This document shows positions 1 to 64,000 of a stretch of 64,000 nt of DNA, piece after piece; position 1 is the stretch's first letter; each line of letters starts with the position of its first letter. Both the position numbers and the translations under genes were made by a program. The stretch is from an uncultured bacterium. Lineage in GTDB: Bacteria > Bacteroidota > Rhodothermia > Rhodothermales > UBA10348. Where the stretch lies: assembly GCA_938018055.1 (NCBI GenBank), contig CALIKL010000011.1:53810-117809 (forward strand), in the 5' to 3' direction. Under the pieces are notes generated by a model. The model saw only the letters and a program-made list of their open reading frames with translations, did not search any database and was not told the origin of the DNA.

Positions 1-144
1 AGCCCGAAGAAAGGATTCCGCCAACTGGAATCGACCTACCTGGGACTCTTCCACATTTTGCGCTGCCGCTCTTTGGCCTCCCAAAACGAGCAAGAGCAGC
101 CCTAAAAGCAGATGGGCGCGTAATGATGGAAATGCAATCGTCAC
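1..144 (-). CDS. 5'-partial exported protein, continues beyond the left window edge
   Basis: Not in the ORF track. Reverse-strand reading from GTG at 144 gives MTIAFPSLRAHLLLGLLLLVLGGQRAAAQNVEESQVGRFQLAESFLRA..., open to the edge, with a clear signal-peptide pattern; divergent from dxr. Confidence 0.45.
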   Translation of the reverse strand, partial: MTIAFPSLRAHLLLGLLLLVLGGQRAAAQNVEESQVGRFQLAESFLRA

Positions 145-279
145 AGCGTAGCGTCGATGAGTTTCAGTGAGGTTTTCTCCAGCGGGCCGGGCTCGAGGCG
201 CTTTAATATCGCGGCCAAGGCCCGTATGTTTCGTAGCTCTCACCATTCTGCCTCGTACCCGCAGTCGTCTCATCCGCTC

Positions 280-1437
280 ATGGATTCCATCACTCTCCCG
301 ATCAATCTGATCATTCTGGGGTCAACCGGATCGATCGGGACGCAGACACTGGAAATCGCGCGGGCCCACCCCGAAAAGATTCGCATCAGGGGCTTGGCAG
401 CGGGATCAAATGCTGAGCTGCTTGCTCGACAGGTTGCCGAATTCAACCCAGATGTTGTGGCGCTGGCCAGTGTCGAAGCGGCCGATCGCCTTGCCGGGAT
501 GGTTTCTTGCAGGGTCCTTCGTGGTGTAGAAGGCGTTATGGAAGTTGCTGGCCACGAACCTGGCGACTGCGTTGTGACCGCCATGGTGGGAGCAGCAGGT
601 CTGATGCCAACCATAGCGGCTATTGAACAGGGAAGAAGGATTGCGCTGGCCAACAAAGAAACGATGGTGGTTGCCGGCGACTTGATCAATGCGCTGGCGC
701 GAAAGCACGGCGTAGATATCCTCCCGGTTGACAGCGAACATTCTGCCATCTATCAGTGCCTGGTGGGGGAGCCCCGCTCAGCGATTCGCAAACTCGTGCT
801 TACAGCGTCGGGTGGTCCATTCCGAAATCGTCCGCTCTCCTCATTTGACAGTATTACGCTGGAGGAAGCACTGGCCCATCCGAATTGGGACATGGGTCCC
901 AAAATCACGATTGATTCTGCCACCATGATGAACAAGGGACTCGAAGTGATCGAGGCTCGGTGGTTATTCGATATTCCAGCTGAACGCATTGACGTCACTA
1001 TTCATCCGCAGTCCATCCTTCATTCGATGGTTGAATTCACCGACGGATCGACCAAGGCGCAGTTGGGCCCACCAGATATGAAAGTCCCCATTCAATATGC
1101 ACTCTCGGCTCCTGAACGCTGGCCATCGGATTTTCCTGTATTGAATTGGGCCTCCTCTCACGCGTTGTCATTTGACGAACCGGATCCGTTGCGCTACCCG
1201 TGTTTGGCACTGGCATTCGAGGCTCTTCGAATGGGGGATGGCGCCGCAACGGTACTGAATGCAGCAAATGAGGTCGCAGTAGGACTGTTTCTCGAGCGTA
1301 GGATTGCATTCGCCGACATTCCCCGGATGATCGAAGGAGCATTGACCGCAGTTTCTTCCAAGGGTGCCCATACGCTGGAGGCGCGCGTTGATCTGGACCG
1401 CGAGGCCCGCCAATGGGTGGCTGAATCTGTTCGTTGA
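280..1437 (+). CDS. dxr: 1-deoxy-D-xylulose 5-phosphate reductoisomerase
   Basis: ILGSTGSIGTQTLEIAR NADPH-binding start, LANKETMVVAG, PVDSEHSAIYQCL, TIDSATMMNKGLEVIEA. ORF opens at 157 but homology begins at the ATG at 280. Confidence 0.95.
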   Translation: MDSITLPINLIILGSTGSIGTQTLEIARAHPEKIRIRGLAAGSNAELLARQVAEFNPDVVALASVEAADRLAGMVSCRVLRGVEGVMEVAGHEPGDCVVTAMVGAAGLMPTIAAIEQGRRIALANKETMVVAGDLINALARKHGVDILPVDSEHSAIYQCLVGEPRSAIRKLVLTASGGPFRNRPLSSFDSITLEEALAHPNWDMGPKITIDSATMMNKGLEVIEARWLFDIPAERIDVTIHPQSILHSMVEFTDGSTKAQLGPPDMKVPIQYALSAPERWPSDFPVLNWASSHALSFDEPDPLRYPCLALAFEALRMGDGAATVLNAANEVAVGLFLERRIAFADIPRMIEGALTAVSSKGAHTLEARVDLDREARQWVAESVR

Positions 1438-1548
1438 GAATCCTTACGTAGGATTCGTTTGCAGGAGGAACTACCCGGTGCAACGGGGAATTACACCCGA
1501 CTCGAAGATGCAGACGTATAGACTTTTATTTACTCATCCACGCGCTTC

Positions 1549-2934
1549 ATGGACGCGATTCTAAATTTTCTACCCTACATCGGTTGGGTACTGCTGGCCA
1601 TCATGATCCTGGTGTTCGTACACGAGCTGGGTCACTTCCTGTTTGCCAAGCTGTTCAAGATGCGCGTCGACAAGTTTTCGGTGGGTTTTCCACCGAAAGT
1701 GATCGGCTTCAAGGCTGGTCCGACCGAATATGTGCTTGGCGCTACACCGTTGGGAGGCTACGTCAAAATTGCCGGAATGGTTGACGAGAGCATGGATACG
1801 GAGGAGCTTGGTGAAGAGCCTCAGCCGTGGGAGTTTCGGTCCAAGCCGGTCTGGCAGCGGATTCTGGTGATCACAGGAGGTGTCTTTTTCAACCTCGTTC
1901 TGGCTGCCATCATTTTTATCGGTCTGAAAGCCACGTACGGGGAGGTATACGACCCCGCCGTGGGCGCCATCATAATTGAAGAGTCCTCCGTTGCAGCTGA
2001 TATGGGTCTCCAAACCGGCGATATCATTGCTGCAGTCAACGGGAAGCCGGTAGATGTCCTTGAGGGACTCAGCGGCATGGAAGAGCTTTTGCTTGCTGAT
2101 CCGCTGATCATCGACGTGGAGCGCGACGGGGAGCCGATTCGGCTCGAAGGGCCTCGAGATATCATGACCCGGCTGAATCAGAGCGGTGGCAGTTTCGGGA
2201 TTGATTTCGACCCGCCTATTGTGGGTTTGGTCAGTGACAACACTCCGGCATCAGGGGCCGGATTGCGTCCCGGGGACCACGTAGTCGGAATTGGTGACAG
2301 TACCATCACGTTCTTCCAACAGATTACGCCTGCACTGCAGGCAGTAGAAGCAGACGCATTTGATTTGATGATTATGCGTCCGGATTCGATTGGTGCAGCT
2401 CCTGGCAGCATGGCTGTTCGACTTCCGGATTCTCTGCAGGTGGTGGGTGGCACGCTGTACCGCATTCCCATTGCCCGCGAAGCGGGTTCGGATGCTCCAT
2501 TCGTGCTTGGAATTCGCCAGTTCGTAAGGCTCAAAGACTATACATTCGTCGCGGCTGTTGGCAGCGGAGTGTCGGATACCTGGCTCAATACGCGCATGGT
2601 CGCCTCAAGCCTGAAGAGGATTTTCGTAGGTCAGGACAGTTTTCGTCAGAATATCGGCGGCCCGGTCATGATCGCCAGGGTAACGCGCGAAGCTGCTGAT
2701 ATGGGCGCACCCTATTTCTGGAATATTGTAGCCATGCTGTCCATCACCTTGGCCATCATCAATATTCTTCCGATCCCTGCGCTTGATGGCGGTCACCTCG
2801 TTTTCCTTATTTATGAAGGCATTGTCCGCAAGGAGCCGTCATTGAAAATCCGGATGGCTTTGCAGCAGATCGGCATGGTGGTCCTGCTCGTGTTCATGGT
2901 GTTTGTGATTTTCAACGACATCCTCAAACTCTGA
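1549..2934 (+). CDS. rseP: RseP-type site-2 zinc metalloprotease with PDZ domains
   Basis: FVHELGHFLFAK (HExxH), two PDZ-like segments, C-terminal ILPIPALDGGHLVF motif. Confidence 0.93.
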   Translation: MDAILNFLPYIGWVLLAIMILVFVHELGHFLFAKLFKMRVDKFSVGFPPKVIGFKAGPTEYVLGATPLGGYVKIAGMVDESMDTEELGEEPQPWEFRSKPVWQRILVITGGVFFNLVLAAIIFIGLKATYGEVYDPAVGAIIIEESSVAADMGLQTGDIIAAVNGKPVDVLEGLSGMEELLLADPLIIDVERDGEPIRLEGPRDIMTRLNQSGGSFGIDFDPPIVGLVSDNTPASGAGLRPGDHVVGIGDSTITFFQQITPALQAVEADAFDLMIMRPDSIGAAPGSMAVRLPDSLQVVGGTLYRIPIAREAGSDAPFVLGIRQFVRLKDYTFVAAVGSGVSDTWLNTRMVASSLKRIFVGQDSFRQNIGGPVMIARVTREAADMGAPYFWNIVAMLSITLAIINILPIPALDGGHLVFLIYEGIVRKEPSLKIRMALQQIGMVVLLVFMVFVIFNDILKL

Positions 2935-2955
2935 TCGTTCCTGCCCGACTGGTTA

Positions 2956-3711
2956 TTGACTGAGTCCATCGTTCATACCGTTGAATCCACTCAGGCTTGT
3001 GGTCCCTTGCCCGACCATGTGGCTGTCATCATGGATGGCAATGGCCGCTGGGCCCGTGAGCGCGGTATGCCCCGTGTGGAAGGTCATCGCCAAGGCGTCC
3101 ATGCTGTGCGAGACACAACGGAAGCGTGTGCTGAACTGGGCATCTCCCACCTGACCTTGTACACGTTTTCAACGGAGAACTGGAAAAGGCCGGTAACAGA
3201 GATCTCGGCGCTGATGAAGCTCTTGATTCAAGCGCTCAGGAAAGAAGCCCGAACGTTTCATGAGAACAACATCCGGCTCAACGCAGTGGGATCCATCGAT
3301 CAATTGCCTGAGCGGGCGCAGGATGAATTGAACGCGCTGATGGAAGAGACGGCAGGCAATACCCGCATGACGTTGACGCTGGCCCTGTCCTACAGTGGGA
3401 AGTGGGATCTTACCACGGCCATGAGAGGTCTGGCCTCCAGGGTACAGGCGGGGGAGTTGGCCCCTGAGGACATCACAGAGGAAACGATTGCAGGCGAATT
3501 GTCCACTGCATCGATGCCCGACCCTGACTTGTTGATCCGTACCGGAGGAGAGAAGCGCATTTCGAATTACATGCTCTGGCAGATGGCATATTCTGAATTT
3601 CACTTTGCTGACGTTTTCTGGCCTGATTTCCGTCGTCAGCATCTTTTCCAGGCGATTCGGGATTTTCAAGACCGTGAGCGTCGTTTTGGCGCTGTCTTGA
3701 ATGAGCAGTAG
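2956..3711 (+). CDS. uppS: isoprenyl transferase (undecaprenyl diphosphate synthase)
   Basis: HVAVIMDGNGRWARERG, TLYTFSTENWKRP, DLLIRTGGEKRISNYMLWQMAYSEF; probable TTG start. Confidence 0.94.
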   Translation: MTESIVHTVESTQACGPLPDHVAVIMDGNGRWARERGMPRVEGHRQGVHAVRDTTEACAELGISHLTLYTFSTENWKRPVTEISALMKLLIQALRKEARTFHENNIRLNAVGSIDQLPERAQDELNALMEETAGNTRMTLTLALSYSGKWDLTTAMRGLASRVQAGELAPEDITEETIAGELSTASMPDPDLLIRTGGEKRISNYMLWQMAYSEFHFADVFWPDFRRQHLFQAIRDFQDRERRFGAVLNEQ

Positions 3712-3860
3712 ACCACCCGAAGCAGGCAATATGCGGCTCGGCCATGCGTTTCATCCATACACGTGATTGCCGCATCGAACCGGAAACACCCTTCGCGGGC
3801 GCGCCGTTCACAGGCCCACTTGTGAAGAAGGATTCTGAAGAAACCGAAAAAGTCCCTTAC

Positions 3861-6341
3861 ATGCGTCTGAGAGCCCTCATTATTGTACTGGCCATCCTGT
3901 TCAGTGCGTCGCCAGCGGCGGCTCAAAGCGGTGCCGGCACCCAGGTCCCCAGCCTGACGTCTGGTATTTCTCCTGAGATCGTTGAAATTCTCGGAATCTC
4001 CGTTGAGGGAGCCTCCGACGAATATGCCAATAGCTTCATCCAGCAAACGTCCCGCCTTCAGGTAGGACAGCGCCTGACCGTGCCAGGTGATCCCGCCCTG
4101 GGAGATGCCATTCGTGCCATCTACCGGCTACGGACGTACGAAGATGTCCAGATTGTCCAGGAGCGCAAGGTCGGGCAGGGCGTCTACTTGGTCATTCGCG
4201 TGCGTGAAGTGCCGAAATTGCGAGCCTATGAATTCGAGGGTATCAAGAAGGGACACGCCAAGGACCTCCGCAAGGAAGTGCCGTTGGTGGCTCGCGGACC
4301 GGTACACGAAAACAGTATTGCCCGAAGTGTCCAGATCATTGAGGAGTTCTTCGCTGAGAAGGGTCGTCCGCTGGCCTCTGTGGAGATTCAGCGCGAAGAA
4401 CACGAAGACAATACCGGGTCGCTGACCTTCGAGGTCGATCGAGGGCCAAAGGTCAAGGTCAAGGAGGTGATTGTAAATGGAAGCGACGGGCTGTCCGAGA
4501 ATGCCGTTGTTTCCGCAATGGAGACGAAACCGAAAGGTGGCTGGAGATTCTGGCGAAGCGGAAAATTGAAGCAGGACGAATATGCCCAGGATATGGGTCG
4601 CATCGTAGAGCGATACAACGAGCGCGGTTACTACGATGCTGAGGTGCTTCGTGACTCGGTGTATATCGAAAATGAAGAGGGAGATAATCCCTACATGGTT
4701 ATTGAGCTGGACGTCAGGGAAGGTCCGCTTTACCACATTCGGGACATCAGTTGGGAAGGCAACACCTTGTATTCGGACGCTCAGCTATCAGAGCGTCTTG
4801 GCATGATCTCGGGTGACACCTACAATTCCAAGAAACTGTCGGAGAACTTGTACGGCGTCGGTAAAAACAACGACGTTTCAAGTCTCTACTTCAACAATGG
4901 GCACATGCGGTTCAACGTGCAGCCCATCATCACGGTAGAAGAAGACAGCCTGGATCTGCTTTTCGATGTCTTCGAAGGGGAAGTCTACGAGTACGGCACC
5001 ATCGGTATCGCAGGCAACTCCAAAACGAAAGATCATGTGATCCGTCGTGAGCTGACGACGATTCCGGGCAGCACCTTCTCCCGAACCCAGATTCAGGAGT
5101 CGATTCGACGCCTGATGCAACTGAACTATTTCACGCAAGAGTCCTTGGCCGGTGGTCCAGGCGTGGATATCCGGGAAGAAAGCAAGACGGTTGATCTGTC
5201 GTACAATCTTGAGGAGACAGGGACGGATCAGTTGGAGCTCTCCGGAACGTGGGGACGTTTCGGGCTCATCCTGATGCTCCGTTTCAATTTCAACAACTTC
5301 TCAGCCCAAAACGTGCTGAAAGGGGATGAGTGGAAACCTCTGCCGGCGGGAGACGGTCAGCGGTTCTCAGTCGGTATCCAGACCAATGGCCGAAGGTATC
5401 AGCAGTATTCGCTTTCGTTTACTGAGCCATGGTTCCGAGGTAAACCCCGACAGCTTGGTTTCTCGACGTCTTTCTCCCGTATTTCCGGATACACGTACTA
5501 CATCTCGGATGACGATGCAGGACAGCTGCTGACGTTTTCACAACGTGTGTTTTACACCCAGCGACTGAAGTGGCCAGATCCTTGGTTCAGCACATCCACC
5601 CAGATCGGATTCCAGTATTACGACAACCGAGATTGGATTTCGACGCTTCCGACTGGGGTGAGCCAGGAAGTGACGTTTACGCAGTCATTGTCCCGCAACA
5701 ACACGGATAATCCACTTTTCCCTTCTTCTGGCTCGCGATTCAACCTCTCGCTTGAAATTGCTCCACCGATTGGCAATCTCATTCAGTACCACAAATGGCG
5801 AATGAGCAACTCGTGGAATACACCCGTCGCACCCAAAATCGCACTCGGCTTCACAGCCGACTACGGATATATCGGATCGCTCACCGGTGAGGAAGTTCAG
5901 TTCGAGCGGTTCATCGTTGGTGGGTCACCATTCGAAACTCAGGGTTTTTACTCGTACTTCGGTAAAGACATCGTGTACATGCGAGGCTACCCGCTCGGAG
6001 CCCTCGGACCACGAAGTGATGATAACGATCCGTTTGGTGGGCGTATCCTGAACAAGTACTCCGCAGAGCTTCGTTGGTCAGCAATTCGATCTGAACAGCT
6101 ACAAGCGGTACCATATTTGTTTCTTGATGCAGCAAATGCCTGGGACGGATTCGATTCATATAACCCTACTGACCTGTACCGCTCCGCCGGTCTGGGAATG
6201 CGCTTCTTCTTACCCATCCTGGGGATGGTTGAGATGGCGTATGGATACAACTATGACGAATTCGAGCCCATCAACTCCAAACACGACGGTTCAAAGAAGT
6301 GGACGTTCCAGTTCAGTCTGGGTCAAGGATTCGGACAGTAA
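3861..6341 (+). CDS. bamA: outer membrane protein assembly factor BamA
   Basis: Signal peptide MRLRALIIVLAILFSASPAAAQ, several POTRA-like repeats, C-terminal Omp85 barrel ending in FQFSLGQGFGQ; lies between uppS and ompH. Confidence 0.92.
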   Translation: MRLRALIIVLAILFSASPAAAQSGAGTQVPSLTSGISPEIVEILGISVEGASDEYANSFIQQTSRLQVGQRLTVPGDPALGDAIRAIYRLRTYEDVQIVQERKVGQGVYLVIRVREVPKLRAYEFEGIKKGHAKDLRKEVPLVARGPVHENSIARSVQIIEEFFAEKGRPLASVEIQREEHEDNTGSLTFEVDRGPKVKVKEVIVNGSDGLSENAVVSAMETKPKGGWRFWRSGKLKQDEYAQDMGRIVERYNERGYYDAEVLRDSVYIENEEGDNPYMVIELDVREGPLYHIRDISWEGNTLYSDAQLSERLGMISGDTYNSKKLSENLYGVGKNNDVSSLYFNNGHMRFNVQPIITVEEDSLDLLFDVFEGEVYEYGTIGIAGNSKTKDHVIRRELTTIPGSTFSRTQIQESIRRLMQLNYFTQESLAGGPGVDIREESKTVDLSYNLEETGTDQLELSGTWGRFGLILMLRFNFNNFSAQNVLKGDEWKPLPAGDGQRFSVGIQTNGRRYQQYSLSFTEPWFRGKPRQLGFSTSFSRISGYTYYISDDDAGQLLTFSQRVFYTQRLKWPDPWFSTSTQIGFQYYDNRDWISTLPTGVSQEVTFTQSLSRNNTDNPLFPSSGSRFNLSLEIAPPIGNLIQYHKWRMSNSWNTPVAPKIALGFTADYGYIGSLTGEEVQFERFIVGGSPFETQGFYSYFGKDIVYMRGYPLGALGPRSDDNDPFGGRILNKYSAELRWSAIRSEQLQAVPYLFLDAANAWDGFDSYNPTDLYRSAGLGMRFFLPILGMVEMAYGYNYDEFEPINSKHDGSKKWTFQFSLGQGFGQ

Positions 6342-6413
6342 CGGGCACATCAGTCCACGATTCAGGACAACCAGGTACAACCGTCTGACTACCAACGGGA
6401 GGACGATTTCATC

Positions 6414-6968
6414 ATGACGCGATTTTTATTCCGTATTTCTGCTGTCGCCCTCGGGCTGGTCTTTGTAACGCTTGCGGCGGGAACGGCCCAAGCCCAGCAA
6501 AAGATTGGCTACATCGATTCGGACTACATCCTGAACAACATGCCTGATTATGCCACTATCCAGCAGCAGCTGGACCGGATGGCGCAGACCTGGCAAACGG
6601 AACTTGACGAGGCGAAAGCTGAGCTCGATGACAAATTCCGCGAATATCAGGCTCGTGAGCTGCTTTACACGAATGAGGAGCGTCAGCGCCGCCGCCAGGA
6701 AATCCTTCAAGAAGAGGAAGATCTCGAACGCTTGCGGGTGAAGTATTTCGGGCCTGAGGGCGACATCTTTCTCCAGCAGGAGCAGCTTATGCGGCCGGTT
6801 CAAGAGCGTATCCTGCAAGCCATCAACACAGTGGCTACATCCGAGGGATACGATTACATATTCGATTCGGCGGGAGATTTCCTGTTCATGTTCAAGCGCG
6901 ACCAGTACAATCTCTCGGACACTGTTCTCAGAGAACTTGGCATAGACGTTGAGAGTACTCGCGGCTAA
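6414..6968 (+). CDS. OmpH/Skp family periplasmic chaperone
   Basis: Signal peptide, KIGYIDSDYILNNMPDY, long charged coiled-coil, downstream of bamA. Confidence 0.88.
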   Translation: MTRFLFRISAVALGLVFVTLAAGTAQAQQKIGYIDSDYILNNMPDYATIQQQLDRMAQTWQTELDEAKAELDDKFREYQARELLYTNEERQRRRQEILQEEEDLERLRVKYFGPEGDIFLQQEQLMRPVQERILQAINTVATSEGYDYIFDSAGDFLFMFKRDQYNLSDTVLRELGIDVESTRG

Positions 6969-7056
6969 ACGACTCACCTTTCAATAATCCAGTGCAGGCA
7001 TGCTGCCTGCCGTCATTCAGAGCCGGACTCATATGACCCGGAGGAAAAAGCACACC

Positions 7057-7605
7057 ATGAAAACCTCGATTTTCTCATTTCTCTCCGCAATCCTGCTGGC
7101 AGGTCTCCTTTCGACCAATGCGCAAGCCCAGTCTATTCAGATTGGTTATGCTGATCCGGAGATCATCATTACGTACATGCCTGAGTACCAGCAGATTCAG
7201 CAGCAGATGGCCATTGAGTACCGCACCGGCCAGGAAGCTCTGCAGGCACTGGCTGAAGACTTCCAGGAGCGCGTTGATCGCTACCAGCGCCAGCAGCCGC
7301 TTCTCTCAGAGGAACGTCGTGCCGAACGCGAAGCTGAATTGGCTACGTTGCAGCAGGAGATTCAGAATTCAGCAGCTGCCAAGGACGAAGAACTTGCTGT
7401 TCGCCAGGATGAATTGATGGCTCCTTTGCTTCAGCAGGTCCAGGATGCCATCGATGCTATCTCGCAGGAAAAAGGCCTCGACATTGTCGTTCGTTCGCCC
7501 GCGCTGCTCTACGTGAATCCGAAACGCGTTGTGAATATCAACCTTGATATCGCACGTAGCCTGGGGATTGAAGTTGACGAGGACGAAGTTTCTGACGTCA
7601 ACTGA
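7057..7605 (+). CDS. OmpH/Skp family periplasmic chaperone (second copy)
   Basis: MKTSIFSFLSAILLAGLLSTNAQAQ signal peptide, QIGYADPEIIITYMPEYQQIQQQ, coiled-coil region. Confidence 0.87.
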   Translation: MKTSIFSFLSAILLAGLLSTNAQAQSIQIGYADPEIIITYMPEYQQIQQQMAIEYRTGQEALQALAEDFQERVDRYQRQQPLLSEERRAEREAELATLQQEIQNSAAAKDEELAVRQDELMAPLLQQVQDAIDAISQEKGLDIVVRSPALLYVNPKRVVNINLDIARSLGIEVDEDEVSDVN

Positions 7606-7625
7606 TCCGGATTCCGGTTCCAAAT

Positions 7626-7660
7626 CAGGCGGGCGCCCTTTGGGCGCCCGCCTGTCTTTA
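7626..7660 (+). terminator. intrinsic terminator after the ompH genes
   Basis: Perfect 13-bp stem CAGGCGGGCGCCC-TTT-GGGCGCCCGCCTG followed by TCTTTA. Confidence 0.75.
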
Positions 7661-7773
7661 TATTGGCCCTCCGCATGGAATGAGGTCGTTCGAACGTCCC
7701 TCCTGGTTTGCGCGTCCTCCCATGCTTGCGATCGATCCGTGATCGCACCAATTCCCACATGAGTGTCAATTGA

Positions 7774-8610
7774 ATGAGCACGAGAACGTCCAGTCCGCAC
7801 GGTCCGGAAGATGTCACCCGCGTTACAACCCGGACGCTTCAGGACATGAAATCCTCTGGCGTCAACATCGCGATGTTGACAGCCTACGATTACACTTCTG
7901 CGCGCATCTTGGATGGGGCAGGGGTGGATGTGTTGTTGGTTGGCGATTCGGCCTCGAACGTAATGGCCGGTCACGAGACGACGCTACCCATCACACTGGA
8001 TCAGATGATTTATCACGCGCAGTGTGTAGTTCGCGGGGTTCAGCGCTCCTTGGTTGTAGTTGATCTCCCTTTTGGTACCTACCAAGGCAACTCCAAAGAG
8101 GCACTATCTTCGGCAGTCCGCGTGATGAAGGAGTCTGGAGCGCACGCCGTCAAAGTGGAGGGGGGACGATCGATCGTACCGACAGTTGAGCGGATTCTGG
8201 AAGCCGGTATTCCAGTCATGGGGCATTTGGGACTCACGCCCCAGAGTATCTATCGGTTTGGATCGTATCAGGTACGGGCCCGAGATGAAGTTGAGGCAGA
8301 CGAACTGCGTGAGGATGCGTTGCTTCTGGAACAGGCGGGCGTCTTCGCGCTTGTTCTTGAAAAAATTCCTTCGAGCCTGGCGACAGGTGTGACGCAATCC
8401 CTATCCATCCCAACCATCGGTATCGGTGCTGGCCCTTCCTGCGACGGGCAGGTACTCGTGACCCACGATGCATTGGGTCTCACCACCGATTTCAATCCCC
8501 GTTTTGTTCGCCGGTACGCTCGTTTGGATGAACAAATTGGCGAGCATGTCCAACAGTACATCAACGATGTTCGCTCCGGGGCATTTCCGTCCGAAGACGA
8601 AAGCTACTGA
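7774..8610 (+). CDS. panB: 3-methyl-2-oxobutanoate hydroxymethyltransferase
   Basis: [82 protein letters not shown]. Confidence 0.95.
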
Positions 8611-8631
8611 GGCGTCTGGTTACCCTGAAGC

Positions 8632-9432
8632 ATGGCTGATTCATACGAACGACCGCTGATCCTGATCAGCAACGACGACGGCATTGAAGCTGCCGGCATC
8701 CTATCCCTCGCCGCCGCCTTGGATGCAGTTGGCGATGTCATCATTGCAGCACCATTGCAGGAAATGAGCGCGGTAGGTCACGCCATAACCATGCGTGATC
8801 CCGTTCGGGCACGGCCCTGGCCCTTTCGCGGTCCATCGGGTCAGCTGACAGCATATGCGGTTTCAGGAACTCCTGCCGACTGCGTCAAGCTGGCGCTCGA
8901 CAAACTGGTACCTCGCCAACCGGATCTGGTCGTTTCTGGTATCAATCATGGTCCCAACACGGCTGTGAACGTCATCTATTCAGGTACGGTGAGCGCAGCG
9001 ACTGAAGCTGCTATTCTTGGTATTCCGGCCATCGCGTTTTCTTATTGTCGGTGGGGAAGTGGCGATTTCGAAGCTTCTGGTCGCGTAGCGCAACAGGTGG
9101 TTCAGCAAGTCCTGGATAATGCGTTTCCTCCAGGCATTCTGCTGAATGTGAACATTCCAGATATCCCCTACGAGCAACTGAAGGGATTCATGATTACGCG
9201 GCAGGCCCAGGCCCGATGGGAGGAGCAATTCTCAGAGCGATTGGACCCGTTCGATCGGCCGTATTACTGGCTCTCTGGTACGTTTGTCAATATGGATGAG
9301 GGTACCAATACGGACCTTTGGGCCGTTGATAACGGATGGGTGTCCATAACGCCCGTTCAACATGACCTGACGGCCTATCGTGCCATGGAGTCGCTGCAGC
9401 AATGGAGCTGGAGACGGTTATCGGGCGAATAA
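8632..9432 (+). CDS. surE: 5'/3'-nucleotidase SurE
   Basis: ILISNDDGIEAAGI, VSGINHGPNTAVNVIYSGTVSAATEAAILGIPAIAFS. Confidence 0.95.
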   Translation: MADSYERPLILISNDDGIEAAGILSLAAALDAVGDVIIAAPLQEMSAVGHAITMRDPVRARPWPFRGPSGQLTAYAVSGTPADCVKLALDKLVPRQPDLVVSGINHGPNTAVNVIYSGTVSAATEAAILGIPAIAFSYCRWGSGDFEASGRVAQQVVQQVLDNAFPPGILLNVNIPDIPYEQLKGFMITRQAQARWEEQFSERLDPFDRPYYWLSGTFVNMDEGTNTDLWAVDNGWVSITPVQHDLTAYRAMESLQQWSWRRLSGE

Positions 9433-9469
9433 TGGATGTGACTTACTCTAACCTAGAATCCTTTAAGTA

Positions 9470-9925
9470 ATGGGCGTAGTCAACGTACATCTTGAACTCC
9501 AGGAGGCGGATTTCCACTTCAAGGCGACCAATGCCGAAGGGCAGAGTATCGACATTGACGATGGGACGGCATACGAAGATGGCAAGGGGCATGGCGTGGG
9601 GCCAATGCAGTTGCTCATGATGGCCATTGGAGGCTGCAGCGGCGTCGACATCGTATCCATTCTGCAAAAAGGAAGGCAGCAGATCGAGTCATTCTCCATC
9701 GATGTGTCCGGGGCCAAGCCAGACGGTGTGTCTCCTTCGGTCTACGAGACCGTAGAAGTCCATTTTATCCTGAAAGGCGAGATTGATGCCACCAAAGTCA
9801 AACGCGCCATCGAACTGAGCCTTGGTAAGTACTGCTCGGTGTCGCGCATCCTCGAAAAGACGGCAGAGATCTCATACCGCTATACTGTCAACGACGAGTC
9901 CTTCGAGGGTTGTGTGATCTCCTAG
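9470..9925 (+). CDS. OsmC family protein
   Basis: GVGPMQLLMMAIGGCSGVDIVSIL and KYCSVSRILEK (two conserved Cys). Confidence 0.88.
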   Translation: MGVVNVHLELQEADFHFKATNAEGQSIDIDDGTAYEDGKGHGVGPMQLLMMAIGGCSGVDIVSILQKGRQQIESFSIDVSGAKPDGVSPSVYETVEVHFILKGEIDATKVKRAIELSLGKYCSVSRILEKTAEISYRYTVNDESFEGCVIS

Positions 9926-9957
9926 CGTGGGTAGATCGAACGAACCCTGAAATGGTG

Positions 9958-10905
9958 TCAGTCTTGGGAGCGTACCCAGATGGGCGCGGAGCGTGATGGA
10001 ACGGTAATCTCGATGGTTTCTGTGCTGGCAGGCCCCTGAGCATCGATTGTTTGCGTGCATTCGCAGCCATTTTCTACGAACACCGTGCCGTCACTGATCT
10101 GCATCCATGTGCCTGCCGGAAGTTCGGAGATATCAAATGTAGCGGCATCCCATGAAGTGTTCATCAGCACGAACACATCGCCAGCTACATAGCCCAAAAG
10201 CTGATTATTCTCTGGAGCGAACCATTGATAATGCTCCTCTGATACCTGGCCGCCAACCCGGAAAATGGCACCTGCGTCTCTGTTTCTGAGCGCGATCAGA
10301 CCTTGCCAGTACCGATTCATGGCTGCGTAGTCCATGGGGCGTTCGCCAGGGCTGGCACCAGCATATTCCCATTCGAACTGGTTCGCTCTCCGGTGATTGT
10401 ACGTATCCCTTTTACCGTGATAAGCCAAATCGCCAGTGGCTGTAGTCTTGACGATCTCCATCAGCGGTGCTGCACCTTTTGACCGGAGCATCTCGGTTCC
10501 ACCGTGGATGACCAGGGGGCCCAACGAAGTAAACAGGAGCGTCGCTGCAATCCGGATCCCCGCTTCATCCACGTGCTTGCGGCCGTCCCAGTCCTCGTCC
10601 GAAAACCGATCTGCCAAAGCCCAATTGTCATGGATATCCAGGTAGTTGATGCCTCGATTCGGATCGACTTCCTCGGGGAATGAATTCATCAGACCCATCA
10701 TTGCACGCTCGCGCTGACTGCCATCACCACCTGCATATCCACGATCCACCGCTGGATCAGATGGGTTTGAATACGATTCGCCTGCCCAGGAGAGCAGAGC
10801 GAAGACGCAGAACAGAACGCGAATCGCAGCCAGTAGACGTGGCGATCCCGGTAGCTTCGCGCGGACGCTCCGGAACGGGCTGTCGGTGGGAGATGTGAAA
10901 GGCAA
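9958..10905 (-). pseudogene. C-terminal fragment of a GH13 (pullulanase/alpha-amylase-like) protein lacking the nucleophile and acid/base regions
   Basis: GYAGGDGS...NYLDIHDNWALADRF (GH13 region IV-like), LLFTSLGPLVIHGGTEMLRSKG, then C-terminal beta domain; no upstream TIM-barrel sequence in any frame. Confidence 0.6.
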
Positions 10906-11134
10906 GGTGGTGACGGTCGATTGGTTGTCCTCGTAGACTTCCCGCTCATTTCGGAAATGCGCTCCGAAGAATGATGCGTGCGCCTACACGTGAGGAATCG
11001 TCACCAAGTAGGATTACTCAAGCGATTCTCAGAAATAAATCATGCTTGAGATCCATTTATTAGAAATGGGTAAGCCCAAGCCAGGCTATGGATAAACCCA
11101 TCCATATTCGAAAGGACATTAACACGAGATCCTG

Positions 11135-12004
11135 CTATTTACCAGTGGCAGCTCGCAACGTGTTTTGTAATAGGACCGCGATTGTCATCGGTCCGACTCC
11201 ACCGGGCACGGGCGTGATGTGGCTTGCAATAGGCTCGACAGCATCAAAGTCGACGTCGCCAACCAAGCGATAACCACGCTCGCGTGTGGCGTCATCCACA
11301 CGATTGATCCCAACGTCAATGACTACTGCTCCGGGCTTTACCATGTCAGCCGTGACAAAATTAGCACGACCAATGGCAGCGACCAGAATGTCAGCCTGAC
11401 GAGCAATGCCAGGGAGGTCCTTGGTTCGACTGTGGCATACCGTAACCGTCGAATCGAGTCCTTTTTTCAGCATCAGGTTGGCCAGCGGCTTGCCGACGAT
11501 ATTGGAGCGGCCGATGATTACGCAATGCGCACCGCTGGTTTGAATATTGGATCGCTCCAATAATTCGACGATTCCAGCCGGGGTGGCTGGTTGAAATCCG
11601 TCCAGCCCGATAACAAGTGTCCCGACACTCTCCGGGTGAAAGCAGTCAACATCTTTGGCTGGGTCGATGGCGTAAATGACTTTTCGATCATCGATGTGAT
11701 CAGGTAACGGAAGCTGAATCAGAATCCCGTCAACACCATCATCTTCGTTCAGCTGGTCAACCACCTTGAGAAGCTCTTCCTCAGAAATGGAAGCGTCGTA
11801 AGTAAGCGTATCGCTCTCGATACCAACTTCAGTGGAAGCGCGGGCTTTGCCTCGAACGTAGGAGGCTGAAGCGGGGTCATCGCCCACCAGCACCACGGCC
11901 AGATAAGGCGGCCGCTTGCCTGCAGCAATACGCGCGTCCACGGCCTCTTTTACTTCGCTTCGAACTTCTGCAGAAACGGCTTTTCCGTCAATTAGATGCG
12001 CCAT
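11135..12004 (-). CDS. folD: bifunctional methylenetetrahydrofolate dehydrogenase/cyclohydrolase
   Basis: LAVVLVGDDPASASYVRGKARA, ILIQLPLPDHID, AIDPAKDVDCFHPESVG, VIIGRSNIVGKPLANL, PVPGGVGPMTIAVLL. Confidence 0.95.
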   Translation of the reverse strand: MAHLIDGKAVSAEVRSEVKEAVDARIAAGKRPPYLAVVLVGDDPASASYVRGKARASTEVGIESDTLTYDASISEEELLKVVDQLNEDDGVDGILIQLPLPDHIDDRKVIYAIDPAKDVDCFHPESVGTLVIGLDGFQPATPAGIVELLERSNIQTSGAHCVIIGRSNIVGKPLANLMLKKGLDSTVTVCHSRTKDLPGIARQADILVAAIGRANFVTADMVKPGAVVIDVGINRVDDATRERGYRLVGDVDFDAVEPIASHITPVPGGVGPMTIAVLLQNTLRAATGK

Positions 12005-12168
12005 GGGCTAGGTCTTAAAGCTAAATGAATTAAGCTGGATGGGGCTCTGGTTGGGGGCAGTAATGTAGGTCAGAGCCACCCAAGAGGTCGATTTTTGTGG
12101 ACAACCTGCAATCAACTTTGGGTGAAAGGCGCCCAAGTGTGATCTTCATGTAAAAGGGTCTTCCGGGG

Positions 12169-12198
12169 TTGATCTGAGTGACTGGACTGACGTATTAT
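12169..12198 (+). promoter_or_regulatory. putative sigma70-type promoter for tRNA-Gly
   Basis: TTGATC - 18 nt - TATTAT, about 15 nt upstream of the tRNA 5' end. Confidence 0.45.
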
Positions 12199-12213
12199 TG
12201 CGGACTCTGAAAA

Positions 12214-12285
12214 GCGGGTGTAGCTCAGTGGTAGAGCATCACGTTGCCAACGTGAGGGTCGTGAGTTCGAATCTCATCACCCGCT
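12214..12285 (+). tRNA. tRNA-Gly (anticodon GCC)
   Basis: 7-bp acceptor GCGGGTG/CACCCGC, D-arm TAGCTCAGTGGTAGAGCA, anticodon loop TTGCCAA, T-arm GTTCGAATC. Confidence 0.93.
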
Positions 12286-12308
12286 CAAGAAAGACGAATC
12301 GGTCGCTC

Positions 12309-12346
12309 AAGCGGCGTCATCCTCCGGATGGCGCCGCTTTTGTTTT
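12309..12346 (+). terminator. intrinsic terminator after tRNA-Gly
   Basis: AAGCGGCGTCATCC-TCC-GGATGGCGCCGCTT followed by TTGTTTT. Confidence 0.75.
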
Positions 12347-12377
12347 ATGTACCTGTGATCAGCTCAGTAGGTGGCGT

Positions 12378-13268
12378 TCACTCAACCATATGAGCCGAAT
12401 TCTTCAGGTCGGCTACAACCGGGAGGTGATCCGAGGGATACGCTCCGTTCACGATGGGATCCAGGACGTCGTATGTCAGCACCTGCCAGTTGGGTTGGTG
12501 AAATATGAAATCGATACGGACGGACGTCTCCGATGCGGGATCGAATGTTCGAAAGGTACCGGACTCATCTGGCAACGTAGGCGGGCTCAGCCCTGCATCT
12601 TGCCAATCGCCCTGGACAATAGCCTTGTACGGCGCAGATTCTGGCTCGACATTGAAATCCCCCAAAGCGATATCGAATGAGCTGCTCCAATCGCGGATCA
12701 AACGCGCGCTTTCGAGTCGGGCCTGCACACCTCTATGGTCGAAATGGGTATTGATGACGCGCACTTCACGCCCAGTCGTCTTGTCCCGGAATGTTGCTCG
12801 GGTGGCAACACGCGGCAAGGCTGCATCCCATCCGACACTGCCCACTTCATCCGGTGTCGCTGAAAGCCATTGCGTATCCCACGAAATCAATGCAAAGCGC
12901 GTAGAATCAAACAGAATAGGCGAAAATTCGCCACCCCGAAGGCCATCATCACGACCCACTCCGATCCAGTCGAAGCGCGTTTGAACCGCCATGATATCGA
13001 CCAATTGGCGGTAAACGACCTCCTGAAGCCCCACAATTTCGGCTTCACTGGTGTCAATCAAGGCTGCGACCCAATCTGAGCGCCTCTCCCAACTGTTTGC
13101 ACCATCATTCGGACTGGCCCAACGAATGTTGAACGTCATGACGCGAATGTGCTCGCCGGCATCATCAGGCTCTTCGGACACTGGCGAAGAACATCCAACG
13201 ATCAGTAAAGCGATCACGCATGATGCGACCGAACGCATCCTCAGCGCACGAATAAGGTGGATCATCAT
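12378..13268 (-). CDS. endonuclease/exonuclease/phosphatase family lipoprotein
   Basis: Lipobox-like ALLIVGCSS, then VMTFNIRWASPNDG, EIVGLQEV, INTHFDHRG, ALGDFNVEPES, PSDHLPVVADL; internal ATG at 13268 chosen. Confidence 0.88.
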   Translation of the reverse strand: MMIHLIRALRMRSVASCVIALLIVGCSSPVSEEPDDAGEHIRVMTFNIRWASPNDGANSWERRSDWVAALIDTSEAEIVGLQEVVYRQLVDIMAVQTRFDWIGVGRDDGLRGGEFSPILFDSTRFALISWDTQWLSATPDEVGSVGWDAALPRVATRATFRDKTTGREVRVINTHFDHRGVQARLESARLIRDWSSSFDIALGDFNVEPESAPYKAIVQGDWQDAGLSPPTLPDESGTFRTFDPASETSVRIDFIFHQPNWQVLTYDVLDPIVNGAYPSDHLPVVADLKNSAHMVE

Positions 13269-14704
13269 ATCAACTTCTCGCGGAAGGCTGAAACGGCGAG
13301 GAAAACGATGCCAAAGACGGCGCCTGTAAGTGTAGTCAACCAAGGAAGGCCCAGCATTCCCACACCCCAGACGATGGCCAGTAACGGAGCGCCTGTCGCA
13401 ATGTATCGCACATAGGGCCGCACCATGTCTCCGAGCGAGCATCCGGCCAGCGAAAGCAGCCAGATTATCTGACCTAGCCGAACCAGAGCACCGCCTACGC
13501 CCAGGTAAACCAGCAACCTCGTGATGTCTTCGCCTCGACTTCCGAGCCACAAAGCGGAGGAAATAACGATCAGGCTGATGACCGTAATGAGAAGTTCTAA
13601 TCGCTGTCGCTCAAGGACGTCGAAAAGGCGCGTGAGTGGCGAGGCGACAACGGTCAGGAGAATCCATGGAGCAACGTAGGACAAATAGGTAGCACCCGGC
13701 CGCCAGTCCTCCCCGAATAGTGTAGCGAAAATGTCGCCTCCGGCGACCATCAACACCGCGGTAGGCCAAAATGCCATGAGTACGAGACGGGCATGGACGT
13801 TTCCGGTGAACGCTGCAAGACCTCCGTCCCGGTGTGCTTCCACCGCTCGAACAAAGAACACCTGAGCGATGGATGCGGCCAGCAGGCTCAGTGGTACGAA
13901 TAAGATGCTGAACCCTCGGGAATACTGGCCAAGAACAGCCATGCCAAAGATTTCCGGGATGAACAGAATGGGTAAGCGGGTAATCAATCCACTGATCATT
14001 GCCGCTGGCATGGTGAAGAGCGGAAAGCGCCGGTAACGACGCGCGACGGCCTTGATTTCGGTCCACGATGGCCTGCCCGAGAAAGATGCTCGTAGTGTCA
14101 CCACGGTCTTGCGACTCATGGACACGAAAGAAAGCGCGAATCCGACCACGAACCCCCAAACCAGAGCACCTGGGCCTGGTTTGATGAACCCAGAGATCAA
14201 ACGGACACCCACCATCGAACCGGCCTGAGTGACTTGTGCCGCGGAAATGCGACCAAAAGCCTCCTGGCGACTGAGCCACAACTCCGTGATCTTGGCAAGT
14301 CGATTGGCCATCAGAGCCATAGGTAAAATGAGCATCCATTGTCCGCCTTTGTTGGCGAAAAAGCTCATCGCCGAATCAGACGTGCTGAGAACAAGCAGAA
14401 GCACCGAACAGAATACCATGACGGAGGATACCGTCAGCAGGTAAGCATGAGCGCTTTTTCGACGGTCCTGTGGCAGCATGAGTGCGTCCTCATACCGCAA
14501 CGAGGCGACAGGAGCCAGAATGGAAACCCAGGCCGTTACGTAATCGGCAATTCCCCAGAATTCGTCCGGATACAGTCGCAGGAGGACGATTTGGGCCAGG
14601 TAGGCGATTACAAAAGCAATCCCATTACCCGAGAGCAGCTTCAAGACAGGCGCCCTGAAAGCAGAGTCTTCAAACAAGGCGAGTATGCGTTTGCGAAGGG
14701 TCAC
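13265..14704 (-). CDS. polysaccharide/O-antigen flippase-like membrane protein
   Basis: Many TM segments; SGNGIAFVIAYLAQIVLLRLYPDEFWGIADYVTAWVSILAPVASLRYEDALMLP typical of Wzx-like proteins; alternative start up to 14776. Confidence 0.75.
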   Translation of the reverse strand: MTLRKRILALFEDSAFRAPVLKLLSGNGIAFVIAYLAQIVLLRLYPDEFWGIADYVTAWVSILAPVASLRYEDALMLPQDRRKSAHAYLLTVSSVMVFCSVLLLVLSTSDSAMSFFANKGGQWMLILPMALMANRLAKITELWLSRQEAFGRISAAQVTQAGSMVGVRLISGFIKPGPGALVWGFVVGFALSFVSMSRKTVVTLRASFSGRPSWTEIKAVARRYRRFPLFTMPAAMISGLITRLPILFIPEIFGMAVLGQYSRGFSILFVPLSLLAASIAQVFFVRAVEAHRDGGLAAFTGNVHARLVLMAFWPTAVLMVAGGDIFATLFGEDWRPGATYLSYVAPWILLTVVASPLTRLFDVLERQRLELLITVISLIVISSALWLGSRGEDITRLLVYLGVGGALVRLGQIIWLLSLAGCSLGDMVRPYVRYIATGAPLLAIVWGVGMLGLPWLTTLTGAVFGIVFLAVSAFREKLI

Positions 14705-16332
14705 GAAGCAGGGGGGCGAACGGGTTGCGTGAGAATACGGCCTGCCCAGAATACACACCACTGCGCTCCACACCACTCGGGCTGAAGGGTTGCAGACCAG
14801 TCAGCTGGATCGTCGACAGGCCGGACGAAGTAATCCACGTTGGCCTCCGCAGCAAATAGTCGCATGTCTGAGACGGTTTGGGCGTCGTAGGCACTATCGA
14901 GTCTGGCAAGTAGAGCCAGGCCACCGGGTAAGTCTGTTGTCGGAGCGATCTCATGAAGTCGTTGGCGCCACTCCAGTGTGGGCTCGGGCGCAAAAGGGAA
15001 CGACTTGAAAGACACATACTGAGCGTGCTGACTTCCAAACTGGAATCCCGTCATGGATGGCGGGATAACGAATACTGCCCGTTCATTCGCGTTTTCACGC
15101 GACCACTCGAACACCTCCTGGTTCGTCGACGAGACGCCTTTGATGTCATTTCCTTTGCCTGCGAAGGCCATCAAAAGAGCTACGAGTGCGAGCAGTGGTA
15201 AGGCAATGTTCAGCGCACTTGACGTACGAGGTGTGTCTGACCGTACGAGACTGGTCCAACGATCGTTGAGCCACGATGCCACGGCTCCGGCTATGACCAA
15301 TGCGGATATTGCCCGCACCAATGGTGATACCGCCCATGGTTGAAGGCGGACTGCAGTACCCCATTGGAATGGCCATGCAGTCAATGTGAGCGAGACCAGC
15401 AATACAACGGTAGGCACGATCAGTATTTTTGCCAGAAGCGAGCGATCCCAACGTGAGAGGGGGCCCTGAATATCCGCGCCTGATGAGGGCGCTCTACTCG
15501 CATTCTGCTGCCAGTCCCAGCCCAGGATCACTCCGGCAGACAAGACCAGAGCAAAAAACGTAACCCAGGTCTTCACGTTGAACAGCTCAGGTAGGTAGTG
15601 GTGCGGAGCCCGCACCTGCGTCAGGATGTAGGTTGCCTCTTCCGTACTGGTACCAACGGAAGAAAGCACAATAACGAGCGGAATCAGGACCAACCCTATG
15701 GGAATGGCTTGCTTTCGCCACGCAGACCAAGGCCATTTCGGAAGAAAAAACCCAATGAGCAGCAAGAGCCCTCCCGCTTGCAAGCCAAGCAAGGGATGAA
15801 AAAGTGCTCCCAAGGCAAGCAAGGCCCCTGATGCCAGGGCTTTTCGTTCGTGCATGCGTACTACAGCCCAAAGGATTAAGCACCACGCGATACTCGAGGG
15901 CACCAGCATGGCATGCAAGATGTCATTGCCCCCTGGATTCCAACGAGTCGTAACCACCATGACGGCCAGGACGCTTGCCAGTGCGGACCAAACATTGCCG
16001 AAAACCCGATAGCTGAGTTTTACCACGGCCAATGAACTTCCGACGGCTGTTGCCAGATGCCAGCCCAGCACAACGGCCCAAACAGGAAGTATGGTACTCG
16101 GAAGCGCGACCAAAATGGCCACTGGCCAGCGAATACTGAATCCTTCGATCTGCATGGCAACAAACCAATCGCTCGCGAAGGCGTCACTATTCAGTAAAAA
16201 GCTGGCCAAAGGCAGGAATTCATCCTGATCGCTGTACCCGAAGCCGTATCCGTAGCGGAACACAAATAGGGCGGTTGCCGCCAATGCTGCAGCCCATTGC
16301 CAACCCGGTGTGGAAGAATGCCGTCCGTCCAT
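14701..16332 (-). CDS. large polytopic membrane protein, possibly DUF6798-like or glycosyltransferase-C-like
   Basis: 543 aa with about 10 or more hydrophobic segments; YGYGFGYSDQDEFLPLASFLL, GALFHPLLGLQAGG. Confidence 0.6.
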   Translation of the reverse strand: MDGRHSSTPGWQWAAALAATALFVFRYGYGFGYSDQDEFLPLASFLLNSDAFASDWFVAMQIEGFSIRWPVAILVALPSTILPVWAVVLGWHLATAVGSSLAVVKLSYRVFGNVWSALASVLAVMVVTTRWNPGGNDILHAMLVPSSIAWCLILWAVVRMHERKALASGALLALGALFHPLLGLQAGGLLLLIGFFLPKWPWSAWRKQAIPIGLVLIPLVIVLSSVGTSTEEATYILTQVRAPHHYLPELFNVKTWVTFFALVLSAGVILGWDWQQNASRAPSSGADIQGPLSRWDRSLLAKILIVPTVVLLVSLTLTAWPFQWGTAVRLQPWAVSPLVRAISALVIAGAVASWLNDRWTSLVRSDTPRTSSALNIALPLLALVALLMAFAGKGNDIKGVSSTNQEVFEWSRENANERAVFVIPPSMTGFQFGSQHAQYVSFKSFPFAPEPTLEWRQRLHEIAPTTDLPGGLALLARLDSAYDAQTVSDMRLFAAEANVDYFVRPVDDPADWSATLQPEWCGAQWCVFWAGRILTQPVRPPAS

Positions 16333-17385
16333 TCAGTCCGCCTCCGATCGTTGCTCAGAGATTCGTTGTGTTGTCCGACTCTGAGTAAGACGCGTCAGGA
16401 AGTGGGCCATTGAATTGGTCAATCCGCCAATAAGTGAGCGTGACGACACGTGTGCGTACGTCACATGCTGTCCGCCAAACCGTCGCTTGAATTCGGCAAT
16501 GCCGGGGGTATTCGCGCCCATGAGGTCAAGCGTTGCAATACCTGCCGCATGAAGCTCATCCTGGACATGAGCCATCAATACAGTCATACCAGGCCCAGGT
16601 TTGCTTCCAGCAATCCAATACCATGCTGTGCGCTCGTCATGCAGGGCAACGATGGCCGCGACTACTTCGCCCGTATGCCGATCATGCAAGCCGTAGACGC
16701 GTGCCAGTCCTGCATATACCAAATCCCTGGCCCACCGAGCCAACGCTCTTGGCGGGAGCGGAAGACGTCGTCCCGCCCGGCGGTACGCAGAATCAGCCAG
16801 AAAAACAGCACGTTGGATGACCTCGTCAAGCTTCTTGGCTTCGGAGCCAGCTGTTCGTGCCAGATCATGCGAGCACCAGAAAACAAAGTCGGACACCGAT
16901 TTTCGAACCTGGCGCCTTTGGGCAGCGGACCAAGAGGCAATAGCCACCTCAAAAGGACCACTGGACAGGTGATAGGTGTATCGTTCTACCACTCGAATAC
17001 CACGACCCATCGTCTTTGGATGGAGTGCTGCATATTGCTCCGGAGTAATCGAAAGAATCCAATCTGACGGTAGATCCGGAGACGATCTCAGCCGTCGGAT
17101 AAGGTCGAGAGGATCTGCAACTGGACCGATGGCAGAAAAAGGCTGAAAAGGCGGTAATACCAGATCGCGAACAAGTCCCCGAGACCGGACAAACGTGCTC
17201 AAGAGCGCGTCGCCCGGAGTTGTCAGAACCAGACGCTTCCAGGTAACAATACGCTCCAGCCCATCCTGGAAAACGGGATGGAGGAAGGGCGAGGGATTGG
17301 TCCAGGTCGTGTGAGTACCCTTCCACGCCGCACGGCATTCGGCTGACTGGGTCAGGACGGTGAGGGAAGAAGGAGAGGCACTCAC
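16333..17385 (-). CDS. FemAB/BioF2-like GNAT-fold acyltransferase
   Basis: YGLHDRHTGEVVAAIVALHDERTAWYWIAGSKPG ... LDLMGANTPGIAEFKRRFGG pattern. Confidence 0.7.
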   Translation of the reverse strand: MSASPSSLTVLTQSAECRAAWKGTHTTWTNPSPFLHPVFQDGLERIVTWKRLVLTTPGDALLSTFVRSRGLVRDLVLPPFQPFSAIGPVADPLDLIRRLRSSPDLPSDWILSITPEQYAALHPKTMGRGIRVVERYTYHLSSGPFEVAIASWSAAQRRQVRKSVSDFVFWCSHDLARTAGSEAKKLDEVIQRAVFLADSAYRRAGRRLPLPPRALARWARDLVYAGLARVYGLHDRHTGEVVAAIVALHDERTAWYWIAGSKPGPGMTVLMAHVQDELHAAGIATLDLMGANTPGIAEFKRRFGGQHVTYAHVSSRSLIGGLTNSMAHFLTRLTQSRTTQRISEQRSEAD

Positions 17386-17398
17386 GATAGGGATACGG

Positions 17399-18832
17399 TC
17401 AGAGGATGTACTGGCTCAGATCCCGATTTTGAACCACTGCGGACAACTTTGTTTGGACCATCTTGTCATCAATTACAAAAGAGTCCTCGCGCATTGCATC
17501 GGGAACGTCGAATAACAGGTCCTCCAGAAGGGTCGTCAGAATGGTGTGCAGTCGTCGGGCCCCAATATTTTCCACCTCTTCATTCACGGCCGCGGCCATG
17601 CGGGCTACTTCCTTGACCGCTTCCTCCTTGAATTCTACAGTAACGCCTTCTGAGGCCATGAGGGCGATGTATTGCTTGAGCAGCGCGTTTTGGGGAACGG
17701 TCAAGATGTTGAAGAAGTCGTCTTCGGTCAGATTGTCCAGTTCAACCCGTATCGGGAAGCGTCCCTGAAGCTCTGGAATCAGGTCGCTCGGTTTTGCAAC
17801 ATGGAAGGCTCCGCTGGCAATAAACAAGATATGGTCGGTTTTGACCATCCCATACTTCGTATTTACGCTCGATCCTTCGACGATAGGCAGTAAGTCACGC
17901 TGAACACCCTCGCGTGACACATCAGGACCGCTTTTGCCGCCAGCGCCACCTCTGGCCGCAACCTTATCTATCTCGTCAATGAATACGATTCCGGATTGCT
18001 GGACGCGCTCCAGGGCTTGGCGGGTCACCTTATCCATATCGATAAGTTTACCTGCCTCTTCGGCTGTCAGGACTTCGCGTGCTTCGGAAACAGGGATCCG
18101 ACGCTTTTTTCGCTGTTTACCGCCCATGTTGCCAAACAAGTCCTGCAGATTGACGCCCATCTCCTCCATGCCCATGGGTCCGAAGACCTGCAGCATTGAT
18201 GACTGGTCGGACGCCACCTCGATTTCGACTTCGCGCTGGTCGAGGTCTCCTTTGTCGAGCATCTTCTTGAACTTCTCCCGGGTACGCTGACGGAGCGCAT
18301 CTTCCTCGGAGGAAACGTCTGGCGGACCGGCAGTTGGGGTTGCACCGGCTGCTGCAGCTGCAGGAGATGGAGGGCGGATAGTCGGCTTGGTGGGCGAGGG
18401 TGGAATCAGAATATCCAGGATGCGCTCGTCCGCGAGCACACGAGCGCGCTCCTGAACTGAGACGGTGTGCTCCTCGCGCACGATGCCGATGGCAATGTCG
18501 CACAAGTCACGGATCATCGAGTCGACATCGCGACCAACGTAACCCACCTCGGTGAATTTGGTGGCTTCCACCTTGATGAACGGAGCACCCGACAACTTGG
18601 CCAGCCGCCGGGCGATCTCGGTCTTCCCGACGCCTGTTGGCCCAATCATGATGATGTTGTTTGGGACAATTTCCTCGCGCATGTCAGCTGAAGCGTTGAG
18701 CCGACGCCATCGGTTGCGAAGCGCAATGGCAACGCTCTTCTTCGCTTCCTTTTGACCGATGACATATCGGTCCAGTTCAGCGACAATCTGGTGTGGGGTA
18801 AGTTCGTTCTGAATGGACATGTTCAGTTGCAA
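17399..18832 (-). CDS. hslU: HslUV protease ATPase subunit
   Basis: LTPHQIVAELDRYVIGQKEAKKSVAIALRNRWRR, GPTGVGKTEIARRLAKLSGAPFIKVEATKFTEVGYVGRDV, C-terminal SQYIL. Confidence 0.97.
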   Translation of the reverse strand: MQLNMSIQNELTPHQIVAELDRYVIGQKEAKKSVAIALRNRWRRLNASADMREEIVPNNIIMIGPTGVGKTEIARRLAKLSGAPFIKVEATKFTEVGYVGRDVDSMIRDLCDIAIGIVREEHTVSVQERARVLADERILDILIPPSPTKPTIRPPSPAAAAAGATPTAGPPDVSSEEDALRQRTREKFKKMLDKGDLDQREVEIEVASDQSSMLQVFGPMGMEEMGVNLQDLFGNMGGKQRKKRRIPVSEAREVLTAEEAGKLIDMDKVTRQALERVQQSGIVFIDEIDKVAARGGAGGKSGPDVSREGVQRDLLPIVEGSSVNTKYGMVKTDHILFIASGAFHVAKPSDLIPELQGRFPIRVELDNLTEDDFFNILTVPQNALLKQYIALMASEGVTVEFKEEAVKEVARMAAAVNEEVENIGARRLHTILTTLLEDLLFDVPDAMREDSFVIDDKMVQTKLSAVVQNRDLSQYIL

Positions 18833-18841
18833 TAGGACGTG

Positions 18842-19840
18842 TCAGTCCGATGGGTATTCGTCATCATCATCGTCATAATTCCCGTCGGAATCGTCATAGT
18901 AGTCATCATTCGCCTCGGATTGATCTTCATGATCGTCATCATAGGACGCGTATTCGTCAGAATCGGTCAGCGAGGATTCCTTGATCTCAGCTACATCCGG
19001 ATGCTCCATGTTCATGAGGAGGACCGTGTAGTTGTGAGGAAAGCCACGTCTCTTTTCCAACCAGACAGCCCCAACTTGTTCTAGATCGTTGATCAAGACT
19101 TTTGGCTCCTCATCCGGATCATCGATGATTTCCGAAAGCTTGCGCAGAAGCGGGGTCAGATAGATTTCTTCGTATTGGCCGAAATAGGATTCGATGATGC
19201 CAAGAGTCTTCAGCACAGCAGTATCCGTGATGGCAACCGTTTCGGTCGGACGCTGGCTTTCTCCTTCAGAATCTTCGTCTTGATCCGAAGCAAGGTCAAG
19301 TTTGCGACCAGGACCTCCGAGGAGGAAATCTGCGCTCAAGTACAGATCCTGGCAATCAGCGGGAAGATCATCTTGAGCCGATGGCGACTCGAGTGTGGCC
19401 ATCAAGACAAAGTGACCCGAGCGGAAAAGTCGCTGTACGAGGGGTACGAACCATTGATTGCCAGAGAGTACGACGAACGCTGTACCCGGACCCATTTCGG
19501 CGGAAAGCTTCATAGCCTCCATGGCCAGTTCGATGGCAGCTGCCTCGTCCCTGGAACGGGCATAGCAGAGATGCGGCTCGATTCCCTGGGCCAACCACGC
19601 TCCCGTCGCACGATGACCTCGCATGGTGCCGGGTGGCAAATTGGCAAAAGCCAGCGTTCGTACGGGTCTCAGATTCAGGTGCTCTGAAACGTGACGCTTA
19701 AGCGATGTCACCAGATCCAGCACCACTGCATCCGGCTGGTCATTATCAATCCGCTCGGATATCACACCGAATACATTGGTGTAATCAACCAGGATAACGG
19801 CGTTGCGGGTACGCGGACGGTAGGAAGACTTGCGTGCAGC
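18842..19840 (-). CDS. degenerate NYN (PIN-like) domain protein with winged-helix-like region and acidic tail
   Basis: NAVILVDYTNVFG N-terminus, VVLSGNQWFVPLVQRLFRSGHFV at the SGDxDFxP position, C-terminal D/E/Y/S-rich tail; between hslU and hslV. Confidence 0.65.
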   Translation of the reverse strand, partial: AARKSSYRPRTRNAVILVDYTNVFGVISERIDNDQPDAVVLDLVTSLKRHVSEHLNLRPVRTLAFANLPPGTMRGHRATGAWLAQGIEPHLCYARSRDEAAAIELAMEAMKLSAEMGPGTAFVVLSGNQWFVPLVQRLFRSGHFVLMATLESPSAQDDLPADCQDLYLSADFLLGGPGRKLDLASDQDEDSEGESQRPTETVAITDTAVLKTLGIIESYFGQYEEIYLTPLLRKLSEIIDDPDEEPKVLINDLEQVGAVWLEKRRGFPHNYTVLLMNMEHPDVAEIKESSLTDSDEYASYDDDHEDQSEANDDYYDDSDGNYDDDDDEYPSD

Positions 19841-19901
19841 CATTCTGAATTTCCTCAATTAAAGACAATAAAAACCGAAAGGGCGGGAAGGTGGCCCAAC
19901 G

Positions 19902-20468
19902 TTACTCGAGCTCAAGAATCGTAAGTGTATCGTTCGAATAGATACATATTTCCGAGGCGATCGTTAGCGATTGCTCAACGATCGTTCTGGCATCCATGTC
20001 CGGTGCATGACGCACCATGGCGCGCGCCGCTGCGAGTGCGAAAGGACCACCGGATCCGATGGCAAGAATCTCATCGTCAGGCTCAATGACATCGCCTGTT
20101 CCGCTGATGACCAAAAGGCGATCCTTGGCCGCGACGGCAAGCAGTGCTTCAAGTCTACGCAGATACCGATCGGTGCGCCAATCTTTTGCCAGCTCGACCG
20201 CGGAACGCGTAACGTTACCACCAAACTGCTGGAGCTTCTCTTCGAAGCGCTCGAACAACGTAAACGCGTCTGCTGTGGCTCCGGCAAAACCCGAAAGGAT
20301 GGCTCCATCGTAAAGGGAACGGACTTTCTTGGCGCTGGCCTTCATGACCGTATTTCCCATGGTGGCTTGGCCATCAGAGCCAAGTACCACTTTTCCGTTG
20401 TGCCTGATGCCAACGACGGTCGTGCTGCGGATACGATTGGAGGAGCGGGAGGAATCGTGCTCACTCAT
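19902..20468 (-). CDS. hslV: HslV protease peptidase subunit
   Basis: [65 protein letters not shown]. Confidence 0.96.
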
Positions 20469-20554
20469 GCGATAACAACCCTGAAAAACAATTCAAACAA
20501 TACTGCGAAACTATGAATGCCTTTACCACAAGACACGACTCATGTTTCGACCAG

Positions 20555-22069
20555 TCAGTCAGGGAGGCCGTACGTATGGTGAGCGAGTGCGGCCATGATT
20601 CGGTCCTGAACCAGTCGGGCTCGCCGGGACGATTCTGTGTAATGATTTGCCATCATGGATACGATCAGCGTTCGGCCGTTGGCGGTATCCACATACCCGC
20701 TCAGCGCGGCTACATTACCCAGCGTGCCTGTCTTTGCTCGGACGTTGCCTTCTGCCGCTGTATCGCGCATGCGAGACGATAGTGTTCCATCCACACCGCC
20801 AATTGGGAGGGAGGTGATAAAGGCCTCTCGGGTAGCGTCATCTTCGTGATGCCACATGTAGTGCAATAACCGGGCGGTCATGGTTGACGTAACCAGGTTT
20901 TGTCGCGCTAGCCCTGATCCATCGACCAGCTGCAGGCGCAAGGTGTCCATCCCTGCTGCTCCAAACGTCTGTTTACGGGCTCGATCCAGTGCAAGAGCAG
21001 CCGATCCCGCAGCTGGTTCATCTTCGGTGGGAAGCTTTGCAACCGCAACGGCACGAAGCACCTGCTCGGCGTATAGATTTTGACTCCGCTTGTTGAGCGG
21101 TACCACGATGTCGCCTAGGGAAGGACTGAAGTGGCTGAAAAGGTGCTGATATTCATCCCGGGATGGCTTGATGGCCAGTTCGTCAATATCCACGGATCGC
21201 CCACGCACTGCGATTCCCTCTGAGAGAAGTACTTCTCTCAGGACGTGCACGAAAAAGGCCGTCGGATTGGAAACTGACAGGGACTCGACTTCTGTGCGTC
21301 CTTCAGGCACCTTCGAGGCGATAATGAAGTCATTGGTGCCCTGTACCCGGAAATAGTCCTCTTCAATGCCGTTCTGAGGTCCTATCGTGATGGATTCATT
21401 TCGCGTGGTGACATAGCTCGTCATCATCGGCTCCCAGGAAAGCACGGCAGGCATTCCCTCGGTGGCTGCTTCCAGACGGATGTCGACACAATTATCATTG
21501 AAGCTTAGCGCGCTCATTTCTGCTGCATACCACCAAGGAAGATCGTCCCATTGCCATCCGTAGCCGATGTATTCCTCGTCGAAAGCATCATCGTCGCCGA
21601 TAACGTGTCCATCGATGGATCGAATTCCGAGTGCTTTCAACGAGTCGGCCCAGCTTCGAAAGTATGCCGTGATATCGCCATCTGTGAAGCGTCCCCCGAT
21701 CACGGGGTCGCCAGAGCCGATGACAATCAGGTTGCCGCTCAGCACACCATCCTGAAGGGTGCCATCGGTCTCGAGCCTGGTTTCAAATCGAAAGTCCGGA
21801 CCGAGGATATCGAGCGCTGCTGCGGTGGAGTACAGCTTGGTATTGGATGCTGGAATGAAACTGCGCCCCGTATCTCTCTCATACAGCGAGTTACCGGTTT
21901 CGGCGTCCCAAACGAGGATGGTCCACCAGGCATTCTGAATCCCTCCCTCAGCAACGATTTCGTCGATTGCACCTCGAAGCTCGGTCGTCGTATTGGTCTG
22001 AGCGGACGCGGAGAAAACGAACGATGCGCCTGCGATTAAAATACTCAGTGAGGCGAGGCGTCTGGTCAT
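20555..22069 (-). CDS. dacB: D-alanyl-D-alanine carboxypeptidase/endopeptidase (PBP4 family)
   Basis: FIPASNTKLYSTAAAL (SxxK), DGSGLARQNLVT, VRAKTGTLGNVAALSGYV (KTG). Confidence 0.92.
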   Translation of the reverse strand: MTRRLASLSILIAGASFVFSASAQTNTTTELRGAIDEIVAEGGIQNAWWTILVWDAETGNSLYERDTGRSFIPASNTKLYSTAAALDILGPDFRFETRLETDGTLQDGVLSGNLIVIGSGDPVIGGRFTDGDITAYFRSWADSLKALGIRSIDGHVIGDDDAFDEEYIGYGWQWDDLPWWYAAEMSALSFNDNCVDIRLEAATEGMPAVLSWEPMMTSYVTTRNESITIGPQNGIEEDYFRVQGTNDFIIASKVPEGRTEVESLSVSNPTAFFVHVLREVLLSEGIAVRGRSVDIDELAIKPSRDEYQHLFSHFSPSLGDIVVPLNKRSQNLYAEQVLRAVAVAKLPTEDEPAAGSAALALDRARKQTFGAAGMDTLRLQLVDGSGLARQNLVTSTMTARLLHYMWHHEDDATREAFITSLPIGGVDGTLSSRMRDTAAEGNVRAKTGTLGNVAALSGYVDTANGRTLIVSMMANHYTESSRRARLVQDRIMAALAHHTYGLPD

Positions 22070-22117
22070 GACAGCGTTGGAGTGGGTACAAGGATGAAAT
22101 GGACAATGCCCGTAAGA

Positions 22118-22945
22118 TCAGAAACCATCATCGGGAAGCAGTGCCGGATCAACGGCATTATCTGAGGGCGTACGAACGACAAATACATGGCTCAAGTTGT
22201 CCAGTCGAGCATTCGGCCGCACATGAATGATCCAGGTACTGGTGCCCGGTTCGGCAAACACCGTATCCACAACACCAATAGGATAGCCTGGCTGGGAAAA
22301 GGTAGAGTAGCCATTGGTTACGACAAGATTGCCGCTGGTCACCGGGGCGGAGCGCACCACATGCTCCAAAATAAGTCGATCAAACCGACGTCCATCCCAG
22401 CGCACGATACCATCGGTCAAGGACGGCAATACGCTGGCCGAGACAAAGAAGTCGGCGTTCAGGTAGGTCATGACGCGAGAGTAGTCGTTGCCAACCAGCG
22501 TAACCTTTCCCACGATGCCAGAGGGGTCGATGACAGCCATGTTTTCCTCGATACCGTCTTCTCGGCCGACGTCGATGGTCAGGAAATTCCGCTCCGACGT
22601 GATGTCCTTGGCTGAAACGCGAGCGGCCAGCACCTCATAATTCAACGTGTCAGCCAGCGCCAGCATGGATTCGAGACGTTGATTCTCAGCTTGTGCACTC
22701 CGCATCAGGGCGACCTGATTTGCCAGGTCAATGTTCTGTGTACGAAGGACTTCGTTCTCGTCCAGCGCTCGGACGTAGCGTCCGAGACCGGCGAACAAGG
22801 ACTCGATTGATGCGGTGGCTTCCAGTGAGCGGGCGCGCAGGCCGCGCAGCATGTCCTCGTTGACAGTCAGCATGACCACCAGCGATGACACGATCAGCAC
22901 ACTGAGCAGTACCCAGTCTCTCGTACGTTCCCAAATCCGATTCAT
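22118..22945 (-). CDS. mreC: rod shape-determining protein MreC
   Basis: N-terminal TM, coiled-coil, SERNFLTIDVGREDGIEENMAVIDPSGIVGKV, VVTNGYSTFSQPGYPIGVV. Confidence 0.88.
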   Translation of the reverse strand: MNRIWERTRDWVLLSVLIVSSLVVMLTVNEDMLRGLRARSLEATASIESLFAGLGRYVRALDENEVLRTQNIDLANQVALMRSAQAENQRLESMLALADTLNYEVLAARVSAKDITSERNFLTIDVGREDGIEENMAVIDPSGIVGKVTLVGNDYSRVMTYLNADFFVSASVLPSLTDGIVRWDGRRFDRLILEHVVRSAPVTSGNLVVTNGYSTFSQPGYPIGVVDTVFAEPGTSTWIIHVRPNARLDNLSHVFVVRTPSDNAVDPALLPDDGF

Positions 22946-22982
22946 GACTTCTGTCCAGTTGACGGAATATCGTCATTGCGGA

Positions 22983-24557
22983 TCAGTGGCGGAAGTGCCG
23001 ATTGCCCGTAAAGACCATGGCAATGCCGTTCTCATCTGCGGCAGCGATTACTTCCTCATCCCGGACCGAGCCCCCAGGTTGAATAGCGGCCGTTGCGCCA
23101 TTCTTGGCAGCTTCCAGCAATCCATCCGCAAAGGGGAAGAAGGCATCTGAAGCGACTACGCATCCATCAAAGCTCAGCTCGGACTTACGCCCCTTTGAGA
23201 CGGCAATCTCCGACGCATCGATTCGGCTCATCTGACCGGCACCTACACCGATGGTTTGCCCATCCTTCGCGTAGACGATAGCGTTGCTCTTGACGTTTTT
23301 GGCGACGCGCCAGGCAAAGTCGAGATTTTTCCATTCGGCCTCGGTCGGTTGACGCTTTGTAGGCACCGAGCAGCGGGCTCTAAGGTCTTCGAAAGACGGC
23401 AGTACGTCATCACGGTCCTGAACCAACAAGCCGCCCACAACCGACCGAATATCCATCCCATCCTCTTCAGAGGCCCATCTCAGCATCTTGACCAGACGAC
23501 GGTTCTTCTTCTGCATCAAGAAATCCAATACCCCTTCACCAAACTCAGGGGCGATGATAATCTCCGTGAAAACCTTGTCGATAGCCTCCGCTGTAGCGAG
23601 GTCAAGGGGTTGGTTAACCACCACGATACCACCGAAGGGGGACTGACGGTCGGTAGAAAATGCCTTGTGGTAGGCCGACTCCAGATCGGTTGCCGTACCA
23701 ACGCCACACGGATTGGTATGCTTGAGAATGGCCACCGTTGGATCCGCATGGCGAAACTCGTCGATGATGGTCAACGCCGCGCTGAGGTCAAGCAAGTTGT
23801 TGAAGGAGAGGTCCTTTCCATGCAGCTTTTCAAACAGCCCCGAGGAGTCACCGAAGAGCCCCGCCTGTTGATGAGGATTTTCGCCATAGCGGAGGGTCTG
23901 TTGAAGCGGAGCGTCGATTGCAAGTGACGCAGCGGCACCCTGGAAGTAGGCAGACACGGCCGTATCATACACGGCTGTGTGATCGAAAGCAGCAGCAGCA
24001 AGACCGCGGCGCGTAGCCATGGACAGCGTGCCCTCGTTGGCATCCATCTCCGATATGATGTCGTCATACCACTCTGCTGAACAGGCGACCGCGACGAAGA
24101 AAAAGTTCTTGGCGGCTGCTCGAATCATGGTTGGGCCACCGATGTCAATGTTTTCGATCGCAACGGCATCGGTGACATCATCGCCAGATGTGGCCTCTTC
24201 AAACGGGTACAGGTTGACGACGACCAAGTCGATTTCTTCAATTCCCTGTGCTTTCAATTCGACCTGGTCCTCGTCATCCGTACGACGGGACAGCAAGCCG
24301 CCATGGACGGCTGGATGCAGGGTTTTGACCCGACCGCCCAGAATCTCAGGATACCCGGTCAGCGAGTCAACAGAAGTCACAGGCAAGCCTGCTTCGGAAA
24401 GAGCGCGGGCTGTTCCGCCTGTAGAAATCAGCTCCACGCCGTGACGATGAAGAGCTTTCCCAAGATCAACGACTCCCGTTTTGTCAAAGACAGAGAGCAG
24501 GGCGCGACGGATAGGGTATCGATCAGAGGGCTCGGGGAGATCTTTGACGTGGATCAT
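22983..24557 (-). CDS. purH: bifunctional AICAR formyltransferase/IMP cyclohydrolase
   Basis: [65 protein letters not shown]. Confidence 0.97.
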
Positions 24558-24585
24558 CTTGGTAAAGGAGTAGATGTTCGTCCTT

Positions 24586-25200
24586 TCACGGACGGGGAGG
24601 GTCTATGGTAATGTGGGTGCCGCTTACGCGAACACGGTTTTCGGCAAACGCTCGAATGACGTCCGGGTAGAGCACGTGCTCTGCTTTCAAAACCCGGACT
24701 GCCAGGTCTTCCGCGTTGTCATTCGCAAGAACGGGAACGCGGGATTGCGCCACGATGGGTCCGGTATCGTAGTCCTGGTCGACGAGATGGACGGTTGCGC
24801 CCGATTCGGATTCTCCAGCAGCGATAACTGCCTCGTGAACATGCATGCCATACATGCCTTTGCCTCCGAAATTCGGCAGCAGGGCTGGATGGATATTCAG
24901 GATCCGCCCTGGGAAACGCCCGATCAGTGCCATAGGAATCATCTTCATGAAACCGGCGAGGACGATGAGATCCACCGAGGCCTCCTCAAGCTGTTTCAAG
25001 ACGGCAGGTGCCCACTCGGCGGTTGATCCCTGGAGAACCACTTGCGGAATACCCATCCGTTCTGCTCGCTGAATCACGCCCGCGTCAGCTCGACTGACTA
25101 CGCAAAGGACGACCTGTCCTGGAATGTGTCCGGATTCGCACGCATCCGCAATGGCTTGAAAGTTGGAGCCTCCGCCGGATGCAAAAATCGCGATTTTCAT
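24586..25200 (-). CDS. purN: phosphoribosylglycinamide formyltransferase
   Basis: IAIFASGGGSNFQAIADA, VLAGFMKMIP, RILNIHPALLPNFGGKGMYGMHVHEAVI. Confidence 0.96.
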   Translation of the reverse strand: MKIAIFASGGGSNFQAIADACESGHIPGQVVLCVVSRADAGVIQRAERMGIPQVVLQGSTAEWAPAVLKQLEEASVDLIVLAGFMKMIPMALIGRFPGRILNIHPALLPNFGGKGMYGMHVHEAVIAAGESESGATVHLVDQDYDTGPIVAQSRVPVLANDNAEDLAVRVLKAEHVLYPDVIRAFAENRVRVSGTHITIDPPRP

Positions 25201-25338
25201 ACGTCGGAAGCGACGGGGTGAAAGGGGCCTTGCAACGAGGAATGCAACCTACAAATCAAGGCCACAACGAACATCCCGCCCCGCATGAAATGTGCGTGTT
25301 TTCAGGCTTATGATTAAAGCAATGTCCAGGACGGTGCC

Positions 25339-26283
25339 TCAGCGCGTCGGGGCTTCAAGGACAGACAAGACCGCTTCGCCACTATCACGGGCCTCAAGCC
25401 GCGCCCGGACGCCAACCGGCACGGCGACTTTATCAGGGAAGTGGCCATAGCGCAATCCCGTGGCAACGGGTATTCCCAGGTCTCCGAAATAGTCCTCGAA
25501 CACTTCCTGCATGGTCAGGGACGACTTACCGTGCTCCACTTCGCCATCCGTGAATCCACCCAACACGATACCTGCCAGTTCATCCAGGATGCCTGCAAGC
25601 TGCAAATGAGCCAGTAGGCCATCAACCCGGTATGGCGTCTCACCAACCTCCTCCAGAAACAGGATGGCACCCTTCAAATCAGGTAGATGGCGGGTACCTA
25701 TAAGGCGGGTAATCAGCGAGAGGTTGCCACCGAGCAGTACACCCTCGGCAGAGCCTGCTACAAGCGTTTCCTGATTTCTATCAGGATCGATAGGGCCCGG
25801 CTCAAAAGCATGGTGGGTCAAGGCCAGAAAATGGCGGCAACTGAGTCCTTCCGGGTCGCGCCATTCCAAGGCGACCATAGGGCCCGAGACACTGGCCATT
25901 TGCGTGTGCTTGAAAAGACCAAGCTGCAACGCCGTGATATCCGAGTAACCGACGAGCAATTTGGGGGAGGCCGCCAAAAGCGAAAAGTCGACTTGATCCA
26001 GGATGCGAAGCACGCCATACCCGCCGCGGACACAAATAAGTGCATCCAGCGTGTCATCTGACATCATGCGGTGAAGCTCATCCAGGCGCTCCTGATCGGT
26101 TCCTGCCAGGTAGCCCACGGCCTCGTAGGACTCCCGTCCGGTGAGCACGTGGAATCCGGCGCTTTGCAGGCCTTCCAGACCAGCGGAAATCGCAGTCGTG
26201 TCTCGGGGCGCCGATGCTGGCGCGATAACACCAATGGTGGCGCCTGGGCCCAAGGCTGGAGGAAATGTTCTTTGATTGCTCAC
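25339..26283 (-). CDS. LD-carboxypeptidase (peptidase S66)
   Basis: IGVIAPASAPRD, ALICVRGGYGVLRILDQVDF, LLVGYSDITALQLGL, GGNLSLITRLIGT. Confidence 0.92.
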   Translation of the reverse strand: MSNQRTFPPALGPGATIGVIAPASAPRDTTAISAGLEGLQSAGFHVLTGRESYEAVGYLAGTDQERLDELHRMMSDDTLDALICVRGGYGVLRILDQVDFSLLAASPKLLVGYSDITALQLGLFKHTQMASVSGPMVALEWRDPEGLSCRHFLALTHHAFEPGPIDPDRNQETLVAGSAEGVLLGGNLSLITRLIGTRHLPDLKGAILFLEEVGETPYRVDGLLAHLQLAGILDELAGIVLGGFTDGEVEHGKSSLTMQEVFEDYFGDLGIPVATGLRYGHFPDKVAVPVGVRARLEARDSGEAVLSVLEAPTR

Positions 26284-26334
26284 CGCACTGGTGTACTCGT
26301 TCGTAGCTTCAGCAATATAGGATACCTGATCGCG

Positions 26335-26919
26335 ATGGATGTAACCCCTGAATACCTGCCCCGACTGGAGACGCTGCTGCCAATTCTTACGATGGATAGC
26401 ATCGTCTGGCGAAGCGATCGGCTGTTTTCAAGGCAAAGTTGGCAGAATCGGACACGATTGCGCAACGCGGACGGGTGGCAGTGGATTACGGTACCCGTAG
26501 AGCGCGGTCAAACGGGAGAAGCCATCCGAAACACGCGGATAGCGTATCACGATGGATGGCGCAAGCGGCACGTAAAGGCTTTGCAGTACAACTACTCGAC
26601 GACGCCATTCTATGAGCACTACGCTCCGGATCTGACAGATCTGCTATCGACACGATACGAAACGGTAGGAGCGCTGAATCATGCCGCTTTGAAACTGATT
26701 CTGGCTTGGTTGAAGCACCCCGTCCGATGGCTGGAGCCTGATGACGTACTGGCAGAGCCCGATCGGGACCCGTCAATCATCGCGCCTTTGGTCACCGATC
26801 CCTTTGAACATCCGGTTTATCAGCAGAATTACAATGGCTTTCACCCAGACATGAGCAGTCTGGATATATTGTTCAATCACGGTCCGGCTGCAGTCCATAA
26901 ACTTGCCCGCTCATCATGA
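26335..26919 (+). CDS. WbqC family protein
   Basis: EYLPRLETLLPILTMDSIVWRSDRLFSRQSWQNRTRLRNADGWQWITVPV ... YNGFHPDMSSLDILFNHGP; internal ATG at 26335 chosen. Confidence 0.85.
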   Translation: MDVTPEYLPRLETLLPILTMDSIVWRSDRLFSRQSWQNRTRLRNADGWQWITVPVERGQTGEAIRNTRIAYHDGWRKRHVKALQYNYSTTPFYEHYAPDLTDLLSTRYETVGALNHAALKLILAWLKHPVRWLEPDDVLAEPDRDPSIIAPLVTDPFEHPVYQQNYNGFHPDMSSLDILFNHGPAAVHKLARSS

Positions 26920-28181
26920 CTCGCCTCATTGCCTGCGTTTTCCTCGTTTTACTCGTGCTCACCGGATGCCAAACGGCTTCCGAGACTGAATTGGACTGGT
27001 TCAAAGGCAACCTGCATACGCATACGCTTTGGTCAGATGGAGATGACTTTCCAGAGCAGATAACCGCTTGGTATGAGGCAAATGGATACTCTTTTATGGC
27101 CATTTCCGACCACAACACGATTGCGGACAGCGAACGTTGGCTGACTATTCCAAAGGGTACTGTTCGTTTCGAGACATTTGAACGGTATCTGGAAGCAAGT
27201 CCCGAGGGCTGGGTTGAGTGGGAGCAAGGCGCAGATACGGTTCGTGTCCGGCTCAAGACGTGGGAAGAGTACGCCCAGCGATTTCAGAAGCCCGATTCCT
27301 TTTTGATGATGCGGGCAGAAGAAGTCACCGATCGGGTAGAGGGTAAGCCGATTCACGTCAATGCCACGAATATTGCGGAATACATCGAGCCGCAAGGGGG
27401 GCAAAGCGTCGTTGAGGTGATGCAAAACAACGTCAATGCCATTCTTGATCAAGGGGAACGTTTGCAGCAGCGTGTCATGCCGCATATCAATCATCCCAAC
27501 TTTGGCTGGGCTATACGGGCAGATGAATTGGCGCTGATTGATGGAGAAAGGTTTTTTGAGGTCTTCAACGGCCACCCAGCGGTTTTCAACCACGGAGACT
27601 CTTTGCGGCACGGAACGGAGAAGATGTGGGACGTGGTCAATACGATTCGATTACGGGATGGCAGGCCCATGATGTTTGGAATCGGAACGGATGACGCACA
27701 CCACTACCAGGAGAATGCGCCCTCACGGGCCAATGTTGGGCGTGGGTGGGTGATGGTCAGGACTTCCGAGCTGACGTCAGACGCGGTATTGGAGGCCATG
27801 GATAGCGGACACTTTTATGCCTCTTCCGGGGTGAGCTTACAAGATGTTTCCTTTGACGGTACCCGCTACCATGTTTCCGTTCAGCCCGAAGACGGAGTTT
27901 CCTACACCATTGAGTATTTCGGTACCACCGCAGATCATGATCCGACGCCTATTGCTGTAACGGATCCGGATACCGGGGACCTGATCACCTACCGCTACAG
28001 TGACGAGGTAGGCCGTCTCTTGCAGCGCACAGACGGTATTGAGGCGACATTCGAGGTGACAGACGAATTCCTGTATGTCCGTGCCAGGGTGACGTCAGAC
28101 CAGGTGATGGACCGTCCGGTGATGGATATGGAACGGCAGCGGGCGTGGACACAGCCGGTCCGTCCAGGACAATCACCTTGA
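26916..28181 (+). CDS. PHP-domain/CehA-like metallohydrolase lipoprotein
   Basis: Lipobox LVLTGCQT, KGNLHTHTLWSDGDDFPEQITAWYEANGYSFMAISDHNTI, FGIGTDDAHHY. Confidence 0.82.
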   Translation: MTRLIACVFLVLLVLTGCQTASETELDWFKGNLHTHTLWSDGDDFPEQITAWYEANGYSFMAISDHNTIADSERWLTIPKGTVRFETFERYLEASPEGWVEWEQGADTVRVRLKTWEEYAQRFQKPDSFLMMRAEEVTDRVEGKPIHVNATNIAEYIEPQGGQSVVEVMQNNVNAILDQGERLQQRVMPHINHPNFGWAIRADELALIDGERFFEVFNGHPAVFNHGDSLRHGTEKMWDVVNTIRLRDGRPMMFGIGTDDAHHYQENAPSRANVGRGWVMVRTSELTSDAVLEAMDSGHFYASSGVSLQDVSFDGTRYHVSVQPEDGVSYTIEYFGTTADHDPTPIAVTDPDTGDLITYRYSDEVGRLLQRTDGIEATFEVTDEFLYVRARVTSDQVMDRPVMDMERQRAWTQPVRPGQSP

Positions 28182-28198
28182 TCCGGACTATAAAGGAA

Positions 28199-29722
28199 TC
28201 AATCTGAAGAAGACGGCAGGATGGTATCTCCCGATGGCTGGTCTGGGATGAAATTCCAGCGATCCAGATGAGACGGGGTGCGTGCGTCCATGATGGCCCG
28301 GATCTGCGTCACCACATCGGGATGATCAGCCGAGACATCTTGGGCTTCAGACGGATCCTCTTGCAGGTTGAAAAGCATTACCGGACTGTCCTCTTGTCGC
28401 CGAATCTGTAGGCGGACCCCTTTCCAATCACCCATGCGAACTGCCTGCATGCCACCAAACGCATGGTACTCCCAGTACAGGGGAGATCGATCCTCTGACT
28501 GACCATGGCCCTGCAGTGTAGGCAGAAAGGACTCGCCGTCAATCGCATCGGGGATGTCAGCACCGGCGATGTCGGCGATGGTTGGCAGGATGTCCCAGAA
28601 GGCAGAAACGTGGTCAGTCGTGGATCCTGCCTCCACGTGTCCGGGCCAACGGACGATCATGGGAACGCGGATTCCGCCTTCAAAGACGCTGCCCTTCAAT
28701 CCTCGGAATTCGCCGACGGACTTGAAATAGTCTGCATACGATCCTTCTACATATGTGGCGCCGTTGTCAGATGAAAACATGACGATGGTATTGTCATCGA
28801 TGCCATGGGCTTCCAGTCTTTCCAGGATCACAGCGATATCTTGGTCCATGCGGGTGATCATGGCGGCATAGGCAGCCTTGGGACGAGGATGAGGCAGGTA
28901 GGGCCCACCCAGGAATGGACCATTGTCCATACTGTCGGGATACGCTTCAAGGGACTCTTCAGGCACTTGCAGGGCCAGATGAGGCACAGGCGAAGCAAAA
29001 ACGAGGAAGAAAGGCTCGTCAGCATGCTGATCAATGAAGTCCACTACGGCCTCGCGCATCAGGTCGGGAGCGTAGTCATTCCCTGCAAACCGATCGTAAT
29101 AGTCCTGGTCCGTGTCAAGCGGCGTATCCAGGGTCTGGTGAGCGGCGAACCAGGCTCCATTGTCCAGCGAATCGGCTTCGGAGTCACTCCAAAGATGGGT
29201 AGGGTAGTAGTTGTGAGCTACGCGTTGGCACAGATATCCGTAGAAGCGATCAAATCCTTGATTATTGGGATGACCCTCTGACTCCGGGCCTCCCAGGCCC
29301 CACTTTCCGACAAAGCCCGTTGCGTATCCTGCTGGCTTCAGCATTTCGGCGATGGTTACCTCAGCGTCCAGCAAGGGCAGCTGTCCTTCAGGTTCGGTTG
29401 GCCCCCATCCACCCATTTCGAAGTTGTCCCGAACGTAAGCAGTACCGGTATGCTTGCCTGTCAGCAAGGAACCGCGGGAGGGAGCACACACCGGGCTTCC
29501 GGAGTAATGCTGAGTGAACCGCATACCATCTCGTGCGAGTTGATCCAGAGTTGGGGTCTGGATGATCTCCTGACCGTATGCTCCCACTTCATTGTAACCA
29601 AGGTCATCTGCCAGAATGTAGATGATGTTTGGTGGGGCCATATCGGTCTGACAAGCAGAGGCCAGCAGAAGCAAACTCGCAGAGAGGAAGGTGGTCATCG
29701 GGTTGAAATATGCCCTTTTCAT
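28199..29722 (-). CDS. type I sulfatase (arylsulfatase-like) lipoprotein
   Basis: NIIYILADDLGYNEVGAYG, formylglycine motif SPVCAPSRGSLLTGKHTG, FSSDNGATY, GGIRVPMIVRWPG. Confidence 0.93.
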   Translation of the reverse strand: MKRAYFNPMTTFLSASLLLLASACQTDMAPPNIIYILADDLGYNEVGAYGQEIIQTPTLDQLARDGMRFTQHYSGSPVCAPSRGSLLTGKHTGTAYVRDNFEMGGWGPTEPEGQLPLLDAEVTIAEMLKPAGYATGFVGKWGLGGPESEGHPNNQGFDRFYGYLCQRVAHNYYPTHLWSDSEADSLDNGAWFAAHQTLDTPLDTDQDYYDRFAGNDYAPDLMREAVVDFIDQHADEPFFLVFASPVPHLALQVPEESLEAYPDSMDNGPFLGGPYLPHPRPKAAYAAMITRMDQDIAVILERLEAHGIDDNTIVMFSSDNGATYVEGSYADYFKSVGEFRGLKGSVFEGGIRVPMIVRWPGHVEAGSTTDHVSAFWDILPTIADIAGADIPDAIDGESFLPTLQGHGQSEDRSPLYWEYHAFGGMQAVRMGDWKGVRLQIRRQEDSPVMLFNLQEDPSEAQDVSADHPDVVTQIRAIMDARTPSHLDRWNFIPDQPSGDTILPSSSD

Positions 29723-29769
29723 GCGTAGCGCTCCTTTAAGATTGCGATGGAAACCGGAATCATGTTACG

Positions 29770-29781
29770 GAGAACGTTCTC
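29770..29781. promoter_or_regulatory. perfect 12-bp palindrome, candidate operator upstream of the sulfatase
   Basis: GAGAACGTTCTC, 47 nt upstream of the sulfatase ATG. Confidence 0.35.
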
Positions 29782-29929
29782 GTTGACATCCTCCTATCTG
29801 TTCACATACAGACCAGGCTTACCTGTTATGCATTCCCCGAGCCTGCTGATCACACCGTCACAGCGGCCGATCCTCCCGTTATATACGACAACAGATTCCT
29901 TTGCCGGAAGCAACCAATGAGGTACGGAC

Positions 29930-29966
29930 AAAAAAAGCCTCATCCAGTGTGACTGGATGAGGCTCT
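29930..29966 (-). terminator. intrinsic terminator of the tRNA-Phe/tRNA-Asp unit
   Basis: 13-bp stem AGCCTCATCCAGT-GTG-ACTGGATGAGGCT with a T-run on the minus strand (AAAAAAA on +). Confidence 0.8.
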
Positions 29967-29973
29967 TATCGGG

Positions 29974-30048
29974 CGGTCCGGACGAGACTCGAACTCGCGA
30001 CCTCCTGCGTGACAGGCAGGCGTTCTAACCAAACTGAACTACCGGACC
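29974..30048 (-). tRNA. tRNA-Asp (anticodon GTC)
   Basis: Minus strand GGTCCGGTAGTTCAGTTTGGTTAGAACGCCTGCCTGTCACGCAGGAGGTCGCGAGTTCGAGTCTCGTCCGGACCG; all arms pair. Confidence 0.95.
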
Positions 30049-30190
30049 CGATGCTTCGGTGTGTTGAAGCGGCTTCCAAACGAAGCGGCCGAAAAGATAC
30101 GGTCGTCTTCGATCAGCAAGCAACTCCCGGACTTTGAGGAATCCGTGGAGGACTGTGGCGGCCGATGACAAATCGATGCGCTACAGCGTG

Positions 30191-30263
30191 TGGTCAGGGA
30201 CGGAATTGAACCGCCGACACATGGATTTTCAGTCCATTGCTCTACCAACTGAGCTACCTGACC
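30191..30263 (-). tRNA. tRNA-Phe (anticodon GAA)
   Basis: Minus strand GGTCAGGTAGCTCAGTTGGTAGAGCAATGGACTGAAAATCCATGTGTCGGCGGTTCAATTCCGTCCCTGACCA. Confidence 0.95.
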
Positions 30264-30276
30264 GGGAGAGCCGACG

Positions 30277-30306
30277 AATATACGCTCGTGTCGGAAGCCC
30301 ATGCAA
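30277..30306 (-). promoter_or_regulatory. putative sigma70-type promoter of the tRNA-Phe/Asp unit
   Basis: Minus strand TTGCAT - 18 nt - TATATT, 13 nt upstream of the tRNA-Phe 5' end. Confidence 0.45.
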
Positions 30307-30381
30307 CCACGCGCGGTTCCGTTTTTCGGTTTCACCGGAGGTTGACAATTCAAGCCACTGCAATAATGCCAACCCGAACCG

Positions 30382-31263
30382 TCAGTTGGTCTTACGAGCG
30401 CCCCACATGAGCTTGCCCCGCAATGTCGAGAAGTAATCCTGGTCTTTGAATCGGATGAGTCGAACCCGGTGCTTGGCGCGGTGGATGCGGACCGGCCCTG
30501 GATGACTCGTTCCTTCTGCACTGATGCCGTCGGAAGTGAAAATGTAGGTTCGATCTTCATCGAGCACTTCGAGCTCGATGTTCACCGTTTCCGGGAGCAC
30601 AACCGGTCGCACGGTCAGTGAGTGGGGAGCGATGGGTGTGATCAGGATGGAACCACATCCGGGAGTCATGATGGGACCACCGAGTGCCAGGGAATAGGCC
30701 GTGGAACCAGTTGGAGTAGAGATGATCAGTCCATCTGCCCAATACGTATTCATCTCGACGCCGTCCACCCGGACCCTGATCGCGAGTAGCCCGGCAGCCC
30801 CGGAGCGTTGAACAGTGAATTCATTCACAGCACAAGGAACGGGGAGTGCCGGACCATTGACACGCTCGGCCTGCAGTACAAGACGTTCCTCCACGATAAA
30901 ATCCCCTTCATCCAGCTGCTTGAGCCGCTGGGAGAGAGCGCCGCCTTCGACATTTGCAAGGAACCCAAGCCGGCCGTGATTCACTCCCAATATGGGTTTG
31001 GCTGCTGTGCCAAATGCGGCTACCGTGTTGAGCAGCGTCCCGTCCCCACCGAAAGAGAGCAGGATATCCGCCTGCTCAATAAAGGAAGCTGGGCTGTCAG
31101 CAACCCGTTCTGCATCACGAAGCAGGTCATGGCGGGCAAGGACTTCGGCCATACGGGGATGCAGCACATAGGAGTACCCCGAGTCCTGAAATGTTTGGAT
31201 CAGGTCGGCCAAGGGCTTCCAAAGGCTGTCTTTGCTCGGATTTCCGGTGATTCCGAATCGCAT
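30382..31263 (-). CDS. nadK: NAD kinase
   Basis: ILLSFGGDGTLLNTVAAFG, ILGVNHGRLGFLANV, DGLIISTPTGSTAYSLALGGPI. Confidence 0.95.
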   Translation of the reverse strand: MRFGITGNPSKDSLWKPLADLIQTFQDSGYSYVLHPRMAEVLARHDLLRDAERVADSPASFIEQADILLSFGGDGTLLNTVAAFGTAAKPILGVNHGRLGFLANVEGGALSQRLKQLDEGDFIVEERLVLQAERVNGPALPVPCAVNEFTVQRSGAAGLLAIRVRVDGVEMNTYWADGLIISTPTGSTAYSLALGGPIMTPGCGSILITPIAPHSLTVRPVVLPETVNIELEVLDEDRTYIFTSDGISAEGTSHPGPVRIHRAKHRVRLIRFKDQDYFSTLRGKLMWGARKTN

Positions 31264-31374
31264 GATGAAGCGGTTAAACGGGAAGATCTGTGAAACTACG
31301 GGCTATGAGGTCGGCTCGCCACCCGGTTGCGCGTCGAGAACCGTGGGTCTATTCCTTGTTTCGACCCCATCGAG

Positions 31375-32862
31375 ATGAAGAAAGGAATTCGATATTTCAA
31401 ACTGTTGAGCGCAAGTCCGACCGGGCTGCGTTCGCCACTTGTCACGGTAGAAATCGTTATCGCACCGGGTATTCCTCGACACCATGTCGTAGGGCTGGCA
31501 CACGGGGCAGTCAAGGAATCGCTCGTTCGAATCCGTGCGGCAATTCAACGCGCCGGGTTTGACTTTCCCAGGGGTGCAGTCACTGTAAACCTCGCACCAG
31601 CGGATACGCGCAAGGACGGCTCGGCTTTTGATCTTCCGATCGCTTTGGGCATTCTGGCCGCAGACAAGAAAATTGATGCGTCGGCGCTTGCGGAGAAGCC
31701 TGTGTTGGTCATGGGCGAGTTGTCACTTGATGGCAGCGTGCGTCCCGTGGCGGGCGTCATGCCAGCCTTGCTACGATCGGTCGAACAACACGTGGTTCGT
31801 GCCCTTATTCCCAAGGCAAACGAGCCAGAAGCAGTTCCATTTGCATCCATTGATGTCGCAAGTGTGTCATCGTTGCAGGAGGCTGTGGATCAGGTTGGTG
31901 GCAATGCCTCCTTCAAGGCGGTCAAAAAGGAGCCTGCATGCGATCGAGGAGCACCTGAGCCCTGTTATCCAGACTTTGCTATGGTAGTCGGTCAGAGGGA
32001 CGCCGTCAGGAGTCTGGCATTGGCCGCCACAGGACGTCACAACGTGCTCATGACCGGACCGCCCGGCTGCGGCAAGACCCTCATGGCGCGCTGCCTTGGT
32101 GGTATACTTCCTCCCTGGACAAAAGAACTGGCACTGGAAGCCACCTGTCTACATTCATTGCGCAGTCCAGGCCTGCACCTGTTGGCGCATCGACCTTTTC
32201 GTTCTCCGCATCACAGCGTGTCACCGGCCGGGCTTCTCGGTGGAGGTAATCCGTTGAGGCCCGGGGAGGTTTCTCTTGCCCATGGAGGTGTTCTGTTCCT
32301 CGATGAACTTCCAGAATTCAGTTCGCGAGCGTTGGAAGGGCTGAGGGAGCCCATGCAGGATCGGGTTGTCACCCTGTCAAGGGCACGGCACGTCGAATCC
32401 TTCCCAGCGGATTTCCAGCTCGTTGCGGCCATGAATCCCTGTCCGTGTGGCTTGGGCAGCCTGACGCGTAATGAATGTCGCTGCTCAGAGCGTCGACGAC
32501 GCTCTTATTTGAGCCGGATCAGTAACCCACTTCTGGACAGGATTGACATCCACGTTATGGTTCCGGCTGTGGATCCTGTTGACTGCTTGCAAAGCTCATC
32601 AACTGACTCTGCAGCCTTAGCAACATCCATATTGCGTGCGGCGAATCGTTTAGCAAATGAGAAACCACGAATTCACGAAGACGCTGAACGAGCATTGACT
32701 AGAGCTTCGTCAAGTTTGGGGTTATCCATGCGCGCCATGTCCAGTGTACGCCGGATTGCGCAAACCATCTGCGCTTACGACCAAGAAGATGTTGTCGTGA
32801 AGCGCCATGTATCCGAAGCCATCAGACTCGGTGGTCAGGGAAGACGCGCCGTCGTGGATTGA
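31375..32862 (+). CDS. YifB/ComM family Mg-chelatase-like AAA ATPase
   Basis: VEIVIAPGIPRHHVVGLAHGAVKESLVRIRAAI, Walker A GPPGCGKTLMARCL, GGGNPLRPGEVSLAHGGVLFLDELPEFSSRALEGLREP, NPCPCG. Confidence 0.94.
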   Translation: MKKGIRYFKLLSASPTGLRSPLVTVEIVIAPGIPRHHVVGLAHGAVKESLVRIRAAIQRAGFDFPRGAVTVNLAPADTRKDGSAFDLPIALGILAADKKIDASALAEKPVLVMGELSLDGSVRPVAGVMPALLRSVEQHVVRALIPKANEPEAVPFASIDVASVSSLQEAVDQVGGNASFKAVKKEPACDRGAPEPCYPDFAMVVGQRDAVRSLALAATGRHNVLMTGPPGCGKTLMARCLGGILPPWTKELALEATCLHSLRSPGLHLLAHRPFRSPHHSVSPAGLLGGGNPLRPGEVSLAHGGVLFLDELPEFSSRALEGLREPMQDRVVTLSRARHVESFPADFQLVAAMNPCPCGLGSLTRNECRCSERRRRSYLSRISNPLLDRIDIHVMVPAVDPVDCLQSSSTDSAALATSILRAANRLANEKPRIHEDAERALTRASSSLGLSMRAMSSVRRIAQTICAYDQEDVVVKRHVSEAIRLGGQGRRAVVD

Positions 32863-33248
32863 TCCGTAGCCATCAACAATCGCAAATTCAGCGCACGGGC
32901 TGCACTGGCAACGACCGCAAAGTGCTTCACTAACGCATCCTCATCGGCTCGCAGCACCAAGGCCGTGCGTCCATCCAGTACATTTTGGATGGCAGGAATC
33001 AGGGCGTCGCCGGTGATCTGCTGTTGTTCGACATAAAACGTCCCATCAGATGTCACCGAAACAGACACGTACTGGGCCACAGTCGGAGTGGAAGTCTGCG
33101 TTCTTGGAAGATTGACCTGAATACCAAACTGAGGAATGAAATTGCTGGTCAGCAAGAAAAAGATCAGCAGCAACAAGACGATATCAGCCAGACCTGCCTG
33201 GCTGAAGTTCATCAAGGGTTTACGCTCGGTAGAGAAATTCAGGGACAT
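32835..33248 (-). CDS. ExbD/TolR family biopolymer transport protein
   Basis: LADIVLLLLIFFLLTSNFIPQFGIQVNLP single TM plus periplasmic domain; adjacent to an ExbB homologue. Confidence 0.87.
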   Translation of the reverse strand: MSLNFSTERKPLMNFSQAGLADIVLLLLIFFLLTSNFIPQFGIQVNLPRTQTSTPTVAQYVSVSVTSDGTFYVEQQQITGDALIPAIQNVLDGRTALVLRADEDALVKHFAVVASAARALNLRLLMATDQSTTARLP

Positions 33249-33257
33249 GCGTTCCGA

Positions 33258-33983
33258 CTAAAAACTGGATGGGTAATCGGAACTGTCACTATCCGGGGCT
33301 GGCGTTTGAAGCAAATCGATGAATTCGGTCGCAGACTGCTCCATGTCATTGACCAGCCGGTTGATTCTGCCGAGCAGAAAGTTGTAGAAAAAGAAGGCGA
33401 GGATACCGACCACCAGGCCCGCTGCGGTCGAGATCAGGGCTTCCCAAATACCCCCGGCAAGGACACTCGGATTGACATTGCCCTGTAGGTTCTGAATTTC
33501 CTGGAAAGCGTCAATCATTCCGGTCACAGTTCCCAGAAATCCCAGCATCGGAGCAATTCCGGCTATCGACGCTAGAATGTCCATGCGTTTCTCCAGTTCG
33601 AAAGCTTCGTGCTTGCCGGAGGCATTTACCGCATCCTGAATTTCTGAAATTGGTCGCCCCAGTCGCTCCAGCCCATGCTTCAGAATTCGAGTAAGGGGTT
33701 TGTCCTGGACTTCGCAAAAGGCTTGTGCGCTGTTGATATTTCCTGCTGCAACGTATTCCCGAATTCGCCCCATGATTTCGCCTCGGTCGGTAGCTGACTT
33801 CCGGATGGTCATAAGGCGCTCGACCAGCAAATAGATAGTCAGGAGCGATAGAGCAAAAATGGGAATCATTATCCAGCCAGCCTGGAAGATGATGTCCAGC
33901 TGACTGACTGCGTTTGGGTCAGCGACAGTCTGCAGCGAATCCAATCCTGCTGCGTCGATATCCTGGAAGGCCAAATGGCTCAT
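33258..33983 (-). CDS. MotA/TolQ/ExbB proton channel family protein
   Basis: LASIAGIAPMLGFLGTVTGMIDAFQEI, LAGGIWEALISTAAGLVVGILAFFFYNFL. Confidence 0.92.
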   Translation of the reverse strand: MSHLAFQDIDAAGLDSLQTVADPNAVSQLDIIFQAGWIMIPIFALSLLTIYLLVERLMTIRKSATDRGEIMGRIREYVAAGNINSAQAFCEVQDKPLTRILKHGLERLGRPISEIQDAVNASGKHEAFELEKRMDILASIAGIAPMLGFLGTVTGMIDAFQEIQNLQGNVNPSVLAGGIWEALISTAAGLVVGILAFFFYNFLLGRINRLVNDMEQSATEFIDLLQTPAPDSDSSDYPSSF

Positions 33984-34024
33984 GAAACTCCTTTCGGTTG
34001 GGGGGTGGAATGGCGTCTGCGCCT

Positions 34025-35440
34025 TTAGCGAATTGCGAGCACCCAGGTTCCTGCCGGAAGCTCATTGGCCCGTTGTGCTCGAGCGGAATCGGCAAGGGCG
34101 GCTGTCTCATAGTGACCAACAGCAATTCGATAACGGGTCGCATCATCCGATTCGTATCCGAGCACACCCATCGGGAGTTCGAGACTCGAGAACTGACCGA
34201 GGGCCTGACGGGCAGTAATCTCGTTCAATGTCGAGCCTACGACCAACGTGTAACCACCCATGCCACGAACCAGGTCATCGGAATGAGCCTCGACCGGAGC
34301 GTCAGGCGGAATGGGCTCCTCTGAACCGTCAGCGGAAGATGTTGGCGATTCGGTGGCCTCGTCAGGGTTCGCACCAGCTGCGCTGTCAGTATCTGCTTGT
34401 GCAATGACCAAGGAGGAATCCGAGAGCGATGCAGAAGTCGAATCGTCCGTAGCTATTTCCTGTTCGGTTTCCTGTTCTGCCAGAGCGGGCTCTGTGGACG
34501 CCGGAGAAAGACCGAATCGGTATATCAAGGCAATCAAAACAATCAGGGAAACAACCCCAATGATCCAAACAGCAGCCTTGGATGAATCGCCTTCCGATCG
34601 CTCGTAACGCCGTGGAGAACGTGAACGTGCAGGAGGCGGAACAATGGGTACTTCATCCGCTGCGGGTTCATCACCCGTCGCTTCAGATATCTCCTTTTCA
34701 GGCGAATCAGCTGTACCAGCCATATCAGACGTTCCAACACCCTCAATTGGGTCTTCGGTACGCTCGGTATGGGGTGCTTCCTGCGGTGAGTCGGTAGCTT
34801 CGAGGGCTGTTTCTGAGTGATCCTCAGCTTCGAGGTGCTCCTCGCCAACATCAACGTCTGCGTGATCCACCGTGGGGCCTTCTACGGTCGACGTTCCTTC
34901 CATAGAGACGTCGGTGTCCGGGGAGACCAGGGACGAGGGAGGCTCTTCTATGAGTTCGTTGTCTGACTCCACATGTGCCAACTCTTCAGAATAGCCATCG
35001 ATGGCTGGCATTTCTGCCATAGAGGGAAAGTCTTCGTCCTGCTCAAAGTGAGCGATGCCGTCACTGAACGTGAACGTGCCGAGGCCGCGCAAAACACTTA
35101 TACCTGATTCAAGGAGCTCGCTTCGCACGTCATTGGCCCATGCTGCGCTCATACGTTCAGCGTCATGAGGGTCCAATCCACCGTCGCAACTTAATAGCGC
35201 TGAGAGCAAATGGAATCCACGTGGTTCCCCTTTGTCGACATCGGCGGAGAACCCGATCGCTTCGTCGACCCGGAACACGATGGACCTCCGAGGAGATGTC
35301 CAGATTCGATGCTTTTCATGGACATGCTGCTGCGCCACGGGGGCTTCGTTGACGAATACCCCAAAGCCTTTTACCCCTACGTCCCAACCTCGCAGCAATG
35401 ACTTCGCGATGAGCCGTCCTATAGCCATGCGTTGCTTCAC
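34025..35440 (-). CDS. HU/CCDC81-like N-terminal domain plus TM and SPOR domain protein
   Basis: N-terminal HU-like region, acidic linker, TM VWIIGVVSLIVLIALIYRF, C-terminal SPOR-like GGYTLVVGSTLNEITARQALGQFSSLELPMGVLGYESDDATRYRIAVGHYETAALADSARAQ. Confidence 0.75.
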   Translation of the reverse strand: MKQRMAIGRLIAKSLLRGWDVGVKGFGVFVNEAPVAQQHVHEKHRIWTSPRRSIVFRVDEAIGFSADVDKGEPRGFHLLSALLSCDGGLDPHDAERMSAAWANDVRSELLESGISVLRGLGTFTFSDGIAHFEQDEDFPSMAEMPAIDGYSEELAHVESDNELIEEPPSSLVSPDTDVSMEGTSTVEGPTVDHADVDVGEEHLEAEDHSETALEATDSPQEAPHTERTEDPIEGVGTSDMAGTADSPEKEISEATGDEPAADEVPIVPPPARSRSPRRYERSEGDSSKAAVWIIGVVSLIVLIALIYRFGLSPASTEPALAEQETEQEIATDDSTSASLSDSSLVIAQADTDSAAGANPDEATESPTSSADGSEEPIPPDAPVEAHSDDLVRGMGGYTLVVGSTLNEITARQALGQFSSLELPMGVLGYESDDATRYRIAVGHYETAALADSARAQRANELPAGTWVLAIR

Positions 35441-35506
35441 GTATCTGCGGATCTATTGGGTGGAGAGTGGACGTGTACGGGAAAGATAAGGGTCCCTGTC
35501 AGTTGG

Positions 35507-37243
35507 TTACCAACGATAACGCAAGCCGATAAAGAAGACACCGGATTCAAAAGCGTAGTTGCGCCAAAACTGATGGTTGGAGCCAAGATCCCGGACTCCG
35601 GTTGTCAGGCCATAATTGTGATGGAAAAACCACGATACCATGGCGGATACGGATGTGTATGCAGGTATTTCCAGGGTTTGAGCGAGATCGGCATGCCGGG
35701 TGGTCTCGTGAACAAACGCGATACGGGACTCCAAGTCTCCGTTCAAAAGACCCAGGGAAACGAACCCGCTGAATACGAAAGGCGACGTATACGGCGCCTG
35801 ATTTCCGGTCAAGGCCAATTCTGCTCGCTGCCATAGAGCGTCCATTCCGATCTGCAAACCCTGAAAAGGGATCAGCGTCAGGTCCAGGGCAGAGTAAAGT
35901 ACATCGGCTGATCGGTAATCAAGAACCGGGTATCCAGAGGCGTATCCGCGGGTATTCCCACCGCGTTCGAATGCGACCCGTCGAAAAGGCTGATCCCGCC
36001 ACCCGCCGGAAAAGCCGACTGTGACAAGCTCTGTCTGCATGCGGAGGCCCAAGCTGGCGTCTACTGTGGCCAGGGAAGGCAGCATCAGCGGCTCGTCGGC
36101 CACGAATGGATGTTGCCGCATGATGTCGTCGAGATGACCTGAGGACAAGACGGGTCGAACGAGGGCTTCCAGACTCAAGGCGTCGGAGGCCACGTATTCC
36201 AGGCCAACGATTGGCGAGACGTAAGAAAGTGAGCGTGAAGGATCGACCAACGTTTGTCGATCACTGTCGAATCCCATGAAAGCCGCGCCGGCTCGAACAA
36301 AAAGCTTGGCCGAATACTGCCAGGCTACTTCTGCCAGTGCCATGCCCGACGTGACCGTGCTGCCCGGAAAGCTCCCGGCATCGAGTCCCATGGAAGACCC
36401 CAGTGCCTCGAAGCGAAGCTCTCCATCTCTGATGGGGAAGGCAGCTCGGGCGTCAATCTCCACAAATGCTGCTTCACGGTCAGTAGTGGGATCAATTCGG
36501 ACTGCTGGGTCAAATACATCGGTATCTACACCAGCAACGCCGGCGGAAGTACCGAAGTGCAGCCGTTTACAGGCACCTGGGCGACTGCTCATCGATAGGC
36601 CTCCTTCGAAGCCACTGAATGATCGAGCAGCATCAGCCTGGGCCGGGCCCGCCGGGTCAGGGATGGCGCCAAAGAGACCGTAGGAAGACCAGAAGCCAGA
36701 TCCGTCGACGCCGAATATCATGGACCCCGTGCGCTGCTCCAGATCAAAACCTGTGCGGAAGTAGTCTCGTCCTGTGGTAAGTGGCGCGCCACCAATCAGG
36801 ACATCTTGTCCGTCGGTACCGAAGTAATCCACGTCCAGTAGGAGCGTGGTCGCTTCAGACTGAATCAAGGTTGCATCTGCAGTCACAGTGCGGTCGAGGT
36901 AGGCACCAACGCGCACATCAAGGAGGCCGTCGGCGGTTGCTCTTCGCTCAATGGCAGAAACTTGTGGCGGATCTGGAGGCTGGAGGGGGGACGGCGGCAA
37001 ATCAGCACTCCGCTGGGCATACGCCTCCGTGAAGGGCAAGCGAGAGGAGGAAATATCCGGTACACGTGGCGGTGGATTGAACCCGATGATGGGCTGACGA
37101 CGAAGTGCAGGAAATGCAATGGTCAGGTCACCTGTGATCTCGACTTGGCGCGGGGCCAGGTCGGGTAGGGCCGCATCTTGCCGTGCCTGAGAAGGCATGA
37201 CCAGAAAGGAAAGGACAACGAGAAGAAGAACAGGTCGCATCAT
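35507..37243 (-). CDS. outer-membrane beta-barrel protein (TonB-receptor-barrel-like, no evident plug)
   Basis: Signal peptide, many amphipathic strands, terminal FFIGLRYRW aromatic C-terminus; 4-nt overlap with the upstream TPR gene. Confidence 0.68.
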   Translation of the reverse strand: MMRPVLLLVVLSFLVMPSQARQDAALPDLAPRQVEITGDLTIAFPALRRQPIIGFNPPPRVPDISSSRLPFTEAYAQRSADLPPSPLQPPDPPQVSAIERRATADGLLDVRVGAYLDRTVTADATLIQSEATTLLLDVDYFGTDGQDVLIGGAPLTTGRDYFRTGFDLEQRTGSMIFGVDGSGFWSSYGLFGAIPDPAGPAQADAARSFSGFEGGLSMSSRPGACKRLHFGTSAGVAGVDTDVFDPAVRIDPTTDREAAFVEIDARAAFPIRDGELRFEALGSSMGLDAGSFPGSTVTSGMALAEVAWQYSAKLFVRAGAAFMGFDSDRQTLVDPSRSLSYVSPIVGLEYVASDALSLEALVRPVLSSGHLDDIMRQHPFVADEPLMLPSLATVDASLGLRMQTELVTVGFSGGWRDQPFRRVAFERGGNTRGYASGYPVLDYRSADVLYSALDLTLIPFQGLQIGMDALWQRAELALTGNQAPYTSPFVFSGFVSLGLLNGDLESRIAFVHETTRHADLAQTLEIPAYTSVSAMVSWFFHHNYGLTTGVRDLGSNHQFWRNYAFESGVFFIGLRYRW

Positions 37244-40200
37244 CGATTCAAAGCCTCCAATCTCGCCAGGGCTGGCTCGACTTCGTTTCCATCGGGATAC
37301 ATGGCCACAATCGTCTCATAAAGCCTGATGGCTTGACCGGTGTTGCCTTGCGTTTCAAAAGCTCCAGCTTGCGTAAACAAGCTTCGAGACAGCCATTCTG
37401 GATAGCCCGCAAACAAGGCCTGCATGCGCGAAAGGGTTTCAATGCCCTCATTCAAACGATTCTGCCTTATTTGCATGTCACCCAGCAGAAAAAGGGCCTC
37501 GGCTCCCGACTGGTCTCGGGCGCGCGAGGCTACCATGTCGTACAGTCGTTCGGCGTCCAGCGTGTCCCCGTTACTTTCCGCAATGCGTGCCAGTCCCAAC
37601 CAGGCAGGATAGGTTGTGTCGGAAGGGTCGCTTCCAGCTACAACTTCACGCAAAAGCTCCTCGGCTTCTGCCGAGCGCCCTTGTTGCGAGAGGGCCAAGG
37701 ACAGCCCGTATAACGCCTGTGCTCGTAAACGCTGATCTCCGTCGGCCGCTCGTTCCATGAATCGGAACATGGATTCTGCCTGGGTGACATTTCCAGCGAC
37801 CAGCAAGAGGTGCCCCAGTGCGCCTGCAGAAGGTCCCGCTTTCGGGCTGCCCGGGTGCCGGTCAACCACTTGCTGATAGGAGAGCATGGCTTGGTCTGTT
37901 ACGCCTTTGGCGTTGTAGGCCTCACCCAGATAGTAGTGCGCTTCTGCCATCAACATCTCGTCAGAGGCGCGGTCGAGGAAGACCACAAAATCCTCTATGG
38001 CCTCGTCTACCAGCCCAGCCTGGTACTTGGCTTCTGCCTGACGGAATCGAAGCTGATCAGACGCAGCGCTGCCTTCAAGTGCGTTGGCCAGCGAATCCAC
38101 CAATACGTCTGCCCGATCCTCCTGGCCGACCGCCATCAAGGCGAACTGGATGCCGGCGGCAGCATCTGCAACGAAGGGGCTGTCCGTGTAATCGGTCAGG
38201 ACGCGTTGGTATTCACGTACCGCCAGATCGACATCCCCCGCATTGAAATAGGCATCGCCCTTGCCGTACTGCGCCTTTGCCGCCAGCGGATCAAGCGGGT
38301 AGGAGGCAATCAGATCATCGTATTCCATGATGGCCTGTTCATACTCCTGATTCAAGAAGAACAGGTAGCCAAGTTGGTAGCGAGCCTCTTCCCGCCATTC
38401 ACTGGCTGGGTACGCTTGCAGCAGGTTGCGGAAGGTGGACATGGCTTCGAACGCGTCTCCCGAATTGGAGTAAGCCTGTCCAATCTGATAGAGCGAATAA
38501 TCATCCCCGGAGGCAGCCAATTGTCCGTAAACGCGAACGGCTTCGGGATAGCGCTTCAGAGCAAAATAGCTGTCAGCCAGACGCAGACGAGCATCTGTCC
38601 GATAAGGAACGGTTCCGCCTTCATCTCTGAAAGTGTCCAGAAAGCGCTCGAACCGTGGAATGGCATCGCCGTATTTCGCCTGACGAAAGAAAGACCATCC
38701 GAGGGCGTATTGCGCCGCATCCGCATGCTGCCCGGAGGAGTATTCCCTCAGATAGCGAGTGAACAGATTCTCTGCCGTTGCAAATTGACCGGTTTGGAAG
38801 TGACTCTCTGCAGCCCAGAAAAGCGCATCTGAAGCTCCCGGAGCGTTCGGATTCGATGTAAATAGATCCATGAAATCACGGGCAGCTTCGTCATAGACCC
38901 GGTTTCTGTAGTTCAGCCACGCTTTTTGAAATATGATTTCGGAAGCAAGGCTGGCGTCCACCGATCCCAGATCGATAGCCGCGTCAAAAGCATCGTGGGC
39001 GCCATCAAAATTACCGAGGGCGACTTCAGTGTTGCCAAGGTGCTTCCAACCCTCACCGGCTACGGGTGATTCAGGATACGCCTCTACCAGATTGCGGAAG
39101 GCTTCCCGTGCATCGCTCCATCGACGCAATTCATACAGCGTGATTCCCAATTCCAACCACCCGCGATCAGCCAGACGATGCCTGGGATATTGGTCAAGAA
39201 AGGCGCGATAAGCCTGTGCTGCACCAGGCAAATTCTCGGCTCGACGCAGGTTGACCCCCACGTAGTACGCAGACTCAGCTTCAAGAGGCTCGAAGCGCTC
39301 GTCGACGACACGTTGGAAATTATCTGCTGCCCACTGCCAGGCGCCCTCGTGGTGGTAATTCCATGCCAGACCGTACAGGGCGCGCTCGAAGTAAGGCGAA
39401 TTCGGGTTTCCTTCAGTGAAATGGCGATAATTGACAATCGCCTGTTCACTGTTGCGTGTCTGATTCTGACTTTCTGCAAGCAGGAATATGGCACGATCGC
39501 GCGCGTCACCTGTTAGATTGGGAAGTCGGCGTTGGATTTCGCCTGCGGCACGATCGAATTTTTCGATCTCGTAGTAGACCTCGGCGAGAGCCAGTCCCAT
39601 GTTACTCGCGAAAGGAGATGCCCCGAATTGGTTATCCAGCCTTTCGAAAGATGCTGCGGCCTGGTCATATCGACCGAGTTGGACCTGGTTGAAAGCAATT
39701 GCATAGGCGGCTCTCGGTGCGACTTCCGTTCGTGGGTAGTCGCTGACGATGCGCTCCAAATAGCCGATAGCCTCGTCCGGTCGTTTCAGCTGATACGCAG
39801 ATTCTCCCATCCAGTAGAGCGCTATCGACGCCTGTTCGTCGGTTGGCGTTCCTTCCAGGACCTGCTCCAGGGTCAAAATGGCGCGGTCGTAGTCATTCTC
39901 CTCAAAAAAGTACTTTCCGAGAGAGAGGCGACTGCCAAAGGCGTACGGATGACCGGGGTAACGATCTTCAAAAGTCCTGAGCAATCGGATCGCATCATCT
40001 TCACGACCCAGAGCGAGATAGGACTCAGCCTGATGGTACATGGCATCAGGCGCTCGATGATGCTCTGGATACCTGTCAACGAAAGTCTCGAAGGAACGGG
40101 CCGCGTTCGCAAACAGGTTACTGTTGAACAGGCGCAACCCATCCTGAAACTGGTCCGAGGCAGATTGGTCAGCGGGTTGTGCCCAGGCGGACCCCGCCAG

Positions 40201-40299
40201 CAGAAAGGCACACATCAACCCGAAAACTGAGAGAGAGGCCGCCCGAGTTGATAAGGAATAAACTGGACTGGATACCGTCAGTCCTTGCGGTTCGGTCAT
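37240..40299 (-). CDS. large periplasmic tetratricopeptide-repeat protein
   Basis: Signal peptide LSVFGLMCAFLLAGSAWAQ, numerous TPR units (e.g. FRNLLQAYPASEWREEARYQLGYLFFLNQEYEQAIMEYDDLIASYP). Confidence 0.88.
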   Translation of the reverse strand: MTEPQGLTVSSPVYSLSTRAASLSVFGLMCAFLLAGSAWAQPADQSASDQFQDGLRLFNSNLFANAARSFETFVDRYPEHHRAPDAMYHQAESYLALGREDDAIRLLRTFEDRYPGHPYAFGSRLSLGKYFFEENDYDRAILTLEQVLEGTPTDEQASIALYWMGESAYQLKRPDEAIGYLERIVSDYPRTEVAPRAAYAIAFNQVQLGRYDQAAASFERLDNQFGASPFASNMGLALAEVYYEIEKFDRAAGEIQRRLPNLTGDARDRAIFLLAESQNQTRNSEQAIVNYRHFTEGNPNSPYFERALYGLAWNYHHEGAWQWAADNFQRVVDERFEPLEAESAYYVGVNLRRAENLPGAAQAYRAFLDQYPRHRLADRGWLELGITLYELRRWSDAREAFRNLVEAYPESPVAGEGWKHLGNTEVALGNFDGAHDAFDAAIDLGSVDASLASEIIFQKAWLNYRNRVYDEAARDFMDLFTSNPNAPGASDALFWAAESHFQTGQFATAENLFTRYLREYSSGQHADAAQYALGWSFFRQAKYGDAIPRFERFLDTFRDEGGTVPYRTDARLRLADSYFALKRYPEAVRVYGQLAASGDDYSLYQIGQAYSNSGDAFEAMSTFRNLLQAYPASEWREEARYQLGYLFFLNQEYEQAIMEYDDLIASYPLDPLAAKAQYGKGDAYFNAGDVDLAVREYQRVLTDYTDSPFVADAAAGIQFALMAVGQEDRADVLVDSLANALEGSAASDQLRFRQAEAKYQAGLVDEAIEDFVVFLDRASDEMLMAEAHYYLGEAYNAKGVTDQAMLSYQQVVDRHPGSPKAGPSAGALGHLLLVAGNVTQAESMFRFMERAADGDQRLRAQALYGLSLALSQQGRSAEAEELLREVVAGSDPSDTTYPAWLGLARIAESNGDTLDAERLYDMVASRARDQSGAEALFLLGDMQIRQNRLNEGIETLSRMQALFAGYPEWLSRSLFTQAGAFETQGNTGQAIRLYETIVAMYPDGNEVEPALARLEALNR

Positions 40300-40618
40300 G
40301 ATGGAACGAATACGTCGATGAATGACTGAATGATCGATGAGCCCGTATGACGCCTGCCAACGCGACCCGGCGTCTGGTTTCATGTCCGGCAGCGGCCCGA
40401 ACCGGACGGGCTTCTTTACCCGCTTCGCTTGTGTACGTTTCCTGATATACGTCCTCTGAACGTATTTGGCCCTGGCTGATTGTATGAGGCACGGATGAAG
40501 GCAACTGCGAAAGCTGGATGGTATCTTTGTCGGGTTTGCTAAAAACCACCGGGCTCGCGCGGGAATAAGACCAGATCAGTCGGTTCAGCGGGCCACGCAC
40601 TATCATCCTTCCTGCACC

Positions 40619-41545
40619 ATGAGCTTGCTTGCCGTTGGCACCGTTGCCTTTGATCAGATTGAAACGCCTTTTGGAAAACGGGATCGCGCATTAGGCGGTA
40701 GCGCCACCTATCTGACGTTGGCCGCCCGCTTCATGACGGATGACATCAACCTGGTTGCCGTGGTCGGCAATGACTTTCCTGAAGAGTATGTGGATGTCCT
40801 CCGCAGCCGCCAGATCAACCTGGACGGTCTGGAGTTTCGAGACGATCAAAAAACGTTCGCTTGGGGAGGACGCTATCATTACGACCTGAACAACAGAGAC
40901 ACGTTGTTCACAGACCTTAACGTGCTTTCTTCTTTCAGTCCGGTCTTGCCTGCTCATTACACGGGAAGTCGGATTGTATGCCTGGGCAATTTGGATCCAA
41001 CCGTCCAGGCAAGCGTGATGGATCAGTGCGCATCTGCTGATATGGTGCTGTGTGATACGATGAACTTTTGGATCGAATCAACACCGGACGCACTGGATGC
41101 GCTGCTTGCCCGCGTGGACTGCCTTGTAATCAATGACTCGGAAGCCAGGGAGTTGGCGAATGAGCCGAACCTGATCGTTGCAGCTCGTAAGATTCGTGAC
41201 CGCGGTCCACGCATCCTGATCATCAAGAAGGGAGAACACGGGGCGCTGATGTTCGCCGAAGATTCCATTTTTTCAGTCCCCGCCTACCCGCTGGAAGATA
41301 TTCAGGACCCAACAGGGGCAGGAGATGCCTTCATGGGTGGCTTTGCCGGCTATCTTTCCGGATGCCGGGAGATTGATCTCAACGCATTGAAGCATGCGCT
41401 GGTCTACGGCTCAGTCATAGCCTCATTCACAGTGGAGCAGTTTGGACCTGAAGGCCTCTACGATCTGACGAACGAAGACATTCTCGCGCGTATCGCTTCG
41501 TTCCGCGACCTTACGGCCATTCCATTCGAGCAAGTATCCGGCTGA
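40619..41545 (+). CDS. PfkB family carbohydrate kinase
   Basis: LGGSATYLTLAARF, INDSEARELANE, DPTGAGDAFMGGFAGYLSG. Confidence 0.92.
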   Translation: MSLLAVGTVAFDQIETPFGKRDRALGGSATYLTLAARFMTDDINLVAVVGNDFPEEYVDVLRSRQINLDGLEFRDDQKTFAWGGRYHYDLNNRDTLFTDLNVLSSFSPVLPAHYTGSRIVCLGNLDPTVQASVMDQCASADMVLCDTMNFWIESTPDALDALLARVDCLVINDSEARELANEPNLIVAARKIRDRGPRILIIKKGEHGALMFAEDSIFSVPAYPLEDIQDPTGAGDAFMGGFAGYLSGCREIDLNALKHALVYGSVIASFTVEQFGPEGLYDLTNEDILARIASFRDLTAIPFEQVSG

Positions 41546-41572
41546 CCACGCTCAAGCGTCACATTCGAGACG

Positions 41573-42964
41573 CTACGACTGCATATTCAAATGCGCAGTC
41601 GCAGTTGGCTTCCAATCCTGTTCAATCAGATCGGGATCGATACGAAAGACCTGCGCCAGACGACGAACTTCCGAAGTGGATAACTGCGCCAACCGCGTGA
41701 GGCTGGCATAGCCCAACTCATCCAGCAAGGAAAACGAGTCAGGATCAAGAGAAACGATGGATTGAATCAATGCCTTGTCCGTCACCCGTGTGCCGGCCGC
41801 TTGCGTCGATTCTTCCAACTGTGGAGACCAAACCTGAGATTCGGTATGTGACGGTCCGGTTTCAGCGGGTTGACTGTGAGCAAGTGAAACGCCCGACGCG
41901 GTGAGCATATCGTGTAAGGATCGAAATACCGGAATCGTCGACTCAGACAGGGCTTCATCATTTGGGTATTCAACAGGGGCCTGCTCAGTTTCAAGCGTCG
42001 CCGGTTCTGAACCGGTGTCCGGGGCAGGGATAGCAGCGTGCTCTTCAAGGTCCTCGCCAGAGTACCCATCCTTCACATCCAAGTCCTGGTGGTGCCCGGG
42101 GCGGTCGGCGTTCCAGTGAATGGCAAAAGGCGCATTCTCAAGATCCGGCGCACTCTCCATATCCTCTGAGTCCGACGATGATGAGTCCGACGATGAAGAG
42201 TCCGGCGATGATGAGTCAGATTCTGCCATTGCATCGGACTCTGGAGTCACTGAGAGCTCCTCAACGCGGGGCGCTTTGAAAAGAGACTCTATGTCGGTCG
42301 GCACCGGGGCTATCCCTGACTCTCGTTTCGTGTCCTCTGCTTCTGATGATCCCAGTACGTCTGCCTCCTCCTCATCGGACGGGCCATCTTCAGTGATTGC
42401 TCCAAAGATGGCATCCATGTCCTCTTGTGTTGCTGCTTCGTCGTTTTGATCCTCGTTTACGGCTTCGAATGACCTTTCTTCCGTTTCCGTTTCCGGTTCC
42501 GGGATAATGTGCTCTTCCGCGTTGGAGGCTTCATGCCCGACAGGAAAAGGCGCAGAAGGCGATTCGTCATCGGCTTCAACGTCAACGAAAACTGCTTCCT
42601 CCTCGTCAACATCCAGGTCAGGACGATCGTCAGTTGTCAATTCGTCGATCTCTCGTTGCAGCAATTCCTTCTCTACGCGATGGTCCTCTTTCAAAATGGT
42701 CAATTCGAGTCGGAGCTGCTCCAATTCTTCAGACGCGTGATCTGACGATTCCGAGGCGACCAGGGGAGGACGATGAATACGCGATGTGGACTCCTGGAAA
42801 CGCTCACGACTCCATTCCAGCCTCGTTCGGCGAAGGTCTTGTCGTTGCATTTCCATTTCCAGCAACTGGTCTTGCCACCGGTATCGAGCAAACCAATACC
42901 CGCATGCACCACCGACAAGGGCGCTTATGGCAATGGTCAGGATTAACGAGGTCATGGCAGGCAA
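41573..42964 (-). CDS. membrane-anchored acidic protein with C-terminal helix-hairpin-helix-like domain
   Basis: N-terminal TM LILTIAISALVGGACGYWFARY, coiled coil, long D/E/S-rich region, LLDELGYASLTRLAQLSTSEVRRLAQVFRIDPDLIEQDW. Confidence 0.65.
   Translation of the reverse strand: MPAMTSLILTIAISALVGGACGYWFARYRWQDQLLEMEMQRQDLRRTRLEWSRERFQESTSRIHRPPLVASESSDHASEELEQLRLELTILKEDHRVEKELLQREIDELTTDDRPDLDVDEEEAVFVDVEADDESPSAPFPVGHEASNAEEHIIPEPETETEERSFEAVNEDQNDEAATQEDMDAIFGAITEDGPSDEEEADVLGSSEAEDTKRESGIAPVPTDIESLFKAPRVEELSVTPESDAMAESDSSSPDSSSSDSSSSDSEDMESAPDLENAPFAIHWNADRPGHHQDLDVKDGYSGEDLEEHAAIPAPDTGSEPATLETEQAPVEYPNDEALSESTIPVFRSLHDMLTASGVSLAHSQPAETGPSHTESQVWSPQLEESTQAAGTRVTDKALIQSIVSLDPDSFSLLDELGYASLTRLAQLSTSEVRRLAQVFRIDPDLIEQDWKPTATAHLNMQS
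42168..42212 (-). repeat. 3 x 15-bp tandem repeat encoding Ser/Asp-rich segment
   Basis: GAGTCCGACGATGAT / GAGTCCGACGATGAA / GAGTCCGGCGATGAT on + strand, translated on - as SSPDSSSSDSSSSDS. Confidence 0.85.
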
Positions 42965-43065
42965 CAGAAAGCGATGAGGCAGGACGGCGGAGATGGGCCG
43001 AGAACCCTCGTGAACAAGAATCGTTGGTCAGGCAGCTATCCTTGATTCAGCCGATTACTGGAAGA

Positions 43066-44067
43066 ATGAGTCGATTTATATGGTACTGCTTGGCAATCGT
43101 TTCGTTTTCTCTGTCTGGATGCACAGGTGATCAGGCTGAGATGCCAGGATTAACTGCCGAGTCAGATGGAATCAGAATCGATGTGGAAAGCGCAGATGCT
43201 GATCGGTTACTCGGGTTTTATTTCGGCGGCTTTGCCCGACTTTCGGGAGGCGATCCCGTAGAGGCCGGACTTCTGGAAAAACGTAAAAAAACGTGGTTTT
43301 TGCGAAACGAAGATGCATGGTCAGATGACATGACCGAGGTGGCCAAAGGCCATCTTTCTGCTTTGCTTGTCAGCCTCGATGGTAAAATGCAGCTTGTAGA
43401 GGAGGAGCTGGAGTCATTCGTCAGGACGTCCTATTACGATGTTCGTGCTTTTCCGACAACGTTGGATTCCCTGAAGGCTCACCTGGGATCGTGGAATGAA
43501 CCATCGTGGTTCCGCATCTCCCTGAGAGGCAGTATGGTGCCGTTGGAGCGGACAACGTGGGTGCGTCGAAGCCGAATCGAATCGGCTCTGGATCGGATGA
43601 GCGCCCTTGGGGATTCTGTTATATATGAAGTCGGGACGGTCTTCATCGGGGAGCACCGGGATCAAGGTGAGATCGTTGAAACCACCGTCATGCAAAAGCG
43701 GGCAGATGGTTTTTGGGATTTCTGGGCCTACGATGCATCTGGGCAATTGCTTGATCGCATCCGAAAGGAGCCACGCGACATGTTGATTCCGACCCGGTGT
43801 ACGGGCTGTCACTTTGGGGATCGGCAGTTCGAACCTGAAAGGAGTTACCCCGGATTCGCTCAGCCTGGACCGCGCGGTGAACGATCCCTGGAAATCCCTG
43901 AACAATGGCGGAATCCTGTGTTGGCGACCTCTATCCAGGAGCATGCGCGTCGAAGCGATACGATTCTCGGACTGTATGTGACGCTTTACCTTGCAGAGGC
44001 TGCCTCGAGTCAGGGTGCCTCTTCTCCCTATCTGGAAAAGTTCGGAATTGACTCCACCGGGCAGTAG
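43066..44067 (+). CDS. lipoprotein with a single CxxCH motif
   Basis: MSRFIWYCLAIVSFSLSGCTGDQ lipobox; PTRCTGCHFGDRQFEP c-type heme-like motif; internal ATG at 43066. Confidence 0.65.
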   Translation: MSRFIWYCLAIVSFSLSGCTGDQAEMPGLTAESDGIRIDVESADADRLLGFYFGGFARLSGGDPVEAGLLEKRKKTWFLRNEDAWSDDMTEVAKGHLSALLVSLDGKMQLVEEELESFVRTSYYDVRAFPTTLDSLKAHLGSWNEPSWFRISLRGSMVPLERTTWVRRSRIESALDRMSALGDSVIYEVGTVFIGEHRDQGEIVETTVMQKRADGFWDFWAYDASGQLLDRIRKEPRDMLIPTRCTGCHFGDRQFEPERSYPGFAQPGPRGERSLEIPEQWRNPVLATSIQEHARRSDTILGLYVTLYLAEAASSQGASSPYLEKFGIDSTGQ

Positions 44068-44091
44068 ATTCTTCCACACCCAAGAATTGCC

Positions 44092-44460
44092 ATGTCGTCA
44101 GGAATCGTCCGTCTCAATAATGCCGTCTTCTATGCACACCACGGAGTGATGCAGGAAGAGCATCGCATTGGTGGTCGGTATGAAGTCGATATAGCGATGG
44201 AGGTCAATTTCGAGGATGCCGCTCTCGAGGACGACCTCAATAAAACGGTTGATTATGAGCGCGTCTACAGTGAGGCTCGAGATATCATTACTGGAAACAC
44301 GTTCTACCTGATTGAGCGGTTGGCTTATCTGATTGCCCATCGCATTTTGGATCAGGAGCCCATGGCAAAGTCTGTGGAAGTCACGGTCCGCAAAGCCAAT
44401 CCTCCTGTAGGCGGTCCCTGCGATTGCGCTGAAGCCGTGTACAATGCCTTGCGCTCGTGA
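44092..44460 (+). CDS. folB: dihydroneopterin aldolase
   Basis: VRLNNAVFYAHHGVMQEEHRIGGRYEVDI, TVDYERVYSEARDII, ERLAYLIAHRIL, VRKANPPVGG. Confidence 0.9.
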   Translation: MSSGIVRLNNAVFYAHHGVMQEEHRIGGRYEVDIAMEVNFEDAALEDDLNKTVDYERVYSEARDIITGNTFYLIERLAYLIAHRILDQEPMAKSVEVTVRKANPPVGGPCDCAEAVYNALRS

Positions 44461-44948
44461 AAAATCTTTATCTCATTCGACACGGAAAATCGGATTGGAA
44501 TGCTGACTATGATCAGGATCATAACCGTCCGCTGAACCAGCGCGGGCAACGCGATGCTGTAAAAATCGGTACCTATCTGAAGCGCGCTTCGGTTCAGCCG
44601 GATAGGATTCTGTGTTCATCTGCTCTTCGCACACAGCAAACATTGGCCTTGTTGAATGAAGCGACGGGTTGGCGATCCGAGGTACACGTAGAGCAGGATC
44701 TCTATCTGGCTGATCCTGATGAAGTGATGCGATTCATTGCCTCCCAACCTGATTCTGCAGAGACGATCGTCGTGATCGGACATCAGCCATTCACGGGAGT
44801 GGTGGCCAGCCACTTTCTGGGCGGTCGGTACCTGGAAGTCCCAACGGCCTGTGTGATCGGTATTGAATTTGATAGTGCACGCTGGTCAGAAATTATCACC
44901 GAGGAAGGGCGTCTGCTGATGCATGTGCTTCCTCGCAGATTGGGCTGA
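44457..44948 (+). CDS. SixA-type histidine phosphatase
   Basis: LYLIRHGKSDWNADYDQDHNRPLNQRGQRDAVKIG, ILCSSALRTQQTLALL, VVIGHQPF. Confidence 0.9.
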   Translation: MKNLYLIRHGKSDWNADYDQDHNRPLNQRGQRDAVKIGTYLKRASVQPDRILCSSALRTQQTLALLNEATGWRSEVHVEQDLYLADPDEVMRFIASQPDSAETIVVIGHQPFTGVVASHFLGGRYLEVPTACVIGIEFDSARWSEIITEEGRLLMHVLPRRLG

Positions 44949-45125
44949 GTGTCCTATGGGGGAATCATAGAAACTGCAACTCATGGTATTGGGCGCTGAT
45001 GCGGATGTGTCAGGGTGGTTGGAAGCGCTTGGTTCCAAGGAAGGCTGGGAAGTGATTTCGGGAGAGACCGATCGAAAGGATATTGATGTCATTGTTCTCG
45101 GATCCGACGGCGATGTGAATGCCGA

Positions 45126-45581
45126 TTGGCTGGCGGCTTTCAAGGAGAAACAGACCGAATGCCTCGTGCTCGCCTCGAGACTGATTCATGGATGCATCCT
45201 ATGCGAAAGCGCAGCCGGGATGGCATACCCATGAATCCGGACGAGCCATCTGTCATGAATCTGTGTTGGTCCTCAGATGACATGCCCAATCAAGCTACCA
45301 TGCTAACGGTGCTGACCGAGACTGAAGACACGCCGAGGGCATGGCTGGAAACAGGAGAGCATTTGATGCAGGTACTCCTGGAAGCCTCTGGATACGGCGT
45401 TAATGCGGCCATTATGAATTTGCCTGCCACATCCACGGAAGTGCGAGAGATGATCACGTCGCATGTAGGATGCTCGGGAGATCCGATTCTGCTCGTGCGC
45501 TTTGGGCGACCAAGTCGCAAGCTGGTCACATCTCGACGCCCTTTGGTAGGTTTGATGCTGCATCCGGGATTTCGGCACTAG
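45126..45581 (+). pseudogene. C-terminal fragment resembling Acg-type nitroreductase-family proteins
   Basis: TVLTETEDTPRAWLETGEHLMQVLLEASGYGVNAAIMN...DPILLVRFGRPSRKLVTSRRPLVGLML; no N-terminal FMN-binding half; overlaps another short ORF. Confidence 0.5.
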
Positions 45582-45625
45582 GTTACAAGACAGCCTTGCC
45601 CAGGCTGAAAGCCCTTCATCCCGAT

Positions 45626-46372
45626 TTACTTCACCGCGAAGCGCTTGAGGAAATCGTACATCAAGTGGTCTACCTCGGTCGTTTCCTGTAAGGAATTCAA
45701 TACCTCCTGGAACACCTCTTCCGAATGCAACTCATTGATGTAGAACGAGCGGTATTTAACCAGGCGTTCAGCCTCGCGTCGTTTGTCCAGCTCAGAATGG
45801 AACTGCGTCCCATACATGGGGCGATCTTTTATGCGGAATGCCTCATTGGCCTGGAAGTGGTTGTCCGCCAACTCAATAGCACCTTCCGGTAAAACGGATA
45901 CCCGATCATGGTGGCCCATGTTGGCCAGAAAAGAGTCAGGGAAGGGTGCCAGTAACTCGTCGTGTTTGCCAGCTTCAGTCAGGTTGATGTTGTGGCATCC
46001 GAGTTCGGCCTGTTCAGGGTCGTGAATCACTTCACCGCCGAGCGCGCGCGCGATCAATTGATGTCCCCAACAGGAGCCAAATGTGGGTAGGTGGGACGCG
46101 TGAGCATGGCGAATCAAATCCAGAGCGAATGGCATCCAGGGATAGTCCTTGGTGACCGAATATTCTCCTGCCCCGCCGATGAAAAACGCATCGTATGCAT
46201 CCAGCAGCGACACATCCGGAAGCTCTGCCATCAAAGGCAGATTGAGGGTGTCGAGCTGGTCCGGGCGCAACCGGCAGCGCTCGAGGAAGCATTCCTGCTC
46301 CTGAATGACCATGTCTTCAGTATTCCGCGCTTGCAGGAGCAGGACCTTCAATTGAGAGAATGAGTCTGTCAT
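45626..46372 (-). CDS. class I glutamine amidotransferase-like protein
   Basis: FFIGGAGEYSVTKDYPW, PTFGSCWGHQLIARALGGEV (nucleophile Cys), MYGTQFHSEL. Confidence 0.87.
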   Translation of the reverse strand: MTDSFSQLKVLLLQARNTEDMVIQEQECFLERCRLRPDQLDTLNLPLMAELPDVSLLDAYDAFFIGGAGEYSVTKDYPWMPFALDLIRHAHASHLPTFGSCWGHQLIARALGGEVIHDPEQAELGCHNINLTEAGKHDELLAPFPDSFLANMGHHDRVSVLPEGAIELADNHFQANEAFRIKDRPMYGTQFHSELDKRREAERLVKYRSFYINELHSEEVFQEVLNSLQETTEVDHLMYDFLKRFAVK

Positions 46373-46382
46373 CGCGGAATAA

Positions 46383-46976
46383 TCAGTCGGAGACCAAATC
46401 GGAAAAGTGCGTGTGAGCCAGGCGGTAAAGCGCATTCAGGGGCAGACCCATTACGGTATAGAAATCCCCTTCAATGCGTCGAACGAAAAATGCCCCCTGA
46501 TCATCCTGGATGCCGTACGCACCGGCCTTGTCCATGGGGGACCCGCCTTCTACGTACCTGTCAATCTGAGGATCTGTCAGTTCGTCGAAGGTCACTTCTG
46601 TTACCTCTACATCCACGACCGACCGCTCGGTCATCGCATGAATCAACGCGATGGATGTCAGGACGCGATGCGTACACCCGCTCAGTCTGCGCAACATAGC
46701 TGATGCTTCGGTCTTGGAGGCTGGTTTACCCAGAACACGTCCATCCAGGACCACCGTAGTATCCGATCCGATAACCAATGCCTCAGGATGCAACGGCGCC
46801 ACCGATTGAGCCTTTTCCAAAGCAAGGCGTTTTACCAGAGCCTCGGGCGACTCGTTCGCCAGCTCGGTTTCGTCGATGTCTGCTGGATGTACCACAGGGT
46901 TGAGGCCCATGACGCTCAAAAGGTGCTTTCGTCGAGGGGATGCAGAGGCAAGAACCAGTGGCGCAGAAATAATCAT
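46383..46976 (-). CDS. maf: Maf family nucleotide pyrophosphatase
   Basis: LVLASASPRRKHLLSVMGL, VIGSDTTVVLDGRVLGKP, DKAGAYGIQDDQGAFFVRRIEGDFYTVMGLPL. Confidence 0.94.
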   Translation of the reverse strand: MIISAPLVLASASPRRKHLLSVMGLNPVVHPADIDETELANESPEALVKRLALEKAQSVAPLHPEALVIGSDTTVVLDGRVLGKPASKTEASAMLRRLSGCTHRVLTSIALIHAMTERSVVDVEVTEVTFDELTDPQIDRYVEGGSPMDKAGAYGIQDDQGAFFVRRIEGDFYTVMGLPLNALYRLAHTHFSDLVSD

Positions 46977-48505
46977 GCAGTAAAACGAGAGGAGGATTGT
47001 GCCAAAAACTGAAAACGAGCTGCGGTCAACAGAGCGGCAAGGGCGCCAAAAATACCAAAGAACGGGGCATTTCCCGCACGCATGAAGCCTGTTGTTTTGG
47101 AAGCCATGGGCAATTGACCGCGGAGCACTGAAGGAGAAATCGCTTCCAGGGCTCTCAAGCGTCCGAAGGCATCGATCAGGGCAGATTCGCCGTCGACCGT
47201 ACCGTGTATAACCGGATGCCCGGTAGCAGCGGCCAGCATCTGACTGAAGGCCAAGTGCTGGGAACGAGCACGGTCTGAGCTCCACCATCCATCTTGTGTG
47301 ATGACAACGGACACATCGCCTCCTTCCAGTAAGCCTGAGCGGGTATCTCGTAGAAACAAGCTTTCGAAGCAGATCAGGGGGACAAGCGATATGCCCTGAA
47401 TTTCGTTTCTCACTGGGTCGATTGGCAGCGAGAGGAGAGATCTGGTCTTTCCGGGTTCGTACCCGTCAACGCCTCCGGACGGAACGGCGAACCGCTCAAA
47501 GCCCGGGATATGGTTTGAGAACGGAACATACTCGGCAAAAGGGACCAGCCGCACCTTGGCATGGTGCGCAATCGAGTCAGATGACAGGAACGCCACATTG
47601 CGTGCCCTCATCCTGCTTGAGATTTCAATGCCTCCCGAAAGCACAGGAGATGACGCGGCCTCAGCCATCTTCTGAATCCATCGACGTATCTGGACCTCAT
47701 CGTCGATCGGTAGCGCTGTTTCCGGGAAAACCGTCAGATGAACATCCTCAGGTGCAAGCTGAGTCCGATGGAGCAGGTCAATGAATCGCTCGATACGGCC
47801 CTCGTCGTGTATATCAGACCATGCTTCGGGAGAGGCATTTGGCTGAATAATCTGGACCGAAAGGTCCAGATCCATTTCCTTGATTGCAGAACCGGTAGGA
47901 GACCATGGGAGGAACGTCAGTGCCAAGAGCGTGAATACGGCCACTGTCGTTGACACCTTGGAATACCTTCCTGTCCGCAGAACGAGCCATGCAGCTGAAG
48001 CTCCCCACAGGCCCACGGCCGCAGATACCCCTTTGATGCCTACCCATGATGACACGTTCAAGGCCCATTTGCTGGGGGTGAAAGCAAATCCAGCTGAAAG
48101 CGATGGCATTGCGAAGGGGCCCCAACTGACGGCGATCTCGAACATCAATAGAGACAGTAAAGCCGCTGCCAGCCGATACGCTTGCCTCTGCTCAGGAAAT
48201 GCTGTTCCTACAATGGCTGTAATGGCCGAAAAGAGGCAAGAAAAAGCCAGAAGTGCCACGACACTGGTGAAGGCTGCTACCGTGATGGGGTGGAATGCAA
48301 GCCAATGGAAAGCAATTAGCCACGAGGTCATGGTAAAGAGCAGAGACTTGACGAAAACAGCCTGCTGATGGCCTCGTGAAACGGCTATCATCCACCAAGC
48401 CCATCCCAACAGCCCCAGGGGCCACCAGGAGATGGGTGCCCATGCAACGCCGGACAGCGTACCCGCGATGAGCATTTCCCAGCTTTGTTTTCCGAGCTTC
48501 CTCAT
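46973..48505 (-). CDS. lnt: apolipoprotein N-acyltransferase
   Basis: N-terminal TM segments, VFPETALPIDDE, RLVPFAEYVPF, PLICFESLF, TQDGWWSSDRARSQHLAFSQMLAAATGHPVIHGTVDGESALID. Confidence 0.9.
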   Translation of the reverse strand: MRKLGKQSWEMLIAGTLSGVAWAPISWWPLGLLGWAWWMIAVSRGHQQAVFVKSLLFTMTSWLIAFHWLAFHPITVAAFTSVVALLAFSCLFSAITAIVGTAFPEQRQAYRLAAALLSLLMFEIAVSWGPFAMPSLSAGFAFTPSKWALNVSSWVGIKGVSAAVGLWGASAAWLVLRTGRYSKVSTTVAVFTLLALTFLPWSPTGSAIKEMDLDLSVQIIQPNASPEAWSDIHDEGRIERFIDLLHRTQLAPEDVHLTVFPETALPIDDEVQIRRWIQKMAEAASSPVLSGGIEISSRMRARNVAFLSSDSIAHHAKVRLVPFAEYVPFSNHIPGFERFAVPSGGVDGYEPGKTRSLLSLPIDPVRNEIQGISLVPLICFESLFLRDTRSGLLEGGDVSVVITQDGWWSSDRARSQHLAFSQMLAAATGHPVIHGTVDGESALIDAFGRLRALEAISPSVLRGQLPMASKTTGFMRAGNAPFFGIFGALAALLTAARFQFLAQSSSRFTA

Positions 48506-48538
48506 TAACTTTGCGCATCCGATCACGGAGCGCACTTC

Positions 48539-49411
48539 ATGTTCATACTGACTGTTTGTAACCACAAAGGAGGAACGGGGAAAACCACGACCTCCATAAA
48601 CCTGTCGGCTGCCCTTTCCTTAAGCGGAAAGAGGGTGCTTGTGATCGATCTGGATCCACAAGGCTTCATGACGCGCATGATGGGTGTGTCAGAGCCGGCT
48701 CCAGAAGCGTCCTCTTTGGTCCTGTTTCAGCAGGATACCGACGGTCCTGCCCCGATCCAAGCGTTGCCGTCATTCGACATGATCTCGTCTTCGCCGGCGT
48801 TGTCGGCCGCAATGCGGAAGCTGACCAAGCCGACCGATGTGCTATGGGCCAAAGAGTACCTTGAGCGAACCATCTCTGGATACGACGTAATCCTGATCGA
48901 TACTGCCGCTGCCGTCACGGTTTACAGCTTGAATGCATTGGTTGCCTCAGATGCCGTGGTAATACCCGTTGCACCGGAATATCAGCCTGTCGTAGGGGCT
49001 GAGCAGACCTTTCAGACGGTCTCCATGGTGAAGAAGCGCCTGAATCCCGCGTTGAAAGAGCAGCGTTTCCTGTTTACGATGGTAGATGGCCGGAAGAAGA
49101 ATCACCGCTCTTATCGGGAGTATATGCGCGGAAAGTACGGGGCGACGGTCATGAGCACGATTGTGCGAACGTGTACGACGCTTTCTGTTTCGGCGAGGAA
49201 CGGAACGACCGTGTTCGATGCTGACTCGATGGCACGTGGCGCAATCGATTACGCGAATGTCGCCGATGAGTGGCTGCGTATCATGGAGCCTCATGCTTCC
49301 GACTCCACGTCGGAGCCGGTTGTGCATCACGATGCCGCTTCGGTTACGTCTCCAGAAACCAGCACCCGGGAGTCCTATTTTCGACCACGAGACCCCTTTC
49401 ATCGCTCCTGA
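48539..49411 (+). CDS. ParA family ATPase
   Basis: CNHKGGTGKTTTSINLSAAL (deviant Walker A), VLVIDLDPQGFMTRMMG, YDVILIDTAAAVTVYSLNALVASDAVVIPVAPEY. Confidence 0.92.
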   Translation: MFILTVCNHKGGTGKTTTSINLSAALSLSGKRVLVIDLDPQGFMTRMMGVSEPAPEASSLVLFQQDTDGPAPIQALPSFDMISSSPALSAAMRKLTKPTDVLWAKEYLERTISGYDVILIDTAAAVTVYSLNALVASDAVVIPVAPEYQPVVGAEQTFQTVSMVKKRLNPALKEQRFLFTMVDGRKKNHRSYREYMRGKYGATVMSTIVRTCTTLSVSARNGTTVFDADSMARGAIDYANVADEWLRIMEPHASDSTSEPVVHHDAASVTSPETSTRESYFRPRDPFHRS

Positions 49412-49414
49412 CAT

Positions 49415-51802
49415 ATGCGCATCCTGACGCCTGTCATTCTTCTGGCTGCACTTCTGGCAGGCCTTCACTATCCGATCGCTGGTTCTTTCTCGGCGGGCCC
49501 GATGCTTGAGCCGCTGAACGGCTTGTGGAGCACAGCGCGAGCCGCTACACCCTGGCCAAGTGCTTCCCTGTACATGGATGGCATGCAGGACTCGGTCCGC
49601 GTGACCATGGATGAACGAGGCGTTCCCCACATCAAGGCAGACGACGATCTGGATGCGATTCGTGCACTGGGCTATGTCGTAGCGAGGGATCGACTATTCG
49701 AGATGGACTTCATCCATCGCGTGAGCACGGGACAGCTCTCCGCGCTCCTCGGAGAGGGAGCGCTCGGTGTGGATCGATACTTCCATGAGATGGGCATTGT
49801 GGATGCGGTTCGGCGCAACACTGCGCTGCTGCCTGATCGTATGCCGCGCGAGTTTGAGATCATCAGCGCGTATGCTGCGGGGGCCAATGCCTGGTTGGCC
49901 GACATGAACGAGGATCAAGTGCCGTTGGAGTACCGCCTGCTGGGCGGCGCGCCTCCCGATGAGATTACGCCGGAGTACACGATGGCGCTCTACGCCTTCA
50001 TGGCCTACGATCTCAGTTTTCGGCTCAACTCCGACCGTCGGCATGCCTTCACGCGTGCGGCGCTCGAGGACTCCACGTATCAGTCGCTCTTTCCGGAGTA
50101 TTCCACTTGGGAAGTCCCCATCGTTCGCGCCGATGAAGGGTGGTGGACCAACAGCCGGACCGCATCGGCAGCGACGGAAAGCGTCGATCCGCCCTCTGAG
50201 GCTACCGCAGCGGCTTTGATACCGCCGCCACCGCCGGCCGACCTGCCCTTTTTCCTGCAGGGCTTTCTGGAAGGAAAAGGATCCAACAACTGGGCTGTTG
50301 ACGGCAGCCGCTCTGTCACGGGTATGCCGATCCTGGCAGGAGACATGCACCTTTCGCTCACGCTGCCGGCCATCTGGTACGAGGCACACTTGATTACCCC
50401 GACGGCCAATGTCTACGGTGTGACGTTCGTGGCGGTACCGGGCATCGTGGAAGGCATTACGCCCACGACGGCCTGGGCGTTCACGAATACTGGGGCCGAC
50501 CAGCTCGATACCTACCGGGTGCAGCTGAATACCGACCACACGCAATACCTCTTCGATGGGGAATGGCGGGATCTGCGAATGGAAACGGACTCCATCAGCG
50601 TCAAGGATGGTCCGGACACTGCCGTAGAAGTGGCCTATACCCATTTCGGACCGGTCATCAGCGATGATGGTGGGGATTTCGTGGTGCGCTGGGTCGGGCA
50701 CGAATTCGGGACTACGATGGGCGCATTCTGGGAAATGAACCGCGCCAAGAACTACGAGGAATTCCTGCGCGCCACGCGTCAGTGGGATTATCCGATGCAG
50801 AATATCCTGTATGCGGGACGCGATTCGCTGATCGCCATTCGGAGTACGGGCTATCTACCGGTTCGCGGTCAGGGCAATGCTTTCGGTATCATCGATGGCA
50901 CGACATCGGATACCGAGTGGATCGGGCGTGTCCCTTTTGATGAACTACCCTATGTGATCGATCCGGCGAAGGGATATTTGGCCAGTACCAATCAGCGGCC
51001 GGCTCCAGAAGGGTACCCGCATTATCTCGGTCAGGATTGGAGCGAAGTTTTCCGTTCCGTGCGTATCGATCAGCTGCTTTCGGACAAAGCGCGCCATTCC
51101 GCAGACGATCTGGCGTCTTATCAGGCGGATCAAGTTGCGCTCCAGGTGGGGCATTTAACGGCGCCGCTGGTTGGTCTGGAAGGCCTGACAGAGGCTGGAG
51201 AGCGGCTGAGGAGACGTCTGGAGGCCTTTGATGGCAACATGAACACCGATTCGCCGGATGCGCGACTGTTCGACTGGTACTACCGTGAACTGAACTCGGG
51301 AATGTGGGATGAGCCTATCTTCAGGAACGGTGTGAGCCCTAAGGATGTCCGCATCCTGGAGCTGCTCGAACAGGACCCCTCCCATGTTTGGTTTGATCGC
51401 GTTGACACGCCCGAGCGGGAGACGGCTGAAGACGTATTCCGATTGGCTTTGGAATATGCCGCGACCCGATGGGCCGAAGACGACTTCGCTGAAGTGCCCT
51501 GGGGTGACGTACAGACCCTGCAAATCCAGCACATCACGAACGCAGAGCCACTGCGCGCCTTGTGGCGGGAAGACATGCCTTTTGGAGGTTATCGGGAGAC
51601 ACTTTCGCCGGCCAGTCGCTCTCCGGTCACGTTCTCAGCATCGTGGCGCGTGATTGTGGACTTCAGCGAATCGCCCCCGATTGCAAGAGGCGTGTATCCC
51701 GGAGGACAAAGTGGCAACCCATTCTCCCGGTTGTACGATGCCCATCTGAAGAAATTCATCGATTTTGACTACTATCCAATTGATTTGCATGTGGGGCAGT
51801 AG
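49415..51802 (+). CDS. penicillin acylase family protein
   Basis: GVPHIKADDDLDAIRALGYVVARDRLFEMDFIHRVSTGQLSALLGEGAL, nucleophile motif GKGSNNWAVDGSRSVTGMPILAGDMHL. Confidence 0.93.
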   Translation: MRILTPVILLAALLAGLHYPIAGSFSAGPMLEPLNGLWSTARAATPWPSASLYMDGMQDSVRVTMDERGVPHIKADDDLDAIRALGYVVARDRLFEMDFIHRVSTGQLSALLGEGALGVDRYFHEMGIVDAVRRNTALLPDRMPREFEIISAYAAGANAWLADMNEDQVPLEYRLLGGAPPDEITPEYTMALYAFMAYDLSFRLNSDRRHAFTRAALEDSTYQSLFPEYSTWEVPIVRADEGWWTNSRTASAATESVDPPSEATAAALIPPPPPADLPFFLQGFLEGKGSNNWAVDGSRSVTGMPILAGDMHLSLTLPAIWYEAHLITPTANVYGVTFVAVPGIVEGITPTTAWAFTNTGADQLDTYRVQLNTDHTQYLFDGEWRDLRMETDSISVKDGPDTAVEVAYTHFGPVISDDGGDFVVRWVGHEFGTTMGAFWEMNRAKNYEEFLRATRQWDYPMQNILYAGRDSLIAIRSTGYLPVRGQGNAFGIIDGTTSDTEWIGRVPFDELPYVIDPAKGYLASTNQRPAPEGYPHYLGQDWSEVFRSVRIDQLLSDKARHSADDLASYQADQVALQVGHLTAPLVGLEGLTEAGERLRRRLEAFDGNMNTDSPDARLFDWYYRELNSGMWDEPIFRNGVSPKDVRILELLEQDPSHVWFDRVDTPERETAEDVFRLALEYAATRWAEDDFAEVPWGDVQTLQIQHITNAEPLRALWREDMPFGGYRETLSPASRSPVTFSASWRVIVDFSESPPIARGVYPGGQSGNPFSRLYDAHLKKFIDFDYYPIDLHVGQ

Positions 51803-51871
51803 CGGCCAGTCTCCCTCGAGGCCGGGATCTCACATAACGACCTGAACCAACCACATTATTCTCATCCTATC

Positions 51872-53371
51872 ATGGCTGAACAAGATCAACGGTTTTCCAG
51901 CAGGCTGGGTCTGCTACTCAGTGTACTCGGAATTGCCGTCGGTACCGGTAACATTTGGCGTTTTCCGCGCATTGCGGCGACAAACTCGGGTGATGCTGGA
52001 GCAGGTGCATTTCTGCTGGCGTGGTTCATCTTTTTGTTGATCTGGTCTGTTCCACTCATTATTGCGGAGTATGCCCTGGGAAGGAAGGGGCGCATGGGCG
52101 TGGTTGGGACCATTGCCAAGATAGCGGGTCCGAACAAGGGCTGGATGGGCGCCTTTATCGCATTCGTGGCCACGGCCATCATGTTCTACTACTCCGTGGT
52201 AGCTGGCTGGTGTGTGTATTACTTCACGCAGATGATCGCGAATCCACTGCCGATTGATGTTGCCTCCTCAACGGCTATCTGGGAGGGATTCCAGGGTTCA
52301 ATGCTCCCCATCGTGTTTCATGCGCTGGCCATGGGTGTTGGTGCCATCATCGTGATCAACGGTATCAAGTCGATCGAGCGCGCCAACAAGATCCTGATTC
52401 CGTCCTTGCTGGCCATTGTGCTCATTTCACTGGTGCGCGCCGTGACCTTGGATGGTTCAGGAGAAGGGATCGCCTTCCTGTTCACCCCAGATTGGGCCAC
52501 CCTCAGTAATCCCAGGGTATGGCTTGAGGCGCTGACTCAGAACGCTTGGGACACGGGTGCTGGTTGGGGTATGATCCTGACGTACGGGGCTTACATGCAC
52601 GCAAAGCATGGTGTCGTAAAGAATTCCATGATTACCGGGTTCGGAAACAACCTGGTTTCGCTGCTGGCAGCGATCACGATTTTCGGGACGGTCTTCGCTG
52701 TATTGGGCGCCGAAATGTCGCGCCCTGAGGTTCTCGAGATCATGCGAACGAGCGGTCCGGCTGCAACGGGTCTGACATTCATCTGGATGCCACAGCTCTT
52801 CGCCAAGATGGCTTTTGGGAATCCGCTGGCCATCATTTTCTTCCTGGGTCTGGCTTTCGCGGCCTTTTCGTCGCTCATCTCTATGATTGAGCTCAGTACC
52901 CGCATCCTGGTTGATATGGGCATTACGCGTCGCAAAGCTGTGGTCTATATCTGCGGGATCTCCTTCCTGATGGGTATCCCTTCCGCCGTAAACCTGACCT
53001 TCTTCGGCAACCAGGACTTCGTCTGGGGTGTGGCTCTAATGATTTCAGGTGCCTTCATGGCCTATGCCGTCAACAAATACGGCACGAGCGTATTCCGAGC
53101 TGAAGCCATTGACGACATCGAGGGCGACTGGAAGGCCGGTGCCAAGTGGGACTTCATCATGCGTTGGCTGGTACCTGCACAGGCCATTATCCTCCTGGTC
53201 TGGTGGTTCTGGTTGTCTGCTACATCTTATGCTCCTGACACTTGGTTCAACCCGCTTGATCCGTATTCGGTCGCAACCGTTACACTGCAGTGGGCTATTG
53301 TCCTGGCCGTCTTCTACCTGGGCAACAAGTGGATGGTCAAACGCACGTTGGGCGAGGGGGCCTTCGGATGA
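51872..53371 (+). CDS. sodium-dependent (NSS/SNF family) transporter
   Basis: FSSRLGLLLSVLGIAVGTGNIWRFPRIAATNSGDAGAGAFLLAWFIFLLIWSVPLIIAEYALGR. Confidence 0.94.
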   Translation: MAEQDQRFSSRLGLLLSVLGIAVGTGNIWRFPRIAATNSGDAGAGAFLLAWFIFLLIWSVPLIIAEYALGRKGRMGVVGTIAKIAGPNKGWMGAFIAFVATAIMFYYSVVAGWCVYYFTQMIANPLPIDVASSTAIWEGFQGSMLPIVFHALAMGVGAIIVINGIKSIERANKILIPSLLAIVLISLVRAVTLDGSGEGIAFLFTPDWATLSNPRVWLEALTQNAWDTGAGWGMILTYGAYMHAKHGVVKNSMITGFGNNLVSLLAAITIFGTVFAVLGAEMSRPEVLEIMRTSGPAATGLTFIWMPQLFAKMAFGNPLAIIFFLGLAFAAFSSLISMIELSTRILVDMGITRRKAVVYICGISFLMGIPSAVNLTFFGNQDFVWGVALMISGAFMAYAVNKYGTSVFRAEAIDDIEGDWKAGAKWDFIMRWLVPAQAIILLVWWFWLSATSYAPDTWFNPLDPYSVATVTLQWAIVLAVFYLGNKWMVKRTLGEGAFG

Positions 53372-53859
53372 GTAAGCAGGTGAAGGTGTTGTTCGTGTGT
53401 TTGGGCAACATCTGCCGCAGTCCTGTCGCCGAAGGTGTCTTTCGTCAAAAGGTGCAAGATGTCAATCTCCAATCCATGATCGAGATTGATTCAGCGGGTA
53501 CGGGCGCCTGGCATGTCGGAAACCCTCCGGACCATCGCATGTCGGCTACCGCGAAAAGGAATGGCGTGGATTTGACGGGTCAGCGTGCGCGCCAGTTCGT
53601 GCGCACGGATCTGTCGGATTACGACTACGTACTCGCTATGGACGCTTCAAACCGTCGCGATATCTTGCGACAGGATGACGGGCAGGGTTTGGAAGCGCGC
53701 GTATCGCTTTTCCGGGAGTGGGACCCCGATCCCGGTGATTACGATGTACCCGATCCGTACTACGGTGGCAGTGACGGCTTTGAGGACGTTTATGCCATCG
53801 TGTGTCGAACCACTGATGCGCTGCTACGCGACCTGATTGCTCGGCACGGCCTCTCGTAG
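53368..53859 (+). CDS. low molecular weight protein tyrosine phosphatase
   Basis: VLFVCLGNICRSPVAEGVF (CX5R), VPDPYYGGSDGFEDVY. Confidence 0.94.
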   Translation: MSKQVKVLFVCLGNICRSPVAEGVFRQKVQDVNLQSMIEIDSAGTGAWHVGNPPDHRMSATAKRNGVDLTGQRARQFVRTDLSDYDYVLAMDASNRRDILRQDDGQGLEARVSLFREWDPDPGDYDVPDPYYGGSDGFEDVYAIVCRTTDALLRDLIARHGLS

Positions 53860-53870
53860 GAATGACGTCT

Positions 53871-54581
53871 TCAGTCGGCCGGGCGCGCTGCCACCTCGTC
53901 AAGGAAAGACACGATGACGTCGTGGTCCTCCAGGTGGGCAAGGAGAAGGTCAGGGGCATGCGATTCGAGTTCCTCGAAAGAGACCTTGCCCGTACTGACG
54001 GCCACGACAGAGGCGCCGATGTAGCGGGAGCAGGTTATATCGTGCTCCGTATCTCCAATAACGACCGTTCGCTCGGCCCGGACCGAATGGTGGCCGTGCG
54101 CGCGTGCGCGATCCATCGCAACCCCCGGCAGCAGATTGCGATCCTCGTGATCTGAGCCATACGCGCCGAAAGCGAAGTAGCCATCGAGACCAGCTGCGCC
54201 CAGCTTTGCAAACGCGGTGCGTTCCAGATTTCCAGTAACGAGACCCAGCGGAAGCCCATACCGTGTGGTAACCGTGTCCAGGAGTGCGTGTACCCCGGGC
54301 AAAACGGTCATGTGACGCGGAGCAATCCGATCACAGAAAATCTCCGCAAACGCGTCGAGGCACGAGGGAAGCAGTTCTTCCGCCTCTTCACGCGAACAAC
54401 CTGATTCAATCAAGACATCACGCATGATGGCCGGATCCGTTCGTCCAGAGAAAGAGACCGTCTCGGACGTTACTGGGCGACCAATAATTCCTTCGAGGGT
54501 CTCCCGGATCGTCCGCCTACCAACCCCGTCGGATGTGAGCAGGGTGCCATCGATATCAAAAAGGAGAAGCGGCATCGGCAC
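53871..54581 (-). CDS. HAD family hydrolase
   Basis: LLLFDIDGTLLTSDGVGRR, PLGLVTGNLERTAFAKL, VVIGDTEHDITCSRYIGASVVAV. Confidence 0.9.
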   Translation of the reverse strand: MPMPLLLFDIDGTLLTSDGVGRRTIRETLEGIIGRPVTSETVSFSGRTDPAIMRDVLIESGCSREEAEELLPSCLDAFAEIFCDRIAPRHMTVLPGVHALLDTVTTRYGLPLGLVTGNLERTAFAKLGAAGLDGYFAFGAYGSDHEDRNLLPGVAMDRARAHGHHSVRAERTVVIGDTEHDITCSRYIGASVVAVSTGKVSFEELESHAPDLLLAHLEDHDVIVSFLDEVAARPAD

Positions 54582-54618
54582 AGGGGTTCGCAGCGATCGC
54601 GTGCAATTCTAGAACAGC

Positions 54619-55110
54619 TCAGAAGCGGAAGGGCGTGTCGGGATCATCTTCGTGTCTGATCTCATCGATCCGTTCCTGCTTTCCATTTCCGGCGTAGAGA
54701 CGATCTGGGAGGTTCAACACGAAAGCATCCTGATCTCCCACGTTGCGGTAGGCATGAACCACGCCTGGAGGAATGACGATCATGACGCTGTTTTGAGCGC
54801 CTACGATCAGTTCAGTCTTGTTGCCGAAAGTGGCTGAATCCGATCTGGCATCCCACATGACCACGCTATAGGACCCGTGGAAGAAAGCGAAACGGTCGGT
54901 TTGTTCTTCGTGTTCATGCGGCCCTCGCGCCACGCCGGCGCGGGTCGAAGACAGATAGCCCATCGCTGGCATGCTGCTGGCAGGAAGCTCATCACTTCGG
55001 AAGAGCTCGCTCAGCCAGCCTCTTTCATCGGAAAACGCCTTAAAGGGTGTGACTTCGACCCCGGCTATTGGACCCTCGGTCCACGAAGTGTGTCCTGGAA
55101 GTACGCTCAT
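54619..55110 (-). CDS. dTDP-4-dehydrorhamnose 3,5-epimerase family protein
   Basis: FSDERGWLSELFRSDEL, GPHEHEEQTDRFAFFHGSYSVVMWD, VMIVIPPGVVHAYRNVG; next to rmlA/rmlB homologues. Confidence 0.82.
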   Translation of the reverse strand: MSVLPGHTSWTEGPIAGVEVTPFKAFSDERGWLSELFRSDELPASSMPAMGYLSSTRAGVARGPHEHEEQTDRFAFFHGSYSVVMWDARSDSATFGNKTELIVGAQNSVMIVIPPGVVHAYRNVGDQDAFVLNLPDRLYAGNGKQERIDEIRHEDDPDTPFRF

Positions 55111-55859
55111 TAATCGGGTACCCCGGGAAGCTCTTCGTAAATCAGGTCCCGCGCCAACCGGTTGGCATCTTCCAACCCTTCAAATGTGCCGGCGTCACCC
55201 CACCAGCTGGAAAGCACCCCATGGGAGAGCGTCCCTTGCTTCGCATATTCATTACTCACATCTGAAATCTCCAGTTCGCCCCGTTGGGATGGCGAGAGGG
55301 AGCGAATGAAATCAAAAACGGTGGCGTCGTAAAAATAGATTCCGATAACAGAGTAGGACGAGGGGGGATCAGCAGGCTTCTCGATGACTCGAATAATGCG
55401 CTCTCCCTCGAATTCCGGGACGCCGTAGCGCTCCGGATCGTGCACTTCCTTGAGAAGAACACGCGCGCCACCATGCTGTGCCGCCTGGGCTTTGAAGGCG
55501 GCAACTTCGTCCGTGAGGTCCTCGCCGAGCACATTATCACCGAGGACGACCACGAAGGGTTCGCCTCCGACAAAGGATTCACAGAGCCCCAAAGCTTGTG
55601 CAATCCCGCCCGGCTCATCCTGCACCCGGTAGGTCAGGTCGACTCCAAGTCGGGAGCCGCTTCCAAGCAGGTTGACGACGTCGCCCATGTGCTCCGGGCT
55701 TGTTACCAGCCCAATATCCGTAACCCCGGCCCTGCGAAGACGCAAAAGCGGGTGATAGATCATCGGGTATCGGCCAACCGGCAGTAAATGCTTGTTGGTC
55801 ACTCGAGTCAATGGATAGAGACGGCTACCGGTGCCACCGGCGAGTACAACTCCTTTCAT
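55110..55859 (-). CDS. glucose-1-phosphate thymidylyltransferase-like nucleotidyltransferase
   Basis: MKGVVLAGGTGSRLYPLTRVTNKHLLPVGRYPMIYHPL, VVLGDNVLG, GELEISDVSNEYAKQG. Confidence 0.9.
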   Translation of the reverse strand: MKGVVLAGGTGSRLYPLTRVTNKHLLPVGRYPMIYHPLLRLRRAGVTDIGLVTSPEHMGDVVNLLGSGSRLGVDLTYRVQDEPGGIAQALGLCESFVGGEPFVVVLGDNVLGEDLTDEVAAFKAQAAQHGGARVLLKEVHDPERYGVPEFEGERIIRVIEKPADPPSSYSVIGIYFYDATVFDFIRSLSPSQRGELEISDVSNEYAKQGTLSHGVLSSWWGDAGTFEGLEDANRLARDLIYEELPGVPD

Positions 55860-55920
55860 GGGGTATGGCTGAGCCTGTCAGATCGTTTGTTGGGCAACAT
55901 AAGACGCCGGAACGCACCGC

Positions 55921-56994
55921 CTAGTTCATTCCGCGAGAACCATACTGCAAATCGTAGTAGTCCCGGTACCCTCCGTCCAGAATGGCATTCATCCAGGCTG
56001 CGTTCTCAAGATACCAAGCAACCGTTCGAGAAAGCCCGGACGCCAGGTCGTGGTTGGGACTCCATCCGAGTTCTTCTTGGACCGGCGAACTGTCGAGCGC
56101 GTACCGGAAGTCATGACCGGGCCGATCGGTTACAAACTGAATGAGCGACCGACGCGTGCCAATCGGCTTGCCTGTAGCTTGGTCCACCGCGTCGAGGAGC
56201 ATTTCGACCAATTCCAGATTGCTGATTTCCTGATCGCCACCGATTAGCCACGTTGAATGGTCTTCTGCACGCCGAAGAACGAGGTCCAGCGCTCTTACGT
56301 GATCTTCCACAAACAGCCAATCGCGGACGTTTTCTCCACGACCATAGACGGGAATGGGGTCTCCGACGACGGCATTGCGAATCACAAGGGGAATCAGCTT
56401 TTCCGGAAATTGAAAGGGGCCGTAATTATTGGAGGTGTTCGTCATGACCCAAGGCAGTCCATAGGTCGTCCCGAATGCACGCACAAGATGATCAGCTGCT
56501 GCTTTCGACGCGGCGTAGGGTGAGCGAGGGGCGTACGGGGTCTGCGCCGTGAAATGGCCGTCCAAACCGAGCGAGCCGAAAACTTCATCCGTCGAAATAT
56601 GATGGAATCGACAGGGGCGATCGGCATTTTTCCAGGCAGCGAGGGCTGCTTGCAGTAGAACCAGGGTACCGTGCACATTGGTTGAGACGAAAGCCGTAGG
56701 ATCCAAAATGCTGCGATCAACATGGGATTCCGCGGCAAAATGAACGACAGCATCGAAACCGTGTGTGTCGAATAGCCGGGAAAGAAGCTGTGCATCGGTG
56801 ACGCTGCCGTGCACAAAAGTATAGTTTGGCGCGTTTTCGATGGCCTTCAGGTTGGCCAGGTTTCCGGCGTACGTCAACGCATCCAGATTGACGAATGTGG
56901 TCTCTGGATAGGATTGGACGACATGCAGCAGGTAATTGGAGCCTATGAACCCTGCGCCGCCGGTGACGAGTACGGATGTCGGGGAAAAGGACAT
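55921..56994 (-). CDS. rfbB: dTDP-glucose 4,6-dehydratase
   Basis: SVLVTGGAGFIGSNYLLHV, HFAAESHVDRSI, STDEVFGSLG, YAASKAAADHLVRAFG, GRGENVRDWLFVEDH; homology starts at M at 56994. Confidence 0.93.
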   Translation of the reverse strand: MSFSPTSVLVTGGAGFIGSNYLLHVVQSYPETTFVNLDALTYAGNLANLKAIENAPNYTFVHGSVTDAQLLSRLFDTHGFDAVVHFAAESHVDRSILDPTAFVSTNVHGTLVLLQAALAAWKNADRPCRFHHISTDEVFGSLGLDGHFTAQTPYAPRSPYAASKAAADHLVRAFGTTYGLPWVMTNTSNNYGPFQFPEKLIPLVIRNAVVGDPIPVYGRGENVRDWLFVEDHVRALDLVLRRAEDHSTWLIGGDQEISNLELVEMLLDAVDQATGKPIGTRRSLIQFVTDRPGHDFRYALDSSPVQEELGWSPNHDLASGLSRTVAWYLENAAWMNAILDGGYRDYYDLQYGSRGMN

Positions 56995-57161
56995 GAGGAA
57001 GGCCAAACGTGAGATTGAACGGAGTCCGTACGCTGATGCGCAGGAGGTGATTCTCCGAAAGGACAACGCGCAGCGCCTGTCCCGCGAACCGTGTAAGGTC
57101 CAGCTCGTTCAGTGTTCCATCTGACCGATCACTCCGAAGCCGAAGTCACACCATTTCCAAG

Positions 57162-59954
57162 ATGTCTGAAGTTGCTGGCGACGCCAAGAAGAAGACCCTG
57201 TATCTCCTGGATGCGATGGCGCTCGCATACCGCGCCCATTTCATTTTCATCAGCCGGCCGCTGATCAACTCGAAGGGTTTCAACACGAGTGCGACTTACG
57301 GGTTCACATCGGCATTGATCAAACTTATTGAGGATCATCGTATCGATCACATGGCTGTGGTATTCGATGTGATGGGAGAGGGAGGCACCTTTCGCGATGA
57401 GATGTACGACGAGTATAAAGCGCATCGCGATCCACCCCCAGAGGAACTGCTCGCAAACTTGCCGTTCATCAAGCAGGTGGTCGAGGCCATGGATATTCCG
57501 GTTGTTGAGGTGGAGGGTGTCGAAGCAGATGACGTCATTGGAACCCTGGCTAAGCAGGTGGCCGGTGAAGGCGTTGATGCGGTCATCGTGTCGCCCGACA
57601 AGGACTTCATGCAGCTGGTTGAGCCGCATATCACGCAATTTAGACCAGCATACCGCGGCGAATCTTTCGATCCCATCACAGAAGACTCGTTCCGAGAGAA
57701 GTATGGGGTGGAGCCCATCCAGTTCATTGACATCCTGGCTTTGATGGGTGACTCGGCCGACAATGTGCCCGGCGTGACGGGAATCGGCGAAAAGACAGCG
57801 ATGAAACTGATCGCTGAATATGGTTCTGTCGAGAAGTTGATCGAGCACGCCGACGACCTGAAGGGGAAGCGAGCGCGCGAGGGCATGCAGAATGAGGCCG
57901 ACATGGCCATCCTTTCCAAAAAGCTGGTGACCATCAAGACCGATGTCCCACTGAATCTTGGGTGGGATGATTTTCTGTGCAAGGCACCCGATCTGCAGCA
58001 GATCCGCAAGCTGTTCGACAATCTGGAATTCAACCGGCTCTACGAGCGCGTCAGTCGCATCCTCTCGCCAAAGAAGGCGAACACCGCTGCGGCCACGGAG
58101 GAACAGGAGGAGCCTGGTGAGCAGGGGGGACTCTTTGATGACGGAGGACTGCGCAGTTTGGACGCCGACCGATCCGATTACAGGTTGATCACGAGTATGG
58201 AAGAGGTGCGCGAGACGGTCGCATCGATGTCTGGGTGCTTTCCACTGTCATTCGATACAGAGACCACCTCTACCGATCCCATGATCGCCTCTCTGGTTGG
58301 GATTGCATTGGCGGTCGAGACGAACAAGGCGGTCTACATTCCGACTCCTCTGCCCGACGGGGCTAGTACGGATGACGTACTCGATGTAATTCGCCCGTTA
58401 CTGGAAGCCGACGTTGAAAAGGTCGGGCAAAACGTGAAGTACGATTGGTTGGTGCTTGCACGCCATGGGGTTCAGGTGGCTGGGCCATTTTTCGACACCA
58501 TGGTGGCTCATTATTTGATTACTCCAGAAGAGCCACACGGTCTCGACGCATTGGCGCGTCGCGAGCTGAGTTATCAGACCATTCCCATTTCAACGCTGAT
58601 TGGAAAAGGCAAGGATGCCATTTCAATGCGTGATGTGCCACCTGCGGATACCGCGCCTTACGCTTGTGAGGATGCCGACATCACACTGCAGCTCTCCGAG
58701 GTGCTCCGTCCTCGTCTGGGCCAGTCGGGTGTCGAGGCATTGGCCCATGATCTGGAGTTGCCACTCGTGCCTGTTCTGGCCCGCATGGAGTTGCAAGGCA
58801 TCGAATTGGATGAATCTGTGTTGATGGACTTATCCGAACGTACCACGGAAGATCTGGCACAGCTGGAAGAGCAGATCTATGGCGTAGCCGGGGAGGAGTT
58901 CAACATCGGTTCGCCGGCTCAAATAGGTGTCATCCTGTTTGAAAAGCTTGGATTGCGTGTGGTTGCCAAGACATCTACCGGTAAGCCTTCCACCAAAGAG
59001 AGTGTGTTGTCCGAATTGGCTTCTGAGCATGAATTGCCGGGCATGATTCTGGACTGGCGGGAGCTGGCAAAGCTCAAATCAACCTATATCGACGCGCTGA
59101 GTGGTCTTGTTCATCCTGAAACGCGTCGCATCCATACTTCCTATTCTCAGACGACGGCTGCCACAGGTCGACTGTCGAGCTCTAATCCGAACCTTCAAAA
59201 TATCCCCATTCGAACAGCCCGCGGGCGTGAAATACGTCGCGCATTCGTTGCGCCGAAAGGGCACGTATTGCTGTCAGCTGACTATGCACAAATCGAGCTG
59301 CGCATCTTGGCGTCGTTGGCCGGTGATGAAGCCATGCAACAGGCTTACCGTGATGGGGAAGACATTCATACCTCGACCGCTGCTCGCGTATTCAGCGTGG
59401 ATCCATCCGAAGTCACGCGTGAGCAGCGCAGTAAGGCAAAGGAAGTCAACTACGGCATTCCCTATGGCATATCGTCTTATGGATTATCGAATCGTCTCCG
59501 CTGTGGTGTCTCCGAAGCGCAAGAACTGATTGATACCTACAATCGCAGCTTCCCGGCTGTGGCGTCCTTTCTTGTCGAACAGGTTGAAAAGGCTCGCGAA
59601 ATGGGCTACGCCGAGACCATGTTGGGGCGCCGTCGCTACCTGCCAGACATCCATGCGCGCAATCACAATGTGCGCTCTGCGGCGGAGCGTGTTGCCGTGA
59701 ATATGCCTATACAGGGTACGCAGGCAGACATGATCAAGCGGGCGATGATTGCGATTGATCGCATCTTGCAGGGCGACGATTTTCAGACTCGCATGCTCCT
59801 TCAAGTACACGACGAACTCGTTTTTGAAGTACCGCTGGAAGAGGTCGAGCGGGTGACAGACATGGTGATTCGCGAAATGGCAGAAGCCTTGCCTTTGGCT
59901 ATTCCTGTCGAAGTAACTACCGGTACCGGCGCAAACTGGCTGGAGGCTCACTGA
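57162..59954 (+). CDS. polA: DNA polymerase I
   Basis: 5'-3' exonuclease domain (VEADDVIGTLAKQ, VPGVTGIGEKTAMKLI), DTETTS/NVKYDWLVL/CEDAD exonuclease motifs, LLSADYAQIELRILA, RSKAKEVNYGIPYG, QVHDELVFEV. Confidence 0.97.
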   Translation: MSEVAGDAKKKTLYLLDAMALAYRAHFIFISRPLINSKGFNTSATYGFTSALIKLIEDHRIDHMAVVFDVMGEGGTFRDEMYDEYKAHRDPPPEELLANLPFIKQVVEAMDIPVVEVEGVEADDVIGTLAKQVAGEGVDAVIVSPDKDFMQLVEPHITQFRPAYRGESFDPITEDSFREKYGVEPIQFIDILALMGDSADNVPGVTGIGEKTAMKLIAEYGSVEKLIEHADDLKGKRAREGMQNEADMAILSKKLVTIKTDVPLNLGWDDFLCKAPDLQQIRKLFDNLEFNRLYERVSRILSPKKANTAAATEEQEEPGEQGGLFDDGGLRSLDADRSDYRLITSMEEVRETVASMSGCFPLSFDTETTSTDPMIASLVGIALAVETNKAVYIPTPLPDGASTDDVLDVIRPLLEADVEKVGQNVKYDWLVLARHGVQVAGPFFDTMVAHYLITPEEPHGLDALARRELSYQTIPISTLIGKGKDAISMRDVPPADTAPYACEDADITLQLSEVLRPRLGQSGVEALAHDLELPLVPVLARMELQGIELDESVLMDLSERTTEDLAQLEEQIYGVAGEEFNIGSPAQIGVILFEKLGLRVVAKTSTGKPSTKESVLSELASEHELPGMILDWRELAKLKSTYIDALSGLVHPETRRIHTSYSQTTAATGRLSSSNPNLQNIPIRTARGREIRRAFVAPKGHVLLSADYAQIELRILASLAGDEAMQQAYRDGEDIHTSTAARVFSVDPSEVTREQRSKAKEVNYGIPYGISSYGLSNRLRCGVSEAQELIDTYNRSFPAVASFLVEQVEKAREMGYAETMLGRRRYLPDIHARNHNVRSAAERVAVNMPIQGTQADMIKRAMIAIDRILQGDDFQTRMLLQVHDELVFEVPLEEVERVTDMVIREMAEALPLAIPVEVTTGTGANWLEAH

Positions 59955-61288
59955 TGGCAGACACAACCAGGATATTCAATACCGGGGCGCGCTCCTTTCC
60001 AGGATTTTCCTTGATTGAGAGCGACGGCGGTATAGACTGCTATGAAATGGATAGCAACGGATTGCAGGTGTTGCTTTGCCCTCAGGGTGAAGCACGAGTG
60101 GCGACCGTGATGATTACCTATCGAGTTGGTAGTCGGCACGAACGGCAGGGCGAAACTGGTGCGACGCACTTCCTTGAGCACATGATGTTCAAGGGGACAG
60201 AGCGCTTTTCCAAGAAAAGCGGCAAGACCATTTTCAACGTGCTTCAGGCGCAGGGTGCTCGCGTAAATGCAACGACCTGGAATGACCGAACCAATTACTA
60301 CGAATTGCTACCTGAAGGGCATTTGGATTTGGCGTTGGAGATCGAGGCAGACCGGATGCGCAATCTGGCGCTGGACCCCGAGGAAGTGGAGTCTGAACGA
60401 ACGGTCATCCTGAATGAATTTGACCGTGGTGAGAATCAACCCATCCGAAAGCTCTACCACGCGCTGTGGTCTACCGCGTTCGAGGCGCATACGTATCACC
60501 ACCCTACGATCGGATGGCGTCAGGATATCGAAAATATCACGGTGAAGGGCCTGCGAAGCTTTTACGATCGCTTTTACTGGCCTAACAATGCCACGCTGTC
60601 TGTCATCGGAGGGTTCGACCCCGACACCGTGATGGCCTCCATAACAAAACAATTTGGGCCCATCCCACGGGGTGAGGTAGCACCTGAGGCAGGCATTCTG
60701 GAGCCAGAGCAAATCGGAGAGCGCCGCACTACCATCCGCATGCAAGGAGGCATGCCTGCCGTGATCATGGGTTTCAAGTCTCCTGCTGCCACAGACGAAT
60801 CGGTGATTCCGCTACACATGGCGGGAATGCTGTTGGGGAGTGGCCGATCGAGCAGGCTGTATCGTCGCCTGGTAGACGGAGGCATGGCAACCGCGGTGTC
60901 CTCGAGTGCCTCCTCCTTCAAGGATCCAGGACTGTTCACGGTCATGGCCATGTTGACCCCAACAGCGGACCTGGAAGAAGTGGAAACGATCATTGCAGAA
61001 GAACTGGAACGTATCAGGGCATCTGAAGCCACATCTGATGAGCTGGAACGCGCTCTGGCGAAGCTGGAGGCTGAGACCCTGTACGTACGCGACGGATCAT
61101 TCTCGATGGCTTCACAGCTCAATGAAGCGATTGCAGCCGGGGACTGGAAGTTGCTGACCCGATTCCTGGATGCCGCTCGAGCTGTTACGCCGGCTCAGAT
61201 CATGACAGCTGCACAGAAAACGTTTGACGAAGATCGGATGACGGTGGCAGTGTATCGCCCTAAAGAAGTGCTTGTGGAAGCAGGCTGA
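59954..61288 (+). CDS. M16 family zinc metallopeptidase
   Basis: VGSRHERQGETGATHFLEHMMFKGTERFSKK (HxxEH), ESERTVILNEFDRGENQP. Confidence 0.94.
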   Translation: MADTTRIFNTGARSFPGFSLIESDGGIDCYEMDSNGLQVLLCPQGEARVATVMITYRVGSRHERQGETGATHFLEHMMFKGTERFSKKSGKTIFNVLQAQGARVNATTWNDRTNYYELLPEGHLDLALEIEADRMRNLALDPEEVESERTVILNEFDRGENQPIRKLYHALWSTAFEAHTYHHPTIGWRQDIENITVKGLRSFYDRFYWPNNATLSVIGGFDPDTVMASITKQFGPIPRGEVAPEAGILEPEQIGERRTTIRMQGGMPAVIMGFKSPAATDESVIPLHMAGMLLGSGRSSRLYRRLVDGGMATAVSSSASSFKDPGLFTVMAMLTPTADLEEVETIIAEELERIRASEATSDELERALAKLEAETLYVRDGSFSMASQLNEAIAAGDWKLLTRFLDAARAVTPAQIMTAAQKTFDEDRMTVAVYRPKEVLVEAG

Positions 61289-61291
61289 GGC

Positions 61292-61879
61292 CTACGAGTT
61301 TTCCAGGCGCGCAACCAGCCGGTCCAGATCCGGCTTGTAGTCGAGCAGGGGAAAAAGTCCTGCATGTCCAGCCAGAACCGAGCCATCTGCGTCGACGACA
61401 AACGTGACTGGAAGGGCATATACACCTCCGAATGCTTCGCCCAGCTCGCCACGGGGATCCATGATCTGCGGGTACTGCATCATGAAGTCTTGCACGAACG
61501 GTCGGACAATGTCGAAGCCCTCTTCATCCATGGACACGCCGATGAACTGAAAGGGGCGATCTTTCCATTCCTCCTGCAGCGCGACGAACTCGGGGATTTC
61601 AACGATGCACGGGCCACACCAGGTTGCCCAGAAGTTGACAACGGATACTTTGCCCTCGAAGTTAGCCACGGTCAAGCGCTCGCCATTCAGTCGCTCGTGA
61701 TCAATGGGCGGCAGCATGTCTACGGTGGGCATATGCCCCATTTCCGGGACGTTGGCAAAGAGCGGCGCATCTGGTTCGCTGCTGCATCCGGCTAACAATA
61801 GTGCGATGGCAAACAAGCCGGAAAGCAGGCCACGCCTGGTGCTTTTCTTCGACGTATTGGGCGTGTTCAGGGGTGCCAT
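61292..61879 (-). CDS. TlpA-like thioredoxin-fold lipoprotein
   Basis: Lipobox LLLAGCSS, VSVVNFWATWCGPCIVEIPEFVALQEEW, ALPVTFVVDADGSVLAGHAG. Confidence 0.92.
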   Translation of the reverse strand: MAPLNTPNTSKKSTRRGLLSGLFAIALLLAGCSSEPDAPLFANVPEMGHMPTVDMLPPIDHERLNGERLTVANFEGKVSVVNFWATWCGPCIVEIPEFVALQEEWKDRPFQFIGVSMDEEGFDIVRPFVQDFMMQYPQIMDPRGELGEAFGGVYALPVTFVVDADGSVLAGHAGLFPLLDYKPDLDRLVARLENS

Positions 61880-62079
61880 GGCGGCTGTTCAGAGAAGGGA
61901 ATACAAGAGTAAAGTACAGGCTCTCACACGAGACTGACCGGGCAGTTCCAAACCATGTAGCAACCGACCATAAAAAAACGTGCGGTGAATGAAGTGGAGG
62001 CGAACCCATTACGCAGTGCGCGAGTAAGTGCGGGCGTTACACGTTTCTTCTCTCGACGTCTTATCGCAATTACAACTCG

Positions 62080-63927
62080 ATGACCCATCTCTTTGATTAC
62101 GAAATCAATCCCAATCTCTCGTGGGCTGCCGTGGATAATGATGGCGCAGGCGCGGAAACGGGAGCTGAAGGGGTAATGTGGGACCTTACCCAGCTGTATC
62201 CGGATGTGGCTGCCCTGGACGCGGACTTGAAGAAAGCCTCAGACGAAGCCGAAGCGTTTTCCGAAGCCTATCGGGATCAGGTAGCAGGGTTGGATGCTGA
62301 AGGTTTGTCGCACGCCATGGGCGCATTGGGGGCATTGCAAGACCGTGTCGGGAAAGCATACACCTACGCCTACTTGGCGTGGTCAACGGATACCGCTGAT
62401 GCCGAGCGTGGAGCCCTTCTTCAGAAAGTGCGTGAGGCCTACACGGGTATCTCTACAACGTTGTTGTTCTTCGATTTGGAGTGGACTAGGGTATCCGACC
62501 AACATGCGGATGAACTGCTGGACGACGAGCGTCTATCGTTTTGCCGGCATTATCTCGAAGTAGCGCGTCTTCAGAAGCCGTATTTGCTCTCCGAACCAGA
62601 GGAGAAGATTCTCATAGAGAAGTCGAATACTGGCCGATCCGCCTGGAATCGTCTGTTCGATGAATCTATTTCCGACATGCGGTTCATGGTAGCAGAGTCC
62701 GCGCTGACACAGCAGCAGGTACTCGCTCGACTGCATGACAAGGATCGCACAACGAGGAAGGAGGCTGCTTCCGCCTTTACAGAAGGACTGCGGGGCAACC
62801 TGCGCACGCTCACATTCATCTTCAATACGATCCTTGCCGATAAGGCGCTGGATGATCGTTTGCGCGGGTATCCATCCTGGATTTCGGCGCGCAACATGTC
62901 CAACGAGGTGGCCAACGAGGATGTGGAAGCTCTGATAGGCGCTGTACAGCATGGATATCCGCATGTTCAGCGTTTTTACTCGATCAAGAAACAACTGCTC
63001 GGCATCGACACGATGACCGAATATGATCGATACGCTCCCATTGGTGAGGCCGATCGGCATATCGAGTGGAAGACCGCCCGAGAAATGGTCCTGTCCTCTT
63101 ACACCGAATTCCATCCGGAAATGGGTGCCATCACGGAGCGTTTCTTTGAGGAGAACTGGATCGATGCTGCGCTTGGCAAGGCCAAACGTGGCGGTGCGTT
63201 CAGTCACGGATGTGTTCCCTCAGCTCATCCGTACATCCTGATGAACTACACGGGCAAGATTCGTGACGTTCAAACCCTGGCGCACGAGTTGGGTCACGGC
63301 GTGCATCAGTACCTCTCTCGCGAGCAGGGCATTTTCCATGCGGATACCCCCCTGACCACAGCTGAAACGGCCTCGGTATTCGGTGAAATGCTGGTCTTTC
63401 AGCGCCTGATGAAGGCGGAGACCGATCCGAAAAACCGATTGGCCATGTTGATGGGCAAAATCGACGATACCATTGCAACGGTGTTTCGCCAGGTATCCAT
63501 GAACCGCTTCGAGGATCGTATCCACACGGAGCGCCGTGCTTCCGGAGAGCTGTCAGCCGAGGCCTTCAGCGCCGCCTGGATGGAGACACAGAAGCCCATG
63601 TTCGGGGACTCCGTCTCGTTGAGCGACAACTATTCCGTTTGGTGGAGCTACATCCCGCACTTCCTGCACACGCCGGGCTACGTCTATGCCTATGCCTTCG
63701 GCGAGCTGCTCGTGCTGGCGCTCTACCAGAAGTACCAGGAGGCGGGTGCTGGCTTTGCCCAACAGTACATTGAACTCCTGCGGAGTGGGGGCAAGGATTG
63801 GCCGCACACGCTGGTTGCTCAGTTGGGAGTGGATCTTCGGGACCCGGCCTTCTGGGCAGGCGGTGTACGGGCGATTGGCGACATGGTGGATCAAACGGAG
63901 GCCCTGGCTGCTGGACTGGATGCTTGA
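62080..63927 (+). CDS. M3 family oligoendopeptidase (PepF-like)
   Basis: VQTLAHELGHGVHQYLSREQG (HExxH), TTAETASVFGEMLVF, YVYAYAFGELLVLALYQKY. Confidence 0.93.
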   Translation: MTHLFDYEINPNLSWAAVDNDGAGAETGAEGVMWDLTQLYPDVAALDADLKKASDEAEAFSEAYRDQVAGLDAEGLSHAMGALGALQDRVGKAYTYAYLAWSTDTADAERGALLQKVREAYTGISTTLLFFDLEWTRVSDQHADELLDDERLSFCRHYLEVARLQKPYLLSEPEEKILIEKSNTGRSAWNRLFDESISDMRFMVAESALTQQQVLARLHDKDRTTRKEAASAFTEGLRGNLRTLTFIFNTILADKALDDRLRGYPSWISARNMSNEVANEDVEALIGAVQHGYPHVQRFYSIKKQLLGIDTMTEYDRYAPIGEADRHIEWKTAREMVLSSYTEFHPEMGAITERFFEENWIDAALGKAKRGGAFSHGCVPSAHPYILMNYTGKIRDVQTLAHELGHGVHQYLSREQGIFHADTPLTTAETASVFGEMLVFQRLMKAETDPKNRLAMLMGKIDDTIATVFRQVSMNRFEDRIHTERRASGELSAEAFSAAWMETQKPMFGDSVSLSDNYSVWWSYIPHFLHTPGYVYAYAFGELLVLALYQKYQEAGAGFAQQYIELLRSGGKDWPHTLVAQLGVDLRDPAFWAGGVRAIGDMVDQTEALAAGLDA

Positions 63928-64000
63928 TCTGGCCTACATGAAGGCGAGCTGTCCAAGAATCCAGGCGCATCCGAGGGCTGCATAAATACCGAGGATGTAA

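Follow-up and report, generated by a model that had tools for sequence, protein, structure and literature searches.

HslUV is a bacterial relative of the proteasome. The axial channel of E. coli HslU contains Arg101, which binds glutamates of an autoinhibitory plug (PMC7849044). Proteins that combine DUF88 with a winged helix-turn-helix (wHTH) are predicted to be RNases, 2qip (VPA0982) being the reference structure for DUF88/LK-nuclease, and for bacterial LK-nuclease plus OST-HTH genes, no conserved linkage with known RNA-processing systems in the gene neighbourhood is reported (PMC2848206). MARF1 is an endoribonuclease with Asp358, Asp426, Asp427, and Asp452, and replacement of Asp426/427 by Ala abolishes most of its NYN activity (PMC6294520). 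We analysed a stretch of 64,000 nucleotides (the window) from an uncultured bacterium, in which a gene for an NYN-domain protein lies between hslV and hslU. We tentatively regard it as a lineage-specific third hslVU gene, the product of which would serve HslU as a dedicated adaptor or regulator and be made together with it. The locus comprises the following genes:

19902..20468, minus strand: hslV, upstream neighbour (TIGR03692, E 1.5e-79)
18842..19843, minus strand: NYN-winged-helix gene embedded in hslVU, 333 aa (sequence and PF01936; 98 of the 103 Rhodothermales genomes with a completeness of at least 80% have an orthologue)
17399..18820, minus strand: hslU, next gene downstream, probably starting with the ATG at 18820 (TIGR00390, E 2.2e-194; sequence)

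The initial annotation had placed an ORF on the minus strand between hslV and hslU, and this ORF proved real; the TIGR03692 and TIGR00390 matches identify both neighbours. Its span had been given as 18842-19840; this has the right end of the stop codon (18842) but omits the start Met, the ATG being at 19843-19841, with a GAGG Shine-Dalgarno-like motif about 10 nt upstream. The spacing from hslV is 58 nt. The gap to hslU is short, as first described, but the 9 nt then proposed presume an upstream TTG start at 18832, and the distance from the likelier hslU ATG at 18820 is 21 nt. The ORF exceeds what is expected by chance, because about 100 genomes have an orthologue at this position, and because dN is low with dS saturated. 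Promoter and terminator scans of the locus gave signals at chance level. Searches with PHROGs and PADLOC were both empty and thus connected the gene neither with phages nor with defence.

We also observed that HslV of the window has about 15 residues (window 20424-20468) ahead of TT, the first residues of catalytic HslV chains. This stretch is shorter in some relatives (e.g. MTPIHATT in L083), and its length suggests processing or that translation starts later. The window also contains three tRNA genes (Rfam RF00005), at 12214-12285, 29974-30048, and 30191-30263.

The distribution of the gene was determined in 103 Rhodothermales genomes at least 80% complete, including that of the window. The full-length protein was found in 98 of them and in 0 of 115 genomes from other orders of the class, which gave generic NYN-domain matches only; the named records for the same loci are Rhodothermales. 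The order hslV-NYN-hslU was observed in every gene-bearing contig spanning the site except in G068, where hslV is on another contig and the NYN gene still adjoins hslU. In L083, a gene for a TetR-type regulator and another ORF (L083:4297-4917) lie between hslV and the NYN gene, which is again adjacent to hslU. By contrast, hslV and hslU abut without an NYN gene in the sister orders and in family f4. In no genome of the class was the full-length gene found remote from hslU, except for pieces cut by contig ends. Both co-occurrence and adjacency with hslU, the pattern looked for in an HslUV accessory protein, were thus observed, and the proposed conserved co-location with hslUV withstood a synteny survey of the order and its sister orders. 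Adjacency is, however, weaker evidence than it appears, because gene order is broadly conserved in this region anyway: the block purH-mreC-dacB-hslV-NYN-hslU-femAB-glycosyl/membrane gene-murJ-like (window 13265-24557) is kept across most families. Although conserved together, these genes serve purine synthesis, the cell wall, and proteolysis.

Several apparent exceptions were discarded. The joint absence of the NYN gene, hslV, and hslU in two genomes is best put down to incomplete assemblies (G002, with a completeness of 62%, also lacks DacB; in G218, DacB is at a contig end). Long ORFs resembling NYN fusions (L046, L082, L085) are read-through frames in GC-rich DNA, and three identical copies near contig ends of one assembly (G215) look like an assembly duplicate.

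In a tree of HslU and HslV (support of 97 for the clade of the order), f4 branches off first within the order. As it has no NYN gene, the simplest history is one insertion after the f4 split, and the gene probably entered once at that point and was kept since; a loss in f4 could also account for its absence there. L150 represents a nested, clean loss, with the purH-mreC-dacB-hslV-hslU-femAB block intact. A winged-helix profile searched over 393 genomes of the phylum found matches in Rhodothermales and in one genome of another order only. The homologue in the latter (L184:7281-8318), which matches the full-length profile (E 1.3e-43) and recurs in its genus, g119, is remote from hslV and hslU, and has intact catalytic acids (DDDDD), a winged helix with a net charge of +1, and a short, nonacidic tail. 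It may represent a lateral transfer or the remnant of a wider family.

The protein encoded in the window has these parts:

19319..19807, minus strand: NYN (DUF88, PIN-like) domain, residues 13-175 (PF01936, AlphaFold2, Foldseek, profile match to 2qip)
19784..19786, minus strand: D20, the first catalytic Asp of NYN, present in all 82 orthologues (alignment)
19451..19459, minus strand: N129-Q-W131, where D-x-D stands in NYN nucleases (SGDxDF motif; alignment)
19001..19222, minus strand: winged-helix domain, residues 208-281, with the highest conservation in the protein (AlphaFold2; mean pairwise identity of 61% across the order)
18845..18973, minus strand: disordered acidic tail, residues 291-333, with some 50% D/E and no K/R (AlphaFold2, composition)

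Its assignment to the NYN family, made at first by eye, proved sound. The protein matched PF01936 with an E of 1.6e-7 (32.4 bits, above the gathering score of 24.2), as did 51 of 51 divergent orthologue representatives (best E 1.3e-23). AlphaFold2 modelled the NYN domain and the winged helix (208-281, followed by a helix) with confidence, and the linker and tail with low confidence; run on 51 orthologues, it gave a mean pLDDT of 84.6, with NYN blocks mostly above 90. In Foldseek, the NYN domain was closest in structure to the MARF1 NYN (5yaa, 6fdl; TMt 0.65-0.74, with 0.74 for 5yaa), indicating the PIN-like fold of the family, and the sole match of a full-length profile to PDB sequences was 2qip (VPA0982; E 1e-5).

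The canonical acidic positions read D20, A103, E109, N129, and W131 (D-A-E-N-W) in the window protein. All five acids are intact only in families f9 and f12 (10 of 82 sequences), and these are the only members with the cluster of catalytic acids of an active nuclease. Positions other than D20 vary, with about 12 changes on the tree at position 129 alone. The NYN nuclease site has thus eroded repeatedly within the order. In the family of the window, 103 has become Ala or Ser, 105 has changed from Gln to Asp or Glu, 109 is Glu, 129 is mostly Asn, and 131 is Trp, retained by 22 of 23 members. The NYN domain of this eroded family is under purifying selection (dN 0.08-0.2, dS saturated), so the active site looks repatterned rather than decayed. 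Erosion of the active site, as seen in the initial annotation, is thus supported for the window protein, with N and W in SGDxDF and the acid lost at 103, but it is not a property of this protein family, since the five acids are intact in f9 and f12. An intact alternative acidic site, which would have spoken against degeneracy, was looked for in the orthologue alignment and none was found, though the window's family gains an acid at 105. Because the second Asp is replaced by Ala and the Asp of SGD by Asn, the MARF1 mutants predict that the window protein is inactive, and it probably is.

The winged helix and the acidic tail noticed at first sight were both recovered by AlphaFold2, as residues 208-281 and, at low confidence, 291-333. 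Modelled alone, the winged helix had a pLDDT of 86 and resembled PadR/LmrR/RTP-type proteins in Foldseek (TM about 0.5-0.6, E about 0.01), without a sequence match. No Pfam family was found for it, and its profile gave chance-level matches only against PDB sequences. Membership in OST-HTH/LOTUS, put forward for checking, was not found: no OST-HTH match appeared at E values up to 1 among 51 members, nor at values up to 10 in the winged helix of the window protein. A ClpS Pfam match of one member (E 0.44) was ascribed to chance. The mean identity over the order was 61% for the winged helix; NYN reached 31%, the tail 20%, and the linker 16%, and the values of HslU and HslV were 70% and 73%. The winged helix is thus under a constraint close to that of HslU and HslV. 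The combination of an eroded NYN site with a near-constant winged helix suggests a dedicated partner of the HslUV protease.

The median net charge was -6 for NYN, -7 for the winged helix (never positive in 82 orthologues), and -3 for the recognition helix; winged helix and recognition helix were net negative in all 82 sequences. HslU and HslV did not differ in net charge between this order and its sister orders, so the acidity of the NYN protein reflects no obvious proteome-wide shift. Binding of nucleic acids by the winged helix is therefore unlikely, as judged from these charges, and the earlier reading of the protein as nucleic-acid-binding is not supported, all three parts being net acidic. 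The same data bear on the best-surviving alternative, that the protein is a heat or stress factor of the LK-nuclease type, which binds or cleaves RNA (perhaps the mRNA of its own operon) and shares only its expression with hslVU. The NYN fold, the intact DDDDD of f9 and f12, and the predicted RNase function of DUF88 plus wHTH proteins (PMC2848206) are in its favour. We consider it unlikely, since the site is eroded in most of the order, the domains are net acidic, and the window protein has Ala and Asn at positions where MARF1 loses most of its activity upon mutation of Asp426/427 to Ala (PMC6294520).

Among the roles of adaptor, regulator, or delivered substrate of HslU, we rank that of a partner or adaptor first, though with less than even confidence. 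A nuclease would have been recruited into the hslVU operon after the f4 split; its conserved function would then no longer be RNA cleavage, and the winged helix and the inert NYN fold would form a protein-docking module. The flexible acidic tail would engage the HslU ring, approaching the arginine-lined axial channel, and the protein, produced together with HslU, would act as its adaptor or regulator. HslU of the window has an Arg matching E. coli Arg101 (GYVGRDVDSMIRDL), which offers a plausible docking site for the acidic tail. More doubtful, though possible, is the full proposal of a first dedicated HslUV accessory factor (adaptor or pore regulator), in which an ex-RNase would serve as docking module with its acidic tail on the HslU ring throughout the order. 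In favour of the partner model, the adjacency to hslU survived the rearrangements in G068 and L083, and the unlinked L184 homologue differs in its DDDDD, its winged helix of net charge +1, and its nonacidic tail. Against it, L150 is viable without the gene, and the nuclease site is apparently intact in f9 and f12. The tail, acidic in most orthologues (medians of 41% D/E, 3% K/R, and 40 residues), also comprises only 6 aa in L103 and lacks its acidic character in L071. A distance-correlation test with only 17 taxa found no extra co-evolution of NYN with HslU and HslV over MreC, DacB, and PurH, and no convincing positions in HslU or HslV separated genomes with the gene from those without it.

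The tail could also mark the protein as a dedicated substrate, i.e. an RNA- or protein-binding regulator with a level set by HslUV through degradation from its unstructured acidic end, co-transcription balancing both. AAA+ proteases begin degradation at unstructured termini, and the C-terminus is modelled with low confidence, is acidic, and belongs to a gene that adjoins hslU. Degron binding in the HslU channel has also been described (PMC7849044). This explanation is nonetheless improbable in our view, because the winged helix has changed nearly as little as HslU and HslV, which argues for a stable, specific interface, and because the last eight residues vary freely among orthologues, leaving no conserved C-terminal degron. 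That the gene is a chance insertion fixed in a syntenic block, with no functional tie to HslUV, agrees with the conservation of the whole block (purH-mreC-dacB-hslV-(NYN)-hslU-femAB-murJ-like), the nonspecific rate covariation, and the homologue unlinked to hslV in another order, but is improbable, and ranks last, given the retention of the gene with hslU through two rearrangements, the strong purifying selection, and the failure to find it full-length away from hslU in the class.

A partner of HslU, our preferred reading, would make this order-wide third operon gene a concrete candidate HslUV adaptor, no dedicated one having been found in the literature searched. The protein also provides a traced case of active-site loss in a nuclease fold within one order, with selection retained, and active-looking and repatterned versions both exist for comparison. 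The culturable Rhodothermus and Salinibacter belong to Rhodothermales and should carry the gene. Open-access literature on NYN with HslU or HslV, on HslUV adaptors, and on HslUV in Rhodothermus or Salinibacter yielded no paper on this gene, which is thus undescribed in what was searched, though absence is not proof.

The proposed role is like that of the AAA+ protease adaptors ClpS, SspB, RssB, and MecA, to which there is no sequence relation. We know of no HslUV adaptor of this kind, nor did the titles and abstracts retrieved point to one. The C-terminal domain may share its fold, including the helix after the wing, with PadR/LmrR/RTP-like proteins (TM about 0.5-0.6), without a sequence family match; its acidic recognition helix makes PadR-like DNA binding unlikely. 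Compared with the MARF1 NYN, the window protein keeps the first Asp, has no acid at the second position, and has Asn at SGD, the correspondence being by motif and read by eye. With the L184 homologue the similarity is full-length, but that protein is unlinked to hslV and hslU, has intact DDDDD, and lacks the acidic tail. With DUF88/LK-nuclease proteins carrying a C-terminal wHTH (2qip, LabA-type), the window protein shares the N-terminal fold, the motif frame, and the layout of NYN followed by a winged helix. It differs from LK-nuclease plus OST-HTH proteins in that its wing is not recognised as OST-HTH, the catalytic acids are gone in most members, and, unlike the bacterial genes of that type, it has a fixed neighbourhood, in hslVU.
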